DNA of 64,000 nucleotides from Nitrosospira multiformis (GTDB lineage Bacteria > Pseudomonadota > Gammaproteobacteria > Burkholderiales > Nitrosomonadaceae): assembly GCF_003050865.1 (NCBI RefSeq), contig NZ_QAOK01000007.1, forward strand, positions 1-64,000, written 5' to 3'. The position numbers were made by a program, and so were the translations under genes. This document shows, piece by piece, positions 1-64,000 of this stretch. How positions within the stretch are numbered: position 1 is the first letter of the stretch; every line of letters starts with the position of its first letter. A model generated the notes under the pieces. It was given only the letters and a program-made list of their open reading frames with translations. It was not told the origin of the DNA and did no database searches.

Positions 1-2
1 GG

Positions 3-737
3 CGTTTGCTGGAGAGCATCAGGAAGATTCATGATGGCAGCGATGGGGTGATGGGCAGTCCACGAGTCTGGAAGGAATTGCGTTATGAAGGTGAGGCATG
101 CGGGTTGAACCGTGTGGCACGACTGATGCGAGAGCAGGAATTGCATGGCATCCCGCAGCGTAAACGCTGGCGCAAGAAGGTCTGTGGCCTTCGACCAGAG
201 AATGTGCACAATCACCTGCAGCGGGACTTTACAGCAAGTGAGCCCAACAGCCGGTGGGTGACGGACATAACCTATGTGCGTACTCAGGAAAGCTGGCTTT
301 ATCTGTGCGTGGTCGTGGACCTGTACTCGGGCATCGTGGTCGGCTGGTCGATGAGCCACTGCCAGGATCGACAGCTGGTGCTGCAGGCCGTACTCATGGC
401 ACTTTGGCAACGCGAGGCAAAAACTGCGGTCATCCTGCACTCAGATCGCGGCTGTCAGTTTACCAGTGACGAGTATCAACGTTTCCTGCAAGGACACAAT
501 CTGATTTGCAGCATGAGCGCTGTCGGCAGTTGTGCCGACAATGCGGCAGCAGAGAGCTTCTTTGGCTTGCTCAAGCGGGAGCGAATATATCGTCGCCAGT
601 ATCGAACCCGGGCTGAGGCGCGCACGGATATCTTCGACTATATCGAGCGATTCCATAACCCGCGAAAACGGCGACAGCTGGAAATGCATCAGAAGCAGGA
701 TTTAGGCTTAACCAAACCGTCCGGAGAAATGGGGTAA
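3..737 (+). CDS. IS3-family transposase (OrfB, DDE integrase), 5' end outside window
   Basis: This is the catalytic subunit of an IS3-family insertion sequence, which cuts and joins DNA ends. The reading frame is already open at base 3, so the N-terminus lies left of the window; the TTG at 6 is probably internal. Counting from that TTG, the rve domain shows the three acidic residues: Asp87 in WVTDITYV, Asp147 in LHSDRGCQF and Glu183 in AAESFFGLLK. The last spacing is the usual D-35-E. About 245 residues are visible, against roughly 270-290 for a full OrfB. The C-terminus (FHNPRKRR onward) is the usual end region, so the 3' end looks intact. I could not fix the right terminal repeat. The visible part may be functional. 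Confidence 0.9.
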   Translation, partial: RLLESIRKIHDGSDGVMGSPRVWKELRYEGEACGLNRVARLMREQELHGIPQRKRWRKKVCGLRPENVHNHLQRDFTASEPNSRWVTDITYVRTQESWLYLCVVVDLYSGIVVGWSMSHCQDRQLVLQAVLMALWQREAKTAVILHSDRGCQFTSDEYQRFLQGHNLICSMSAVGSCADNAAAESFFGLLKRERIYRRQYRTRAEARTDIFDYIERFHNPRKRRQLEMHQKQDLGLTKPSGEMG

Positions 738-906
738 AACCCTTCTTTGCAGGATGCTCTCTAAACATCCTTCGCATGCGATTATCGAGCCTTATGATCT
801 AAACTGCTATCCAATTTTTGGCGTCGCTATTAGTCAACAAGTTTGGCTGAGGGTTGAGTGTTATTGTACAAAGCATTCTTCGTGCTGTCGCTTGCCCGTG
901 TGGCTG

Positions 907-1150
907 TGAATCGCCTCAGTTTTAGTGGACATTTTTGCGCTGATTGAAATACTGCTTTTCGAATTCTCTAGTGAAGCGGGCGTAACTATGGCGGACGCTT
1001 TGAGTTGTAGAAGAACTCGATGTAATCAAAGATCTCCTGTTGAGCCTTTTACCTACAGGCATAGATTTTCCCACGTACTCCTTTCCCTTCAGGAGTTGAA
1101 AGACGCTCTCCACCGCTGCATTGTCGTGGTAAGTACTCTCGGCTCGGGCT
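907..1150 (-). pseudogene. Remnant of a second IS3-family transposase (C-terminal end only)
   Basis: Only the last third of an IS3-type OrfB survives, on the minus strand. Reading leftward from about 1135, one frame gives DNAAVESVFQLLK, the third catalytic Glu region. A second frame gives EIFDYIEFFYNSKRP, and the first resumes with HSYARFTREFEKQYFNQRK before a TAA at 922-924. Two frame changes are therefore needed to rebuild one protein. The plus-strand sequence starting at 907 (TGAATCGCCTCAGTTTTAG) resembles the terminal inverted repeat of IS3 elements, so 907 is probably the old element end. The element is inactive and lacks its 5' half. Confidence 0.8.
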
Positions 1151-1208
1151 TACCAAGCAACGGTAAGAATTGCTTCGTGGAAGCTGGACGGCAAGCGGGA
1201 GCTTGTAT

Positions 1209-1436
1209 TCAATCCTCCAGACCACGGTCTTTCTTTATTTCTGCGGAGGAGCAGATTTTTTCCTTGCCTTTGCGCACGCGTTCGAGCACGTCTGCCGCGA
1301 GGAAGTAATCTTCCATGTCGTCAAGCCCGCGCTTGATGATTTCCCGGAGATAGAAAGCCTTGGAACGTCCCGTTTGCGCGGCGAGGAAATTCAACCGCTC
1401 CTCGATCTCGGGGGTAAGGCGAATTGAAGTGGGCAT
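1209..1436 (-). CDS. Ribbon-helix-helix antitoxin (RelB/DinJ-like), apparently orphaned
   Basis: The product is a 75-residue DNA-binding protein. Its N-terminus (MPTSIRLTPEIEERLNFLA, then TGRSKAFYLREII) is the ribbon-helix-helix fold of RelB-type antitoxins, which bind the toxin and repress their own operon. In such operons the RelE/ParE toxin normally follows at once. Here the sequence after the stop at 1209 gives only about 25 residues in any frame before reaching the IS3 remnant at about 1150. The toxin therefore looks truncated or absent. The start is an ATG matching the family N-terminus. The molecular role is well supported; whether it is still functional is unknown. Confidence 0.8.
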   Translation of the reverse strand: MPTSIRLTPEIEERLNFLAAQTGRSKAFYLREIIKRGLDDMEDYFLAADVLERVRKGKEKICSSAEIKKDRGLED

Positions 1437-1580
1437 GCGTATTATCCCTGAATCAAATGCGGGTATTCATTGTATCTGAATTTCTGTCTGACACTTTCTT
1501 GTTCATGAGCAGCAATAACAGGCTATATACCCTGGAATTAAAAATGCCCGAACAATGTCAAAGCCAAAAAGGGGGATCAA

Positions 1581-1775
1581 ATGATATATAAAGTTCTCAT
1601 CACGCCTGTTGAGCCGTCTATTGATGATCGTCCCAATTTCAGCGGCCTTCTTGCCGATTATGAAATTGAAGCCAGTTCAGAGACCGAGGCTGAAGAAGTG
1701 GCCTTTACCCGGTTTTGCCAGGAGGGCCCTTTTCGCTCTCACAATCGCGATGACTACACGATCAGTGTTAACTGA
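1581..1775 (+). CDS. Small hypothetical protein (64 aa)
   Basis: I do not recognise this 64-residue acidic protein. It starts MIYKVLITPVEPSIDD and has no signal peptide, membrane segment or cysteine cluster (one Cys). A strong purine-rich ribosome site (AAAAAGGGGGATCAA) directly precedes the ATG, which is the main reason to accept it as a gene. It stands alone between the antitoxin remnant and a 570-base gene-poor stretch. The overlapping frame at 1609-1860 lacks such a site. Confidence 0.55.
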   Translation: MIYKVLITPVEPSIDDRPNFSGLLADYEIEASSETEAEEVAFTRFCQEGPFRSHNRDDYTISVN

Positions 1776-1950
1776 GACACTCCTCGAAGGCACAGCATTC
1801 ATAGGTACGCTGTGTCGCCATCTTGGGATGACCTGTCAAGAAGGATGGTGCCGCGTTTGATTCTTTTGATCTTTCGAAATTGCCGGATGCAGTAGGGGGC
1901 TCCGCCCGACGATAATGACTACTGTCCACTCGTACTGCGCGCATCACGCC

Positions 1951-1978
1951 CTCTTGTAATTATCCTCTTGTAATTATC
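1951..1978. repeat. 14-base tandem duplication in intergenic DNA
   Basis: CTCTTGTAATTATC occurs twice head to tail at 1951-1964 and 1965-1978. It lies inside the 1776-2347 stretch, where I find no convincing gene, RNA or other structure apart from the promoter-like site near its right end. Confidence 0.8.
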
Positions 1979-2279
1979 GCAGGCACCCATATCTTCCTGA
2001 CAGGAGGCATGGAATCCCGGAAAGGGGATCCCTCAGGTTGCCAGGGTATTGGCCGTAGTCATACGAGAGTTGGTTGCTTGTTGGTTGCCTCGCAGGCGGA
2101 ATGGGTAAGAAGTGCCGTCAACGAGAGGGCGCCCGTCCGGATAACCGGATGAACGGATGACAGCGACTCCTCCTGGCCACAAGCGATTCACCGGGCAGGT
2201 CCGTTCTGTCCCCTCCGTTTGAATCTAATCGAGTTGGGGTGAGCAAGGAGGTTGCCGTGCGAGGCGACAGGGCAGTAAC

Positions 2280-2306
2280 TTGTTCGGAGGCTCCTTAAGG
2301 TATAAT
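2280..2306 (+). promoter_or_regulatory. Candidate sigma-70 promoter for the fmdB-DUF502-aspS run
   Basis: A perfect TATAAT at 2301-2306 is preceded by TTGTTC at 2280-2285, with a 15-base spacer, shorter than the usual 17. It lies about 40 bases before the fmdB-like start. The -10 match is good, the -35 match weak. Identified by eye only. Confidence 0.45.
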
Positions 2307-2347
2307 CCCATTTTTTTTCGTTCAGCTTTCTTTGGTGGAGGATTGTC

Positions 2348-2635
2348 ATGCCGATCTATGAATACCGGTGTGGGTCTTGTGGTTTCGAAAAGGAATACCT
2401 GCAAAAGGTGAGTGATGCGCCGGTGGCGGCTTGCCCTGCCTGTGGCAGCGATGCGTTTAACAAGCTTATTTCGGCTGCGGGTTTTCAATTGAAAGGCAGC
2501 GGCTGGTACGTCACCGATTTCAAGAACAAGAATGGCGGGCAGACCAAGCCCAAGGCCGATGCTGATACATGTGCGACGAAGAGCGAGAGCGCGCCGTCCG
2601 GGGATGGCGCATGCCCCGCTTGCACAACCGATTGA
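2348..2635 (+). CDS. FmdB-family zinc-ribbon protein
   Basis: This 95-residue protein begins MPIYEYRCGSCGFEKEYLQ, the hallmark of the FmdB (CxxC_CXXC_SSSS) family. Two Cys pairs (CGSC and CPAC) should bind one zinc. The C-terminal third is low-complexity with another CPAC. FmdB-like proteins are proposed regulators, but their biochemical role is not settled. A GGTGGAGG ribosome site precedes the ATG. It heads a tight run with the DUF502 membrane protein and aspS, an order common in betaproteobacteria, which suggests co-transcription. Confidence 0.9.
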   Translation: MPIYEYRCGSCGFEKEYLQKVSDAPVAACPACGSDAFNKLISAAGFQLKGSGWYVTDFKNKNGGQTKPKADADTCATKSESAPSGDGACPACTTD

Positions 2636-2663
2636 CAGGTGACGAATCAGGCTCACTACTGAC

Positions 2664-3350
2664 ATGAAACGTTATTTCATCACCGGGCTGCTCATATGGG
2701 TACCTCTGGGTATTACTGCCTGGGCGTTGAAATTCCTGATCAGCACCATGGACCAGTCGCTGTTGCTGCTGCCATCGAGCATGCGTCCAGAAAACTTCGT
2801 AGGCATATACATTCCCGGCGTGGGCACGGTGCTGACGTTGCTGGTTGTTTTCCTCACCGGCATCTTCACCACCAATATCATCGGGCAGCGGCTGGTTATT
2901 TTCTGGGAAGGCGTGTTATGGCGCATCCCGGTCGTGAAATCGATTTATTACGGGGTGAAGCAGGTCAGCGACACACTGTTTTCAAGCCAGGGGGAAGCCT
3001 TTCGCAAGGCGCTACTGGTGCAGTACCCACGCGAGGGTTCCTGGACCATCGCCTTCATGACGGGATATCCAGGTGGTGACGTAGCCAATCACCTTACAGA
3101 AGAATATGTGAGTGTTTACGTGCCGACCACGCCCAATCCGACCTCGGGCTTCTTTCTGATGATGCCGCGCAGCGATGTAATCGAGCTCGACATGAGCGTG
3201 GACGCAGCATTGAAATATATAATCTCGATGGGCGTTGTTGCTCCTGCCAACGGCAAGAAACCGGCGGAGTCGCAGGCAGTGCTGCTGCATCCCCAGGACT
3301 CCGTCAGTTCCGCAAGTTCCGCCGGTTCTGCATCCAGCGACAAGCCCTGA
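2664..3350 (+). CDS. DUF502 family inner-membrane protein
   Basis: A 228-residue protein of the DUF502 family, function unknown. Two membrane segments are visible, at about residues 3-25 (ITGLLIWVPLGITAWALKFL) and 53-75 (VGTVLTLLVVFLTGIFTTNI). These are followed by the family core (WRIPVVKSIYYGVKQVSD) and a soluble beta-rich part. The last 30 residues are Ser/Ala-rich and variable. It lies 28 bases after the fmdB-like gene and 30 before aspS, so it is likely in one transcript with both. The family assignment is firm and the role is not known. Confidence 0.88.
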   Translation: MKRYFITGLLIWVPLGITAWALKFLISTMDQSLLLLPSSMRPENFVGIYIPGVGTVLTLLVVFLTGIFTTNIIGQRLVIFWEGVLWRIPVVKSIYYGVKQVSDTLFSSQGEAFRKALLVQYPREGSWTIAFMTGYPGGDVANHLTEEYVSVYVPTTPNPTSGFFLMMPRSDVIELDMSVDAALKYIISMGVVAPANGKKPAESQAVLLHPQDSVSSASSAGSASSDKP

Positions 3351-3380
3351 TTCCTTCTTTTTTCTGATTACCGATCTTTC

Positions 3381-5147
3381 ATGCGCACCAATTACTGCGG
3401 CCTTATCGACGTCCAATATCTGGACCAGACTGTGATCCTGTACGGCTGGGTACACCGGCGCCGTGACCACGGCGGTGTCATTTTCGTGGATCTGCGGGAT
3501 CGCGAGGGTCTGGTGCAGGTGGTGTGCGATCCCGATAATCCCACTGCTTTCCAGGTTGCGGAAAAAATCCGCAACGAGTTTGTGGTTAAAGTCACCGGGC
3601 GGGTTCGGCATCGGCCGGAGGGAACCGTCAACTCCAATCTCATTAGCGGGGAAATAGAGGTGTTGGTGAGCTCGATCGATATCCTCAATGCTTCCCTGAC
3701 ACCTCCATTTCTGATGGACGACGAAAACCTCAGCGAAGCCACGCGGCTGGAGCACCGCTATCTCGATCTGCGGCGTCCGCAGATGCAGGAAAACCTGAGG
3801 CTGCGCTACAAGGTCGCGATGGCAGTACGAGTGTTTCTCGACCAGCATGGATTCATCGACGTGGAAACGCCGATGCTCACCAAATCGACCCCCGAGGGTG
3901 CGCGCGATTACCTTGTGCCATCACGGGTCAACATGGGGCATTTTTTTGCGCTGCCGCAATCGCCGCAACTGTTCAAGCAGTTGCTGATGGTTTCCGGATT
4001 CGACCGCTATTATCAGATTACCAAATGCTTTCGCGACGAGGATCTGCGGGCTGACCGCCAGCCCGAATTCACCCAGATCGATATCGAGACATCCTTTCTA
4101 GATGAAGCGCAAATCATGCAGATGATGGAAGAGATGATCTGCACGGTGTTCAAAAGTGTGAGGAATATTGATCTGCCCAGCCCGTTTCCACGCCTGGCGC
4201 ATGGCGACGCGATGTCGAAATATGGCTCGGACAAGCCTGATATGCGCGTGCCGCTGGTTCTGACGGAACTCACCGATGTGATGCAGGAGGTGGAGTTCAA
4301 GGTGTTCCGGGAAGCCGCGCTCAGAACGGGTGGACGTGTAGCCGCATTGCGCGTGCCTGAGGGCGGCGCACTGTCTCGCAAGGAGATCGACGATTACACC
4401 AGTTTTGTCGCGATATACGGCGCCAAGGGGCTCGCGTACATCAAGGTCAATGCGCTGGAAAAAGGGGTGGAGGGCCTCCAGTCGCCCATACTGAAATTCC
4501 TCCCTGAGAATGTGATTCAGGTCATTCTCGAACGCACGGGCGCGAAGGATGGCGATCTCATCTTCTTTGGCGCGGACAAGGCACAGGTGGTGAATGAGGC
4601 GTTGGGTGCATTGCGCGCGAGGGTGGGGCATGATCGCGGCCTGGCAGAATCGGAATGGAAGCCTTTATGGGTGGTGGATTTCCCCATGTTCGAGCGCGAC
4701 GAGGAGGAAAACCGCTGGAAGGCCTTGCATCATCCCTTTACTTCACCTGCTGAGGGCCACGAGGACCTGCTGGAGACCGATCCCGAAAAAGCCTTATCCA
4801 AGGCTTACGATATGGTGCTGAATGGTTCCGAGATTGGCGGCGGTTCGGTGCGTATTCATCGCCAGGAAGTGCAGTCGAAGGTATTTCGCGCCTTGAATAT
4901 TGGAGAAGATGAGGCAAACGAAAAATTCGGCTTTTTGCTCGAAGCATTGCAATATGGAGCGCCGCCGCATGGCGGGATAGCGTTCGGCCTCGATCGGATC
5001 GTTGCCATGATGGCAGGTGCCGAATCCATCCGGGAAGTCATTGCTTTTCCGAAAACACAGCGCGCACAATGTCTGCTGACGCATGCGCCCAGTACTGTCG
5101 GTGAAAAACAGTTGCGGGAACTTCACATCAAGCTCCGCCACGCGTAA
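3381..5147 (+). CDS. aspS: Aspartyl-tRNA synthetase
   Basis: AspRS (588 residues, normal bacterial length) charges tRNA-Asp with aspartate using ATP. The N-terminal OB fold (about 1-105) binds the anticodon. The class II catalytic core carries motif 2 at residues 217-234 ([18 protein letters not shown]) and motif 3 around 532-542 (GIAFGLDR, Arg539). The bacterial GAD insertion lies between them at about 285-415. The ATG at 3381 fits the family start MRTNYCG. Whether the enzyme also charges tRNA-Asn cannot be read from this sequence alone. It closes the run begun by the fmdB-like gene. Confidence 0.97.
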
Positions 5148-5171
5148 CCCTGGAGGATATAAAACAAGGGT

Positions 5172-5197
5172 AACAAAGAAACAAAGAAACAAAGAAG
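5172..5197. repeat. 8-base unit repeated three times (AACAAAGA)
   Basis: AACAAAGA occurs three times in tandem at 5172-5195, just after aspS. It is a likely slippage-prone simple repeat; similar purine-rich tracts recur elsewhere in the window. Confidence 0.85.
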
Positions 5198-5264
5198 CGT
5201 GGAGATTGGGAAAACCATTTTTCCGAAAGCGAAGATTTTCTGATCCCGTTCCTACTCTTGGTGC

Positions 5265-5738
5265 ATGGTGAGAATCTACAAGATTCCGGTTTCGGTTCTG
5301 GTAATCATCCATACGCCTGGTATGCAGGTTTTGTTGCTCGAACGGGCGGACCATCCCGGCTATTGGCAGTCTGTTACCGGCAGTCAGGACGAAGGTGAAA
5401 CACTCGTGCAAACGGCGGTGCGGGAAGTAGCCGAGGAGACGGGGCTGGATGCCAGTCGCTACGAGTTGACCGACTGGAATATTGTGAACGAGTATGAGCT
5501 CTACGAGGAATGGCGCTGGCGTTACGCGCCCGAAGTAACCCATAACACCGAGCATGTCTTTGGCCTGCTTGTGCCGCAACCTGTCCCAGTTTCGGTAGCG
5601 GAAAGAGAACATTTGCGTCATGCCTGGCTGCCCTGGCAGGAGGCGGCGGAAAAAGTATTTTCCCCAAGCAATGCCGAAGCGATCAGGAGATTGGCAACAG
5701 CTGGCGGTAAAGTTAACAAAAGTAATAAAGGGCAGTAA
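5265..5738 (+). CDS. nudB: Dihydroneopterin triphosphate diphosphatase (Nudix)
   Basis: A 157-residue Nudix hydrolase. It most likely removes pyrophosphate from 7,8-dihydroneopterin triphosphate in folate synthesis. The full Nudix box is visible at about residues 43-66: Gly, five residues, Glu, seven residues, then REVAEETGL. The opening PVSVLVIIHT and the NEYELYEEWRWRYAPEVTHNTEH stretch are typical of NudB, and nudB next to aspS is a common betaproteobacterial order. The C-terminal tail (KVNKSNKGQ) runs into a purine-rich simple repeat and may be non-conserved. The ATG at 5265 lacks an obvious ribosome site. The substrate is inferred from family and context. Confidence 0.88.
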   Translation: MVRIYKIPVSVLVIIHTPGMQVLLLERADHPGYWQSVTGSQDEGETLVQTAVREVAEETGLDASRYELTDWNIVNEYELYEEWRWRYAPEVTHNTEHVFGLLVPQPVPVSVAEREHLRHAWLPWQEAAEKVFSPSNAEAIRRLATAGGKVNKSNKGQ

Positions 5739-5905
5739 AGGGCACAAAAAGGTAGCAGGGGCAAACAGCGGAAGCACCCCCACGAAAATGAGGAACGGGA
5801 CAAGCCGATCGAACCGATGCTTAGTGTGCTGGTCCAATGATACTTTTGGAACCTCTGCAGTTTCTTATATTACCTGTGGTTTTTAAAGGAAAAACGGAGT
5901 AGGCC

Positions 5906-7006
5906 ATGAAATCGGAAGCCATTGCCTTTGAACGTTTCGACAATCTGAATGACGATGACTGCGAGCAACGCATCGTCCAGGCGAAAGCGGCCCTGGGAAA
6001 GCGCGCGGTAATACTCGCCCATCATTATCAGCGCCCGGACGTTTACAAACACGCTGATCTTACCGGGGATTCCCTGCAGCTCTCGCGCCTTGCGTCAGGG
6101 ACAGATGCGGATTATCTGGTTTTCTGCGGCGTGCATTTCATGGCTGAAGTGGCCGATATTCTCTCCAAGCCCGAGCAGATCACCATCCTGCCCGATCTTT
6201 CCGCCGGCTGCTCCATGGCGGACATGGCAAGTCTTCTCAAGGTGCAGCGCGCGTGGCATGAGCTCTCGGAAGTGCTCGATCCTGACGAAGTGGTCACGCC
6301 GGTAACTTACATCAACTCTGCCGCTGATCTCAAAGCTTTCTGCGGTGAGCACGGCGGCATTGTCTGTACGTCCAGCAATGCAGGGAAAATCTTGCAGTGG
6401 TCCTTTTCCCGCAGGGAAAAGGTACTGTTTTTTCCGGACCAGCACCTGGGGCGCTGGAGCGGTCACAAACTGGGCATTCCACTCGAACAGATGGCGGTGT
6501 GGGATTTCGATGAGCCTATGGGCGGGCTTTCACCGGAGCAGATCAGGAACGCGAAAATCCTCTTGTGGAAGGGGCATTGCTCCGTGCACCAGATGTTCCA
6601 GCCACAGCACATACTTCGTTTTCGCAACCAGCACCCTGAAGGGAAAGTGATTTCGCACCCCGAGTGCAGTTTCGAGGTATGTAAAAACTCGGATTACGTA
6701 GGCTCCACTGACTATATCATCAGGACCATCCGGGCAGCGGAGCCGGGAACACGCTGGCTGGTGGGTACGGAGTTGAACCTGGTCAATCGTATTGCCGAGG
6801 AGTTCAAGGCCCAGGAAAAAATCATCCAGTTCATGGCATCGACGATCTGCATGTGTTCCACCATGGCGCGCATCGATCCGCAACACCTGGCCTGGGCGCT
6901 GGAAAACCTGGTTGCGGGAAAGGTGGTGAATCAGATCAAAGTGGCGGCAGCCGATGCAGTTCTGGCGAAACTTGCCCTGGAGCGCATGCTGGAGGTTTCG
7001 CGATAA
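5906..7006 (+). CDS. nadA: Quinolinate synthase A
   Basis: NadA (366 residues) condenses iminoaspartate with dihydroxyacetone phosphate to quinolinate for NAD synthesis, using a [4Fe-4S] cluster. Visible signatures are the opening AVILAHHYQRPDV, the AGCSMADMA loop, and cysteines in AFCGEHGGIVC, HPECSFEVC and ICMCSTMARI, which would supply the cluster ligands. GTELNLVNR near the C-terminus is also typical. A GGAG precedes the ATG by about ten bases. No nadB or nadC is adjacent. The gene is followed after 36 bases by the phosphatase-fold gene at 7043. Confidence 0.96.
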   Translation: MKSEAIAFERFDNLNDDDCEQRIVQAKAALGKRAVILAHHYQRPDVYKHADLTGDSLQLSRLASGTDADYLVFCGVHFMAEVADILSKPEQITILPDLSAGCSMADMASLLKVQRAWHELSEVLDPDEVVTPVTYINSAADLKAFCGEHGGIVCTSSNAGKILQWSFSRREKVLFFPDQHLGRWSGHKLGIPLEQMAVWDFDEPMGGLSPEQIRNAKILLWKGHCSVHQMFQPQHILRFRNQHPEGKVISHPECSFEVCKNSDYVGSTDYIIRTIRAAEPGTRWLVGTELNLVNRIAEEFKAQEKIIQFMASTICMCSTMARIDPQHLAWALENLVAGKVVNQIKVAAADAVLAKLALERMLEVSR

Positions 7007-7042
7007 TGAAAAAATACAATTGCGCTCCGTCCCGTTCGTCAT

Positions 7043-7795
7043 ATGCTCAATAAGCTGCATATTGCTACCTACAACATTCACAAAGGGTTTTCTCATTTCA
7101 ATCGGCGTGTCATGGTGCATCAGCTGCGCGACAGCTTGCGCGCGCTCAACGCCGATATCATTTTTCTGCAGGAAGTGGTCGGCGAGCACAAAGGTCACGG
7201 AGCCCGTTTCGAGAATTGGCCGGAGAGTCCCCAGTATGAATTCCTCGCTGATTCGATCTGGACGGATTTTGCCTACGGAAAAAACGCGGTCTACGATGAG
7301 GGTCACCACGGCAACGCAATCCTGAGCCGCTATCCCATCGTGCGCTGGGACAATGTGGATGTTTCGGCGCATCGTTTCGAAAGCCGAGGCTTGCTTCACT
7401 GTGAAATAGGCATTCCGCAATGGCGGGAAAATCTTCATTGCATCTGCGTGCACCTGGGCCTGTTCAAAAGAGGCCGTTCCCGTCAGTTACAGTTACTGGA
7501 AAGGCACATCGAGGAACTGGTACCCAAAGACGCGCCACTGGTTATCGCGGGAGATTTCAACGATTGGCGCGAAATGGCCAGTCGTGTCCTGGTCCAGCGG
7601 CTTGCCCTGGCGGAAGTCTTCGAGTTGACCGAAGGGAGATCGGCGCGGACCTTTCCCGCCACGTTGCCGTTGTTCCGGCTCGACCGCATTTACGTTCGCG
7701 GCTTTCATATCGAGAGGGCGCAAGTGCATCAGGGGCACCCCTGGTCCAAAATCTCCGATCACGCTGTGCTTTCGGCGCAGATGATTCTCAGATAA
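7043..7795 (+). CDS. Endonuclease/exonuclease/phosphatase family protein
   Basis: This 250-residue protein has the EEP fold of metal-dependent phosphodiesterases. It shows LHIATYNIHKG at the N-terminus, the metal-binding Glu in IIFLQEVVG, GDFNDW around residue 170, and a C-terminal SDHAVLSAQ with Asp-His. It resembles YbhP-like cytosolic members; the substrate is unknown. No signal peptide is seen. Its stop overlaps the start of the next gene by one base (TAATG), so the two are translationally coupled. Confidence 0.88.
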   Translation: MLNKLHIATYNIHKGFSHFNRRVMVHQLRDSLRALNADIIFLQEVVGEHKGHGARFENWPESPQYEFLADSIWTDFAYGKNAVYDEGHHGNAILSRYPIVRWDNVDVSAHRFESRGLLHCEIGIPQWRENLHCICVHLGLFKRGRSRQLQLLERHIEELVPKDAPLVIAGDFNDWREMASRVLVQRLALAEVFELTEGRSARTFPATLPLFRLDRIYVRGFHIERAQVHQGHPWSKISDHAVLSAQMILR

Positions 7796-8889
7796 TGCCT
7801 CCTGCATCGCATCGCGAGATCGCCGCCGCCGCAGCGCTCCTGAAAAAAGGAGGTGTTGTCGCTTTCCCGACAGAAACCGTGTATGGCCTCGGGGGTGAGG
7901 TTTCCAATCCCTCTGCGGTCGCGCGCATATTTGAAATAAAGAAGCGTCCTGTAGATCACCCTCTCATTGTCCATTTCGCCGATGCTTCCCGGTTGTCGCA
8001 TTGGGCGCGGGAGGTGCCCCCGCAGGCGTGGCGGCTGGCTGAGCACTTCTGGCCGGGTCCCTTGACCCTGATACTGCCACGCAGTCGTCATGTGCCGGAA
8101 AACGTGACCGGCGGTCAGGATACAGTGGGATTACGCATTCCTGATCACCCTGTAGCACTTGCCTTGCTAAAGGAGCTGGGGCCGGACAGAGCGCTGGCCG
8201 CCCCATCGGCGAACCGTTTCGGTCATGTCAGCCCGACAACGGTAGCGCATGTGCGCGAGGAGTTTGGCGACGAGCTGGACATGATCCTGGATGGCGGACC
8301 GTGCCAGGTAGGCCTGGAAAGTACTATCGTGGGTTTTGACGGCCAGACTGCGGTTATATTGCGGCCAGGTGGCATCCAGTTGGCGGCGCTGGCGGAAGTA
8401 TTGGATGGAAATGTGGTGCTTTCCCGAGGGGCAGAACGTTCTGTACGCGTGCCGGGCGCCCTCCCTTCCCATTACGCCCCCGCAACGCCGCTCGAGCTCT
8501 TGCCGGCGGATCACTTATGGCGGCACGCTTTGGAGCTGGAAGCAAAAGGCATGCGGGTAGTAATCATGGGTTGGCGACGCCAGCAGCATTCTCCGCCCAG
8601 GCATCGTCTGGAAAATGAATCCATCGTATTCTCTGCGATGCCTGAAGAAGCGGAGGAATATGCACGTCAGTTGTACGCCACCTTGCGTCGGTTTGATCGT
8701 CAGCACTTCGACCGGCTATTGGTGGAGACGCCTCCTGAGACAGCGGCGTGGGTGGCAATCGCGGACCGGCTGCGGCGCGCGAGCAGCAGGACATGCTCTG
8801 TCGCGAACGCAGTCCTAACGGGTGAGCAAAGCAGTTCATCCGTGGCGCGGGAGGATGAAAATGAAACCATTTACGGGCAAACTGGATAA
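7795..8889 (+). CDS. Threonylcarbamoyl-AMP synthase, Sua5 type
   Basis: The enzyme makes L-threonylcarbamoyl-AMP from threonine, bicarbonate and ATP, the first step of t6A modification at tRNA position 37. The YrdC domain (about residues 5-200) shows GGVVAFPTETVYGLG, KKRPVDHPLIVH, FWPGPLTLIL and APSANRFGHVSPT. The remaining 160 residues match the extra C-terminal Sua5 domain (ILRPGG, then the SHYAP linker), so this is the long form at 364 residues. The open frame reaches back to 7420, but the family N-terminus and the TAATG overlap with the previous gene place the start at 7795. Confidence 0.93.
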   Translation: MPPASHREIAAAAALLKKGGVVAFPTETVYGLGGEVSNPSAVARIFEIKKRPVDHPLIVHFADASRLSHWAREVPPQAWRLAEHFWPGPLTLILPRSRHVPENVTGGQDTVGLRIPDHPVALALLKELGPDRALAAPSANRFGHVSPTTVAHVREEFGDELDMILDGGPCQVGLESTIVGFDGQTAVILRPGGIQLAALAEVLDGNVVLSRGAERSVRVPGALPSHYAPATPLELLPADHLWRHALELEAKGMRVVIMGWRRQQHSPPRHRLENESIVFSAMPEEAEEYARQLYATLRRFDRQHFDRLLVETPPETAAWVAIADRLRRASSRTCSVANAVLTGEQSSSSVAREDENETIYGQTG

Positions 8890-8900
8890 ATAACGATTTT

Positions 8901-9680
8901 ATGGATAGCAAAGTTCGCGCAGTACTGTTTGATGTGGATGGCACCTTGGCTGACACGGAGCGTGATGGTCATCGCCCCGCTTTTAATGCCGCATTTGAAG
9001 AACTCGGTCTCGACTGGGAGTGGGATGTCGATCTTTACGGCAAGTTGCTGGCAATCACAGGTGGCAAGGAGCGCATCCTTCATTTCATGGAATATCATGT
9101 TCCCCGGGAGTTGAACAGAAGCGGGCTGGGTGACTGGATCGCGCGCCTGCATAAGATTAAAACCAGGCATTATGTCAGGATGCTGGAAAGCGGCGGCATC
9201 CCGTTGCGGCCGGGCGTGGCCCGCCTGATCCAGCATCTGCGTGACAGAAACATAAAAATCGCGATTGCAACTACCACCACCCCGGAAAATGTGACGGCGC
9301 TTTTAAAGTCCACCCTCGGGGAAGATTCTCCAGGATGGTTCGATGTTATTGGCGCAGGAGACATCGTTCCGGGAAAAAAACCGGCGCCCGACATCTATCA
9401 CTGGGTGCTGGACCAACTGGGGCTGCCGGCAGAGCAGTGCATTGCCGTCGAAGATTCGGAAAATGGGTTGAGAGCATCGCTCGCCGCGGGGCTTGATACA
9501 GTGGTTACAGTAAATGGATATACCCGCTTTCAGGATTTCACGGGCGCCAAGCTTGTTTTGTCCGACCTGGGTGAACCGGGACAGCCGTTCAGCGTGCTGG
9601 AAGGAGAGGCAGGAGAGGCAAAGGGCATAAACGGCAGCGGCTGGGTGGATGTGGACCTGATGTTGAAGCTTAAGGGGTGA
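8901..9680 (+). CDS. HAD-superfamily phosphatase, CbbY-like
   Basis: A 259-residue HAD hydrolase with nucleophile motif DVDGTLADTE (first Asp at residue 11), a helical cap, IAIATTTTPEN (motif II), KKPAPDIY (motif III Lys) and AVEDSENGLRAS (motif IV). The whole resembles CbbY, which dephosphorylates xylulose-1,5-bisphosphate, an inhibitor made by Rubisco. That would suit an autotroph. No cbb genes lie nearby, so the substrate is inference. Near the C-terminus, VLEGEAGEAKG is encoded by an imperfect GGAGAGGCA repeat and looks like an insertion. It lies 12 bases after the Sua5-type gene. Confidence 0.85.
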   Translation: MDSKVRAVLFDVDGTLADTERDGHRPAFNAAFEELGLDWEWDVDLYGKLLAITGGKERILHFMEYHVPRELNRSGLGDWIARLHKIKTRHYVRMLESGGIPLRPGVARLIQHLRDRNIKIAIATTTTPENVTALLKSTLGEDSPGWFDVIGAGDIVPGKKPAPDIYHWVLDQLGLPAEQCIAVEDSENGLRASLAAGLDTVVTVNGYTRFQDFTGAKLVLSDLGEPGQPFSVLEGEAGEAKGINGSGWVDVDLMLKLKG

Positions 9681-9839
9681 ACGCCTTGAGGAAGCGGTCG
9701 AAGAGAATTTCGAAGAGAATTATGTCCAATTCTGAGGACTCTCATCATCGGTTTGCATCATCCCAAATTGGAATTGTCATCTGGAAAAGGTAGTATAGTC
9801 GCCAGTGGCCTATCAGAGCGATCCTGACAAGAAGAACAA

Positions 9840-10289
9840 ATGCTGCAAACCCGCACAATCAACCATTCACGCCGCGTACTTCAATTTTTTGAAGGCATCG
9901 GTCTCGTCGTGATTGCGCTTGCCACCATATTTGCGGGGTATCAGGAAACCATGCTGATGATTCACAACGGCAGGGTGACCCTGGCGGATCTGCTGCTCAT
10001 GTTTCTCTACCTCGAAATCCTGACGATGGTCGGGCTTTATTTTGAATCAGGCAAGCTGCCAGTAAGATTTCCCCTCTATATCGCCTTGGTAGCATTGGCG
10101 CGCTACATAACCGTGGACGTTAAGGAGATGGACAGCATCCGCCTGTTGGGTGTTTCTGCCGCAATCGTGCTGATTGCGCTCGGGGTGCTCGTCATCCGTT
10201 ACGGACATGTACGTTACCCTTACGTGGAAGACCTGGAGGAACTGGCGGAGGCCGCTTCCAGGGAAAAAGAACAAAAAATTCGCGATTGA
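9840..10289 (+). CDS. PsiE-like membrane protein
   Basis: A 149-residue inner-membrane protein resembling PsiE (phosphate-starvation-inducible E). Four hydrophobic segments are visible, at about 19-38, 47-66, 77-90 and 104-124. The family stretch [36 protein letters not shown] spans the second and third. The C-terminal tail is charged and cytosolic. The function of PsiE is not established. It ends one base before purE, so it is likely on the same transcript, an unusual partner for purine genes. Confidence 0.8.
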
Positions 10290-10290
10290 T

Positions 10291-10794
10291 ATGGAAGACC
10301 AGGTCAACAGGCCCCTGGTAGGCGTCATCATGGGCAGCAATAGTGACTGGGAGGTCATGAAGCATGCTGCGGAGATGTTGAAGAAATTCCATGTGCCTTA
10401 TGAAGCGGAAGTGGTTTCCGCCCATCGCACCCCTGAGCGCATGTTCGAATATGCGGAAACTGCCGGCAAGCGGGGACTGAAATGCATTATTGCCGGTGCA
10501 GGCGGCGCGGCGCATCTTCCGGGAATGGTCGCCGCCAAAACGCTCCTGCCCGTGCTGGGGGTGCCGGTTACTTCCCGCCAGCTTCAAGGGCTGGATTCGC
10601 TTTTGTCCATAGTACAAATGCCGAGGGGAGTACCGGTTGCCACCTTCGCCATAGGCGAGGCGGGCGCGGCTAACGCGGGGTTGTTTGCCGTTGCGCTGCT
10701 GGCGGTGGAAGATGGAAACCTGGCGCAACAGCTTGCCGAGTTCCGGGAAACCCAGGCGGCAGCGGTGGCTTCCATGACCTTGCCATCGTCATGA
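10291..10794 (+). CDS. purE: N5-carboxyaminoimidazole ribonucleotide mutase
   Basis: PurE class I (167 residues) converts N5-CAIR to CAIR in purine synthesis. Visible signatures are [13 protein letters not shown] at the N-terminus, SAHRTPERM (active-site His), [14 protein letters not shown] and [20 protein letters not shown]. The frame is open upstream to 10174, but homology starts at [12 protein letters not shown], so I take the ATG at 10291. It overlaps purK by four bases (ATGA), the usual coupling of the two subunits of AIR carboxylation. Confidence 0.96.
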
Positions 10795-12011
10795 GTACCC
10801 GGCCTGGAGCGATGCTGGGATTGCTGGGCGGTGGCCAGCTCGGCAGGATGTTCACGATGGCGGCCCAAAGCCTGGGTTACAGCGTGACCGTTCTTGATCC
10901 CGAGGAGCGGAGCCCGGCGGGCAGCATCGCTGAACGGCACCTGCGCGCCGATTACCTCGATAGCGAGGCATTGAATGAGCTCGCCTCCACCTGCGCCGGC
11001 GTCACCACCGAATTCGAAAACGTACCTGCCGAGGCACTCAGAATACTGGCTGAACGCTGCATCGTCAGCCCGGCTGCCAGGAGTGTCGCCATCGCGCAGA
11101 ATCGCATTCTGGAGAAGAATTTTCTCGCTGCCAGCGGCTTTGGGGTCGCGCCTTATGCGGTGATCCAGAATCCACAAAATTCACAGCATGCAGCCCCTTC
11201 GGGATCAGTGTTCTCCCAAGGGCAGCCGGAATTTTTTCCTGGCCTCTTCCCCGGAATTCTCAAGGTAAGCCGGTTCGGATATGACGGCAAAGGTCAGGTG
11301 CGGGTAAGTAATGCATCAGAGCTTGACAGCGCATTTGCAGGTTTGAACCGGGAATCCTGCGTCCTGGAAAAGCTGCTGCCCCTGGAGCGCGAGGTGTCCG
11401 TCATCGTATCCAGGGGATTTGATGATGAAGTGGTTACTTTTCCCGTATCCGAGAACCAGCACTGCAACGGCATCCTCGATATCAGCATCGTTCCTGCCAG
11501 AGTATCGCCCGAAATCGCCCGAAACGCCTGTGATATTGCAGTTCGCATTGCCGGGAAGCTGGATTATCGCGGCGTACTGTGCGTCGAGTTTTTTGTGCTC
11601 GCGGATGGGCGGCTGCTGGTGAATGAGGTCGCTCCTCGTCCTCATAATAGCGGGCATTACTCGATCAATGCCTGCGTTACCTCTCAATTCGAGCAGCAGG
11701 TACGCATACTTTGCGGAATGCCCCTTGGCAGTACTTCCATGCATGGAGCGGCGGTCATGGTGAACCTGCTGGGCGATCTCTGGCAGAAGGGAGAGCCGGA
11801 GTGGGAACAGGTGCTGCGGCATCCCGACGTCAAATTGCATTTATACGGCAAGCGCGACGCCAGACCCGGACGGAAAATGGGACACTACACGGTGTTGGCA
11901 GAAACGACCGACGCCGCGCTGCGGCTTGCGCTGGAAATCAAGCAATCGCTGCAACTATCTCACAGCACTCTTGAAACACATGAGCATCCCTCCAACGAAA
12001 GCCGGAACTGA
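10791..12011 (+). CDS. purK: N5-carboxyaminoimidazole ribonucleotide synthase
   Basis: PurK (406 residues) makes N5-CAIR from AIR, bicarbonate and ATP, feeding PurE. It is an ATP-grasp enzyme. [14 protein letters not shown] at the N-terminus, [20 protein letters not shown] at about residue 163, EREVSVIV and [14 protein letters not shown] are all present. The segment at about 125-150 is Gln/Ser-rich and unlike typical PurK but keeps the frame. The 3' end overlaps the chosen purC start by 32 bases. Confidence 0.96.
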
Positions 12012-12903
12012 CCAGCCCGCGCTGTTTGAAACGAGCATACGGAGCCTGCCGCTTCTGCATCGGGGAAAGGTACGGGATATCTATGGCGTGGATGAAGACA
12101 AGCTTCTGATCGTCCAGACAGACCGGCTTTCCGCATTCGACGTGATCCTGCCTACTCCCGTGCCCGGCAAGGGTAGGCTGCTGACCGCCTTGTCCAGTTT
12201 CTGGTTTGAAAAACTGAGGCATATCGTTCCCAACCATCTCACCCACATCGCACCCGAAGCGGTGGTAACGGAAGATGAACGCGAGCAGGTGACCGAGCGG
12301 GCGTTTGTAGTAAAGCGGCTCAAGCCCCTTCCGATCGAGGCGATCGTGCGTGGTTACGTCGTTGGCTCTGGCTGGAAGGATTACAAAAAAACCGGCATGA
12401 TCTGCGGTATTCCGCTCCCTGCCGGGCTGGAGGAAGCCGGCAGGATACCGGGCGGAGCCATTTTTACCCCCTCGACCAAAGCTGCGCAGGGTGCGCATGA
12501 TGAAAATATCCCGTTTGCGGAGGCGGAAAAGCTGCTGAATGAAGGGGGCGAGGGGCTGGCTGCCCAGGTGCGTGATATAGCGCTGGCCTTGTATACTCAG
12601 GCGGCGGATTATGCGATCACAAAAGGCATTATTATCGCCGACACAAAGTTCGAATTCGGTCAGGATCAGGCCGGCAGGCTCTATCTCATCGATGAAGCGC
12701 TTACGCCCGATTCATCGCGCTTCTGGCCTGCTGACCAGTATGCGCCGGGGAAAAACCCGCCGAGCTATGACAAACAATTCGTGCGTGACTGGCTTGAGAC
12801 GCAGAACTGGAACAAGAAAGCGCCCGCTCCAGCCTTGCCCCCCGAGGTGCTCGCCAAAACAGCTGAAAAATACCGGGAAGCCCTGCATCGCCTGGTGGGC
12901 TAA
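11980..12903 (+). CDS. purC: SAICAR synthase
   Basis: Phosphoribosylaminoimidazole-succinocarboxamide synthase (307 residues, the longer form) joins aspartate to CAIR with [16 protein letters not shown] near residue 20 is the ATP-binding start; [24 protein letters not shown] and [14 protein letters not shown] are family blocks. The frame opens at 11926, but the sequence before MSIPPTKAG at 11980 has no homologous look, so I place the start there, inside the end of purK. Together with purE and purK it completes consecutive steps of the pathway. Confidence 0.95.
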
Positions 12904-12907
12904 ACAC

Positions 12908-13705
12908 CTAGAAAAGCCGGATCAGCATCCTCGTTCCCAGCAGATAAAGCAGCACCACAAAAATTTTCCTGAGCGTAGCCGTTTGCATGCCATGCGTCGT
13001 TTTTGCACCAATAGGTGCGGTCAGCATGCTGCCCAGGACGATCCACCCCAGTGCCGGCAGGTAAACGTATCCCAGGCTGTATTCCGGCAGCGGTTCGGGC
13101 TGCGCCATGCCATTGATCATGTAGCCGATAGCCCCAGCCACAGCGATGGGAAAACCTACCGCGGCAGCGGTACCGATGGCATGTTGCAACCTCACGTTGC
13201 ATAGAGAGAGAAACGGGATCGTCAACAGACCTCCTCCGATTGCAACAAAGCTTGAAATCGCGCCGATGACGCTCCCCGCGGCAAGCATGCCGAGCCTTCC
13301 CGGAAGCGTGCGGCTGGGTTTGGGGCGGATGTTGAGGAGCATCTGTGTCGCCGCGTAATAAATGAAGACGACAAAAACGATGCTGAGAAAGCCGCTGGAT
13401 AGCATGCTCACCACCGTTGCGCCTCCAAGCGTCCCCAGGATGATTCCCGGCGTAATGAATTTCACGACTTGCCAGTTCACTGCACCGTGAACATGATGAG
13501 TGCGCAGGCTGGCGGCGGAGGAGAAAATGATGGCCGCCATGGTGGTGCCAAGGGCGAGGTGAAGGATACGGTCCGGAGGGAAGCCCTGGGCAGTAAAAAT
13601 AAAGGTAAGCACGGGGACGATGACCAGTCCGCCCCCTATGCCCAGCAGGCCGGCAAAGAAGCCGACCACGGTGCCCAATACCAGGTATGCCAGCCACCAC
13701 TCCAC
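12908..13705 (-). CDS. TauE/SafE-family membrane permease
   Basis: A 265-residue polytopic membrane protein of the TauE/SafE (sulfite exporter, DUF81) family. It has about eight hydrophobic segments and the two internal-repeat signatures FFAGLLGIGGGLVIVPVLTF (residues 15-34) and SSFVAIGGGLLTIPFL (about 152-167). Members export organic or sulfur anions; the substrate here is unknown. It converges on purC with a four-base gap and no clear terminator between. A second long minus frame covering the same DNA (12900-13700) is a shadow. Confidence 0.88.
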   Translation of the reverse strand: MEWWLAYLVLGTVVGFFAGLLGIGGGLVIVPVLTFIFTAQGFPPDRILHLALGTTMAAIIFSSAASLRTHHVHGAVNWQVVKFITPGIILGTLGGATVVSMLSSGFLSIVFVVFIYYAATQMLLNIRPKPSRTLPGRLGMLAAGSVIGAISSFVAIGGGLLTIPFLSLCNVRLQHAIGTAAAVGFPIAVAGAIGYMINGMAQPEPLPEYSLGYVYLPALGWIVLGSMLTAPIGAKTTHGMQTATLRKIFVVLLYLLGTRMLIRLF

Positions 13706-13786
13706 GTCAAGCCATACTGCCGCAGATACCGGGATTCGAAATTGTACAACGGCTGCTCAACCTGGAAATCTTCCGGGAGTCTGTCA

Positions 13787-14251
13787 TTACAGAATTCCCA
13801 TGATGAAGTCCCACTCTGCCGGATCGATCGGCGTAATAGACAGCCGGTTGCCTTTTTGCAGGATACGCATGTTCCCAAGCTCGGAGTAACTGCGTAACTC
13901 CTTGATGCCGACCAGGCGGGTTTTCCTGACCAGGCGCACATCCACATTGAACCAGCGCGGATTTTCCGGCGTGGCTTTCGGATCGAAATATTTGTTCTCC
14001 CGGTCGAACTGGGTGGCGTCCGGGTAGGCCAGCTTGCTCACCTCCGCAATCCCGGCGATTCCCGGCTCCTCACAGGTAGAATGGTAGAAAAAAACCCCGT
14101 CGCCGACGCGCATCTGGTCACGCATGAAATTTCGCGCCTGATAATTGCGCACCCCATACCACGCCACCGTCTGATCGGGCATCGAGGCGAGGTCGTCAAT
14201 ACTTACGTCGGAAGGTTCCGATTTCATCAGCCAGTAACGCATTTCCATCAT
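13787..14251 (-). CDS. EVE-domain protein (thymocyte nuclear protein 1-like)
   Basis: A 154-residue EVE-domain protein of the PUA-like fold. It shows YWLMKSEPSDVSIDDL at the start, WYGVRNYQARNFMRD, the aromatic pocket FFYHSTCEEPGIAGIAEV, and WFNVDVRLV. EVE proteins are thought to recognise modified bases in DNA or RNA; no partner restriction gene is adjacent. Three starts are possible (14251, 14248, 14242). The homology begins at MRYWLMK, so the true start may be 14242. No good ribosome site separates them. Confidence 0.9.
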   Translation of the reverse strand: MMEMRYWLMKSEPSDVSIDDLASMPDQTVAWYGVRNYQARNFMRDQMRVGDGVFFYHSTCEEPGIAGIAEVSKLAYPDATQFDRENKYFDPKATPENPRWFNVDVRLVRKTRLVGIKELRSYSELGNMRILQKGNRLSITPIDPAEWDFIMGIL

Positions 14252-14267
14252 TAACTATACTTATTGA

Positions 14268-14365
14268 AGTCAGCGAGCAAACAGTACAAACGTCATACCG
14301 GCGGAAGCCGGTATCCAGTGATGTTCGAAGCGCGCCATTATTGGTTTGAGCTGGATTCCGGTTTG
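14268..14365. repeat. Dispersed intergenic repeat, copy 1 (REP/MITE-like)
   Basis: About 95 bases starting AGTCAGCGAGCAAACAGTAC match 29028-29120 at roughly four bases in five. The core holds a perfect hairpin, TACCGGC-GGAA-GCCGGTA (14296-14313). It shares the run CGCCATTATTGG with copy 2. Both copies sit in spacer DNA. Such GTCAT-CCGG-GAA-CCGG elements are common in proteobacterial spacers; here the longer flanks are shared too. Confidence 0.8.
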
Positions 14366-14543
14366 CTGGATTCGAGTCAGGCCCGAAATGACGAAATTCA
14401 TAGTGTTGTCTGGCCGGATCAATAGGTCGGAATTCAGTACTTGTGAAGTTGAACGGGCTTTTCAGCAAGATTCCCCTGGGCAAAATTTTCTGGGTGGGGG
14501 ACTCTCACATAAACAATCAATGTTACAGCAAGACGGAGGAGCA

Positions 14544-16127
14544 ATGATAAACAATAAGTTAATGAATCGTCTTCTGAAACTCCTGTGGCGGATAGGCGAA
14601 AGCTGGCCGTGGCTGGCCAGGAAATTAAACGAATTCGCAATCAATCGGGTAGTAAATGTTTGCCGCCACCGGCCACATCCCTGGAGCACCGTTCACCCCT
14701 ATACCTCCTGGACCGCGCTTACAGATCAGCACTGGAGCGCGCGCCATTTGCCGGCGAAGAAGCATCCGGCACAGCTTCCGTCTCCCAGCGAACTGCTCGG
14801 GCTTTTCAGGCAACAGGACGGAAAGCAGCGATTGTCCGACAAATCGACCCTGCTCTTTCCCGCGGTTGCCCAATATCTGACCGACGGTTTTATCCGCACG
14901 CGCATGCCTAAGGCAGGAGAATCCGAGACAGTTCGACTGCAAAATACATCCAATCATCAGCTCGACATGTGTCCGCTATACGGAAGGCTGGCAGAGCAGA
15001 CGGCCGCCCTTCGTGTCAAAAGCGAAGCGAAAGGCGAACGGGGCCGATTGAAGTCCCAGTTTATCGGCGGAGAGGAGTTTTCGCCTTTCCTTTTCGATAA
15101 CGGAATACTGAAGCAGGAATTTGCCATTCTCGATGAGCCCCTCGGATTGGAGGAAGCATTGGATAGGGTGCCCGAACGCCGGGAAGAGTTGCGCGCGCAT
15201 ATTTTTGCCTTTGGAGGGGATCGAACAAATGCCGTTCCTCAGGTGGCCATGTTGAATACCTTGTTTCTGCGGGAACATAACCGGCTTGCAGGCGAAATAG
15301 AGCGCGCCCATCCCCAGTGGGATGATGAGCGCGTTTTTCAGACTGCCAGGAATAACGTCATCGTGATCTTCATCAAGATCATCGTGGAGGAGTACATTAG
15401 CCATATCTCTCCCCTGGTGCCATACCGGGCGGACCCTTCGGTGGCCTGGGATGCCCCCTGGAACAAACCGAACTGGATCACGACCGAATTCAGTTTGCTG
15501 TATCGCTGGCATTCACTCATTCCAGATGCCATCACCTGGAACGGACACTCGTATCTCCTGGGAGAAACTTCCATGAATAACAAGCTGCTGGTGGATGGAG
15601 GGTTGCGACGCGCCTTTGCCGACATGAGCAGCCAGCCTGCCGGTCGTCTCGGCCCTTTCAACACGGCTGAGTTCTTATGGGAAATCGAAACCCGGGCAAT
15701 AAAGCAGGGTCGTCTGGCAGAACTGGCCCCCTACACCGATTATCGTCATTATGTTTCCTTGGAGCGTCCTCAGGATTTCGCGGATATCTCCACGGATCCA
15801 AGAGTTGTCGATTTTCTGAGAAAGACGTACCGGCGCGTAGAGGACATCGATTTTTACGTCGGCCTGTTTGCCGAGGATCTGGTGGAAGATTCACCCCTGC
15901 CATCACTCATGCTCCGAATGGTGGCGGTGGACGCTTTCTCCCAGGCTTTGACCAATCCCTTGCTGTCACAGTACGTTTATAACGAAGAAACCTTTTCCGC
16001 TCCGGGTTGGGCCGCAATCCAGGGCACGGGAACATTTCGGGATATTCTGGACAGGAACAGGCCTTCCGATCAGCGCGGGGATTTATACGTCGGCTTGACC
16101 TTGTCTGGCTGGACGCCTTCTTCCTGA
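14544..16127 (+). CDS. Cyclooxygenase-like haem peroxidase
   Basis: A 527-residue member of the animal haem peroxidase / prostaglandin synthase superfamily. The strongest block is LLYRWHSLIPD (residues 318-328), which lines up with the Tyr-His-Trp-His of cyclooxygenases: Tyr320 at the catalytic Tyr position and His323 at the proximal haem ligand. Other family blocks are VAMLNTLFLREHNRLA, YGRLAEQTAALR and ETFSAPGW near the end. In the distal block, VAQYLTDGF (108-116) lines up with the AQHFTHQF of the animal enzymes, giving Asp114 where the distal His would be. No signal peptide or EGF domain is seen. The start follows a GGAGGA; the open frame to 14346 is not used. Fatty-acid oxygenation is inference. 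Confidence 0.85.
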   Translation: MINNKLMNRLLKLLWRIGESWPWLARKLNEFAINRVVNVCRHRPHPWSTVHPYTSWTALTDQHWSARHLPAKKHPAQLPSPSELLGLFRQQDGKQRLSDKSTLLFPAVAQYLTDGFIRTRMPKAGESETVRLQNTSNHQLDMCPLYGRLAEQTAALRVKSEAKGERGRLKSQFIGGEEFSPFLFDNGILKQEFAILDEPLGLEEALDRVPERREELRAHIFAFGGDRTNAVPQVAMLNTLFLREHNRLAGEIERAHPQWDDERVFQTARNNVIVIFIKIIVEEYISHISPLVPYRADPSVAWDAPWNKPNWITTEFSLLYRWHSLIPDAITWNGHSYLLGETSMNNKLLVDGGLRRAFADMSSQPAGRLGPFNTAEFLWEIETRAIKQGRLAELAPYTDYRHYVSLERPQDFADISTDPRVVDFLRKTYRRVEDIDFYVGLFAEDLVEDSPLPSLMLRMVAVDAFSQALTNPLLSQYVYNEETFSAPGWAAIQGTGTFRDILDRNRPSDQRGDLYVGLTLSGWTPSS

Positions 16128-16175
16128 AAACAGGTTCCCTCTCGAACGCGAAGTTTATGCACCATACCGCTTTAT

Positions 16176-17510
16176 TCAGGGACTGGTGGTCGAGATGAGA
16201 ATAAGCTGCTTGATAAATTCGATAATGCGGCCGTCATCGATGTGGGTATGATCCGTAATCAGGTTTTTATCGACTCCAATAACGAGGTAGGGATTGCGTG
16301 GAGCCGATATGTTGCTCCTTTCCAGTGTAAGGCTCGCAATAGGGATCTTGCCGCCAGGTTTGTCGTCTTCCCATGCGGACTTTGCTGCCAGGCCGGAACT
16401 GACACTCTCACTACTGCTCGATTGGCCCGCAACTCCCTTTGGCAGATCGTGGGACGGATAGAGCCTGTGAGTCTCATACGGTTGGAAGAGGCCAACCGCG
16501 GTTACATTTGCCTCGCCCTCGTCGATGATTTCTTCCTGCCGGGTTACGGCATTTGTTCGCCTGATATCGCGATCCTTCTCAAAAAAGGTAGACAGATGGC
16601 GGCCAATGGGAAACGAATTACCAAGGGCCTTATCGGCCTCGGATGTCAGTATGGCCATGACAGGCAATTGGGACTTGAAGTAAGTGCCACGCTCTGTGGA
16701 CATATCACTGAGCGATGCAAATTGTAAGGCTTCGAAGGCGGGGTTTATGAGCACAACCAGATTCCCAAACCCTTCCACGTCGCTCTGCACGCCCACTGGC
16801 CCCATTGTGCGAACGAACCGGTTTTCGAGTATTTGAACCAGTGAGGCATGTACGATGGCGCCGCCGAAGCTGTGCCCGACAATCACCAGGCGAGTGTTGC
16901 TGTTACCCTCCGAGACATTTTCCTTAACGCGCTTGAGTAGTTCGAGGCGGCTCAATACCTCGGTAACGCCACCCCGGCTGACTTTCTGTGCGGTATTTTT
17001 CCGGTCCCAGAAAGTCAGATCCTCAACCAGAGGCATGGTAATGGACTCACCGCGCCAAGCTAAATAAATACCGGCCACCTGTCGTGCCGGTCGCCCCGTT
17101 TTCTGGCTGATAAGAAGTTCGTTCTCACTCAACCCGGCAAGAACGTTACGAAAAGTCTGGATATTCTTGTCGGCATGCTCCGCATTATGCTTCCAGCCAT
17201 GAACGAATACTGTTATCAACAAATCTTTGCTGGCGGCTTCAGCCGAAAGCTTATCGATAACCGACCACATTTGCTTGCGATCCCAAAGCTGGCCCTGGTC
17301 ATCGAACTCAATAAAATTTAAGAGATATCGAGCTCCATCTGCTGTGGGAAATTCCAGGATCGCGTGGTTTTTGCAGTCCTGAGACAATTCCGGCGTCGGG
17401 TTAACGCATAAATCATACTCCGTCCGATACTGTACAAACGGCGCACACCCGCCAAGTACCATCAGGAGAATCAGAACAGTGACATGCAATTCGACGGTGT
17501 GGAATTTCAT
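16176..17510 (-). CDS. Lipoprotein with alpha/beta-hydrolase fold
   Basis: A 444-residue protein with a lipoprotein signal (hydrophobic core, then LGGC with Cys22). ITVFVHGWKHNA looks like the oxyanion-hole strand, and LVIVGHSFGGAIVHASL holds the nucleophile elbow GHSFG. A C-terminal DHTHIDD may supply the acid and His. This points to an exported esterase or lipase-like enzyme, probably at the outer or inner membrane face; the substrate is unknown. A Ser-rich linker lies near residues 375-390. It converges on the peroxidase gene, with 48 bases between stops. Confidence 0.78.
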   Translation of the reverse strand: MKFHTVELHVTVLILLMVLGGCAPFVQYRTEYDLCVNPTPELSQDCKNHAILEFPTADGARYLLNFIEFDDQGQLWDRKQMWSVIDKLSAEAASKDLLITVFVHGWKHNAEHADKNIQTFRNVLAGLSENELLISQKTGRPARQVAGIYLAWRGESITMPLVEDLTFWDRKNTAQKVSRGGVTEVLSRLELLKRVKENVSEGNSNTRLVIVGHSFGGAIVHASLVQILENRFVRTMGPVGVQSDVEGFGNLVVLINPAFEALQFASLSDMSTERGTYFKSQLPVMAILTSEADKALGNSFPIGRHLSTFFEKDRDIRRTNAVTRQEEIIDEGEANVTAVGLFQPYETHRLYPSHDLPKGVAGQSSSSESVSSGLAAKSAWEDDKPGGKIPIASLTLERSNISAPRNPYLVIGVDKNLITDHTHIDDGRIIEFIKQLILISTTSP

Positions 17511-17904
17511 GGTATTTATTACTCCGAAGAGATGTTCTGGTCAACACTATATCAGGGGAACGGTCATGTGTTCCTGAAACGCGTTTCGTATCGGGTGGAA
17601 ATCCGAATATTCCACCTTAAAGACGGGAGGCGCATTCATAATGAAGGTTAGTAGTGTTAGTAGTATATGTCTATGTTGATTTGGTAAAGTGTATTTTCGG
17701 ATTTGTTCCTGCAGATCAGGTGTCCGTGTGAACAAGCTCGCTTCTCAGCACCCATCAGGGACACTGGGTAAACTGGAGTAAGTGACCGGGCTCATGCCAC
17801 CGGTTTGTTGAACTTCTGATGGCAAGGGGGGCGGAAAATGGCATTAACAAACGTATTCCAACTACCACCCGTTATAGAGCTTACAGTCCAAATGGGGTGT
17901 TGTC
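17511..17904. other. Intergenic stretch with no recognised gene
   Basis: This spacer lies between the divergent lipoprotein-hydrolase and CapA-like genes and so should hold both promoters. I see only short GTTAGTAGT direct repeats near 17647-17667. No hairpin, RNA or coding frame with a ribosome site is convincing. Confidence 0.5.
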
Positions 17905-19200
17905 ATGAAGCGTGCTGAAAACCCCGGATATCAGCTGGAACGACGTGAATTCATCGTCTCTACACTTTCGGCGGGGCTCGCAATAACGGTAGGTCCGCTT
18001 TACGCCCAAGCCGTGACGAATGGCCTCCAGATTTCTGTAAAGAATGGTGATCAGACCGCTCCTGGACCTCGATCGCCGGGCGGCAATACTCCAATCAGCT
18101 TATTTCTCTGTGGCGATGTCATGACGGGCAGAGGCATAGACCAGGTCTTGCCTCATCCGGGCAATCCCATCCTTTTTGAGGGGTACATGAAAAGCGCAAC
18201 AGGCTATGTTGAGCTTGCCGAAGAGGCAAACGGGCCGATTCCGCAACCCGTCTCCTTTTCCGATATCTGGGGGGATGCGCTTGCCGAACTGGCACGCAGA
18301 AAACCCGATGTTCGCATCATTAACCTCGAAACTGCGGTTACCCGCAGTGACGACGTACAGGACAAGGCAGTCAACTACCGCATGAATCCCGACAATATTC
18401 CCTGTATCACTGCTGCGCAAATCGATTGCTGTGTTCTGGCGAACAACCATGTCCTGGACTGGGGGTATGCAGGTCTCGCCGAGACGCTGAAAACGCTCAA
18501 ACAAGCCGATATAAAAATAGCTGGCGCCGGCCTGAACATTCAAGAGGCACAGAAGCCTGCCGAGTTCGCCGTTTCTGGAAAGGGGAGGGTCCTGGTTTTT
18601 TCATTTGGATCGGAAACAAGCGGCATACCCTGGGGTTGGGCAGCTCGAGCAGATCGACCAGGCGTGAATCTGTTGCCTAATTTTTCAGCAAAAACGGTTC
18701 GGGAAATTCGCGACAGAATAAAACAGGTCCGCCTGCCCGGCGACATTGTGGTTGCTTCGATTCATTGGGGCAATAACTGGGGTTATGCAATTCCGGCCGA
18801 GCAACAGGATTTTGCACATGGCCTGATCGATGAAGCGGGTGTTGATGTCATCCACGGCCATTCATCGCATCATGTGAAGGGAATCGAGGTTTACAAGGGA
18901 AAGCTCATTCTTTATGGATGCGGCGACTTCCTGAATGATTATGAGGGCATTTCGGGGCACGAGGCTTATCGGGGTGACCTGACGTTGATGTATTTCGTGA
19001 GCGCGGAACCGCAAACCGGCAAGCTGGTCAGTCTGTCCATGGTGCCCATGCAGGTCAAGCATTTCAGATTGAACCGGACATCTGATGTCGATGCTTCCTG
19101 GCTGAAGAATGTCCTGAACAGGGAGGGGAAGAAGCTGGGGACGTCGGCGGAACTGGCCGCGGATAATACCTTGATGCTCCGATGGACGCTCCAGGGATAG
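17905..19200 (+). CDS. CapA-family metallophosphatase-like protein, Tat-exported
   Basis: A 431-residue protein of the CapA (poly-gamma-glutamate synthesis accessory) family, whose fold is that of metallophosphatases. The N-terminus carries a twin-arginine signal, LERREFIVSTLSAGLAI (Arg13-Arg14), ending near YAQA. Family blocks are LFLCGDVMTGRGID (about residue 70), RIINLETAVTRSDD, VLANNHVLDWG, VASIHWGNNWGY and DVIHGHSSHHVKGIE with YGCGDFLNDYE. No capB or capC gene is nearby, so a role in capsule is doubtful; many family members stand alone and are uncharacterised. The start is the ATG after TTGTC at 17905. Confidence 0.85.
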   Translation: MKRAENPGYQLERREFIVSTLSAGLAITVGPLYAQAVTNGLQISVKNGDQTAPGPRSPGGNTPISLFLCGDVMTGRGIDQVLPHPGNPILFEGYMKSATGYVELAEEANGPIPQPVSFSDIWGDALAELARRKPDVRIINLETAVTRSDDVQDKAVNYRMNPDNIPCITAAQIDCCVLANNHVLDWGYAGLAETLKTLKQADIKIAGAGLNIQEAQKPAEFAVSGKGRVLVFSFGSETSGIPWGWAARADRPGVNLLPNFSAKTVREIRDRIKQVRLPGDIVVASIHWGNNWGYAIPAEQQDFAHGLIDEAGVDVIHGHSSHHVKGIEVYKGKLILYGCGDFLNDYEGISGHEAYRGDLTLMYFVSAEPQTGKLVSLSMVPMQVKHFRLNRTSDVDASWLKNVLNREGKKLGTSAELAADNTLMLRWTLQG

Positions 19201-19533
19201 TGCAAGTCAAAGATGAGCCCTCAGAAAGCAGCTCGCTGCTGCGGGGCTAAACACCTGGAAAAGTGAGCGGGAAGCTTTGGAGAGGGCGTGCAGGTATTAG
19301 GCCGGGAATCGGAACGCTGTATTCAAGCTGAGCGCGCATGCAGGCAGGGAGAAGAAACTGGTCAAAATTGGCTGACGTAGAGCACTGCGGATTAGGCGGC
19401 TTCAAGTGCAATTTTGGTGTAATCGCAGCAAGCAGGGTGGCAAAATTCCCTGCTTAATGCAATACACGATACTAAAATTTCAATAAGAGATATCAATCCA
19501 TCTGGCCGCTCACCAACCATTGTGGAGGTGCAC
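19201..19533. other. Intergenic stretch; short repeat shared with the purC-TauE junction
   Basis: No gene is apparent in this 333-base spacer. GGGGCTAAACACCTGGAAAAG near 19243-19263 matches the sequence at the purC stop (about 12896-12916) with one mismatch over 20 bases. A small hairpin, GCAGC-TCGCT-GCTGC, lies near 19230-19242. Confidence 0.5.
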
Positions 19534-20136
19534 ATGAACACACATTCTGATTCAACGGCGCAGACAGACTCTTCCCGGTCTTATTTGACCTTCCAGGATA
19601 TTCTGGAAACGGTGAGTCATGAACCGGGGCAAGGCCACCTGCTTGAGCAAATCGAAAAAATTGTGAGGATTCAGCAGCGGGAACGCTTATATGTCATTCT
19701 GTCGCAAGTCTCGGAAGATCAACTCCTGCCCGTACAGGTCTTGCTCGAGCGCGATCTGCCGCAGAGAGGAAAATGCAATTCATCCTATAACCGCTTCCGT
19801 ATTCCATCCTGGAAAAAATACGACGACATCTATTGGCAATCGCTAATCGACTATACGATCCTTGCGCTTCGCACATTCAAGGAAATCGACTTCTGCGCGA
19901 TTCGCGGGAAGCTCGTGCTGCAATATTTTGATATTCCCGGTGGGACACTCCGAGTTCAGGATGTCATCCGAAGACTGGTCTGGCTGATCGATAACGGCCA
20001 TTTGTCCGTCGACTTTACGCGATCCCGTTGGATGGAAAGCTGGCGTCACACTGTGGCAAGCATGAGCCGCGAGGAAATATTCACGGCTGCCAGCATCGTC
20101 GAGGTCGTCCCTAAATTGTTGCTAAGTGGAGAATAG
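19534..20136 (+). CDS. Hypothetical protein (200 aa)
   Basis: I do not recognise this protein. It is soluble, with no signal or membrane segment, and mixed alpha/beta by eye; a basic stretch (YNRFRIPSWKKYDDIYWQ) lies mid-protein. A strong GGAGGT site is spaced six bases before the ATG at 19534, so I reject the upstream in-frame GTG at 19522. It is followed after two bases by the MaoC-like gene's longest frame and is probably co-transcribed with it. Confidence 0.7.
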   Translation: MNTHSDSTAQTDSSRSYLTFQDILETVSHEPGQGHLLEQIEKIVRIQQRERLYVILSQVSEDQLLPVQVLLERDLPQRGKCNSSYNRFRIPSWKKYDDIYWQSLIDYTILALRTFKEIDFCAIRGKLVLQYFDIPGGTLRVQDVIRRLVWLIDNGHLSVDFTRSRWMESWRHTVASMSREEIFTAASIVEVVPKLLLSGE

Positions 20137-20168
20137 TATTGAATAAGCTAGAAAATGAGGTGACAGTA

Positions 20169-20642
20169 ATGCCCCCTCCTCGGGATGCACCACCTGCCCG
20201 CTGTCTGGACGATATGAAAGTAGGGCTGCGCTTCGCTGGAGATCCACGTGTCGTGCAGGAACAAGAAATTATTGCTTTTGCCAAGCAATTCGATCCCCAA
20301 CCCTTCCATATTGACCCCGGCCTGGCAAGTCAAACTTTGTTTGGCGGCCTGATCGCCAGCGGCTCGCACACGGCAGCCATGACGATGCGGTTGCTGCTTG
20401 AAGCCTTCCCTATAGGGGATGGCACGATCGGACTTGGCGGCGAAGCGGCATGGCCCAATCCGGTGCGCGCCAATGATGCCATTCACATCGAAGGTGAAGT
20501 CAGCGCCGTCAAACCTTCACGGTCGCATGATGATCGCGGTATTGTCACGGTTCGCACTGAAACCAAAAACCAGAATGGTGACGTCGTACAAACCTTGACA
20601 GCCAATCTTCTTGTTTTTCGCCGCAAAAGTAGATCCGCATAA
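20169..20642 (+). CDS. MaoC-like hot-dog fold dehydratase
   Basis: A 157-residue protein with the MaoC / (R)-specific enoyl-CoA hydratase fold. FAKQFDPQPFHIDP carries the hydratase-2 Asp and His, and FGGLIASGSHTAAMTMRLL is the second conserved block. It likely hydrates enoyl-CoA or a similar thioester; the substrate is unknown. The frame opens at a TTG (20139), but a GAGGTG seven bases before the ATG at 20169 makes that the better start. It sits just after the unknown 200-residue protein. Confidence 0.85.
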   Translation: MPPPRDAPPARCLDDMKVGLRFAGDPRVVQEQEIIAFAKQFDPQPFHIDPGLASQTLFGGLIASGSHTAAMTMRLLLEAFPIGDGTIGLGGEAAWPNPVRANDAIHIEGEVSAVKPSRSHDDRGIVTVRTETKNQNGDVVQTLTANLLVFRRKSRSA

Positions 20643-20701
20643 AATTAGCCGTGACCCGTTCCGTTATGTCCGGCTCAATTGTCATACTTGATTTGATTAC
20701 A

Positions 20702-21006
20702 TTAGAGATCGGGATCAACAAAACCGCCTTGACCTAACCGACCGCCTTCAGGAGACTGACCACCTTTATAATTCTCGGTCTTCATCAGATCTTGCTTTGA
20801 TTTCTTTTTTTCCTTTTTTTGCTTCGTTTGTTGCATCACTCTTATTCGAAAGCTTTTCTTCGGTTACTACCGGTTTTCGCGTATTTTCACTGTTAATATT
20901 TTGCGACTGAGCATATACCATACTTATTTATGGAGCCCAGAAGCAGGATGTTGATAAAAACAATTGCTTGAAGCTTTTTACTTCCAGAGGAAAAAAGATG
21001 GTTCAT
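20702..21006 (-). pseudogene. Broken small secreted-protein gene with poly-A tracts
   Basis: On the minus strand an AAAGGAG site precedes an ATG at 21006. The first frame reads MNHLFSSGSKKLQAIVF and a hydrophobic INILLLGSI, a signal-peptide-like start, but stops early. The next frame continues with MVYAQSQNINSENTRK and a Lys-rich stretch. The third gives YKGGQSPEGGRLGQGGF and then a PDL end at 20702. Joining them needs two shifts; the second falls near two runs of seven A. This could be a decayed gene, a sequencing artefact in the homopolymers or phase-variable. The product is not recognised. Confidence 0.5.
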
Positions 21007-21177
21007 GGCGGCTCCTTTATTTAATTCACTTCTCATTCAGAAGCATTTTTACTATGGATTACGAATTTGCGATGAAGTGACCGACTTGAGTTTGCCGGGT
21101 GAGTCCACTCCGCCCCCTTCATGATTAATGCATTAAGGACTGATCCAGCGTGATTATTCAAAGGATCTCCTGGCCGA

Positions 21178-22671
21178 TCAAGGTTGGCCGGCTCCAGGTA
21201 GATTGAGGAACTCCCGCCGCGTCTTTGGCCCGTAGGTAAGGAAATGCGGCTGCGGGTTTTGGAGGTAAGCAAGTCGTTCGTGCGCAAGGCGGTCGCGGCC
21301 GGTATATTTTTTTACTTCCTCCGGGCTGATCGAATAAACCCTGGCAGCGTTGAGGCCAAAAATCTTCGCTCGTAGTTGTGGAGTAATTTCCGGGTAACCG
21401 TATTTTGCACGCAATTCAGGGGCGATCTGAAAGGCGCGAAACGCCTGGATCTGGTCTTGCGGTGAGCCATACCAGATAGAATCCGTTCCCCACAGGACGT
21501 TGTCCTCTCCGCAGTACTTCAACAGCTTTCCCAACACATGCGCCGCGGCTTCAGGGTCGCGCATCAGGTATCGCCAGGTACTGCCGAGCTCCGCGTAAAC
21601 ATTGCTGTTGGGAGGAACATCATTGTCGATGAGTGAGCGGATCAGAGTATCGACGCCGTCATCTGCGCCTCGGCCCTGGAAGGGACCTTCGGGGAAGCTC
21701 GTTACAAAACCCGAGTGGTAGACCAGAAATGCAACGTCAGGGAATTTTTTGGCCGCCACGCCGATGTCGGTACACTTGCTGTGCTCGTAGGATTGCTTGC
21801 CGAAAGGCAGGCCCTTGTGCACGCAGATTACTTTCACGCCGAGATTGCGCGCCTTCTCGATGAAGCGCGTTCCAGTTTCATCCGACAGAAAGTAACCTTT
21901 TCCTTCGGGGCCGAACTGTGTATAAGTCTTCCAGGCGGATACGCCCCACAGGTCCTTCAACTCATCCATCCGCTCCAGGTCACCTTGCTGATTGGGATTG
22001 ACGCGCCCGTGCAGCAGCAGGCGGTGTGTTCCTTCCATCCTGTCGACGATCCTGCGCACTGCGTCCGCCTCCTGGATGGTAAGTGGCTCCGCATCCGGCC
22101 GCGATGGCACGAAAGAGAGCACCATCATGTCCGTATCCGAATCAAGGAACACGTCCTTGATGAACTCATCCGGTCCGAGGCACTGTAAATAGCTATGTGA
22201 ACCTGGCTCCAATCCAAGTGCGCACCCGGTCTTGGGCATTTGGCTCAAAGGTTTTGCACCGGGGACAAGCTTTTGCAGCCATGCGCCTTTTGGGTTCACG
22301 AAGTGGCCTTGCACGTCAAAAATGAATTCGCCTTTATCACCGATCCCCGCCTGAGCGAGCGCAGGTTCGAGCGCAGCTTCCTTTGCCAGATCGAAAAATC
22401 CGCCTGTCCTGCCTGCGGCAGCATTAGCGCCATTGAATGCAAGAAGGGTGGAAGCGGCGCCACAAGCGGAAATGAGAAAATGCCGCCGTGAAACTCCCAG
22501 GCGTTTCGCGTTTGTGTCAGCCGTTTCATGGGCAAGACGATTCGCGGCAAGATTTGCAGGCGATAGCGGAACTGGTTTGAATTCTCCGTTGGATGTCGTG
22601 TCGAGCTTGATTGGCAGACGATTGCCATCGGGATCGATGTCCTCAGCTGGATTCCATTTGGGTGGATTCAT
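21178..22671 (-). CDS. Amidohydrolase-family protein with Tat signal
   Basis: A 497-residue amidohydrolase (TIM-barrel, amidohydrolase 2 type). GEFIFDVQGHFVNP supplies an early His, VICVHKGLPFG and LVYHSGF mid-barrel His, and NVLWGTDSIWYG the late metal-binding Asp. A twin-arginine signal (VSRRHFLISACGAAS) is present, but it begins only at residue 62 after an unusually long hydrophilic leader (MNPPKWNPAEDIDPDGNRLP onward). No closer start is available. Export and a hydrolytic or decarboxylating role on a small substrate are inferred. The 6S RNA terminator lies 20 bases upstream of the start. Confidence 0.85.
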   Translation of the reverse strand: MNPPKWNPAEDIDPDGNRLPIKLDTTSNGEFKPVPLSPANLAANRLAHETADTNAKRLGVSRRHFLISACGAASTLLAFNGANAAAGRTGGFFDLAKEAALEPALAQAGIGDKGEFIFDVQGHFVNPKGAWLQKLVPGAKPLSQMPKTGCALGLEPGSHSYLQCLGPDEFIKDVFLDSDTDMMVLSFVPSRPDAEPLTIQEADAVRRIVDRMEGTHRLLLHGRVNPNQQGDLERMDELKDLWGVSAWKTYTQFGPEGKGYFLSDETGTRFIEKARNLGVKVICVHKGLPFGKQSYEHSKCTDIGVAAKKFPDVAFLVYHSGFVTSFPEGPFQGRGADDGVDTLIRSLIDNDVPPNSNVYAELGSTWRYLMRDPEAAAHVLGKLLKYCGEDNVLWGTDSIWYGSPQDQIQAFRAFQIAPELRAKYGYPEITPQLRAKIFGLNAARVYSISPEEVKKYTGRDRLAHERLAYLQNPQPHFLTYGPKTRREFLNLPGAGQP

Positions 22672-22690
22672 GTGGACAATTCTTCCAACA

Positions 22691-22717
22691 AAAAAAGCGG
22701 CATTGCCGCTTTTTTTG
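22691..22717 (-). terminator. Intrinsic terminator after 6S RNA (possibly bidirectional)
   Basis: A perfect 12-base inverted repeat (AAAAAAAGCGGC-ATT-GCCGCTTTTTTT) gives a GC stem followed by a T run on both strands. On the minus strand it ends the zapA-6S transcription unit and lies only 20 bases before the amidohydrolase ATG. Confidence 0.9.
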
Positions 22718-22735
22718 CTTTTCCTGAATAAAGTC

Positions 22736-22940
22736 CCCGCAAATGCCGTCAGGTCTTTTATCTTGAACCTTAGGGTTCAAGGTGGTCACTTGCCGGATGC
22801 ATCAGGCGCTTCCGCATGGGATGCGCACAACAGCATCGCTCTGGTTCGCAACCGTTTCTCAAAAAGTTGGTTCAAAGAATATAGACCTTGACAAACACCG
22901 CAGGGAACGACCCTTGCCACTCCCGCGGTATTCAGCGCAA
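22736..22940 (-). ncRNA. ssrS: 6S RNA
   Basis: 6S RNA binds sigma-70 RNA polymerase and imitates an open promoter. Directly downstream of zapA, its usual position, the minus strand carries the conserved 3' hairpin CACCTTGAACCCTAAGGGTT (then CAAG) and GACGGCATTTGCGGGG. Near the 5' end is GGCAAGGGTCGTTCCCTG, matching the conserved 5' bulge region of the family. ACGGCATT near the 3' end can pair imperfectly with AATACCG near the 5' end to close the rod. Ends are approximate. A strong terminator follows at 22691-22717. Confidence 0.85.
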
Positions 22941-22989
22941 ACCCGCAGATGCGACCTCTGTTCGGCTGCTTCAGAGGCTGATTTCCGGT

Positions 22990-23304
22990 TTAAAACAGTT
23001 TGTCCTGCTCCGGCATGGCAGCATCGAGCATTGCCTGCATGTGATCGATTCTACGCCTAAATTCTTCCGTGTCAAAGCCTTCCTTGTTTCTCGCATTGAG
23101 CAACTCATGGGTGATATTCAGGGCTGCCATGACGGTGATGCGCTCAGAGCCGAGTACTTTGCCGCTGTCCCTGATTTCGCGCATCTTCTTGTTGAGATAG
23201 GCTACCGCTTGTAGCAACCCCTCGCGCTCTTCATCTGAGCAGCTCACTCTGAACTCCCGCCCCATGATAGTGACATCCAGGGTCTTGCCCGTGCCTGTAT
23301 TCAT
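22990..23304 (-). CDS. zapA: Cell division protein ZapA
   Basis: ZapA (104 residues) bundles FtsZ filaments at the division ring. The N-terminal VTIMGREFRVSCSDEEREGL and the helical part (AYLNKKMREIRDSGK, ERITVMAALNITHELL) are typical, and the length is normal. The start overlaps the end of the preceding small coiled-coil gene by four bases (ATGA), and 6S RNA follows, matching the order zapB-like / zapA / ssrS seen in many beta- and gammaproteobacteria. Confidence 0.94.
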   Translation of the reverse strand: MNTGTGKTLDVTIMGREFRVSCSDEEREGLLQAVAYLNKKMREIRDSGKVLGSERITVMAALNITHELLNARNKEGFDTEEFRRRIDHMQAMLDAAMPEQDKLF

Positions 23305-23504
23305 TCTTTGCTCTCAGGAATGCGCGCCAAAAGAACCTCGAGCCGTGAGGTAGCTGCACCTATTTTTTCCACCAATATCCGGTTGTGGCTTGTGGTAACT
23401 GCCAGTTGCTGGCGCAACTGAATATTCTCGGTGCGCAGTTGCTGGCACAAGCGTACGAATTGGGTGATTTTTTCTTCTAGAGTATCCAGTTCCGGTTCCA
23501 TCAA
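23301..23504 (-). CDS. Small coiled-coil protein, ZapB-like (TIGR02449 type)
   Basis: A 67-residue, almost wholly helical protein: LDTLEEKITQFVRLCQQLR, TENIQLRQQLAV and a Leu-rich tail form a heptad coiled coil. Such proteins lie directly before zapA and are annotated as TIGR02449 / ZapB-like; a role in division with ZapA is inferred from this coupling. It begins MMEPEL, so either of two adjacent ATGs may be used. Confidence 0.8.
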   Translation of the reverse strand: MMEPELDTLEEKITQFVRLCQQLRTENIQLRQQLAVTTSHNRILVEKIGAATSRLEVLLARIPESKE

Positions 23505-23668
23505 AGCACTATAGTTTGGAAATCCTCAGTCAGTCAACTGCTAGCACGGTCTTTCGAATGTGGCTTCAGGAAAGGTGTGGGATATATGAGACAGCTCAGC
23601 TTACAGCAAGGGTTTTAAATCATTTCGCATGATCTATTCCACGGTTCTGGTAGAATGCTGCCTCGTTT

Positions 23669-23876
23669 GAGGTGCCTGCCCGCTTCCCGCGGTCAGGTTA
23701 AACGGGAACCAGGTCAGGGATCGATGAAGATCCCCGGATGCCTGGGCTGCCCCCGCAACGGTAAGCAGGCGTGGACGTATCAGGGAAATCCTCCAGGGTT
23801 TCCTAATGCCACTGTGAATTCTCCAGTTCATGGGAAGGCGATGCGTCAAATCCTGCGAGCCCGGATACCGGCCTCG
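23669..23876 (+). promoter_or_regulatory. Cobalamin riboswitch
   Basis: The stretch shows the ordered blocks of the B12 riboswitch: GAGGTGCCTGCCC, GTTAAACGGGAACCAGGTC, CCTGGGCTGCCCCCGCAACG with GTAAGCAGGCG, then GCCACTG, CATGGGAAGGCG, and the B12 box AGCCCGGATACCGGCC at 23858-23873. It lies 125 bases before a TonB-dependent receptor, which it should repress when cobalamin is bound. A TAGAAT at 23651-23656 is a possible -10. Confidence 0.95.
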
Positions 23877-24000
23877 GATGCGTATGGACATATCGCGTGG
23901 GGCGGTATCCTGATCGATATTTCTTTCGTTCGAAGCTCCCGCGATATTTTCCTGTTTCCTTGTTCTCACGGCGGGGATACATATCCCTCGGGCAATTATC

Positions 24001-26067
24001 ATGGGTTTGTTTCGCAGGCATGTCGTGCCATTGGTCTTCATTTCCGTTCCTTCAGGGGCGCTTGCCGTGTCCGGCGATCCGGCGGAGCGATTGCTCCCTG
24101 ACGTCGTTGTCACGGCAACCCGCTTCAGCGAGCCCATCGACAAGCTGCCCACCGGGGTTTCCATCGTCAATGCGGAACAGATCAGAAACAGCGCCGCCTC
24201 GACTTTACCGGAGTTGCTGCAACAATTGTCTGGCATACATACCAGAAATGTCGATGGCAGTCCCGATCCGCAGATCGATATGCGCGGATTTGGTATCACC
24301 GGCAACGAGAACACTCTGGTTTTGCTGGATGGTCAACGCATGAACGAAAATGAACTGACCGGTATCCGCTGGTCGACGATTCCTCTCGATACCATCGAGC
24401 GCATCGAAGTATTGCACGGCAGCGGCAGCGTAGTTTATGGAGCAGGCGCTACCGGGGGTGTCATCAATATCGTAACACGTGCTGCCAAGCCCGGTCGCAT
24501 ATCGGGTACGGGAGGAGTTTCCTTCGGCAGCTACAGCGGCACGGAATTCAACGGAACACTCAACGCGGCAGGGAGCAACATCGGGCTGGCGCTCACGGCC
24601 AATGCGTTGCGAACAGACAACTACCGCGTGAATAACGCGCTGCGTCAATCGAATCTGCAGGGCGATCTGCGTTACCGGTTCAACAGCGGCAGGGCGTTGC
24701 TGAAGTTCGGACTGGATGATCAGAAACTGGAACTGCCTGCCAATCGCACTGAAGCACAGTTGCAAACCGACCGGAGAGGCACCTCGACTCCGCGCGATTT
24801 CAGCACTCGCCAAGGTGCATACGTCACGCTGAGAGGAGAGAAAGAGACGGGATTCGGTGATCTTGCCGCGGACCTTTCATTTCGGGACAACCACCGTACC
24901 GCATTATTCGACGATTACAATCTGGACGACTTCAACGCCAAAACATTCGTCAATTCCCGCTCAGACCAGTGGCTGTTCAACCCGAGGATGAAGTTGCCCT
25001 TTGCGGCTTTCGGCATGGAACACGAACTGGTACTGGGCGCGAATTTCGAATGGTGGGATTATCGATCGAGACGGTTTACTGGACCGGAAACAATGCCAGG
25101 TTCGGCATCCGCCGATATCCCGCGAACGGATGTAGTGGCGACCCAGCTAAACCGTGCGATTTATTTTCAACAAGCCTCCACTTTACCTAAAGGTACCGTT
25201 GTCAGCCTTGGGGGGCGGCTGCAATGGGTAGACAACCGGGCGAATGACCATTTCAATCCCGCTGCTTACGCCAGCGGCCGGCAGAGTCGTACGGTTTATG
25301 CCTATGATGCAGGTCTTCGCCAGCCCCTGGGGGAAGCTTTTTCGGTCTATGGCAGATTTGGCCGCAGTTTCCGGATAGCTACAGTGGACGAAAACTACAA
25401 CCAGTTTGGCGGTCCAATGTTCGATTCCATAGTGAAGATTCTCGAACCGCAAACTGCCCATACTGGGGAGCTCGGACTGGATTACAAGCAGAAGTCCCTA
25501 CGGGCGCGCGCTTCGCTCTACCGAACCAACCTCAACAATGAAATCAGCTTCATAAACATAGACCCGTTCCTGTTCTTTGCCAACGTCAATCTGCCGCCCA
25601 CGCGGCGGCAGGGTTTTGAGCTGGAAGGCTCATGGACAGTGACGAGCGCAATCGATATATTCGGCAACTATACGTTTATCGATGCACGCTTTCGGAAGGG
25701 GGATTTTGGTGGTGTGGATGTATCCGGCAACCTCGTCCCGCTAGTGCCGCGTCATAAGGTTTCGGCTGGAGGTACATACCGGTTGGGCTCCAATACCCGC
25801 GCGGCAGTGGTCATGAATTATGTAGGTGAACAGGTTTTCGATAACGATCAAGCCAACACCGCCACGCGTCGTATGCCGGATTATGTCACTGTAGATCTCA
25901 AGGTGACTCATCAGATGAGGAAACTGCTGTTGAGCATGGCCGTGAACAACCTGTTTGATGAAAAGTATTTTTCCTATGCCATTCGCAATTCGGCGGGCAC
26001 GAGCTTCAGCGCACTGCCTGCCCGGGAACGCAACGTCTGGCTCACGGTAAAGTATCAATTCGACTGA
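24001..26067 (+). CDS. TonB-dependent outer-membrane receptor under B12 control (BtuB-like)
   Basis: A 688-residue outer-membrane beta-barrel. A short signal peptide (about 1-22) is followed by the TonB box DVVVTATR (33-40), the plug (LPELLQQLSGIHTRN, DMRGFGITGNENTLVLLDG, IERIEVLHGSGSVVYGAGAT, GGVINIVTR) and the barrel ending FDEKYFSYAIRN ... WLTVKYQFD. Cobalamin or another corrinoid is the likely ligand because of the upstream riboswitch. No btuCDF genes follow; the next gene is a degenerate ABC exporter. The ATG at 24001 lacks a clear ribosome site. Confidence 0.92.
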   Translation: MGLFRRHVVPLVFISVPSGALAVSGDPAERLLPDVVVTATRFSEPIDKLPTGVSIVNAEQIRNSAASTLPELLQQLSGIHTRNVDGSPDPQIDMRGFGITGNENTLVLLDGQRMNENELTGIRWSTIPLDTIERIEVLHGSGSVVYGAGATGGVINIVTRAAKPGRISGTGGVSFGSYSGTEFNGTLNAAGSNIGLALTANALRTDNYRVNNALRQSNLQGDLRYRFNSGRALLKFGLDDQKLELPANRTEAQLQTDRRGTSTPRDFSTRQGAYVTLRGEKETGFGDLAADLSFRDNHRTALFDDYNLDDFNAKTFVNSRSDQWLFNPRMKLPFAAFGMEHELVLGANFEWWDYRSRRFTGPETMPGSASADIPRTDVVATQLNRAIYFQQASTLPKGTVVSLGGRLQWVDNRANDHFNPAAYASGRQSRTVYAYDAGLRQPLGEAFSVYGRFGRSFRIATVDENYNQFGGPMFDSIVKILEPQTAHTGELGLDYKQKSLRARASLYRTNLNNEISFINIDPFLFFANVNLPPTRRQGFELEGSWTVTSAIDIFGNYTFIDARFRKGDFGGVDVSGNLVPLVPRHKVSAGGTYRLGSNTRAAVVMNYVGEQVFDNDQANTATRRMPDYVTVDLKVTHQMRKLLLSMAVNNLFDEKYFSYAIRNSAGTSFSALPARERNVWLTVKYQFD

Positions 26068-26376
26068 GCTCCCTTGAGTCTCCTGAGCACGCTCCGATCT
26101 AGCAGCGCCAAGCCCCGCGGCTAGCGCCCTGGCCGCCACTGGGCTGCCTTTTCTGCGCCTCATGGCGCCACTCTCCATGTAAATTGTCGGCCTATACATT
26201 TGTCGCGTGCTTTATGATCATTCTGATTTCGCCAGCAATGGGTCAGGCGAGGATTTTACAAAGATTTCCTGAACTCTCGTCGCTTTCCATACTTTATCCG
26301 CCGCCAAGGCGAGTGCCATAATACGGCTTTTGCCGAACCTGCCGCATCTGCTTCCGCGATTCGGCCTGTACGTCTC

Positions 26377-28230
26377 ATGCAAGACACACAAAATAGCGGC
26401 ACCCGCCAATTATGCCTGCGCCTGATGAGATACGTCGCGCCGTACTGGGACGCGCTCATCCTTGCAGCAGCTTGCATGATTGCGACAGCGGCGACCGTTC
26501 CCATGCTGGCTGCATTGGTGCAGCCGACCATGGACGAGGTTATCGCGAACAGGAATCCCGAGTTGCTGCAACTCGTGCTCTTGGGAATCATCAGCTTGTT
26601 TGCGGTGCGCGCGGTAGCCGGGCACCTCGCGACTTACGTACTCCATTGGGCAGGCAGCAAACTGGTGGCGGATCTGCTCTGCGAGATATTCGACAAGCTG
26701 CTTGTATTGCCGCATTCGTATTACGAATCCTGCTCCGGCAGCAATCACATTTCGGTCGATCATGTCTCCAGGATAACATCCGATGCCCCGGAGGTGGCAC
26801 GCGCTTTTGTCAACGTGGTGACGGTGATGATCAAAGACACGTTCACTGCCATTGGTTTGCTTGCATGGATGTTTTATCTTAACTGGACGCTTGCCTTGCT
26901 GGTTTTGTTGATGTCATCCGTGATTCTGCTGGTCACGCAACTGCTTGGAGAACAGCTGCGGGAGATGGGACGGAAAAGCGGGCGAGCGATGGAGGGCCTC
27001 ACCCGGATTCTGAAAGGCTCTGCAGTGAATTTCACGGTGGTCAAGCTCTATGGCGGCGAGCAATATGAGAACCGGCGCATGAGAGAGCAGGCGGAGGAGA
27101 CACGCCGATTTTTCATGAAACGAGTTGCTGTTGCCTCTCTTTATGTTCCTTTGATACAAACCATTGGTGCTGCTGCCGTAGTGCTCACCCTCTATTTCGC
27201 CGCAAGTGAGGCAGTTGCCGGTGAAATCACGGCAGGAAGCTTTACTTCTCTTATCGCGGCCATTCTGCTGCTGATTGCTCCCGCGAAGCGAATGGCTGAA
27301 GTGGGAGAAATACTCCAACGCGGACTGCTCGCCGCTGGAAGCCTGTTTTCATTACTTGACGGGGAGGTGGAGCCGGAGACAGGAACCATCGTTATTCAGC
27401 GGGCGCGCGGGGAGCTGCAATTCGAGGAGGTCGGTTACGGCGAGCGTGCGGAGGGGAATCCTGGCGCCTCGTTAAAGGTTCATTCCATGGCGGATTCCGA
27501 TCCGGCGGCAGCACAGGGGAGCGCACTTCATCCCGGATTGCGCGACGTTACCTTGATCATTCAGCCGGGTGAGACAGTGGCGGTGGTCGGGTGCGCGGAA
27601 ACCATGGATGTACTTACGTGTATGGTGCCGCGTTTCCTCAATCCCACATCCGGGAGAATCCTGCTGGATGGGCATGATCTCAGGAACATCACGCTGGCGA
27701 GCCTGCGAGCCAACATTGCATTGGTATCTCCGCACACGGCGCTGTTCAATGACACTGTCGCGGCGAATATTGCATATGGTGCAATGGGGCGTGCCACCGA
27801 AGGACGGATTACGTGGGCAGCTCGCGCCGCTCACGCATCCGAGTTCATCCGGAGGTTGCCGGATGGGTTGCAGACCGTGGTCGGGCAGGACGGCGTGGAA
27901 CTTCCCGTCAGCCAGCGGCTGCGCATCGCCGTTGCGCGGGCGCTTCTGAAAAATGCGCCTCTATTGATCCTGAACGAGAAGCTTGGAATGATGGAGCCGG
28001 AGTCAGCGCCTCTTGTGCAGGCAGCGTTGGATACCGCGATGCAAGGCCGTACCACGTTCGTTATTGCGGATCGTTTATCCACGCTGGAGAAAGCAGACCA
28101 GGTGGTCATGGTGGACAAAGAGCGCATTGTGGAAAGGGGCTCACATCGGGAATTGATGGCAAGAGATGGAGCTTATACCCGCTTGGTTCGCAGGTTGTTT
28201 GTTTCGAGAGGTGCAGTAGTAGCTCGATGA
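26377..28230 (+). CDS. MsbA-like ABC exporter with degenerate ATPase motifs
   Basis: A full-length (617-residue) half-transporter: six membrane segments (about 25-305) then an ABC domain. The overall match to MsbA is clear (SGRILLDGHDLRNITLASLR, ALFNDTVAANIAYG, RIAVARALLKNAPLLIL, VIADRLSTLEKADQVV). Yet each catalytic motif is replaced. Walker A reads GCAETMDVLT at 405-414 with no GKST; the Q-loop Gln is Pro452; the signature is LPVSQ (509-513), not LSGGQ; Walker B Asp is Asn533 (Glu534 kept); the D-loop is GMME; the H-loop His is Asp565. An extra segment of about 25 residues precedes Walker A. ATP hydrolysis is unlikely unless a partner NBD supplies it. The frame is intact throughout. Confidence 0.9.
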   Translation: MQDTQNSGTRQLCLRLMRYVAPYWDALILAAACMIATAATVPMLAALVQPTMDEVIANRNPELLQLVLLGIISLFAVRAVAGHLATYVLHWAGSKLVADLLCEIFDKLLVLPHSYYESCSGSNHISVDHVSRITSDAPEVARAFVNVVTVMIKDTFTAIGLLAWMFYLNWTLALLVLLMSSVILLVTQLLGEQLREMGRKSGRAMEGLTRILKGSAVNFTVVKLYGGEQYENRRMREQAEETRRFFMKRVAVASLYVPLIQTIGAAAVVLTLYFAASEAVAGEITAGSFTSLIAAILLLIAPAKRMAEVGEILQRGLLAAGSLFSLLDGEVEPETGTIVIQRARGELQFEEVGYGERAEGNPGASLKVHSMADSDPAAAQGSALHPGLRDVTLIIQPGETVAVVGCAETMDVLTCMVPRFLNPTSGRILLDGHDLRNITLASLRANIALVSPHTALFNDTVAANIAYGAMGRATEGRITWAARAAHASEFIRRLPDGLQTVVGQDGVELPVSQRLRIAVARALLKNAPLLILNEKLGMMEPESAPLVQAALDTAMQGRTTFVIADRLSTLEKADQVVMVDKERIVERGSHRELMARDGAYTRLVRRLFVSRGAVVAR

Positions 28231-28328
28231 GTGACGAGCAGATCACAGGCGTTCTATCCGCCATCGCCAGTTGTTGCTCAGAAGACCAAATAGCTATTGA
28301 TCAACTGACCAAACACTCAGCCAAATAA
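28227..28328 (+). CDS. Possible tiny ORF overlapping the ABC gene stop (33 aa)
   Basis: ATG at 28227 overlaps the ABC gene stop (ATGA) and reads MSDEQITGVLSAIASCCSED through to TAA at 28328. Coupled overlap suggests translation, but the peptide is unrecognised and lacks its own ribosome site. The following 28329-29027 is AT-rich spacer in which I find no supported gene. Confidence 0.25.
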   Translation: MSDEQITGVLSAIASCCSEDQIAIDQLTKHSAK

Positions 28329-29027
28329 GCAAGATCAGGTCGCCTGCTAAAGGCAAGCCCACGACATTTCATTGTATCCCCCTTTTGACCAGTTGATCCA
28401 GGAACTGGATCTCGCCTTGCACCTGGATCGCCCGGAATATATATATGTCATTTTTCTGCTAGCGTCATATAGGTAGATCTGCCGAGGTTAGTCAATACGT
28501 ATCAGGAAAGGAAAACGAGCGGTCGCTGACATGTGAGAACTGGTGACCGCCTGGGCGATGTTGTCATCTTGATGCCGATCAGCATCGGAAGCTGGAGAAA
28601 GTGAGGTTACGAACAGAACTTTGAACACTTTAAGGTTATTGTGCGTTTACCAAGCAAAAAATGTCTTGCTCCTTCTGAGTTCTGTAAACGGGGTTTCATC
28701 TACGGCACATGGAGAATAAGCAACCATTATTTTTTGCTTGACTGGAACAGTGCAGGTTCCAGTGCTGCAAGCTCTTGCCTGTAACACCTACAGCGAGTTA
28801 AACCACTACATTCAAGGCTTGGAATTTTTCTACAGAGGAATGCAAGGAGCAGATTTCTGCTTTGTTATCAACCTCCGTTACCCTTTAATGCTGAGATTCC
28901 TTATGGAGGTTTTCGTATTTATCAAGGGTAGCGAAACTGCCTGTTTCTACGCTTACCCCAGCCGGGTGTAGATACTCCTTCGCTAGTTTCGCAACCGGTT
29001 TTTCCAATCAAAAACTCGGACTATTTG

Positions 29028-29120
29028 AGTCAGCGAACATACAGTACTAACGTCATATCGGCTGAAGCCGTATCAAGTGACGTTCAAAGCACGCCATTAT
29101 TGGACGTGGACTGGATTTCG
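29028..29120. repeat. Dispersed intergenic repeat, copy 2
   Basis: AGTCAGCGAACATACAGTAC and the following 75 bases match copy 1 at 14268-14365. The hairpin core is decayed here (TATCGGC-TGAA-GCCGTATC). The repeat ends about 65 bases before the GGDEF/EAL gene. Confidence 0.8.
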
Positions 29121-29184
29121 GGTCAATCGTTCCGATCAGAAAGAGGAAAGGACAGATAGACATAGATAAGAGAAACGAAAAGGC

Positions 29185-31254
29185 ATGAAAAAAGAGTCTG
29201 AATTGAATAACTCACTCCCCGTGCTGAAAGCAGCGATAGAGGCAACCGTTGACGGTCTTCTGGTGACAGATAAGCAGGGCAAGGTGCTTTGCTACAACCA
29301 GCTTTACGTGGATATGTGGCCCATTCCAAGTGAGCTCCTGACTCATGCGAGCCATCACGCAATCCTCGGATATTGTGCAGGGCAATTAAGAGATCCCGAG
29401 CGATTCCTGCGTTCAATCGAGGAAATTTATGCGATGTTGGCGCCAGAAAGCTTTGATGTCTTTGAATTTCGCGATGGGCGGGTATTTGAGCGATGTGCAA
29501 AAGTCAAAACTCTGGAAGGATCTACTGCCGTGCTCGTTTGGAGTTTCAGGGACATTACTGAACGGAGGCAGGGGGAGAGCTACAAAGCGCAGTTAGCGGC
29601 AATCGTCGAGTCCTCGAACGATGCAATCGTTGTAAAGGATCTAAACGGCATTATTACCAGTTGGAATGGGGCGGCAGAAGAGCTTTTTGGGTATCGTTCC
29701 AGTGAAATAATAGGCTCTTCCGTATTGACACTGATTCCGCCCGACGGCCTGGAGGAAGAGAACAGAATCATGAACCTCATCAAGAGCGGGAAACGCACAA
29801 ACCATTTTGAAACCGTGCGATGGAAAAAGGGCAAGAAACCGATTGATGTCTCTGTCACGATATCGCCGGTGAAGGATAGCGCAGGCAACATCATCGGTGC
29901 ATCGAAGATTGCGCGGGATATCACTCAGCGCAAGGAATCACAAGAACGTATCGAGTATCTGGCCCATTATGACTCGCTGACCGGGCTGCCCAACCGCGCG
30001 CTGCTTGCTGACCGCATGAGGATCGCGATCGAGAACGCTAGCCGATATTCCTTCCGGTTGGCGTTACTATTCGTGGACCTCGATCGCTTCAAGCTGATCA
30101 ACGATTCGCTCGGTCATGAGATCGGCGACAAGCTGCTTAAGGCGGTTGCAGGGCGCATGCAGTCTACGGTTCGCCAAACCGATACAGTCAGCCGGCTAGG
30201 AGGTGACGAGTTTATTGTCCTGCTAGGTCAGATTCATACAGCTACGGACGCAGCGGGAGTCGCTGAGAAGCTTGCTGCAGTCTTGTCTCAGCCCTATCAA
30301 ATAGAACAGCATAAACTCTTGTTGACGGCGAGCATCGGGATCAGCATTTATCCGGATAGTGGTAAGGACGCCAGCAGCTTGATGCGCAATGCTGACGCCT
30401 CGATGTATTCGGCCAAAGGGCAGGGCAGGAACCGCTATCAGTTCTATTCTGAAGACTTGACTTCTACCTCCGTTGAGCGGCTCAGCCTTGAACATGATCT
30501 ACGCGGTGCTCTTGCGCGTGATGAAATTTTTCCGGTATACCAGCCACAGATAGAGCTTGCTACCGGACGCGTCGTAGGTGCGGAGGCACTCATGCGCTGG
30601 GAACGCCTTGGGCAGGGATTAGTCTCGCCTGCGAGCTTTATTCCTGTAGCCGAGGACAGCGGTTTAATTCTGTCTCTCGGTGAGCACTTCCTGAGGGAAG
30701 CCTGCCTGCAGGCACGCCAGTGGCATGAGCAGCAGCAATTTGAGGGAACAATCGCGGTAAACGTTTCAGCGGTGCAATTCCGTCAGAATGATTTCACAGA
30801 TGTTGTACTGCGCGCACTTGCAGACACCGGCCTTTCGCCAGAGTGCCTGGAACTAGAGGTAACCGAAAGCGTCGTGATGCATGGAGTGGAATCGGTCGCA
30901 CAGAAAATGCGTATCCTGGAATCTCACGGTATAAAGCTGGCTATTGACGATTTCGGTACCGGCTATTCCAGTTTGTCATATTTACGGCAGTTTGCCATTG
31001 ACCGGCTAAAAATAGATCAATGCTTCGTTCGTGATCTCCCCGAGAACACCGACGCCAAAGCTATTATTTGCGCCATTGTGGCGATGGGACTCAGCCTTGG
31101 CTTGCGTGTAATGGCGGAAGGTGTAGAGACGGAAGCGCAAGCTCGCTTTCTTCAAGACATCAATTGCGCGGAAAGCCAAGGTTATCTATACGCGAAGCCC
31201 ATGATGCCAAATGACTTTGAAGCGTGGCTGAAAAGCAGGAAGTCGGGTTTTTAG
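29185..31254 (+). CDS. PAS-PAS-GGDEF-EAL cyclic-di-GMP enzyme
   Basis: A 689-residue cytosolic signalling protein. A first PAS-like domain (about 12-125) has a DGLLVTDKQGKVLCYNQLY start; a second PAS/PAC follows (about 135-255: ESSNDAIVVKDLNGIITSWN). The GGDEF motif at 339-343 is intact with an RQTD inhibitory site just upstream. The EAL domain keeps GAEALMRW (Glu467) and DDFGTGYSSLSYL. Both synthesis and breakdown of c-di-GMP are thus possible; the net direction is unknown. No membrane segment is seen. The stop is followed at once by a truncated gene. Confidence 0.93.
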   Translation: MKKESELNNSLPVLKAAIEATVDGLLVTDKQGKVLCYNQLYVDMWPIPSELLTHASHHAILGYCAGQLRDPERFLRSIEEIYAMLAPESFDVFEFRDGRVFERCAKVKTLEGSTAVLVWSFRDITERRQGESYKAQLAAIVESSNDAIVVKDLNGIITSWNGAAEELFGYRSSEIIGSSVLTLIPPDGLEEENRIMNLIKSGKRTNHFETVRWKKGKKPIDVSVTISPVKDSAGNIIGASKIARDITQRKESQERIEYLAHYDSLTGLPNRALLADRMRIAIENASRYSFRLALLFVDLDRFKLINDSLGHEIGDKLLKAVAGRMQSTVRQTDTVSRLGGDEFIVLLGQIHTATDAAGVAEKLAAVLSQPYQIEQHKLLLTASIGISIYPDSGKDASSLMRNADASMYSAKGQGRNRYQFYSEDLTSTSVERLSLEHDLRGALARDEIFPVYQPQIELATGRVVGAEALMRWERLGQGLVSPASFIPVAEDSGLILSLGEHFLREACLQARQWHEQQQFEGTIAVNVSAVQFRQNDFTDVVLRALADTGLSPECLELEVTESVVMHGVESVAQKMRILESHGIKLAIDDFGTGYSSLSYLRQFAIDRLKIDQCFVRDLPENTDAKAIICAIVAMGLSLGLRVMAEGVETEAQARFLQDINCAESQGYLYAKPMMPNDFEAWLKSRKSGF

Positions 31255-31523
31255 GTGCTCGCACTACCATTCGTTAATCTTCATTACGGCAAGCATGGCG
31301 AGATTAATGGAGTAATCCTGTCGAATGGCACGAGTGTGCGCTTTCCGCGCGAAGTATCTTACCAGTTCGAGCCAATGTTAAAAATCGGACAGAGCATTAC
31401 GCATCGGGTTACGGCACCAAAAATCAATACGGCAAGGCACTGGAGGCCACCGCGCTAGGCTTTGCGGAGCAACAAGACAGTCTCTCGTATTCCTCGATAT
31501 CCTCAATGTGGAGCAAGGAATAG
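31255..31523 (+). pseudogene. Truncated and frameshifted gene fragment downstream of the GGDEF/EAL gene
   Basis: Reading on from the upstream stop, FVNLHYGKHGEINGVILSNG, VRFPREVSYQFEPMLKIGQS and then a broken end are seen. One base step near 31408 restores a sensible continuation, GYGTKNQYGKALEATALG, running to a TAG at 31523. The N-terminus, where a signal peptide would be expected, is missing. The repeated 'NG..V.FP....' pattern suggests a small OB-like secreted domain. No function is assigned; it is probably dead. Confidence 0.6.
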
Positions 31524-31581
31524 CTTGCCGATGTTGCGTCAAACCGAGAATCAACCTGATATACCTGTGCTGCTTCAACAA

Positions 31582-31619
31582 GAACCCGGATTATCAGCAG
31601 TTTAGATGAGTCCGGGTTC
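31582..31619. repeat. Intergenic inverted repeat (9-base perfect arms)
   Basis: GAACCCGGA (31582-31590) and TCCGGGTTC (31611-31619) form a perfect stem with a 20-base loop between the pseudogene and the convergent NDH-2 gene. There is no T run, so terminator function is only possible. Confidence 0.6.
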
Positions 31620-31780
31620 CTATATTCCTATAACCAGCTCTTATAGTTAAATCATGAGTTCCAAGGGCAAACCCTGAATCACAAATGATATCGCCTTCGC
31701 TGCAACCCGTGGGGATAGAGCCTTCGCCCTCTCGTCGTCGTCGTCAACAGGCGTTGTGCAATCATTCCATTCCTGCTGCT

Positions 31781-33049
31781 CTATTGATCTGATCGAGGCC
31801 TGATAATCATTCTCAATGATTGATCTTTGGTGAAAAAAGCAACTGCCCAGTTTGTTAGGGTCATAAACCGGTTGCGATAGGTGACAAGAGAAAAAAGGTG
31901 TACAAATAACCAGATTACCCATGCCATGAACCCCTTGAGATGCAAGGCGGGTGTGGGAAAGTCTGCCACGGCCTTGTTTCTGCCGATAATAGCCAGCGAT
32001 CCTTTGTCATTGTACGTAAACGATATCAAAGGTTGGTTACGGATGAGGGCAACAAGATTAGCAGCCAGATTTCTGCCTTGCTGAAGCGCTACTTGCGCGA
32101 GCTGGGGATGCCCCTGGGGAAAATTTCTATCCGAGGTCAGCAGGGAAGTATCGCCTATGGCGTAGATGTTCCCTGTTGCGCTGACTTTGTTATATTCATT
32201 CACCAGCAGGCGGTTACCTCGTCCATAACATTCCTGGGGCAGGCCTTCGAATATCCTCGCAGTCACGCCTGCTGTCCACAGCAGGATTTGCGTCTCTATG
32301 GTTTTTCCGTCGGAGAAAATCACGGTACTGTTTATGTAATCCTTCACCTGGGCATCCAGATGTATTTCAACGCCCATTTTCAGCAGCACTTCGTAGGTAT
32401 ATTTTTGCGATTGAACGCTCATAGCGCCCAATAGAGCGGATGCACTGTCAACAAGGTGAATCCGTGGCTGGAGACCAGTCAATTCAGGGTAATCCCTGTG
32501 CAGGATTTTCTTGCGCATCTCTGCCAACATGCCCGCAATTTCAACTCCCGTCGGGCCACCCCCGGCAATCACGACCGAAAACGGCTTTTTCCTTCTCATT
32601 TCAGCAGGCTCAATAGTTATTTCTTCCATTTTTTGAAGCATGTAATTTCGTATTTCTATAGCATCATCTGCCGTCTTCATGGGCAGCGCAGCCCGACGGA
32701 TATTTTCGATACCAAAATAATTGGGCTCGGTCCCCGTGGCGAGAACAAGATGATCGTAGGCCAACTCACCCGTGGACAGCAGCACCTTGTTGTCTTCCGG
32801 CATCACCTTTTGCAATTTGCCCAGCCGGAAGTGAATGTTTTCCTTGCCATGGAAAAATTTTCGGAAGGGGTATGCGATATTGGACACGTCCAGGAAGCCG
32901 GTCGCAACCTGGTACAGAAGCGGAGGAAAAAGGTGGTAGTTATTCATGTCCACCAGCGTTACATCAAATTCCTCTTTCCCAGCCAAATGCTTGACTAAGT
33001 TTAGTCCAGCAAAGCCACCACCGATAATAGCGATTCTGGTTTTCATCAT
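31781..33049 (-). CDS. ndh: Type II NADH:quinone oxidoreductase (NDH-2)
   Basis: A 422-residue two-dinucleotide-fold flavoprotein that passes electrons from NADH to quinone without pumping protons. The FAD site is RIAIIGGGFAGLNLVKHL at the start; the second GxGxxG is IAGGGPTGVEIAGMLAE (about 162-178). YAIGDTSLL and the quinone-side AQVALQQGRNLAANL are typical. The C-terminus (WVIWLFVHLFSLVTYRNRF) is the amphipathic membrane anchor of NDH-2. Two ATGs stand at the start (MMKTR). It is separated by about 110 bases from the CapD-like gene and is probably transcribed alone. Confidence 0.9.
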   Translation of the reverse strand: MMKTRIAIIGGGFAGLNLVKHLAGKEEFDVTLVDMNNYHLFPPLLYQVATGFLDVSNIAYPFRKFFHGKENIHFRLGKLQKVMPEDNKVLLSTGELAYDHLVLATGTEPNYFGIENIRRAALPMKTADDAIEIRNYMLQKMEEITIEPAEMRRKKPFSVVIAGGGPTGVEIAGMLAEMRKKILHRDYPELTGLQPRIHLVDSASALLGAMSVQSQKYTYEVLLKMGVEIHLDAQVKDYINSTVIFSDGKTIETQILLWTAGVTARIFEGLPQECYGRGNRLLVNEYNKVSATGNIYAIGDTSLLTSDRNFPQGHPQLAQVALQQGRNLAANLVALIRNQPLISFTYNDKGSLAIIGRNKAVADFPTPALHLKGFMAWVIWLFVHLFSLVTYRNRFMTLTNWAVAFFTKDQSLRMIIRPRSDQ

Positions 33050-33161
33050 GTGGTAATCGACAGAGATGAACGGGAAAATAGCTGCAATTCTTTATCAATA
33101 CTCCGATCTGGAGCAGAAGTTTGATCAAAAGCTGCAATGGCAATGCAATGAGAAGCAATGC

Positions 33162-35174
33162 CTATGCGATACGAGACTGGAGCACCTGGGAAACAGGGGC
33201 AATTGATTCCGCGCTCGAGTATTCCGGAACCCATCTGGGCAGTTCCCGCCTGACTTCTTCGTCACTCAGGGCCGGATGCTCGTCAAGCCATGCCAGCAGA
33301 GCTGTCAGCCATTTTTTGTCTACCTGGCGCGCCTGTGCGATACGCAATTTTGGGTGGGGTGTGGGAAGCGTATTTTCGTCATCCGCCAACAGTTCTTCAT
33401 GAAGTTTTTCGCCGGGACGCAAGCCATTGTAGACAATTTTTATTTCATCCTCGCTCAATCCGGAAAGACGGATCAAATCTCTCGCAAGATCGGCGATTTT
33501 GATCGGTTCACCCATATCCAGCACGAAAATTTCGTCCCCACGCCGCTTGCCACCCATCAACCCCGCCTGTAGCACCAACTGCGCTGCTTCAGGTATGGAC
33601 ATGAAATATCGGGTGATTTCCGAGTGGGTTACCGTTATCGGTCCCCCTTTTTCAATCTGCTCCCGGAACTTGGGAATCACGCTGCCCGCGCTGCCCAGCA
33701 CGTTACCGAAACGCACCATGACAAATCGCGGCTCCTGCCTCCTTTCGAGCCTGCCGCCCGAAACAATTCTGCCGGAGACATTTTCGGCAGGACTGTCAGG
33801 GGAGGCAATCGACTGCTGTAACGCCTGGCACACCATTTCAGCCAGGCGCTTGCTCGCGCCCATGACATTGGTGGGATTGACGGCCTTGTCGGTCGAAATC
33901 AGTACGAATTTCTCCACCCCGTACCGGATCGCGGCTTGCGCCAGCACATAGGTTCCGCGGACGTTGTTCAACACTGCCTGCCATGCATTTTCCTGTTCCA
34001 TCAGGGGCACATGCTTATAGGCGGCAGCATGAAACACGATAGCCGGCCTGTATTGCAGGAATACCTGGGACAGCCGCGCTTCATCCTTGACATCGCCAAT
34101 GGCGAATATCATGGGAATCTCGGGAAAATCAGCCTGGAATTCCTGCTCTATGCTGTACAGCGCAAATTCATTCAATTCGAACAGCACCAGTTGGGCCGGG
34201 GTGAATTTGGCGATCTGCCGGCACAATTCCGATCCGATCGAACCACCAGCGCCTGTAATCAGCACGGTTTTTCCCGTCAGCAAATCGTGAAGCCCATCGT
34301 TATCCAGCACGACGGGATCCCGCCCCAGCAGATCTTCCGGCTCGACTGTCCGGATTTGCGACACCTTGATGTTGCCGCTGATCAGGTCGTTATAGGAAGG
34401 GACGATCAAGGCCTTTACCCCTGCCGCCGCACACATTTGCAAGGCCCGACGGCGGTCGCGCAGGAGGCGGTCGGGACGGCGGCGGTCAGAGCGGGCGCGA
34501 TAGGATTTGCGGCGCTCTGAAGTGGAGGAGGTGAGGGCGATGATGGCGTGGGCGACACCCAGTTTCCGGGCTACCACCGGCAGATCGTTGATGCGGCCCA
34601 GTACTTTGAATCCGTGCAGCATCAGCCCCTGCCTGGCCGGATCGTCGTCAAGGAAACCTGCGACACGCCATTCCACATTGCGCGCCAACTCTTTTACCAG
34701 GCCAACAGCAGCATCACTTGCTCCCATCACCAGGACGAGATTGCCGCCCGCTTTACTTTGGCCGTAGAGCCGGTGTTCCTTCCAGAACCGGTAAGCGAGA
34801 CGGCTGCTTCCCATGATGAACAGCAGCAGGATGGGAGCCAGTATCAGCACCGTTCTGGGCACACCGACCAGTATCTGCAACATGTATAGCACCAATGGAA
34901 CGGCTGTGGCCGAGGCGGATACGGCAAACAGGATGCGCCGCAGATCAGGCAGGCTTGCGTAATGCCAGAGTCCACGATAAAGGCCGAAGAATAAGAAGGC
35001 CGCCGCGTGTATCGGGACCACCCACGGCAGGATCTCTTCTAAAGATGCCAGATAAACGAAGGGTATCTCGAAATTGAAGCGGAACAGATAAGCCAGCGAC
35101 CAGGCGATAGCGGCAGCTACAACATCATGCCCGAATGCAATAACCGTTCTTATGTTGAGTTTGGGTGTCGGCAT
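33162..35174 (-). CDS. CapD-like polysaccharide biosynthesis protein (nucleotide-sugar dehydratase)
   Basis: A 670-residue membrane enzyme. Four N-terminal membrane segments (about 10-125) are followed by a first Rossmann-like region and then the SDR catalytic domain (about 315-600). The SDR domain has TVLITGAGGSIGSELCRQI, DKAVNPTNVMGASKRLAE (with the Lys of the SDR active site) and MVRFGNVLGSAGSVIPKF. It likely acts as a UDP-GlcNAc 4,6-dehydratase/epimerase for surface glycan. Two in-frame insertions stand out: an Arg-rich one at about 222-246 built on a 15-base repeat, and a Ser/Gly/Arg stretch before MVRFGN. It follows the WecA-like gene by one base, forming an operon. Confidence 0.9.
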   Translation of the reverse strand: MPTPKLNIRTVIAFGHDVVAAAIAWSLAYLFRFNFEIPFVYLASLEEILPWVVPIHAAAFLFFGLYRGLWHYASLPDLRRILFAVSASATAVPLVLYMLQILVGVPRTVLILAPILLLFIMGSSRLAYRFWKEHRLYGQSKAGGNLVLVMGASDAAVGLVKELARNVEWRVAGFLDDDPARQGLMLHGFKVLGRINDLPVVARKLGVAHAIIALTSSTSERRKSYRARSDRRRPDRLLRDRRRALQMCAAAGVKALIVPSYNDLISGNIKVSQIRTVEPEDLLGRDPVVLDNDGLHDLLTGKTVLITGAGGSIGSELCRQIAKFTPAQLVLFELNEFALYSIEQEFQADFPEIPMIFAIGDVKDEARLSQVFLQYRPAIVFHAAAYKHVPLMEQENAWQAVLNNVRGTYVLAQAAIRYGVEKFVLISTDKAVNPTNVMGASKRLAEMVCQALQQSIASPDSPAENVSGRIVSGGRLERRQEPRFVMVRFGNVLGSAGSVIPKFREQIEKGGPITVTHSEITRYFMSIPEAAQLVLQAGLMGGKRRGDEIFVLDMGEPIKIADLARDLIRLSGLSEDEIKIVYNGLRPGEKLHEELLADDENTLPTPHPKLRIAQARQVDKKWLTALLAWLDEHPALSDEEVRRELPRWVPEYSSAESIAPVSQVLQSRIA
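34443..34487. repeat. Three 15-base repeats inside the CapD-like gene
   Basis: On the minus strand three 15-base units each begin GACCGCC and encode DRRRP, DRLLR and DRRRA (residues 230-244). They fall between the conserved SSTSERRKS and CAAAGVKAL blocks, which are nearly contiguous in related proteins. Confidence 0.8.
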
Positions 35175-35175
35175 G

Positions 35176-36168
35176 TTATGAACCGTCAGCGCTATGCCGC
35201 AAATGGCGATCGCAAAGGCGCAGCATGATGAGATAAACTGCGATCCACGCCGCCACCATCCCGAACTGAACGCTAGGGTGTTGCCGGGCTGCCCAGAGGG
35301 CGCTGAGCGCTGAGGCTGCCATGAGAATGTAACCGATCAGAGCTGTATTGCGATGGCCCCAGCCGCTGCGCACCAGGCGCTGGTAGTAATGCTCGCGATG
35401 CGCCCGCCAGACTTTTTCCCCCCGCAGCCCGCGCTTTATCAAGGTGACGGAAGCATCGACAATAAACGGCGAAAATACCAGCACGGGGAACCACAGGGGC
35501 CAACACCCATTCATCCATCCCGTCATACCCAAGGCCGCAGCCAGGAATCCGAGCGGAATCGAGCCGGCGTCCCCCAGGAAAATGCGCGCGGGATGAAAAT
35601 TAAACAATAGAAAAGCCGCTGCTGCCGCGGCAATGCAGAAGTTGGCAATCGCAAAGGCCTCGTTTCCGGAAACCCAGGCAGTTGCCCCATAGCAACTGAA
35701 ACCGATCAGGGTCATGCCGCCTGCCAATCCATCCGAACCATCCATGAAATTATAGAGGTTGAGCATCCAGGTAACGGCAAGCGCGGCTGCTATCGCGACA
35801 ATCCAGCCGTGAGTAGCGGCGAGGGTCATGGCGGAGAACCAGGCTCCCAGTCCCATATACATGGCAAGTCTTGGCCATACAGGCAAGCCGCGCACATCAT
35901 CGGCGAAAGATATCGTTACCAGCAGCACGATCGCTACCCATATCAACAATGCCGGCCTGACAGGCAGAAACGCCCAGGAAATGAGAACTCCCGATATCAG
36001 TCCCAGGCCTCCTGTGCGAGGAACAGGACGAGTGTGCAGCGATCGGGAATTCGGCTGATCCAGTACCTTGAGAATATTCCCCCTGATCAGATACGAAATC
36101 ATCCCTAGCGACACGATAAACGCTATGAATGGGGGAATCAGATATGGAATCGAGGAGCCGGAAATCAT
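35176..36168 (-). CDS. WecA/MraY-family glycosyl-1-phosphate transferase
   Basis: A 330-residue polytopic membrane protein, about ten hydrophobic segments, of glycosyltransferase family 4. It transfers a sugar-1-phosphate to undecaprenyl phosphate to start O-antigen or similar glycan. RSLHTRPVPRTGGLGL, SFADDVRGLPVWPR, NLYNFMDGSDGLAGG and FLGDAGSIPLGFL are the catalytic cytosolic loops with conserved Asp residues. The stop lies one base before the CapD-like start, so the two work together. MraY is unlikely, since no murein genes surround it. Confidence 0.92.
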   Translation of the reverse strand: MISGSSIPYLIPPFIAFIVSLGMISYLIRGNILKVLDQPNSRSLHTRPVPRTGGLGLISGVLISWAFLPVRPALLIWVAIVLLVTISFADDVRGLPVWPRLAMYMGLGAWFSAMTLAATHGWIVAIAAALAVTWMLNLYNFMDGSDGLAGGMTLIGFSCYGATAWVSGNEAFAIANFCIAAAAAAFLLFNFHPARIFLGDAGSIPLGFLAAALGMTGWMNGCWPLWFPVLVFSPFIVDASVTLIKRGLRGEKVWRAHREHYYQRLVRSGWGHRNTALIGYILMAASALSALWAARQHPSVQFGMVAAWIAVYLIMLRLCDRHLRHSADGS

Positions 36169-36403
36169 GATGGAATTATAGCGCTGATGATTTATGAGCG
36201 CGCAAGCGTGGATACCTCAGCCCCATTTCATCCACACCAGGAGAAAGTGGTCAATAATAACGATTTTCGACCATCCTCCGCCAGCACTCATGGACAACGC
36301 ATACTCTGCTTCCAGCTCAGGACTGGACGCGTTATCCTTGCGCGTCATCCCGGAAGCGTCTGTACGCGTGCGCACATAGCAGCGCAAATCGTAAAAAACA
36401 TTG

Positions 36404-37654
36404 ATGAAAAAAACTTCACTCAATACCCAGATATTATGGGGCGTATTCGCCGGACTCTTCCTGGGTCTGGGTTTATCCCTGCTCGATGAAGAGTCAGCCG
36501 CCTTCCAGGCCGGACTGTATGCCGCCGAGTTGCTGGGAACGCTGTTTATCGACCTGCTGAAAATGGTGCTCATTCCGCTCGTGTTCACATCGATCGCAGT
36601 GGGCGTGGCCAACTTGCGGATGCACCAGCAGATGCATAAGGTATGGAAAGCAACGCTTGGTTTTTTCCTGCTTTCGATGGCACTGGCTGTTCTGCTGGGT
36701 TTGACCGCCGCCAACATTGTCCGTCCCGGAGAAGGGTTGCAGCTTGCAATGTTCCAGGATGACATGCAGAAGTTTCAGGCCGGGCAGATGCCTTTAACGG
36801 AGTTTATTGCGCAACTGCTTCATTCGCTGTTTCAGAACCCCATGACAGCTCTGGCTCAGGGTAATGTGCTCGCAGTAGTCGTTTTCGCACTCTTGCTGGG
36901 CATTGCAATGGTGGTGGGCGGGGAGCGCTATGCCAATATCCTCATACTGCTGCAGGAGCTGCTGGAGCTGATGCTGATGCTGGTTGGCTGGATCATGCGC
37001 CTTGCTCCGCTCGGCATCATGGGGCTTCTGGTAAAACTCGCTGCCACACAGGACATGGTTTTGCTTGCCACGTTGGTCGAGTTCATCGTTTTGGTGATTG
37101 GAGCCACTCTGCTGCACGGGATAGTAGTGCTTCCGCTGATTCTTTATCTGGTCACGGGAATGACACCGCTCAAATTCTGGCGCGGCGCGCGCGAAGCACT
37201 GATAACAGCTTTTGCGACCAGTTCCAGTTCGGCCACTTTACCCGTCACGTTACGCTGCGTGGAGCAGCACCTGCACGTCAAACGCGACATTGCCGGATTT
37301 GTCATCCCATTGGGTGCGACACTGAATATGGATGGCACCGCTTTGTACGAGGCCGTGGCAGCATTGTTCGTTGCCAACCTTGTCGGGATAGAACTCAATC
37401 TCGCACAACAGGCCATTGTATTTTTGACCGCGATGCTGGCGGCCATGGGTGCTCCGGGCATACCCAGTGCGGGAATGGTCACCATGGTGGTCGTGCTGCA
37501 ATCGGTCGGCTTGCCGGCGGAGGCTATCGCCATTCTGCTGCCTGTCGACCGCTTGCTGGATACATTCCGCACCGCGGTCAATGTCGAGGGGGACATGGTA
37601 GGGAGTCTGGTCGTGCAGAAATGGGTGAGGGAAGAGTCCACTCCTGACTCCTGA
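36404..37654 (+). CDS. Dicarboxylate/amino acid:cation symporter (DAACS)
   Basis: A 416-residue sodium- or proton-coupled carrier of the glutamate transporter fold, with eight membrane helices and two re-entrant loops. FATSSSSATLPVTL is the serine-rich loop HP1, and GATLNMDGTALYEAVAALFVANL holds the NMDGT cation-binding motif. GAPGIPSAGMVTMVVVLQSVGL is HP2, and DRLLDTFRTAVNVEGDMV carries the substrate-binding Asp/Arg region. The substrate is an acidic amino acid or C4-dicarboxylate. A TTG precedes the ATG by one codon; I use the ATG at 36404. Confidence 0.93.
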   Translation: MKKTSLNTQILWGVFAGLFLGLGLSLLDEESAAFQAGLYAAELLGTLFIDLLKMVLIPLVFTSIAVGVANLRMHQQMHKVWKATLGFFLLSMALAVLLGLTAANIVRPGEGLQLAMFQDDMQKFQAGQMPLTEFIAQLLHSLFQNPMTALAQGNVLAVVVFALLLGIAMVVGGERYANILILLQELLELMLMLVGWIMRLAPLGIMGLLVKLAATQDMVLLATLVEFIVLVIGATLLHGIVVLPLILYLVTGMTPLKFWRGAREALITAFATSSSSATLPVTLRCVEQHLHVKRDIAGFVIPLGATLNMDGTALYEAVAALFVANLVGIELNLAQQAIVFLTAMLAAMGAPGIPSAGMVTMVVVLQSVGLPAEAIAILLPVDRLLDTFRTAVNVEGDMVGSLVVQKWVREESTPDS

Positions 37655-37795
37655 TCATCCCCGATTTTGCTGGCAACACCTGTAGCGGAGGGTTGCAAGA
37701 CTCTTCATTTCGAAAATGCCCGAAAGCTCTTCAGGTGCGACAATTTGTCACATTCCCACCCTTTCCGAAATCGATTATTCTTGTGTAGTTATTCC

Positions 37796-39037
37796 ATGAG
37801 GAAGTCGATGTTTGCCATTCTCCGTTTTGCCAGACTCTTTTTTCTGGCATCGCTTGTTTCCCCGGCTGTTGTTGCAGCAGAGCCGCATTCGACCGGTGAA
37901 ATCCATCATCATCCGGCAATGCATTCTCCAAAATCCATCAAGACCACGTTGGCGGTGGGGGTGACGCTGGATCAGGATGGGCGGTTATGGTTGGCGAGGA
38001 TTGTCGATCAGCGTTTGCTGGTTTCCTGGTCGGAAGACGGCGGGAGCAGTTTTTCCGAACCCGCAGTCGTAACACCTGAACCGGAAAACATATCCATCGA
38101 TGGCGAGAACCGTCCCAAGATCGAGGTTGCGCGCGATGGCAACGTACTTGTAACCTGGACCCAGGTTCTTCCGCAGAAATATTCCGGCAATGTGAGATTT
38201 TCGCGTTCCATCGACTCGGGCCGGACGTTTTCGGTACCCATTACCCTCAATGACGATGGTCGCGTCACCAGCCACCGCTTCGACTCTCTGGCAATCGACG
38301 GGGACGGCAGGGTGATGGTTGCCTGGCTGGACGCCAGGGATCGCGATGCAGCCAGGGAAAAAGGCGAAGAGTACCGGGGTGTATCGCTCTATACCGCGCA
38401 ATCGTTCAACAATGGCGAGAGTTTTAGCCAGAATCGAAGAATCCAGGAACATACATGCGAGTGTTGTCGGACCGCGCTTACCTGGACCAGGGACGGACCA
38501 GTCGTTTTACTGCGGAATATTTTTGGCGCCAATACGCGCGATTTTGCCGTCGTCAATCTCGATAAGGGGGGCGTAAGAAGGGTTGCTCGCGACGAATGGC
38601 AGATAGACGCTTGTCCTCACAATGGGGGAAGCCTTGCGACGGACCGAAGGGGGCAGTTGCATCTCGTCTGGTTCACAAATGGCGCGGCAAGCCAGGGGCT
38701 GTTCTATAAGCGGATCGATGGCAGTTGGGAATCGAAACCCAGGCCGATAGGCAACGCAGACGCGCAGGCAAACCACGCTTCGGTGGTTGCCCATGGGGAA
38801 ACCGTCATCCTTACCTGGCGCGAATTCGATGGAAACGTTTATTCCGCAAAGATGATGTACTCGAATGATAGTGGCGAATCCTGGAGTGAGCCGATGCGCC
38901 TGATGGAATCCGCTGGCGCGAGCGACTACCCTGTGCCGCTGATCGATAACAGGAAAGTTCTGATCGTTTGGAATACTGCAAAAGAAGGCCTGCGTATTTT
39001 ACCGATCGAGCGGGTGACCGCTCGATATTCCGGTTAA
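37796..39037 (+). CDS. Secreted sialidase-fold (BNR/Asp-box) protein with Cys motif
   Basis: A 413-residue exported protein: signal peptide to about AEA (residue 26), a His-rich stretch (HSTGEIHHHPAMH), then a beta-propeller with at least four Asp-box repeats (SWSEDGGSSF, SRSIDSGRTF, FNNGESF, SNDSGESW). Catalytic sialidase residues are not evident, so this may be a binding protein. HTCECCRTALTW at 219-230 (Cys221, 223, 224) with CPHNGG (Cys273, His275) looks like a metal site or disulfide set. The ATG at 37796 is chosen because the signal peptide begins there; the frame opens at 37667. It precedes a TonB receptor by 125 bases, probably with a related uptake role. Confidence 0.75.
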   Translation: MRKSMFAILRFARLFFLASLVSPAVVAAEPHSTGEIHHHPAMHSPKSIKTTLAVGVTLDQDGRLWLARIVDQRLLVSWSEDGGSSFSEPAVVTPEPENISIDGENRPKIEVARDGNVLVTWTQVLPQKYSGNVRFSRSIDSGRTFSVPITLNDDGRVTSHRFDSLAIDGDGRVMVAWLDARDRDAAREKGEEYRGVSLYTAQSFNNGESFSQNRRIQEHTCECCRTALTWTRDGPVVLLRNIFGANTRDFAVVNLDKGGVRRVARDEWQIDACPHNGGSLATDRRGQLHLVWFTNGAASQGLFYKRIDGSWESKPRPIGNADAQANHASVVAHGETVILTWREFDGNVYSAKMMYSNDSGESWSEPMRLMESAGASDYPVPLIDNRKVLIVWNTAKEGLRILPIERVTARYSG

Positions 39038-39162
39038 CCCCAATTCCTTTTTCTGCATAGACAACGAGCAGCGGATGCGTGGCTCGGAAAACGAGTGTAA
39101 GCATCATCCCGCATGGCTGTACTTATCAATAATAAAATAAATCGAGAAAGATAATTCAGGTC

Positions 39163-41784
39163 ATGAAACGGATTCCTTTTGCCTTGGTTGGTCTGCTTTG
39201 CGTCCCGCCAGCCCCAGCGTGGGCGGTTCAAGAGATAGAGCAGCCGCAACAGTTTTCCCGGAAAAGTATTCCATTTCACCTGGTGGGCAACACTTCATCC
39301 ATGAACCCCCCGCAGGCGGATGCACCCGTTTCACTGGCGGGAAGTGAGACACCCTCGGGAACGCTGGTAGCGGAAACGACAGCCGCAACGGCTTCCGGTC
39401 AACCGCAGATCGATGAAACCAGTAGCAGCGGCAAACCGGATAAGGATAGAGAGGATAAGGAGAACAAGGGCAGCAAGGAGAAGAAAGATGATACGCCGGT
39501 GGTTCAAAAAGAAACCGTCTTCAAGGAAATGGTTGTCACCGGCGAGATGGAGCGGGATACGCACTTTACTTCCCCCTCGACACGCGTGACCCGGGCCCAG
39601 ATCGAGCGGCAGAATGCGCAGACCACGGAAGAAGTGCTCAAGTACATGCCCAGCCTGCAAATCCGCCAGCGCTACGTGGGTGATCCCAACGGTGTTCTGG
39701 GCATCCGCGGTGCGGATATGTTCTCGACTGCGCGCAACATGGTTTATGCGGACGGCCTGCCTTTGCACAACTTCCTGCAGGCATCTTTCAATGGTGCGCC
39801 GCGCTGGTCGCTGGTGGGACCGAACGAGATCGATTCCGTCGATGTCGTGTATGGCCCCTTCTCGGCCGAGTACAGCGGCAACTCGATTGGCGGCGTCGTC
39901 AACATAAAAACCCGCATGCCGCACAAGCAGGAATTCTACGTCGAGAGCAGTCTTTTCATTCAGCCCTTCAAGATTTACGGGCCGGATAAAGGGACATTCA
40001 TAGGCGATCGGCAGTATGTCTCGTACGGCAACAGGATCCAGGACAAGTTTACGGTATTTCTTGCCTATAACCGGCTCGAAGCGCAGAGTCATCCACAGTC
40101 TTATTTCCTCGACAATACAGGTCTTAGAGTTCCCGACGGCATTGGTGAAACCACTGTTACCGGCGCTATACGTACGCCTGATACTCGGGGTACGCCCAGC
40201 ATCATCTATGGCGATACTGGACCGGAAAAGGTGAATACCCACTTGTTCAAGGGTAAGTTTGGGTACGACATTACTTCAGAGCTTCAGGCTCTGTTCACAG
40301 TTGCTTATGAAGATCGCACACGTAACGGAAACAGGCCTCGCAATTATCTGTTGGATGGTTCGGCTCAGGCTTTCTGGGGAGGAGGCGGAAATAATTTTGT
40401 ACCCAGCGATAGAAATTTGCAGAATGCCGTTTTCGATGGTTCATCCTTCGACGTGTTACGGAGAAATTTTGGGGGCAATAGAGATAAGCGCGAGACGCTC
40501 AACCTCGGTTTGTCGCTTCGCGGCGCACTGACCCCTGACTGGAATATCGACACGACCATCAGCCATTTCGATGTCCTGAAGGATATTCGCGCTTCGGCTT
40601 TTTTCAATCCAGGTGATTCACGGGATACCGGGGTCGGGCAGCTCCAGGATTTCAGGAAATTCAGCTGGCTGAATTATGATCTAAAACTCGCGACGCCAAC
40701 CTTGCTGGGCAACGAGAAGGTGTCATTCTTGACTGGATATCACTTTGATCAATATAACCTGAGCTTCCGGCAATATGATCTGATTGACTATGCAACTCTT
40801 ACTCGCGGAGCGTTGCAGGCGAACCGCAACAATGACGGACAAACTTCAATGCACGCATTTTTCGCACAATCCGCATTTCGTTTCCTGCCCAACTGGGACG
40901 TTACCGCCGGCGTGCGCCAGGAATGGTGGGCAGCAACCAAAGGTGTGGTGGGGAACCTGGCTGTACCCAATCGCTCCGAAGCGAGAACATCACCCAAGAT
41001 CTCATTGGGTTATGAGCCGGGACCTTGGAAAGTCCGTTACTCGTTCGGGCGCGCTCATCGGTTCCCGGTTATTGCAGAGTTATATCAATCGTTAGCCACG
41101 CCCCAGAGTATAACTCAGGCCAATGCGGCGCTTAAGCCGGAAAACGGCGTGCATCACAACTTGATGGTCGAATACGGGTTGCCTAAGGGTTATATCCGGG
41201 TGAATGCTTTCCGGGATGATATCAAGGACGCCATTCAACAAGTGCAAACATTTTTGGACGGAAGAATCCAGAATTCCTTTCAGAATATTGATCAGACCAG
41301 CACGACTGGGGTCGAGCTTATTTTCGATCAACGGCGTATTCTCGGTTCGAAATTTGATTTCATGTTCAATGGCACCTGGATGAATGCCAAAGTAGACAAA
41401 GGCCCCCTCGTGAATTATACGGATCCCACTGGGGCACCAGCTGATTTCAATTTGACCGGCAAGCAGCGCATCCGCCTTCCTCACTGGCGGGCTAATTTTT
41501 TCGGCACTTATCATATGACTGAGGCGTGGGATATCTCGCTTTCCGGCCGCTACACCAGCGATTCCTTCAACGATCTCGACAACGGGGATCATGTAAACAA
41601 CGTATTTGGCTCCCAGAGCGATTTCTTCTTCATGGATTTCAAGACCAGCTATCGCCACAAGTTCCAGAACGGGCTGAAAAGCCGCTTTTCATTTGGCATC
41701 AGCAACCTCAACAACGATAAGGCCTGGGTGTTTCACCCCTATCCGCAACGCACATACCTGGTCGAGGCCGCATTCAGTTATTAG
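39163..41784 (+). CDS. Large TonB-dependent receptor with charged N-terminal extension
   Basis: An 873-residue outer-membrane receptor. The signal peptide (1-22) is followed by an unusual leader to about residue 122 containing a Lys/Asp/Glu-rich segment (KPDKDREDKENKGSKEKK). Then come a TonB-box-like FKEMVVTGEM, the plug (TTEEVLKYMPSLQIRQRY, SVDVVYGPFSAEYSGNSI, GGVVNIKTR) and a barrel ending in aromatic SY. The ligand is unknown. It stands next to the sialidase-fold gene on the same strand. It could take up a metal chelate or oligosaccharide; I cannot decide from sequence. Confidence 0.88.
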   Translation: MKRIPFALVGLLCVPPAPAWAVQEIEQPQQFSRKSIPFHLVGNTSSMNPPQADAPVSLAGSETPSGTLVAETTAATASGQPQIDETSSSGKPDKDREDKENKGSKEKKDDTPVVQKETVFKEMVVTGEMERDTHFTSPSTRVTRAQIERQNAQTTEEVLKYMPSLQIRQRYVGDPNGVLGIRGADMFSTARNMVYADGLPLHNFLQASFNGAPRWSLVGPNEIDSVDVVYGPFSAEYSGNSIGGVVNIKTRMPHKQEFYVESSLFIQPFKIYGPDKGTFIGDRQYVSYGNRIQDKFTVFLAYNRLEAQSHPQSYFLDNTGLRVPDGIGETTVTGAIRTPDTRGTPSIIYGDTGPEKVNTHLFKGKFGYDITSELQALFTVAYEDRTRNGNRPRNYLLDGSAQAFWGGGGNNFVPSDRNLQNAVFDGSSFDVLRRNFGGNRDKRETLNLGLSLRGALTPDWNIDTTISHFDVLKDIRASAFFNPGDSRDTGVGQLQDFRKFSWLNYDLKLATPTLLGNEKVSFLTGYHFDQYNLSFRQYDLIDYATLTRGALQANRNNDGQTSMHAFFAQSAFRFLPNWDVTAGVRQEWWAATKGVVGNLAVPNRSEARTSPKISLGYEPGPWKVRYSFGRAHRFPVIAELYQSLATPQSITQANAALKPENGVHHNLMVEYGLPKGYIRVNAFRDDIKDAIQQVQTFLDGRIQNSFQNIDQTSTTGVELIFDQRRILGSKFDFMFNGTWMNAKVDKGPLVNYTDPTGAPADFNLTGKQRIRLPHWRANFFGTYHMTEAWDISLSGRYTSDSFNDLDNGDHVNNVFGSQSDFFFMDFKTSYRHKFQNGLKSRFSFGISNLNNDKAWVFHPYPQRTYLVEAAFSY

Positions 41785-41795
41785 ACTCGTAAATA

Positions 41796-41817
41796 GACCG
41801 GCACGTTTCGTCCGGTC
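41796..41817. terminator. Hairpin between convergent TonB receptor and serB
   Basis: GACCGG-C-ACG-TTT-CGT-CCGGTC forms a nine-pair stem with one bulge between convergent stops. There is no T run, so it may instead only protect 3' ends. Confidence 0.35.
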
Positions 41818-41828
41818 CCCTTCTGCCA

Positions 41829-42659
41829 TCACTCAAACAGATTAATGACGCCATCAAGGCCGACATGGTTGAGCGAGTAAGTAGCTTTCGCTTGCACAAC
41901 GGGTTTTGCATGATACGCAATACTGACGCCCGCTTCTTCCATCATTTTGAGATCATTGGCTCCATCGCCGATGGCAATGACCTGTTCCCGCTTCAGTCCC
42001 AGTTCTTCGCGCACTTTTTTCAGCACTTCCCCTTTTCCGGTCGCCCCGATGATATCTCCCAATACCTTGCCTGTCAGTTTGCCGTTTGAGACCTCAAAAC
42101 GATTGGCTGCGGCATAATCGAGATCCAGTCTGGTTTTTACTCGGTCGGTAAAAAAAGTGAAACCACCGGAAATGACCATGGTTTTGAGACCAGCTGATTT
42201 CATGCGTTGCAGCATCTTTTCCGCTCCCGGGCTCAATCGAACCCGTTCGTCATATACCCGCTGCAGGGCGTCTTCATCCAGTCCCTCCAGCAATGCAGTT
42301 CGGAGCCGCAGGCTTTCGGCAAAGACGATTTCTCCGCGCATGGTCCTCTGGGTAATTTCCGCGACCTGCGCCTTTACGCCCTGCATATCCGCGATCTCAT
42401 CAATGGATTCGATCGCGAGCAGGGTCGAATCCATATCCATTGCAACCAGCCCGAAATCGGATAATCGCGCCGATGGGTCGACGAAAGCAAAATCAAGGCC
42501 GGCTTCAGCACAATATGCGGCCACTTCCTCCCGCCGGGCTGCACTTTTAAGCCGGAAGGCTTGATCCGTGATACGTTCGATATGGTTTGCGTCGACCAGT
42601 TTCGCCAGTTCCCTTAAATCGCTGTTCTGGATTTCGAGTCCTTGTATGATGAGGTTCAT
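41829..42659 (-). CDS. serB: Phosphoserine phosphatase
   Basis: SerB (276 residues) dephosphorylates phosphoserine in serine synthesis. The HAD nucleophile motif is VAMDMDSTLLAIESIDEIA (about residue 72), motif II is MVISGGFTFF and motif III/IV GDGANDLKMMEEAG. The N-terminal 65 residues form the ACT-like domain of the long form. It begins MNLIIQGLEI and converges with the TonB receptor. The spacer upstream (42660-43170) is gene-poor. Confidence 0.95.
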   Translation of the reverse strand: MNLIIQGLEIQNSDLRELAKLVDANHIERITDQAFRLKSAARREEVAAYCAEAGLDFAFVDPSARLSDFGLVAMDMDSTLLAIESIDEIADMQGVKAQVAEITQRTMRGEIVFAESLRLRTALLEGLDEDALQRVYDERVRLSPGAEKMLQRMKSAGLKTMVISGGFTFFTDRVKTRLDLDYAAANRFEVSNGKLTGKVLGDIIGATGKGEVLKKVREELGLKREQVIAIGDGANDLKMMEEAGVSIAYHAKPVVQAKATYSLNHVGLDGVINLFE

Positions 42660-43170
42660 GTTTGTTGTTCCAATTTATTGTCAAGAATGTCCAACAGCCG
42701 TGCAAGGAAAGCCGAAGGAACTCTGTTCGGCAGTGGCCAGGGGCATTTCCTGCGAATGGGCGTGGAGCAGTTAGAGCCTTGCCCCTGTACGCGGGTGGCG
42801 GCAATCAAAGTCAATCAGTTACCGCCTGTAAAGCTTGAAAGAAGCGAGTGTTTTTAGCGGAAGCGGATATTTCTCACAAACCCAGCATTTTGCCATCAAT
42901 CTCCAATAACTTCCATAAGCATTCTCTCCCTATCCTGATCCGCTTGCCATCCCTCGAACAATGATGTGAACCCGGGCTGATTCTCGAAGAAGCCTGCTTT
43001 TCAGGGTTATATAATCCTAATCCTGATATCAGTTTTTCCAGTTTCGAGCGATCATCGGGCACGTGTTAAAACCGGAGACCGCACAATCGGTTCTTTCAGA
43101 CGTGCGCCTGACCTCGGGTAATAATAATCATCCCAAAGTATTTCTATATAAGAATCGGAGTTGAAAAATC
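42660..43170. other. Gene-poor spacer between divergent serB and SH3 lipoprotein genes
   Basis: About 510 bases with stop codons frequent in all frames except a 62-residue minus frame (42874-43062) that lacks a ribosome site and homology. Both flanking promoters should lie here; TATATAAGAAT near 43145-43155 is a weak -10 candidate for the plus gene. Confidence 0.45.
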
Positions 43171-44034
43171 GTGCAATTACTCAGACAGGCCCTCAGGCTT
43201 TACAGATATCTGAAAATGTGGCCGGAGAAAATATCCGCTCGAGTCGTATTCGTGCTTATTGGTATGAATATCGCGGCGTGCAGCCATATCCAGAAAGTGC
43301 ATTCGCCCGCACCCGAGGCCACAGGAAGTTTTCCTCTCACCCGTGAAATGGCACAGTTTGAGTTCGGCTGCAGCAATCTGCGGGCAGAAAGGGAGGCGCA
43401 GCAGCAGGAAATTCAACGCCTGCAGAAGCTGCTGGCAGAGAAAGAGGTCTATATTCGCAGTCAGGAAGTGCGGCAGCAGGATCAGCAGAAGACGTTGCAG
43501 GAAACCAGCAACCGCGCCGCACATGCTCAAGTCAGGCTCAGGCGGCTTGCCACCCGTCCTGCCGCTGCCTCTACCATTGCAGAGGTTGAAATGGTCATGA
43601 AAAACCTGAAGTCTTCCTCCTTTACGGATTCTGAACTGATTCTGCAAACCCAGGCCCAGCGCTTGCTGGACGCGGCGGCTATCGCATATGCAGTAGACAA
43701 TTATGCCGCCGCAATGGATTACGCCTCTCAGGCACGCGAATTCATCAACATGATGAGAAACAACCGCGAGCGCAAAGCTTCGGACCCACACCACGTCACC
43801 GTCCTGTTCCAGGTACCCATTCCGCTGCGTGCCAGTGTCAGCAGTAAGTTGCGTGAAAAACCGGGGCTGAAGGCTCCGATTCTAGGGGTGTTGAAAAAAG
43901 AGTCGATAATGACGGCGGAGGCCTATAGAGGAGAATGGTTGCAAGTTCTCACCGCCGATGGCCGCTCGGGATGGATATTCAGTACGTTGGTGGAGGCGCG
44001 GGTGCTCCCTGGGAGCGAAATGGTTGCCAAATAA
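43171..44034 (+). CDS. SH3-domain lipoprotein with coiled coil
   Basis: A 287-residue envelope protein, function unknown. A membrane stretch (VVFVLIGMNIAACSH) ends in a likely lipobox Cys (Cys37). Residues 65-125 form a Gln/Glu-rich coiled coil (EAQQQEIQRLQKLLAEKE); 140-200 are helical; the C-terminus (about 215-280) is a bacterial SH3 fold (LRASVSSKLREKPGLKA ... GRSGWIFSTLVEAR), probably binding peptidoglycan. The GTG at 43171 follows GGAG by ten bases; an in-frame ATG at codon 16 could be the real start. It converges on the diguanylate cyclase with only three bases between. Confidence 0.75.
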   Translation: MQLLRQALRLYRYLKMWPEKISARVVFVLIGMNIAACSHIQKVHSPAPEATGSFPLTREMAQFEFGCSNLRAEREAQQQEIQRLQKLLAEKEVYIRSQEVRQQDQQKTLQETSNRAAHAQVRLRRLATRPAAASTIAEVEMVMKNLKSSSFTDSELILQTQAQRLLDAAAIAYAVDNYAAAMDYASQAREFINMMRNNRERKASDPHHVTVLFQVPIPLRASVSSKLREKPGLKAPILGVLKKESIMTAEAYRGEWLQVLTADGRSGWIFSTLVEARVLPGSEMVAK

Positions 44035-44037
44035 GAT

Positions 44038-45675
44038 TTAGCGGGAGAAATATGCCTGATTGCGGCCTGCGCGCTTAGCCTCATAAAGTGCATTGTCGGC
44101 GCGGGAGAATACAGCTGTCGTTGTGCTGTCGTTGGGTTGGCACTCCACGACTCCGATACTCACCGTGATTGATATCGCCGATTTTCCAGCTCCGTAGGTC
44201 AGGTTTTCCACATGCGCGCGGATGCGCTCAGCGGTTTTGACAGCCTGGTCGATGTAAGTCTCGACCAGGATGATGATGAACTCATCGCCGCCATAGCGCG
44301 CCGCATAATCAATACTGCGAATCGACTGGAGAAGTATTTGTGCAACTTTGGCCAGGATTTTATCGCCGGTAATATGGCCATATGTGTCATTGAGTGTCTT
44401 GAAGTGGTCGATATCCAGCATTAGCAGTGCAAAGGGACGGTGCGTGCGTTTGAATCGGGCGAGTTGATCGGTCAGGATGGCATCGAGCTTGTTGCGATTA
44501 TAGAGGCCGGTGAGGCTATCGGTAATCGAGAGTGTTTCAAGCACCTGGTTTTGTTGTTGCATGGCTTCATGCGCAGCCATGATTTCGGCATGGTTTCGGC
44601 GTAATCTGTCTGCCATCTGATCAAATACCTTCGTGAGATGACCGATCTCATCGTTCCGTGTCGCAGAGAGCCGCACTTCCAGGTCGCCATCTGCAATCCG
44701 GTCCGCCGCACGCATAAGACGCTGCAGCGGCACGACGATCGAGCGACCCATCTCGAATGCTGCTGCGGCTACTATCAAAACCAGTGTGCCGACCAGTATC
44801 AAGAACATATTGCGCAACTCGATCCAGGCGCCATAGACCGCGGCCCGGTCGCGTTCCGCCAGAATGGTAAGGGGGAATTCACGGGATACATTGGCCAGAC
44901 CTATTACTTCACGATGTGTCAATCCCTCAAAGACCAGGGACTCGCCAGGGCGTGCGAGAAGATCCCGCAACAGTGGAGTATCGAGTTGAACTAGTGTACC
45001 CCCCTCTGTCTGGGTGCCGATGAGAATCCGACCCGCTGAATCCAGCAGAAGTACTTCGCCGGGCGGCGATATTGCGGAACTCTTCAAATGGGGTTGCAGG
45101 TTGCGCAGGTCAAGCACGGCTACCAGGGCGCCCATCAATACGTTGTCGTATGACAATACCGGGACCGCGATGCTGAGCGTCGCAGTGTTGTACTGCTCGT
45201 TCCAGTGAGGAGGCGCGATCACAAGGCCTTCCGTGACCGAGTTTTGCGGCCACTCATTGGGGAGCGTTGCTCCCGCGGGTTTTTCGGCACTGCTGGCGAT
45301 AATTTTTCCGGATGCGTTCATCACGGTCAATTCCCGTATCGCATCGAGCTTTCCCTGAACAGACTGCAGGTAATGCGCGAGGGCTCCCGGATATTTGGCT
45401 GACATATCCGTGCGGCGCTGATAAGACGCGGATAATGCTTCGATGACAGCCCCGGATGCTGCGGTAACGTGCGCTTCATGTACGCGCCTGTCCAGCCAGA
45501 ATTCTATTTCCCGGCCCGCATAATCCGTGAGAGCGCGAAGCTCGCGCGTGACGTTGGCGTTGATCTGCGCTTCACTCTGCCTGAATGTCAATAATCCGAG
45601 TCCCAGCGACGGGATCAGCGTAGCCATGGTGGCGAACACCACGAGTTTGCTCTTAATGCTCTTTAGAAGGGCCAT
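44038..45675 (-). CDS. Membrane diguanylate cyclase (periplasmic sensor, HAMP, GGDEF)
   Basis: A 545-residue sensor enzyme making c-di-GMP. A first membrane segment (about 10-30) and a second (about 283-305: FLILVGTLVLIVAAAAFEMG) bracket a periplasmic Cache-like sensor of about 250 residues. A HAMP linker (IVVPLQRLMRAADRIADGDL) leads to the GGDEF domain with DSLTGLYNRNKLD, the RSID inhibitory site five residues before GGDEF, and an intact GGDEF. The enzyme should be active and feedback-inhibited. The sensed signal is unknown. Confidence 0.92.
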   Translation of the reverse strand: MALLKSIKSKLVVFATMATLIPSLGLGLLTFRQSEAQINANVTRELRALTDYAGREIEFWLDRRVHEAHVTAASGAVIEALSASYQRRTDMSAKYPGALAHYLQSVQGKLDAIRELTVMNASGKIIASSAEKPAGATLPNEWPQNSVTEGLVIAPPHWNEQYNTATLSIAVPVLSYDNVLMGALVAVLDLRNLQPHLKSSAISPPGEVLLLDSAGRILIGTQTEGGTLVQLDTPLLRDLLARPGESLVFEGLTHREVIGLANVSREFPLTILAERDRAAVYGAWIELRNMFLILVGTLVLIVAAAAFEMGRSIVVPLQRLMRAADRIADGDLEVRLSATRNDEIGHLTKVFDQMADRLRRNHAEIMAAHEAMQQQNQVLETLSITDSLTGLYNRNKLDAILTDQLARFKRTHRPFALLMLDIDHFKTLNDTYGHITGDKILAKVAQILLQSIRSIDYAARYGGDEFIIILVETYIDQAVKTAERIRAHVENLTYGAGKSAISITVSIGVVECQPNDSTTTAVFSRADNALYEAKRAGRNQAYFSR

Positions 45676-45864
45676 TGGACGGAGTTCCGGATAAAGGTTA
45701 CTTAACGGACAAATACTGTCAAAAATTCAGCAGCATTATTCCGAAAAACAGCGATTGAAATAAGGGCTGCAGATCGCTAAATCAATGCCCCCGGGAACGA
45801 TGCACCATTCGATATATCCCGTTCCCGCCTCCACCACTGAGAATGCGTCACTTTCCACCCTATC

Positions 45865-48800
45865 CTACGTGCTCAATTCGGTAAACAAGTCTATTATCCG
45901 CGCAACCCGTTCTCTCACCCCCACGATACACGTTTTTATTTTCAATCGATCAGGTCCGGAAAGCTGGTAGTCGCGACTGCGCTGAAGAAGGGCGACAATC
46001 TTTGCCGCATCCACGGGGGGATTAGGCATAAATTGAACCTGAATGGATTCGCTGCTTGCCTCAACACGGATGATTCCCAGCGGCGCTGCAGCGATACGTA
46101 AACGGTGGCAATCGAGCAATGCCTTGACCGGATCCGGTAACAGGCCGAAGCGGTCCGTCAATTCAATCTGCATTTCATCCAGTTGCTCATCGCTAGTGCA
46201 ATTGGCCATGCGTTTGTACAGGATCAGTCGCTCATGTATATCACTGCAATAATCCTCAGGCAGCAAAGCGGGAACATGTAAGTTGATTTCCGTGGCAACG
46301 CCAAGGGGATGCTGCATGTCGGGTTCCTTGCCTTCCTTCAGTGACCGCACGGCCGCATCCAGCATGCTGGCATAAAGGCTGAAGCCGATTTCCTGCATCT
46401 CGCCGCTTTGGGACTCTCCGAGGACTTCACCGGCGCCGCGAATCTCGAGATCATGCATGGCGAGATAGAAGCCGGCCCCGAGCTCTTCCATGGATTGAAT
46501 AGCTTCCAGACGCTTTCTGGCCTGAGCCCCCAATGCCTCCTCCTCCGGTACCAGCAGGTAGGCGTACGCCTGATGATGCGAGCGTCCTACCCGCCCACGC
46601 AGTTGATGCAGTTGCGCCAGCCCGAATTTATCCGCACGATGGATGATAATGGTATTGGCAGTAGGCACATCGATGCCGGTTTCGATGATCGTTGTACAGA
46701 GCAGCAGATTGAACCGCTGCTGGTAGAAATCTTTCATCACATGTTCCAGCTCGCGTTCCCGCATCTGTCCGTGGGCGATGCCTATTCGCGCTTCGGGCAG
46801 CAGGCGGGCGAGCTTGTCATGCATCGTCTGGATGGTACTCACCTCGTTATGTAGAAAGTATATCTGCCCCCCCCGCTTCAACTCCCGCAGACAGGCCTCG
46901 CGAATGATTCCCTCGGAAAAACGGTTTATAAAGGTTTTGATGGCCAGCCGCCGTTGCGGTGCCGTTGCAATGACCGAGAAATCACGCAGTCCCTCCAATG
47001 ACATGGCCAGGGTGCGCGGAATAGGCGTGGCGGTAAGCGTCAGGATATCCACTTCAGAGCGGAGGTTTTTCAACTGCTCCTTGTGGCGCACACCAAAGCG
47101 GTGCTCCTCGTCGATAATGACCAGCCCAAGGTTCTTGAATCTGACACCTTTCTGGATCAGCTTATGCGTACCGATCACGATGTCTATCTGCCCGTCCGCC
47201 AAGCCCGCCAGCGCTTGAGCCTGCTCCTTGCCTGAACGGAAACGCGACAGCTCGGCAATTTTAACCGGCCATTCCTCGGCAATCAGACCGAAACGATCCG
47301 AAAAATTCTGGAAATGCTGTTCCGCCAGCAGCGTGGTAGGGACCAGTACCGCGACCTGCCTGCCATCCGCGACAGCGACAAAAGCAGCCCTTAGCGCCAC
47401 CTCCGTTTTGCCAAAACCCACATCCCCACAGATGAGCCTGTCCATGGGCCGCGCAGAGGTCAGGTCGTCGATTACCGCAGCGATGGCGGTCGCCTGATCC
47501 GGCGTTTCCTCGAATCCGAACCCTTCGACGAAGGCCTCGTAATCCTGCTCTTTCAGGCGAAATGCGTGACCAACGCGGGCAGCACGCTGGGCATAGATGT
47601 TGAGCAGTTCCGCCGCCGTATCCCGTACCTGTTGCATCGCCTTGCGCTTTGCCTTATCCCACTGGCCGCTGCCCAGCTTGTGCAGGGGTGCGGATTCCGG
47701 TGAAGCGCCGCTGTATCGGCCGATAAGATGCAGTTGCGAGACAGGTACGTACAGCTTGTCGCCGCCGGCGTATTCCAGCGACAGAAACTCCGTTTCGCCC
47801 TCTCCCAGATCCATACTGACGAGTCCGAGATAACGGCCTATGCCGTGTTGCTCATGTACGACCGGATCGCCCGCCTTGATCTCGGACAGATCGCGCAGAA
47901 CGGCATCGGCAATCGCACTGGTTTTGCGCGAATCCCGTTCACTCCGGCCGTGCAAATGTCTTGCATAGAGCTCGCTCTCGGTTACAAAGGCTATTCCTTC
48001 CGCCCGGTATATGAAGCCATTGTGCAACGGCCCCACACCGAGCATAAAGGGTTTAGCGCTTGCGCGAAATTGCGCATAGTTGTCGCATATGTCCGGATTG
48101 AGCCTGTATTGCTTCAAATGATCAGCAATCAACTCACGCCTGCCCAGACTTTCGGCAAGGAGCAGCGTTCTTCCACCTTCGGAGGATGCGAATTCGGCAA
48201 TAAAGGCAGAAAGCTTCTCTGCCGGATTCACGGCGCGGCGATCGACCTGGAGCGGGGACAAAGGAGTGCTGAAACCTTGCACTTCGACTCCACCGGTTTT
48301 CCTCGCCTGTTCTTCCGACGGAATCTCAATTCGGGAATAGGGCTTCAGCGCGCCGAAGAATGCTTCCGTGGTAAGGAACAACTCTGCGGGTTTCAGCAGC
48401 GGCCGGTCACTGTCGCCCCGCAGAAGCTGATACCGCGCCTGAGTGTCATGCCAGAAACTCTCTACCGTTTGATATAGTTCATGATGCAGGCACAACAGCG
48501 TCGTTTGCGGTAGATAATCGAACAGTGTAGCAGTGTGCTCAAAAAAAAGAGGCAGGTAGTACTCGATGCCCGCGGGACTGCCACCCTTGCTGATGTCCTT
48601 GTAAATCAGGCTCCTGGAAGGATCTCCCTCGAATTTTTCACGGAATTTGCCTCGAAAGCGGGTTCGGCCTTCCTCATCGAGAGGAAATTCGCGCGCGGGC
48701 AGTAATCGTATCTCGGTGACGGGATAAACGCTTCTCTGGGTATCGACGTCAAAGGTACGGATGGTTTCGATTTCGTTATCGAGCAGGTCGATCCGATAGG

Positions 48801-49332
48801 GCAACGGGCTTCCCATCGGAAACAGGTCGATCAGCCCGCCGCGTATGCTGTATTCCCCAGGTGAAAGTACCTGGGTAACGTGGCTGTAGCCAGCCAGGGT
48901 CATCTGGCCGCGCAACGCGTTCAGGTCAAGGGTTTCGCCGCGAGCGAGAAAAAAAGTATGTGCCGCAAGGTATTCGGGCGGCGGCATGCGGTACAGAGCC
49001 GTGGTGACGGGAACGATCAATATGTCGCAGGCGCCATTCATGAGCTGGTAGAGCGTGGCCAGTCTTTCGGAAACGAGGTCCTGATGGGGCGAAAAAGTAT
49101 CGTAGGGCAACGTTTCCCAATCCGGCAGCAGCCGGGTTTTCAGCGCTGGTGCAAAAAAAGGTATTTCCTCCAGCAGCCGTTGGGCGGCCAAAGCGCTCGC
49201 CGTAATAATGGCAACGGGCTTTGCTTTCGCCTCCAGTGCCAGTTGGGCGAGGGCAAGCGAGTCGGAAGATCCGTCAAAGTGACCGTAGCGAATAGTCGAT
49301 CCGGATGAGGGAATGGTCAGATTGAATGCCAT
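45865..49332 (-). CDS. mfd: Transcription-repair coupling factor
   Basis: Mfd (1155 residues, full length) removes stalled RNA polymerase and recruits UvrA. The N-terminal UvrB-like part has LLPDWETLPYDTFSPHQDL and YSIRGGLIDLFPMGS. The RNAP-binding CarD-like part has AGDPVVHEQHGIGRYLG. The RecG-like motor has Walker A CGDVGFGKTEVA, DEEH in VIIDEEHRFGV, and TATPIPRTLAMS. The C-terminal TRCF domain is present (EINLHVPALLPEDY). All motor motifs look intact. It stands between the diguanylate cyclase and recJ, all on the minus strand. Confidence 0.97.
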   Translation of the reverse strand: MAFNLTIPSSGSTIRYGHFDGSSDSLALAQLALEAKAKPVAIITASALAAQRLLEEIPFFAPALKTRLLPDWETLPYDTFSPHQDLVSERLATLYQLMNGACDILIVPVTTALYRMPPPEYLAAHTFFLARGETLDLNALRGQMTLAGYSHVTQVLSPGEYSIRGGLIDLFPMGSPLPYRIDLLDNEIETIRTFDVDTQRSVYPVTEIRLLPAREFPLDEEGRTRFRGKFREKFEGDPSRSLIYKDISKGGSPAGIEYYLPLFFEHTATLFDYLPQTTLLCLHHELYQTVESFWHDTQARYQLLRGDSDRPLLKPAELFLTTEAFFGALKPYSRIEIPSEEQARKTGGVEVQGFSTPLSPLQVDRRAVNPAEKLSAFIAEFASSEGGRTLLLAESLGRRELIADHLKQYRLNPDICDNYAQFRASAKPFMLGVGPLHNGFIYRAEGIAFVTESELYARHLHGRSERDSRKTSAIADAVLRDLSEIKAGDPVVHEQHGIGRYLGLVSMDLGEGETEFLSLEYAGGDKLYVPVSQLHLIGRYSGASPESAPLHKLGSGQWDKAKRKAMQQVRDTAAELLNIYAQRAARVGHAFRLKEQDYEAFVEGFGFEETPDQATAIAAVIDDLTSARPMDRLICGDVGFGKTEVALRAAFVAVADGRQVAVLVPTTLLAEQHFQNFSDRFGLIAEEWPVKIAELSRFRSGKEQAQALAGLADGQIDIVIGTHKLIQKGVRFKNLGLVIIDEEHRFGVRHKEQLKNLRSEVDILTLTATPIPRTLAMSLEGLRDFSVIATAPQRRLAIKTFINRFSEGIIREACLRELKRGGQIYFLHNEVSTIQTMHDKLARLLPEARIGIAHGQMRERELEHVMKDFYQQRFNLLLCTTIIETGIDVPTANTIIIHRADKFGLAQLHQLRGRVGRSHHQAYAYLLVPEEEALGAQARKRLEAIQSMEELGAGFYLAMHDLEIRGAGEVLGESQSGEMQEIGFSLYASMLDAAVRSLKEGKEPDMQHPLGVATEINLHVPALLPEDYCSDIHERLILYKRMANCTSDEQLDEMQIELTDRFGLLPDPVKALLDCHRLRIAAAPLGIIRVEASSESIQVQFMPNPPVDAAKIVALLQRSRDYQLSGPDRLKIKTCIVGVRERVARIIDLFTELST

Positions 49333-49558
49333 TCTGTTTTAATTTGAGCCAGGTGGTTTTAACAAGTGACAGCAGGTGACAGTTGGGTGAGCGCCGGGGC
49401 GCAAAAAATCGGTGGATTGTAATCAAACAGGAACTGGACAGCCACCCCAACGGGAGTTGACCGGCTCGCGCATTATGCTGGCCGGTCAAATATTATATGT
49501 CAGTCATGGAGTGGACATGCTGTAAACGCGGGCGCGCAGAATGACCGAGGATTCTTGA

Positions 49559-51400
49559 TTACATCATGGTTGCTTCTGACCAATGCTCCAGGACAAATTG
49601 CAGGGAAGCGTCACCCTTGAAGTCATTTACCTGCAACCGGTAAACGGCGTCTATTACCCCGGGAAGAGGGGTGTCATGGAGGAACAGTATGGCGTCATAA
49701 AGAAAGAATGATTTCTCCGGCTGGCCGTTTCCGGTTTCGGCCCGCGCCTTTCTTAATTTTAATTTAAGGTGTTTTTGTCCGACGACACGCTGGTCTTCCA
49801 CATGAAAGCGGCTGTGAAATGCAGGTTGCGGGAATCCCTGTCCCCATGTCTGCCGCATGAGATGTTCAGCCAGTTCCAGAGTTATTTCGGATTCATCCAG
49901 GTCGCCGTCGGTTTCGATGACCCGCCTGAGATCCGCCGGCCCCAGCAATTCCCGGGCAGTCTGTTCGAAGGCATCGCAGAATTTTTCGAAATCGCATGTA
50001 CGTATGGTCAGGCCAGCTGCCGCGGAATGACCACCGAATTTGAGCAAAAGCCCGGCACAGCGTTTGGAAACCCGATCCAGCGCATCTCTCAAGTGGAAGC
50101 CCGGTATGGACCGCCCCGACCCTTTCAGCTCATCCTGGCCCCCCGGTGCAAATGCGATAACCGGGCGATGAAATTTATCCTTTATGCGCGACGCCAGTAT
50201 GCCGATTACCCCTTGGTGCCAGCCGGGATCGAACAGGGTCAAGGCGTACGCGTTCGGCGCCTCTCGCGCGGAATCATTCGATTGGGAGAGGCCTGCCCCT
50301 TGGGGCATATCCGATGACCGCAGCGTGGCCGAGTCCTGCAAACCACTGCTACCAGAAAAGATATTCTCCAGCATGTGCAGGGCACTATCCCGCATGCCGG
50401 ATTCAATTTCCTGCCGCTTGCGGTTGAATGTGTCCAGTTGCAGCGCAAGCTGGGCAGCGCGCGTGGGGTCATCGGTAATGAGGCACTCGATGCCCAGGGA
50501 CATATCGTCCAGCCGTCCTGCCGCGTTCAGTCTCGGTCCAATCATGAAACCCAGCTCGTAGGTGGAAGTTTGCCTGAAATCCCGCCGCGCAACGTTGATC
50601 AGAGCGTTGATGCCCGCGCATCCGCTTCCCTTACGAATGCGTTTCAAACCCTGCTGTACCAGAAGCCGATTGTTGTCGTCGAGCTTCACGACATCCGCCA
50701 CGGTGCCCAGCGCAACCAGATCCAGCAGACTCCCCAGATTTGGTTCCTGCCGCGGAGATGCAAACACGCCTTTTGCCCGTAGTTCAGCCCGCAGCGCGAG
50801 CATGACATAGAACAGGACGCCCACGCCGGAGAGGTGCTTGCTGGGAAAATCACAGCCGGGCTGGTTGGGATTGACGATGACGACCGCCTCAGGCAGCGTA
50901 TCGCCTGGAAGATGATGATCAGTGACGAGAACCTGCATTCCAAGGCGATTGGCCTCGGCAACGCCTTCCACGCTGGCAATGCCATTATCGACCGTAATCA
51001 GAATATCCGGACGATGAGCGCTCGCGGCAGCCACGCGTACGATCTCCGGGGTAAGACCATAGCCGTACTCGAAGCGATTGGGGACGAGGTAGTCGACCTG
51101 GGCACCGAATTTCCTCAATGCGCGTATTCCTACGGCACAAGCCGTGGCGCCGTCCGAGTCGTAATCAGCCACGATCAGCAGGCGCTTGCGAAGGGCAATC
51201 GCCTCGGCCAGAAATCGCGCCATCACAGTTGCATTCTTCAGGTGTGCAAAGGGGATCAGTCGGGACCAATCGATCTCAAGTTGGCGTGGCTCTTCGATAC
51301 CGCGTGCAGAATAGACACGGGCCAGGACCGGGTGGAAACCGTGCCGGATTAGCGCATCAAAAGTCTGGCGAGAGTAATTGCGGACGATGGTGTTGGGCAT
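49559..51400 (-). CDS. recJ: Single-stranded-DNA exonuclease RecJ
   Basis: RecJ (613 residues) degrades single-stranded DNA 5'-3' in recombination and mismatch repair. DHH-family motifs are complete: LLIVADYDSDGATACAV, VLVTDHHLPGD, PNQPGCDF, SGVGVLFYVMLALR, LVALGTVADVV, and KFGGHSAAAGLTI in the DHHA1 part. Between the helical middle and LFDPGWHQGVIGI there is an extra Ser/Asp-rich segment (about 345-390, SGLQDSATLRSSDMPQG), absent from most RecJ; the frame is intact. Upstream (51408-51437) lies a purine-rich repeat tract. Confidence 0.95.
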   Translation of the reverse strand: MPNTIVRNYSRQTFDALIRHGFHPVLARVYSARGIEEPRQLEIDWSRLIPFAHLKNATVMARFLAEAIALRKRLLIVADYDSDGATACAVGIRALRKFGAQVDYLVPNRFEYGYGLTPEIVRVAAASAHRPDILITVDNGIASVEGVAEANRLGMQVLVTDHHLPGDTLPEAVVIVNPNQPGCDFPSKHLSGVGVLFYVMLALRAELRAKGVFASPRQEPNLGSLLDLVALGTVADVVKLDDNNRLLVQQGLKRIRKGSGCAGINALINVARRDFRQTSTYELGFMIGPRLNAAGRLDDMSLGIECLITDDPTRAAQLALQLDTFNRKRQEIESGMRDSALHMLENIFSGSSGLQDSATLRSSDMPQGAGLSQSNDSAREAPNAYALTLFDPGWHQGVIGILASRIKDKFHRPVIAFAPGGQDELKGSGRSIPGFHLRDALDRVSKRCAGLLLKFGGHSAAAGLTIRTCDFEKFCDAFEQTARELLGPADLRRVIETDGDLDESEITLELAEHLMRQTWGQGFPQPAFHSRFHVEDQRVVGQKHLKLKLRKARAETGNGQPEKSFFLYDAILFLHDTPLPGVIDAVYRLQVNDFKGDASLQFVLEHWSEATMM

Positions 51401-51489
51401 GCCAGGACAGAGGGGACAAAAGGGACAGAAGGCTCAGACATGCCCAGTATAGCGCTTTACCCTTCCCGGTTTCTTTACAGTAATGAGGG

Positions 51490-52653
51490 TCAGAAATGAT
51501 AGTGCGCTCCAATACCGAGATAGTCTACCCGCTGTCTGAAAAACTGGCCCGTCGGGGAGTTTCCGTGAAAATACTCAACCAGGAACTGAAGGTTGCGGCC
51601 GAATGCCCGGAAGTGATCCAGTTGAACGCCCGCCCGGGCGGATACATCGGCGTTCCAGTCGTTCTGCTGATGATTCTTGAGGTCAACCGCCACAATCGGC
51701 CGCAGCGGTAAAAATGCGATCCGCCATGGGCTTCGGAATTCGACGCCATACTGGATCGACCAGGGCTTGATGCTCGAGGGTTCCTTGTGGAAGATTCCAC
51801 CCCCGCCCCCGTAAACCCTCAGCCCGTACGGAAGTTCATACGACAGCCTAAGATCGGCTCCCTCATAGCTGAGGTTTATCCGCTCCAGGTTGGTTAACCT
51901 GCGCAGTAACAATTCATCTCCAAGATGAGAACTTTGATGATAGACACGGCCGAAAGCAGAAAAGTGGCCTGCCCGCACGCTTCCATAAGCGGATGCTATG
52001 AAATCGCTATTGATGAGATCAGTCGAAGGCGCGCCCAGATTGAAATCGCTGAAGACAGCTGCTTGAAGACCTGCTTCCCACTGCACCGTGGATTGTCCGA
52101 AATTCGCGCGGTAGAACGGAATGGTTTCGCCAAAGCTGACGGAGCCATTGTTGTTTCCGTCAATGTTGTTTCCGACATAGTTGCGATATGCGGCGGAGAA
52201 ATGTGCCCATCGCGGATCGGCCAGTAAGGGCTTGAATAAATGCCCTTCGGGCAGCATTCCGGTTGCCAGAACGGTGGGACCCGCTGCGGGTATGCCTGCT
52301 TCGGTTTCGGTCGTTGCCGCTCCAGGCTCCCGAGAGGTGGCGGAAGGGTGCTGAATAGGCTTGAATGCCTCGCGTTCCGCAATTCTGCTGATACTTTCTT
52401 CCGCTATGGTTACTCCGGTCACACCCGGGATTTTCAACAGTGCCTGAACAACCTGCGCGCGATTCTCGGATTTCAGTTTATCCTCACTTACAGTAATGAT
52501 GCCATCTTTCACCACCAGAGTCGGAATCTCCATTCCAAAGCCATGTTTCAGGACACCCGCAGCGTAACCAGCGATATAGGCATCCTCCGTTACCGCAGCA
52601 TGGACAGTTGAGGTAAAAAACAACATGACTGCGATGGTATTCAGATAACGCAC
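51490..52653 (-). CDS. BON-like domain fused to DUF1207 outer-membrane protein
   Basis: A 387-residue exported protein. After a signal peptide (to about HAA, residue 19) residues 22-88 look like a BON fold (TLVVKDGIITVSEDKL ... ALLKIPGVTGVTIAEE). A Thr/Ala/Pro linker follows, then a DUF1207 domain (from about 135: LPEGHLFKPLLADPRWAHFS) made of alternating beta strands ending YLGIGAHYHF, suggesting an outer-membrane barrel. Function unknown. It has about 90 bases to recJ and may be transcribed separately. The N-terminal fusion is the unusual part. Confidence 0.72.
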   Translation of the reverse strand: MRYLNTIAVMLFFTSTVHAAVTEDAYIAGYAAGVLKHGFGMEIPTLVVKDGIITVSEDKLKSENRAQVVQALLKIPGVTGVTIAEESISRIAEREAFKPIQHPSATSREPGAATTETEAGIPAAGPTVLATGMLPEGHLFKPLLADPRWAHFSAAYRNYVGNNIDGNNNGSVSFGETIPFYRANFGQSTVQWEAGLQAAVFSDFNLGAPSTDLINSDFIASAYGSVRAGHFSAFGRVYHQSSHLGDELLLRRLTNLERINLSYEGADLRLSYELPYGLRVYGGGGGIFHKEPSSIKPWSIQYGVEFRSPWRIAFLPLRPIVAVDLKNHQQNDWNADVSARAGVQLDHFRAFGRNLQFLVEYFHGNSPTGQFFRQRVDYLGIGAHYHF

Positions 52654-52984
52654 GGTTTCCCCCTTTTTTGATATTCAACCGAGAACAGGGTATGACATTT
52701 AGCCTTTCTACTGCTTTGTTTGGTTCGCGCTGGCTCTTTGCTCGCCAGAGCGTATAAGAAATAATGCGCTAAAAGATCGGGAAATAAAAAGACTTTTTGT
52801 TCTATTTTAGAATAGCGTCCACGCTGCCGCCCGTGGACTCCGCGTGCCTTGAACCTGCAACCGCCAACACCGTCGGGGATGCTAGCGGGGACTCCATAAC
52901 AAGTCGGTATGATTGCGCACACACCGCGCATCGGGATTGATTGTCCTCATTGCGCTTTTCTGAAATTGCCTGAGGATTCCCGGT
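52654..52984. other. Spacer between divergent BON-DUF1207 and SMR genes
   Basis: No gene or structured RNA is recognised in these 330 bases. In particular I do not see the paired ACGR-loop hairpins of a guanidine-II riboswitch before the SMR gene. Confidence 0.4.
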
Positions 52985-53314
52985 ATGCAATGGTTTTTCC
53001 TGTCTGTTGCAATTGTCAGCGAGGTGGTGGCAACCTCAGCCCTGAAAGCGAGTAATGGTTTCACGCAGTTCTGGCCATCAATCGTGGTCGTGGCAGGCTA
53101 TGCTGTTGCTTTCTTCTTTCTCTCCCTTGCCTTGCGCACCCTGTCTGTGGGGATCGCATACGCTATCTGGTCTGGCGCCGGCATCGTGCTCATATCACTT
53201 GTCGCCTGGCTCTTTCTCGGGCAAGCGCTCGATGGTCCCGCTATCCTGGGTCTCGCACTCATCGTTGCCGGCGTGGTTATCCTGAACGTATTTTCCAGAT
53301 CCACCGTTCATTGA
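52985..53314 (+). CDS. Small multidrug resistance (SMR) family transporter
   Basis: A 109-residue, four-helix inner-membrane transporter. The essential helix-1 Glu is present (VAIVSEVVATSALKAS, Glu13), with GFTQFWPSIVVVAGYAVAFF and AYAIWSGAGIVLISLVAWLF typical of EmrE-like rather than guanidinium (Gdx) members. It exports cationic drugs or osmolytes by proton antiport, probably as a homodimer since no second SMR gene is adjacent. The start is the ATG at 52985. Confidence 0.93.
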   Translation: MQWFFLSVAIVSEVVATSALKASNGFTQFWPSIVVVAGYAVAFFFLSLALRTLSVGIAYAIWSGAGIVLISLVAWLFLGQALDGPAILGLALIVAGVVILNVFSRSTVH

Positions 53315-53552
53315 CGGATATACTGGCCCGGGAAGGAAATACAGGCCCTGGTTCTCCACTTCCCCGTTCACCCACTTTTATCGCCGCTTTCTTCACCCGG
53401 TGTACCAACGTCCAATTGTTTTGGCGGCGGGAGTTGCTAAGATTCGATTCACCTGCCCGTCCGGCTTGTTGCGGCCGGCCTCTCCAATTGGCAGTAACGG
53501 AATACGAGGCCGAAGCGGGCATTGTGAGAATGGACATGGGATTGGAGATCGA

Positions 53553-54692
53553 ATGATGAGTATCAGGAATGCTGTGTGGCGGTGGGGCATGTGTGCGGGG
53601 ATTACGCTTTCGGCAAATACGTATGCGATCGCATTATTTCAGTCCGAATCCGTCGCGTCTGCCGCCCCTCAATTCGAATACCATGTCCCCCGGCTCAGGG
53701 TGAAAGCGGATGGTGCTGAGGGTATAGGGGGTACAGGGGGACATTCAAGTCATCCGTCCTGGAACCGGTCGCCGGACTTCATTCTGCCATTGGCTGCGGG
53801 ATATTTCGATATGCTTCCCCTGTCCGAGGATTTTGCTTCTCCATCGACCGGCTTAGATCTCCCTCTGCTCGGAGGGAATGAAGCTTCCGGCGTCAATATT
53901 CCAGGTTTCATCAATGATGAGGCAGGACTGGTAAACCTGCTAGCCGTTCCGGATCTGTTCATGCAGGCACAGTGGCAGTCCACCGAAGGCAATTCACAAA
54001 CCACACCGTTTGCTCCACATCCTTATAGTGGCAACGTAGCTCGGGTAAGAAATACGCTGCAAGAATGCGCGCAACTGCGAGGGGTTCGGAGAAACAGGCT
54101 GGAGCCAAGGGATGGTGACTGCATTGGCTTCGGGGGTGGTTCGGATGGAAGCGGTAATGCGAATAGAAATGGGAGCAGGGCTGGGGGAGGCTCCAACGCC
54201 ATCATGGCTCGAAATAGAAATGCCCGCGACGGCAATGCCGGTGATGGCGCCTATATCGGTGGAGGAGGCGGTGGCGGAGGTGGAGCAGGGGGAAGCCGTG
54301 ACGCTGCCACTCTAGGTACAGGTGGGAATGGCGATGGGGGCGGCGTGTTTCCACCAAGCAGTAATAATTCTGACCCGGATAATGGTAGTGAAGGCAACCT
54401 AGGCGGAACCGAGGGGGGCGGGCCCAATCAGGGTAATGGGAATGGTGGAACGGGCGAAGGCAACGGCGGAAGTGGAGGAGTCGGAGGAAATGAGGATTGG
54501 GGTGGCGGAAATGGCGATACCGGGAACTGGAACGATCCGGGGGAGGGGGAAGGCCCGCCCCCAAGTGAAATAACGATCCTCCCTGAGCCCGCTACGCTGG
54601 CGCTTCTCGCGCTGGGTCTGGCTGCGCTGTGCGCCATGCGCAGAAATCAGGCAAGACTGCGGGCTGGCATGGCGGACAGAGGTTCTTGCTGA
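53553..54692 (+). CDS. Glycine-rich PEP-CTERM protein
   Basis: A 379-residue exported protein destined for exosortase. The signal peptide (about 1-25, WGMCAGITLSANTYAIA) leads to a Pro/Leu-rich region, then about 170 residues of Gly/Asn/Asp-rich low complexity (GGGGGGGGAGGSRDAAT, GEGNGGSGGVGGNEDWGG). The C-terminus carries the sorting signal PEPATLALLALGLAALCAMRR: PEP, hydrophobic span, basic residues. About 17 further residues follow the basic cluster. A GGAG precedes the ATG at 53553; upstream frame to 53400 is not used. The role is likely extracellular matrix or surface coat; the exosortase is elsewhere. Confidence 0.82.
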   Translation: MMSIRNAVWRWGMCAGITLSANTYAIALFQSESVASAAPQFEYHVPRLRVKADGAEGIGGTGGHSSHPSWNRSPDFILPLAAGYFDMLPLSEDFASPSTGLDLPLLGGNEASGVNIPGFINDEAGLVNLLAVPDLFMQAQWQSTEGNSQTTPFAPHPYSGNVARVRNTLQECAQLRGVRRNRLEPRDGDCIGFGGGSDGSGNANRNGSRAGGGSNAIMARNRNARDGNAGDGAYIGGGGGGGGGAGGSRDAATLGTGGNGDGGGVFPPSSNNSDPDNGSEGNLGGTEGGGPNQGNGNGGTGEGNGGSGGVGGNEDWGGGNGDTGNWNDPGEGEGPPPSEITILPEPATLALLALGLAALCAMRRNQARLRAGMADRGSC

Positions 54693-54723
54693 ACAGGGTC
54701 TGCACGGTATGCGGATGGGCGAT

Positions 54724-55143
54724 TCATCCGCGGGTGGAGGACTGGCTATCGAAACGGAGGAGGTCTACGGAGGGCAGGGGAGCCCAGCCGGATTGACGGT
54801 GGTCTGCAACGACCGTGGTGAAAATGCCGCCGCGCACGTAGAATTTTGCCGCGAGACGCAGATAACGAGGTTCCAGGGCTGTAACCAGGTCATCGACAAT
54901 CCGGTTTGTCACCGCTTCGTGGAAAGCGTTCTCGTCGCGGAAAGACCAGATATAGAGCTTGAGGCTTTTAAGTTCGACACACTTCTTGTCAGGAATATAA
55001 TCCAGAATCAGGGTCGCGAAATCGGGCTGTCCGGTTTTGGGACACAAACAGGTAAACTCGGGAATCTCCATATGGATATGGTAGTCCCGTTCCTGAGCAG
55101 GATTGGGGAAGGTTTCCAGGTTTTTGCCGGGGTTGCTGGGCAT
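54724..55143 (-). CDS. queF: NADPH-dependent 7-cyano-7-deazaguanine reductase
   Basis: QueF (139 residues, the short unimodular form) reduces preQ0 to preQ1 in queuosine synthesis. [16 protein letters not shown] carries the catalytic Cys and Asp, [20 protein letters not shown] the NADPH-binding block with the catalytic Glu/His. The C-terminus (SSTRG) is slightly extended. It converges on the PEP-CTERM gene (31 bases) and diverges from smc. Confidence 0.95.
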
Positions 55144-55286
55144 TCTCTTATCTCTGTCAAAATCGGTTAGAATGAGTTCCCTTGGGAGGCTTTTCCCAGG
55201 ATGATTTGAAATGTTACCGAACCGGAAGCTTCATCCAGGAGATCACCTTCTGCGGCTGCACATTATAACTGCTTGCAAACGACAAA

Positions 55287-58200
55287 TTGCGTCTCTCCCA
55301 CATCAAACTCGCCGGTTTCAAATCCTTTGTTGATCCTACGGAAATTCCCTTTCCAGGGGATCTGGTGGGGGTCGTCGGTCCCAATGGGTGCGGGAAATCC
55401 AATGTTATCGACGCTGTCCGCTGGGTTCTGGGTGAATCCAGGGCCTCCGCGCTACGCGGTGAATCGATGCAGGACGTCATTTTTAACGGCTCCACGAGCC
55501 GCAAGCCTGTGGGCAGGGCCAGCGTGGAACTGGCGTTTGACAACAGCCTGGGCAAGGCAGCAGGGCAGTGGTCGAGTTATGCGGAGATTTGCATCAAGCG
55601 GATATTGAGGCGCGACGGAGAATCCACATACTACATCAATAATATTCACGTGCGGCGTCGCGATATTGCCGATATTTTTCTTGGCACCGGATTGGGGGGG
55701 CGCGGCTACGCCATCATCGAGCAGGGAATGATTTCCCGCATCATCGAAGCCAAGCCGGAGGAGGTCCGTGTATTTCTGGAGGAAGCAGCCGGTATTTCCA
55801 GATACCGGGAGCGGCGGCGTGAGACGGAATCGCGTCTGGCGGACACCCGCGAAAACCTTTTGCGCGTAAATGATATTTGCCAGGAACTGGAAAAGCAATT
55901 GGTGCGTCTTGGGCAGCAGGCGGAAATAGCCCGGCGGTTCGAGGACTTGCAGAGTCGATTGGACAAGGCGCAAAATCTCCTGTGGTTTGCCCGCAAACAG
56001 GAAGCCGCATCACAGCGGGCACTGGCGGAAAAGGAAATTCAATCTCTGCAAATAACTCACGAAGCCGAGGCAGCGGCGTTGCGCAGGGCCGAAAAACAGC
56101 TTGAGGAAAAGCGCGCGGACCATTTTGGGGCCAGCGATCTCTTGCATGAGGCTCAGGGCGAACTGTATGCGGCCAATGCCGACGTGGCGTACACTGAACA
56201 GCAGATACAGCACGTGCGGGAAAATTATCAGCGCATCGCGCAACAGATTGCCGCGATGAAGCACCAGCTTGAGCATTATGCCAGGCAGGCCGATACTGCG
56301 GTGGACAGCTTGAATCGCTGGCGCGAAGAGTACGAACAGGCGCGATCGGGCAGCGAGGCAAGTAAACAGAAAGCCACGGTGGAGAATGAAAAATTGCCGC
56401 TGGCCGAGACCACCTTTCGCACGTGGCAGGAAAAGCTTGCCGGGACGCAGCGCGACCTGCTGCTGGCAGAGCAGTCGCAGCAGCTTGAAAAAAGTCATCA
56501 TGCCCATGCTGAAAAGACGCTTCAGCAACTCGAAATACGCCGCAAACGATTGCTGGTTGAGCGCGACGCCTTGCCGGAATCAAAGATCGAGGAGTTATCG
56601 GATCTGACTCGGGAGACGGAAGCAATTGCTCATGATCTGAAACAAAAGCAGGAGGAGTTTGCGCAAACAGAAAACCTGCTGCTTGACGCTGAGGAAGTCA
56701 AACGCGAGTTTGCGCGCAACGTACAGGTGCTGGAACAGCAGATGGTGCAGGCTGAGGCGCGGCTGAGCGCACTACAGCGTCTGCAGGGACGTCTTGAAAG
56801 CAGTGAAGGACTGAACGCCTGGTTTGCAAGGCATCGGCTCGATTCTCTACCGCGGTTGTGGCAAGGCATACAGATCGAGAAGGGTTGGGAAGATGCGCTT
56901 GAAGCTGTGCTGCGCGAGCGTTTGAATGGTACACGGGTGGCGCAGTTGGAGGCGGCGCTCGAGTGGGCCAACCCCCCGCCAGGGAAGTGTGCGCTGTTCG
57001 AGCCGGCAGGGATGAGGCTGCAAAAGACTACAAAGGCTGCAAAGGTAGCAGAGGCTGAAGAGGTGGGCGACAAACCTGCCAGAGACGGGGGGGCAGGAGT
57101 CGCATTGCGATCCTATCTGACCTGCAGCGATACGGGCGTAAAATCTGTAGTGGATGAATGGCTGAGCGGCATATTTGCGATTGATAGCCTCGATGCAGCG
57201 CTTTCCCGGCGAAACCTGCTCTCGCCTGGTGAAATGCTGGTGACGCGGGAAGGCTGTGTGGTTACCTGCCATAGCCTCACCTTTTACTCCCCTGACTCGC
57301 AATTGCATGGCGTGCTTGCACGGCAACGGGAGATCGCGCAGATTGAAGTGGAAATGGAAGCGCTGAGGGCGAAGCTCGACGTCGAGCAGTCGGCGCTCGA
57401 TACCGCCGGAGACACGTGTTACGATCTGGAGTCATCCCTGTCCAGTCTGCGTCATGAGAATGAACAGCTTCAGCAATTGCATCATAATGTGCAAATGCAG
57501 GCATTGAAGCTGACCCAGGCAACTGAACGCAACGAGCAGAGGCGCGAACAGATCGATTGCGATCTGGCCGAAATCAAACAGGATGCAGAGGCAGAAGCTT
57601 CCCGTCAGTGCGACGCCGAAGCAAGGCTTGTCGAGCATGGCGAGCGGATCAAATTCCTGCAGGAGCAGGTGCGAACGGAGCAACGCGCGCGCGAGGCTGC
57701 TGAGGAGTCACTCGTCACTCAGCGCCACCTTGCTCAGAATGCATCGAGGGAAATGCAGGAAGCTGCCTTTCATGAAAAAACCTGCGAGCACAAAATCGCG
57801 GAAGCGCAAAATACTATCGGGGGAATCGAGCGGAGTGTCGGTGAACTCGGAGTTCAGTTGGAGAAATTGCAGGTCGAGCAAGACAGTTTCGATGAAAGCC
57901 ATCTGGTAGGAATGCTGCAGGAACGGCTGGAATTGCGTGAGCAGCGTGAACAGAAACTGGCGGAGGCGCGTAATGCCCTGGAAGCCCTGGGTGCGGAATT
58001 GCGGCAGATAGAGCAGGAGCGAATGGCTTCCGAACAAAAATTGCATCCGTTGCGTGAGGCAATCAACCATATGCGCCTCAAGGAGCAGGAGGCCAGAATT
58101 ACCGAGAATCAGTTTGGCGAACAACTGCAGGGGTGCGAAATCTCTGAAGAGGAATTGATAAATTCTCTGGGAAAGACACGTCCTGCCGCATTGCAGAGCG

Positions 58201-58859
58201 AGGTCAGCCGGTTGCGTGGCGATATCGCCGCGTTGGGACCGGTCAATACTGCGGCGCTCGATGAATTACAGTCTTGCCAGACCCGAAAAACCTATCTCGA
58301 TTCACAGGCTCAGGACCTGGAAGAGGCGTCGGAAACACTCAGGAACGCAATACGACGCATAGATCGTGAAACCCGTGAGCGACTGCTCGAAACGGTCGAG
58401 AAGGTGAATAATCATCTGGGCGACATGTTCCCTACCATATTCGGGGGTGGGCATGCGAAGCTGATGCTCAGAGGTGAAGAAATTCTGGATGCAGGCATAC
58501 AGATTGTCGCTCAACCGCCTGGCAAGAAAAACAGTTCGATTCATTTGTTATCCGGGGGCGAAAAGGCGCTGACCGCGCTGGCGTTTGTATTCTCGCTGTT
58601 TCAACTCAACCCGGCGCCATTTTGTATGCTGGATGAGGTGGACGCTCCCCTGGACGACAGCAATACTGAACGTTTCTGCAATCTTGTGCGGAAGATGTCG
58701 CGTCAAACCCAGTTTGTATTTATCAGTCATAACAAAATTACCATGGAAATGGCGCAGCAATTAATAGGGGTTACCATGCAGGAGAAAGGTGTGTCGCGCG
58801 TGGTGGCGGTAGAAATGGAGGAGGCTGTAAGACTGGGCGATACAGCCTTGGCAACGTGA
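55287..58859 (+). CDS. smc: Chromosome segregation ATPase SMC
   Basis: SMC (1190 residues) holds and loops chromosomal DNA. The N-terminal head has LAGFKSFVDPTEIPF and Walker A VGPNGCGKSNVIDAV; two long coiled coils flank a hinge (about 520-660). The C-terminal head has LLSGGEKALTALAFVF (signature) and Walker B PFCMLDEVDAPLDDSNTERF. The start is TTG at 55287: an in-frame TAA at 55266-55268 leaves no ATG, and MRLSHIKLAGFKSF is the canonical N-terminus. The hinge carries a low-complexity insertion (KTTKAAKVAEAEE, about 578-590). It starts the smc-zipA-ligA run. Confidence 0.96.
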   Translation: MRLSHIKLAGFKSFVDPTEIPFPGDLVGVVGPNGCGKSNVIDAVRWVLGESRASALRGESMQDVIFNGSTSRKPVGRASVELAFDNSLGKAAGQWSSYAEICIKRILRRDGESTYYINNIHVRRRDIADIFLGTGLGGRGYAIIEQGMISRIIEAKPEEVRVFLEEAAGISRYRERRRETESRLADTRENLLRVNDICQELEKQLVRLGQQAEIARRFEDLQSRLDKAQNLLWFARKQEAASQRALAEKEIQSLQITHEAEAAALRRAEKQLEEKRADHFGASDLLHEAQGELYAANADVAYTEQQIQHVRENYQRIAQQIAAMKHQLEHYARQADTAVDSLNRWREEYEQARSGSEASKQKATVENEKLPLAETTFRTWQEKLAGTQRDLLLAEQSQQLEKSHHAHAEKTLQQLEIRRKRLLVERDALPESKIEELSDLTRETEAIAHDLKQKQEEFAQTENLLLDAEEVKREFARNVQVLEQQMVQAEARLSALQRLQGRLESSEGLNAWFARHRLDSLPRLWQGIQIEKGWEDALEAVLRERLNGTRVAQLEAALEWANPPPGKCALFEPAGMRLQKTTKAAKVAEAEEVGDKPARDGGAGVALRSYLTCSDTGVKSVVDEWLSGIFAIDSLDAALSRRNLLSPGEMLVTREGCVVTCHSLTFYSPDSQLHGVLARQREIAQIEVEMEALRAKLDVEQSALDTAGDTCYDLESSLSSLRHENEQLQQLHHNVQMQALKLTQATERNEQRREQIDCDLAEIKQDAEAEASRQCDAEARLVEHGERIKFLQEQVRTEQRAREAAEESLVTQRHLAQNASREMQEAAFHEKTCEHKIAEAQNTIGGIERSVGELGVQLEKLQVEQDSFDESHLVGMLQERLELREQREQKLAEARNALEALGAELRQIEQERMASEQKLHPLREAINHMRLKEQEARITENQFGEQLQGCEISEEELINSLGKTRPAALQSEVSRLRGDIAALGPVNTAALDELQSCQTRKTYLDSQAQDLEEASETLRNAIRRIDRETRERLLETVEKVNNHLGDMFPTIFGGGHAKLMLRGEEILDAGIQIVAQPPGKKNSSIHLLSGGEKALTALAFVFSLFQLNPAPFCMLDEVDAPLDDSNTERFCNLVRKMSRQTQFVFISHNKITMEMAQQLIGVTMQEKGVSRVVAVEMEEAVRLGDTALAT

Positions 58860-58866
58860 AGCGACC

Positions 58867-62279
<3,413 letters not shown>

Positions 62280-62291
62280 ACGGGTGGGTTA

Positions 62292-63185
62292 ATGCCAAAA
62301 ATACGTAAAGCAGTTTTTCCTGTGGCAGGAATGGGCACGCGTTTTCTCCCCGCGACGAAGGCAAGTCCCAAGGAAATGATGCCGATTGTAGACAAGCCGC
62401 TGATTCAGTACGCGGTCGAAGAGGCGATCGCAGCGGGTATCACGGAGATGATTTTCATAACAGGCCGTCACAAGCGCGCCATTGAAGACCATTTCGACAA
62501 AGCGTACGAAATGGAAAGCGAGTTGGAGGCACGTGGCAAAAATGAAACGCTGGAAATGTTGCGAAGCATTCTGCCTAAAAATATTCATTGTATTTATATC
62601 CGCCAATCAGAAGCGCTTGGGTTAGGCCATGCGATACTTTGCGCGCGTCCCGCGGTCGGAAATGATCCTTTTGCCGTGCTGCTGGCAGACGACTTGCTCG
62701 TGGGAGATGAGCCGATCATGCGGCAGTTGGGCAAGGTGTACGAGGAGAATGGCTGTTCGATTCTGGCCGTACAGAATATCGAGCCTGAAGACACGGTAAA
62801 CTATGGCATCGTGAAATGCGGCCCCGGAATGAATGGATTGCATCCCATTACCGGTATCGTGGAAAAACCTCAGCCGAAGAATGCACCCTCCACCCTGGGT
62901 GTCGTGGGCCGCTATATTTTGACCCCGAAGATCTTCGAGCATCTGGAAAGGGTGCAACCGGGTGCCGGAGGGGAGATTCAACTGACCGATGGAATCGCAT
63001 CGCTTCTGCGGGAAGAACGGGCGCTGGCGTACGAATTTCGCGGAACGCGTTACGATTGCGGGAGCAAGATAGGATACCTCAAGGCCACGATTGCGCTGGC
63101 GCTCCAGCACCCGGAGGTCGGGCAGGAGTTTGCGGCGTATCTCGATGCCAGATGCGCCAAAGGCACCCCGCATACCAGCGTCTAG
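62292..63185 (+). CDS. galU: UTP-glucose-1-phosphate uridylyltransferase
   Basis: GalU (297 residues) makes UDP-glucose for glycan and exopolysaccharide. Nucleotide-binding [19 protein letters not shown] is at the start, with the sugar-nucleotide loops [30 protein letters not shown] (Lys) and [12 protein letters not shown]. Length is normal. It lies 12 bases after ligA and may be co-transcribed. It may supply the polysaccharide pair at 33-36 kb. Confidence 0.95.
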
Positions 63186-63243
63186 CCATCTATCCGCTGC
63201 CCGATCGAATTTTTCCTGTTCCTCATTCTTCATCAGGTTATCC

Positions 63244-63795
63244 GTGCCGATGCTCCCATACCAGGATGCACAGAAAATTCTGAGAGAAGCAGAGCAGATA
63301 TTTCCTGCTGATGCTGTAGTGGAAACCGTCAGGCGTATGGCAGTCGATATTACGGCTGTCCTGGCACATCGTTATCCTTTGGTGCTGAGCATCATGGGAG
63401 GCGCGGTCGTGTTTACCGGGCAACTGCTTCCCCTGCTGGAGTTCCCGCTTAATTTCGATTATCTTCATGTCAGCCGTTACGCTGAAAAAATGCGGGGTGG
63501 CAGGATCGACTGGAAAGTCTCGCCGGGCGAGAATGTGCAAGACCGGGTCGTACTGGTGGTGGATGATATCCTTGATGAAGGAATTACGCTCGCCGCCATA
63601 CGTGAATGGGTGATGAGCCACGGCGCAGCAGCATTTTATAGCGCCGTTTTCGCCGATAAGGATATTGCCAGCCCCAAGCCGATCAGGGCGGATTTTGTGG
63701 GTCTTGTGGTGCCGAACCGCTACGTCTTCGGCTTCGGCATGGATATATATGGCGCCTGGCGCAATTTGCCCGCCATCTATGCCTTGAAAGAGTGA
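63244..63795 (+). CDS. Hypoxanthine-guanine phosphoribosyltransferase family protein
   Basis: A 183-residue type I phosphoribosyltransferase. The PRPP loop is VVLVVDDILDEGITLAA, with the two acidic residues. YPLVLSIMGGAVVFTGQLL and the flexible-loop region FDYLHVSRYAEKMRGG fit HGPRT, and VGLVVPNRYVFGFGMD the base-binding part. It salvages hypoxanthine or guanine. AGG at 63235-63237 is six bases before GTG 63244 and twelve before ATG 63250, so I favour the GTG; the upstream frame to 63091 overlaps galU and is rejected. Its neighbour mtnP is also a purine-salvage enzyme. Confidence 0.85.
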   Translation: MPMLPYQDAQKILREAEQIFPADAVVETVRRMAVDITAVLAHRYPLVLSIMGGAVVFTGQLLPLLEFPLNFDYLHVSRYAEKMRGGRIDWKVSPGENVQDRVVLVVDDILDEGITLAAIREWVMSHGAAAFYSAVFADKDIASPKPIRADFVGLVVPNRYVFGFGMDIYGAWRNLPAIYALKE

Positions 63796-63811
63796 GGTAA
63801 AATCCAGAGAT

Positions 63812-64000
63812 ATGCTTGCAATTATTGGCGGGACCGGAATGGCCCAGCTTGAGTGTCTTGAAATTTCCCATCAGAAAGTTGTAACGACCCCTTATGGGGA
63901 ACCATCAGGTCCTCTGACTTTTGGCAAGATACGTAACAATACGGTCGTTTTTCTGGCGCGTCATGGATATGGCCATACGATTCCCCCTCACGAGGTGAAT
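63812..64000 (+). CDS. mtnP: S-methyl-5'-thioinosine / thioadenosine phosphorylase, 3' end outside window
   Basis: The first 63 residues of a purine nucleoside phosphorylase of the MTAP/MTIP type. MLAIIGGTGMAQLECLEI gives the phosphate-binding IIGGTG, TPYGEPSGPLTFGKI and FLARHGYGHTIPPHEVN follow. It recycles methylthio-purine nucleosides from polyamine synthesis. Whether the substrate is methylthioinosine or methylthioadenosine cannot be told from this part. It begins 16 bases after the phosphoribosyltransferase. Confidence 0.88.
   Translation, partial: MLAIIGGTGMAQLECLEISHQKVVTTPYGEPSGPLTFGKIRNNTVVFLARHGYGHTIPPHEVN

Follow-up and report, generated by a model that had tools for sequence, protein, structure and literature searches.

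MsbA, a drug target, is a standard textbook example of an ABC flippase. Its normal export substrate is lipid A, and LpxC is the committed enzyme of lipid A synthesis. The ABC exporter fold has been reused for a non-pump role in SUR and CFTR, both of which still bind ATP. Degenerate-site type I exporters (TM287/288, BmrCD, TAP, and MRP1) have lost catalytic residues under continued selection and, in the sections of PMC7756269 that deal with them, are described as keeping one competent composite site. Here, we analyzed a stretch of 64,000 nucleotides from Nitrosospira multiformis (contig NZ_QAOK01000007.1; hereafter, the window) that encodes a protein comparable to each of these systems. It is like MsbA (TIGR02203) in fold, length, neighborhood, and clade and is 38% identical to the MsbA structure 6o30 over the structural alignment, but it has no complete ATP site, scores below the model cut-off, and comes from a host and a family in which LpxC was not found. 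As in the degenerate-site exporters, catalytic residues were lost under continued selection; unlike them, the window protein lacks both Walker A and the signature and so has no competent composite site, nor does it keep a half-site. Unlike SUR and CFTR, it is without the nucleotide-site residues.

The frame at 26377 to 28230 (+) translates into 617 residues with zero internal stops, and translation, Pfam, and NCBIfam all bear out the open, MsbA-like frame described in an earlier note on this DNA. Pfam ABC_membrane and ABC_tran both match above their cut-offs; the best NCBIfam match is MsbA (TIGR02203), at 520.7 bits, below the curated cut-off of 602. Pfam, the structure model, and the structural alignment agree on a type I ABC exporter, with a six-helix transmembrane domain (TMD; residues 9 to 330, 26401 to 27366 [+]; ABC_membrane at 27 to 301 and model helices) fused to a nucleotide-binding domain (NBD) fold (residues 388 to 605, 27538 to 28191 [+]) that is mostly well predicted and has no complete ATP site. 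The A-loop/linker region (residues 357 to 385, 27445 to 27531 [+]; pLDDT of <50) holds an insertion of ∼24 residues within 355 to 385.

Alignment with relatives shows what happened to the motifs, all on the plus strand. Walker A is replaced by GCAETMDV (G405 to V412, 27589 to 27612), the Q-loop Gln by Pro452 (27730 to 27732), the signature by LPVSQ (509 to 513, 27901 to 27915), and the H-loop His by Asp565 (28069 to 28071). The Walker B/D-loop segment reads NEKLGMME (533 to 540, 27973 to 27996), with Asp changed to Asn (N533), Glu534 kept, and the D-loop lost (KLGMME). Walker A, Q-loop, LSGGQ, Walker B Asp, and H-loop, by which MsbA is recognized, are thus absent, and the earlier claim that every ATPase motif had been stripped holds for these and the D-loop but not for the Walker B Glu. 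The motif flanks are well kept, as had been claimed, and identity to intact betaproteobacterial MsbA reaches 47% among the matches listed. An assembly error can be excluded as the source of the losses, because matching losses occur in four other genomes (87 to 92% identity). These have the identical Walker A core, Q-loop Pro, Walker B Asn, and H-loop Asp, and their signatures are also lost (LPVNQ, LPISQ, LRGSQ, and LPVSQ). Sharing of the same substitutions is limited to these closest genomes; beyond them, matches are 36 to 58% identical to the window protein and broken in other ways. No promoters or terminators near the gene scored above shuffles.

To what extent the broken protein is present in the family (Nitrosomonadaceae) was assessed in 125 genomes, partly draft or metagenome assembled. 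A protein search gave matches at E of ≤1e-60 in 39 of them, including all 23 of the window's genus, and the Walker A pattern GxxxxGK[ST] was absent from 30/30 of the best 30 of these matches that were aligned. In the largest genus, a search with an alignment of 27 members found a broken ortholog in 74 of 80 genomes, and the twelve leftover genomes yielded six more. With two duplicate loci of already counted genomes (L069 and L143) removed, 119 of the 125 genomes carry a broken MsbA ortholog. None of the 119 has both the Walker A and the signature patterns; one has the former (L236), and two have the latter (L023 and L025). The frame, in part measured between successive stops, reaches 540 residues or more in 116 cases, and the three shorter ones are located at the ends of contigs; in the largest genus, 71 of 74 frames cover model positions ≤15 to ≥540 of 580. 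The broken ortholog was not found in six family genomes (G002, G003, G017, G039, G056, and G124), four of which are rated <90% complete. In genus group g4, the proteins of L036, L037, L039, L040, L313, and L314 end at 541 to 560 residues, with partial loss of the NBD C terminus.

Damage to the motifs is graded. We tallied residues in 113 broken proteins (all but the six added last) and in 34 live MsbA proteins, a smaller set drawn from the best-scoring matches. Walker A Gly and Lys, Q-loop Gln, Walker B Asp and Glu, and H-loop His are retained in 34/34 live proteins. Among the 113 broken proteins, 4 keep the fourth Walker A Gly, 5 the sixth, 13 the Q-loop Gln, and 12 the H-loop His; the Walker A Lys survives in 69, and the Walker B Asp and Glu survive in 100 and 94. 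The window protein lies at the far end of this scale. L023 is damaged in Walker A only, with Q-loop, signature, Walker B, and H-loop kept; L024 keeps three Walker A Gly residues and the Lys, the Q-loop Gln, and Walker B, and its changes affect the Walker A Ser/Thr (now Ala), the signature Ser, the H-loop His, and parts of the D-loop. These two least damaged members could represent an early stage of motif loss. Since damage is graded, weak nucleotide binding or activity is possible in some members, as judged from the residues they retain.

To trace descent, a tree of 59 proteins was used. The 27 broken proteins in it form one clade (UFBoot of 100) amid or beside live betaproteobacterial MsbA, and seven other exporters split off, likewise with a UFBoot of 100. 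A paralog beside a live MsbA in the same genome was considered and rejected: the four own-genome exporters placed in the tree (L043 to L046, with L049 and L050 left out) group among the remaining exporters, which a UFBoot of 100 separates from all MsbA proteins, so the search for an intact MsbA elsewhere in this genome, which the earlier note had proposed, turned up none among these four. The clade, together with synteny, shows descent from betaproteobacterial msbA, and tree and gene order make the window gene the family's own MsbA, passed down by vertical descent, rather than a paralog accompanying a live copy. In the order, both the Walker A and the signature patterns were matched at 30/30 loci (L103 to L132). 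A one-pattern scan of contigs from named genomes, in which the matches listed are mostly live MsbA, gave 76 intact loci out of 80 among those listed, and the four broken ones are from Nitrosospira or Nitrosovibrio. The TIGR02203 cut-off is exceeded in only 6 of 125 family genomes, compared to 132 of 150 order genomes, and five of the six are, among the matches listed, the motif-broken protein itself. Separately, an intact exporter with an N-terminal extension (G000:C5:40736-42454; frames of ∼760 to 820 residues) has relatives in many family genomes, and proteins of this type score 460 to 480 bits with the MsbA model.

The neighborhood also has counterparts elsewhere. Upstream of the MsbA ortholog lies a TonB-dependent receptor gene (24001 to 26067 [+]) preceded by a cobalamin riboswitch (23653 to 23890 [+], 90 bits), so the B12-controlled receptor of the earlier note is real. 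Among the matches listed, with flanks of ≤6 kb, 17 of 76 relatives have a receptor-like gene upstream of their live msbA, and 15 of 76 have an EVE gene near it. On the other side, a Polysacc_synt_2 (FlaA1/WbpM-like) gene (33162 to 35174 [−]) and a glycosyl transferase family 4 gene (35176 to 36168 [−]) are syntenic neighbors in the same 15 of 18 contexts, which come from three of the four genus groups (g1, g3, and g4). In the three contexts without these epimerase and glycosyltransferase neighbors, L055 and L056 end or diverge earlier, and none were found at L067. A 6S RNA gene stands beside a ZapA gene in the window (22730 to 22909 [−] and 22990 to 23304 [−]), and a frame overlapping this region, used as a probe, has matches upstream of live msbA in L169 and L174; the 6S RNA/ZapA region may be part of the ancestral msbA neighborhood.

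The substrate pathway has a distribution of its own. The LpxC model had no match in any of the 125 family genomes, that of the window included, and matched in 143 of 150 genomes sampled from the order; of the seven without a match, five belong to this family and two to another. Thus, the lipid A substrate of MsbA seems to be gone. Six order genomes (G173, G195, G213, G250, G264, and G266) have LpxC and no MsbA match at E of ≤1e-150, so the link between LpxC and MsbA is imperfect in data of this kind. The two genomes of the other family, f40 (G163 and G207), have neither an LpxC match nor a strong MsbA match and perhaps represent another lipid-A-less lineage. On the other hand, LptD is found in 124 of 125 family genomes, and the window's own genome has two LptF/LptG-family genes. 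In the family, lipid A synthesis appears to be gone and the Lpt bridge kept. It seems, from these sequence distributions, that MsbA lost its substrate ancestrally and then its motor.

Loss of lipid A genes has been published: PMC3087551 gives N. europaea as retaining only lpxK and N. multiformis only lpxA, and the name msbA is absent from its main text. Among the literature matches listed, no title deals with MsbA in ammonia oxidizers of the Nitrosospira/Nitrosomonas type. In our set, LpxK is matched in 82 of 125 family genomes, all in one genus group, g3, and in none of the window's genus; we infer that g3 is Nitrosomonas, mainly because it is the sole group with lpxK. LpxK-like proteins persist there without LpxC (L153, L154, and L343 to L362). 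In all 22 examined, of the 82 genomes with a match, the LpxK P-loop has DS where LpxK 4ehw, the one solved relative used for this comparison, has GN; the next Gly-Gly is also altered in these 22, and the Lys is often kept. From its sequence, g3 LpxK may be another leftover of lipid A synthesis that has been repurposed. As for a replacement lipid, parts of PMC11324152 report ceramide-gene orthologs in Nitrosomonas eutropha and, in Caulobacter, second Lpt proteins for sphingolipids; by analogy, these offer a lead.

Both domains of the MsbA ortholog are under purifying selection. Among five close genomes, dN/dS is 0.276 overall, 0.258 for the TMD, and 0.243 for the NBD; among 14 Nitrosospira genomes, the values are 0.272, 0.290, and 0.210. 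Pairwise values of 0.15 to 0.29, versus 0.06 to 0.24 for seven neighboring genes, show that the gene evolves faster than most neighbors, with constraint about equal to that of the adjoining GGDEF-EAL gene. In the five closest genomes, a rough product of tree length (0.70 per codon) and stop fraction (0.024) predicts ∼10 stop-producing changes under neutrality, and none are seen.

We conclude, with a probability of roughly 0.7, that the window protein is the ancestral MsbA of the family, which appears to have lost both substrate and motor and is kept under selection for an ATP-independent role, the function being what we infer. The earlier note had likewise suggested a retained non-ATPase role, and dN/dS (0.24 to 0.28 in the five closest genomes), the open broken orthologs in 119 of 125 family genomes, and the single clade of the 27 placed in the tree lend it support. 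Two of the roles it had offered, a lipid-binding or scaffold membrane protein and a regulator, are still plausible. By parsimony, the losses of LpxC and of the motor would both date to the family's ancestor. Lipid A would have disappeared before or together with the motor, substrate loss would have released the ATPase from constraint, and the MsbA ortholog would now work without ATP. As a mechanism, we tentatively prefer a dimeric scaffold that binds lipid or a passive facilitator, in which an alternative envelope lipid or glycolipid would be held in, or let through, the transmembrane chamber and would enter the retained Lpt bridge, and the dead NBD would serve as a dimerization or docking surface via its conserved helical subdomain (456 to 500, 27742 to 27876 [+]).

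This subdomain is where conservation of the broken family is concentrated, and it includes two new invariants, E475 (27799 to 27801 [+]) and Q499 (27871 to 27873 [+]). The distribution of constraint suggests a greater importance of the NBD surface than of the ATP site. It also makes room for a regulatory or assembly subunit, with the subdomain as the docking site for another envelope protein and the TMD as no more than an anchor. Of the two halves, the TMD is the less well conserved (0.46), and some chamber residues have drifted (among the 113 broken proteins, 9 have Arg at the position of R315, and 37 and 23 have Gln at positions 153 and 304); a lipid chamber fits this less well than a docking role does. 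Conversely, the TMD is still under purifying selection and the partner protein is still hypothetical, and we regard a pure docking subunit as possible but somewhat unlikely.

A flippase that is still energized, whether by an unusual ATP site or by some other source of energy, and that moves a replacement glycolipid would be consistent with the retained Lpt translocon, with the Walker A Lys and Walker B acids kept in many members, and with the few members that are only slightly damaged. The window protein, however, lacks the Walker A Lys, Q-loop Gln, signature, and H-loop His, which makes this reading improbable.

Slow decay of a useless remnant of the LPS pathway, its frame still open by chance, is more doubtful still. 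The apparent absence of the substrate pathway, the different drift of motif positions, to differing degrees, between lineages, the faster evolution of the gene, the C-terminal loss in one genus, and the six family genomes in which no broken ortholog was found could all be read in this way. Yet dN/dS stays at 0.21 to 0.29 across every domain and set, nearly all frames are open and near full span both in the family and in its largest genus, with the three below 540 residues at contig ends, the expected stops are missing, and nonmotif sites remain conserved. Neither mark of a pseudogene, an interrupted frame or a dN/dS near 1, is observed, and recent local decay is rejected by dN/dS, open frames, and the family-wide distribution. 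The earlier note would have taken intact motifs at the same locus in relatives, with a dN/dS near 1, as decay; intact motifs do exist outside the family, in relatives that in some cases share the gene neighborhood, but dN/dS is far from 1.

The partnership with an active half that the earlier note had offered, in which the protein would form a heterodimer, as its inactive member, with an intact half-size exporter encoded by the same genome, is very improbable, since by established ABC geometry the absence of both Walker A and signature would leave neither composite site complete, while degenerate-site exporters, the nearest known design, retain one competent site in the relevant sections of PMC7756269, and no other exporter was recognized among the neighboring frames examined.

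The preferred reading, an MsbA kept for an ATP-independent role, has wider implications. A whole family of environmentally important bacteria retains MsbA after the apparent loss of its substrate pathway and its motor. This natural separation of the MsbA scaffold from its ATPase lets one ask what the TMD and the NBD surface do without ATP. More speculatively, and with considerable doubt, the ATP-less MsbA, together with the altered-P-loop LpxK in the genus that keeps it, might form an ATP-independent route that delivers a non-lipid-A glycolipid or sphingolipid to Lpt. The case also points to an outer membrane that employs Lpt although it is without lipid A, in organisms responsible for much of nitrification.
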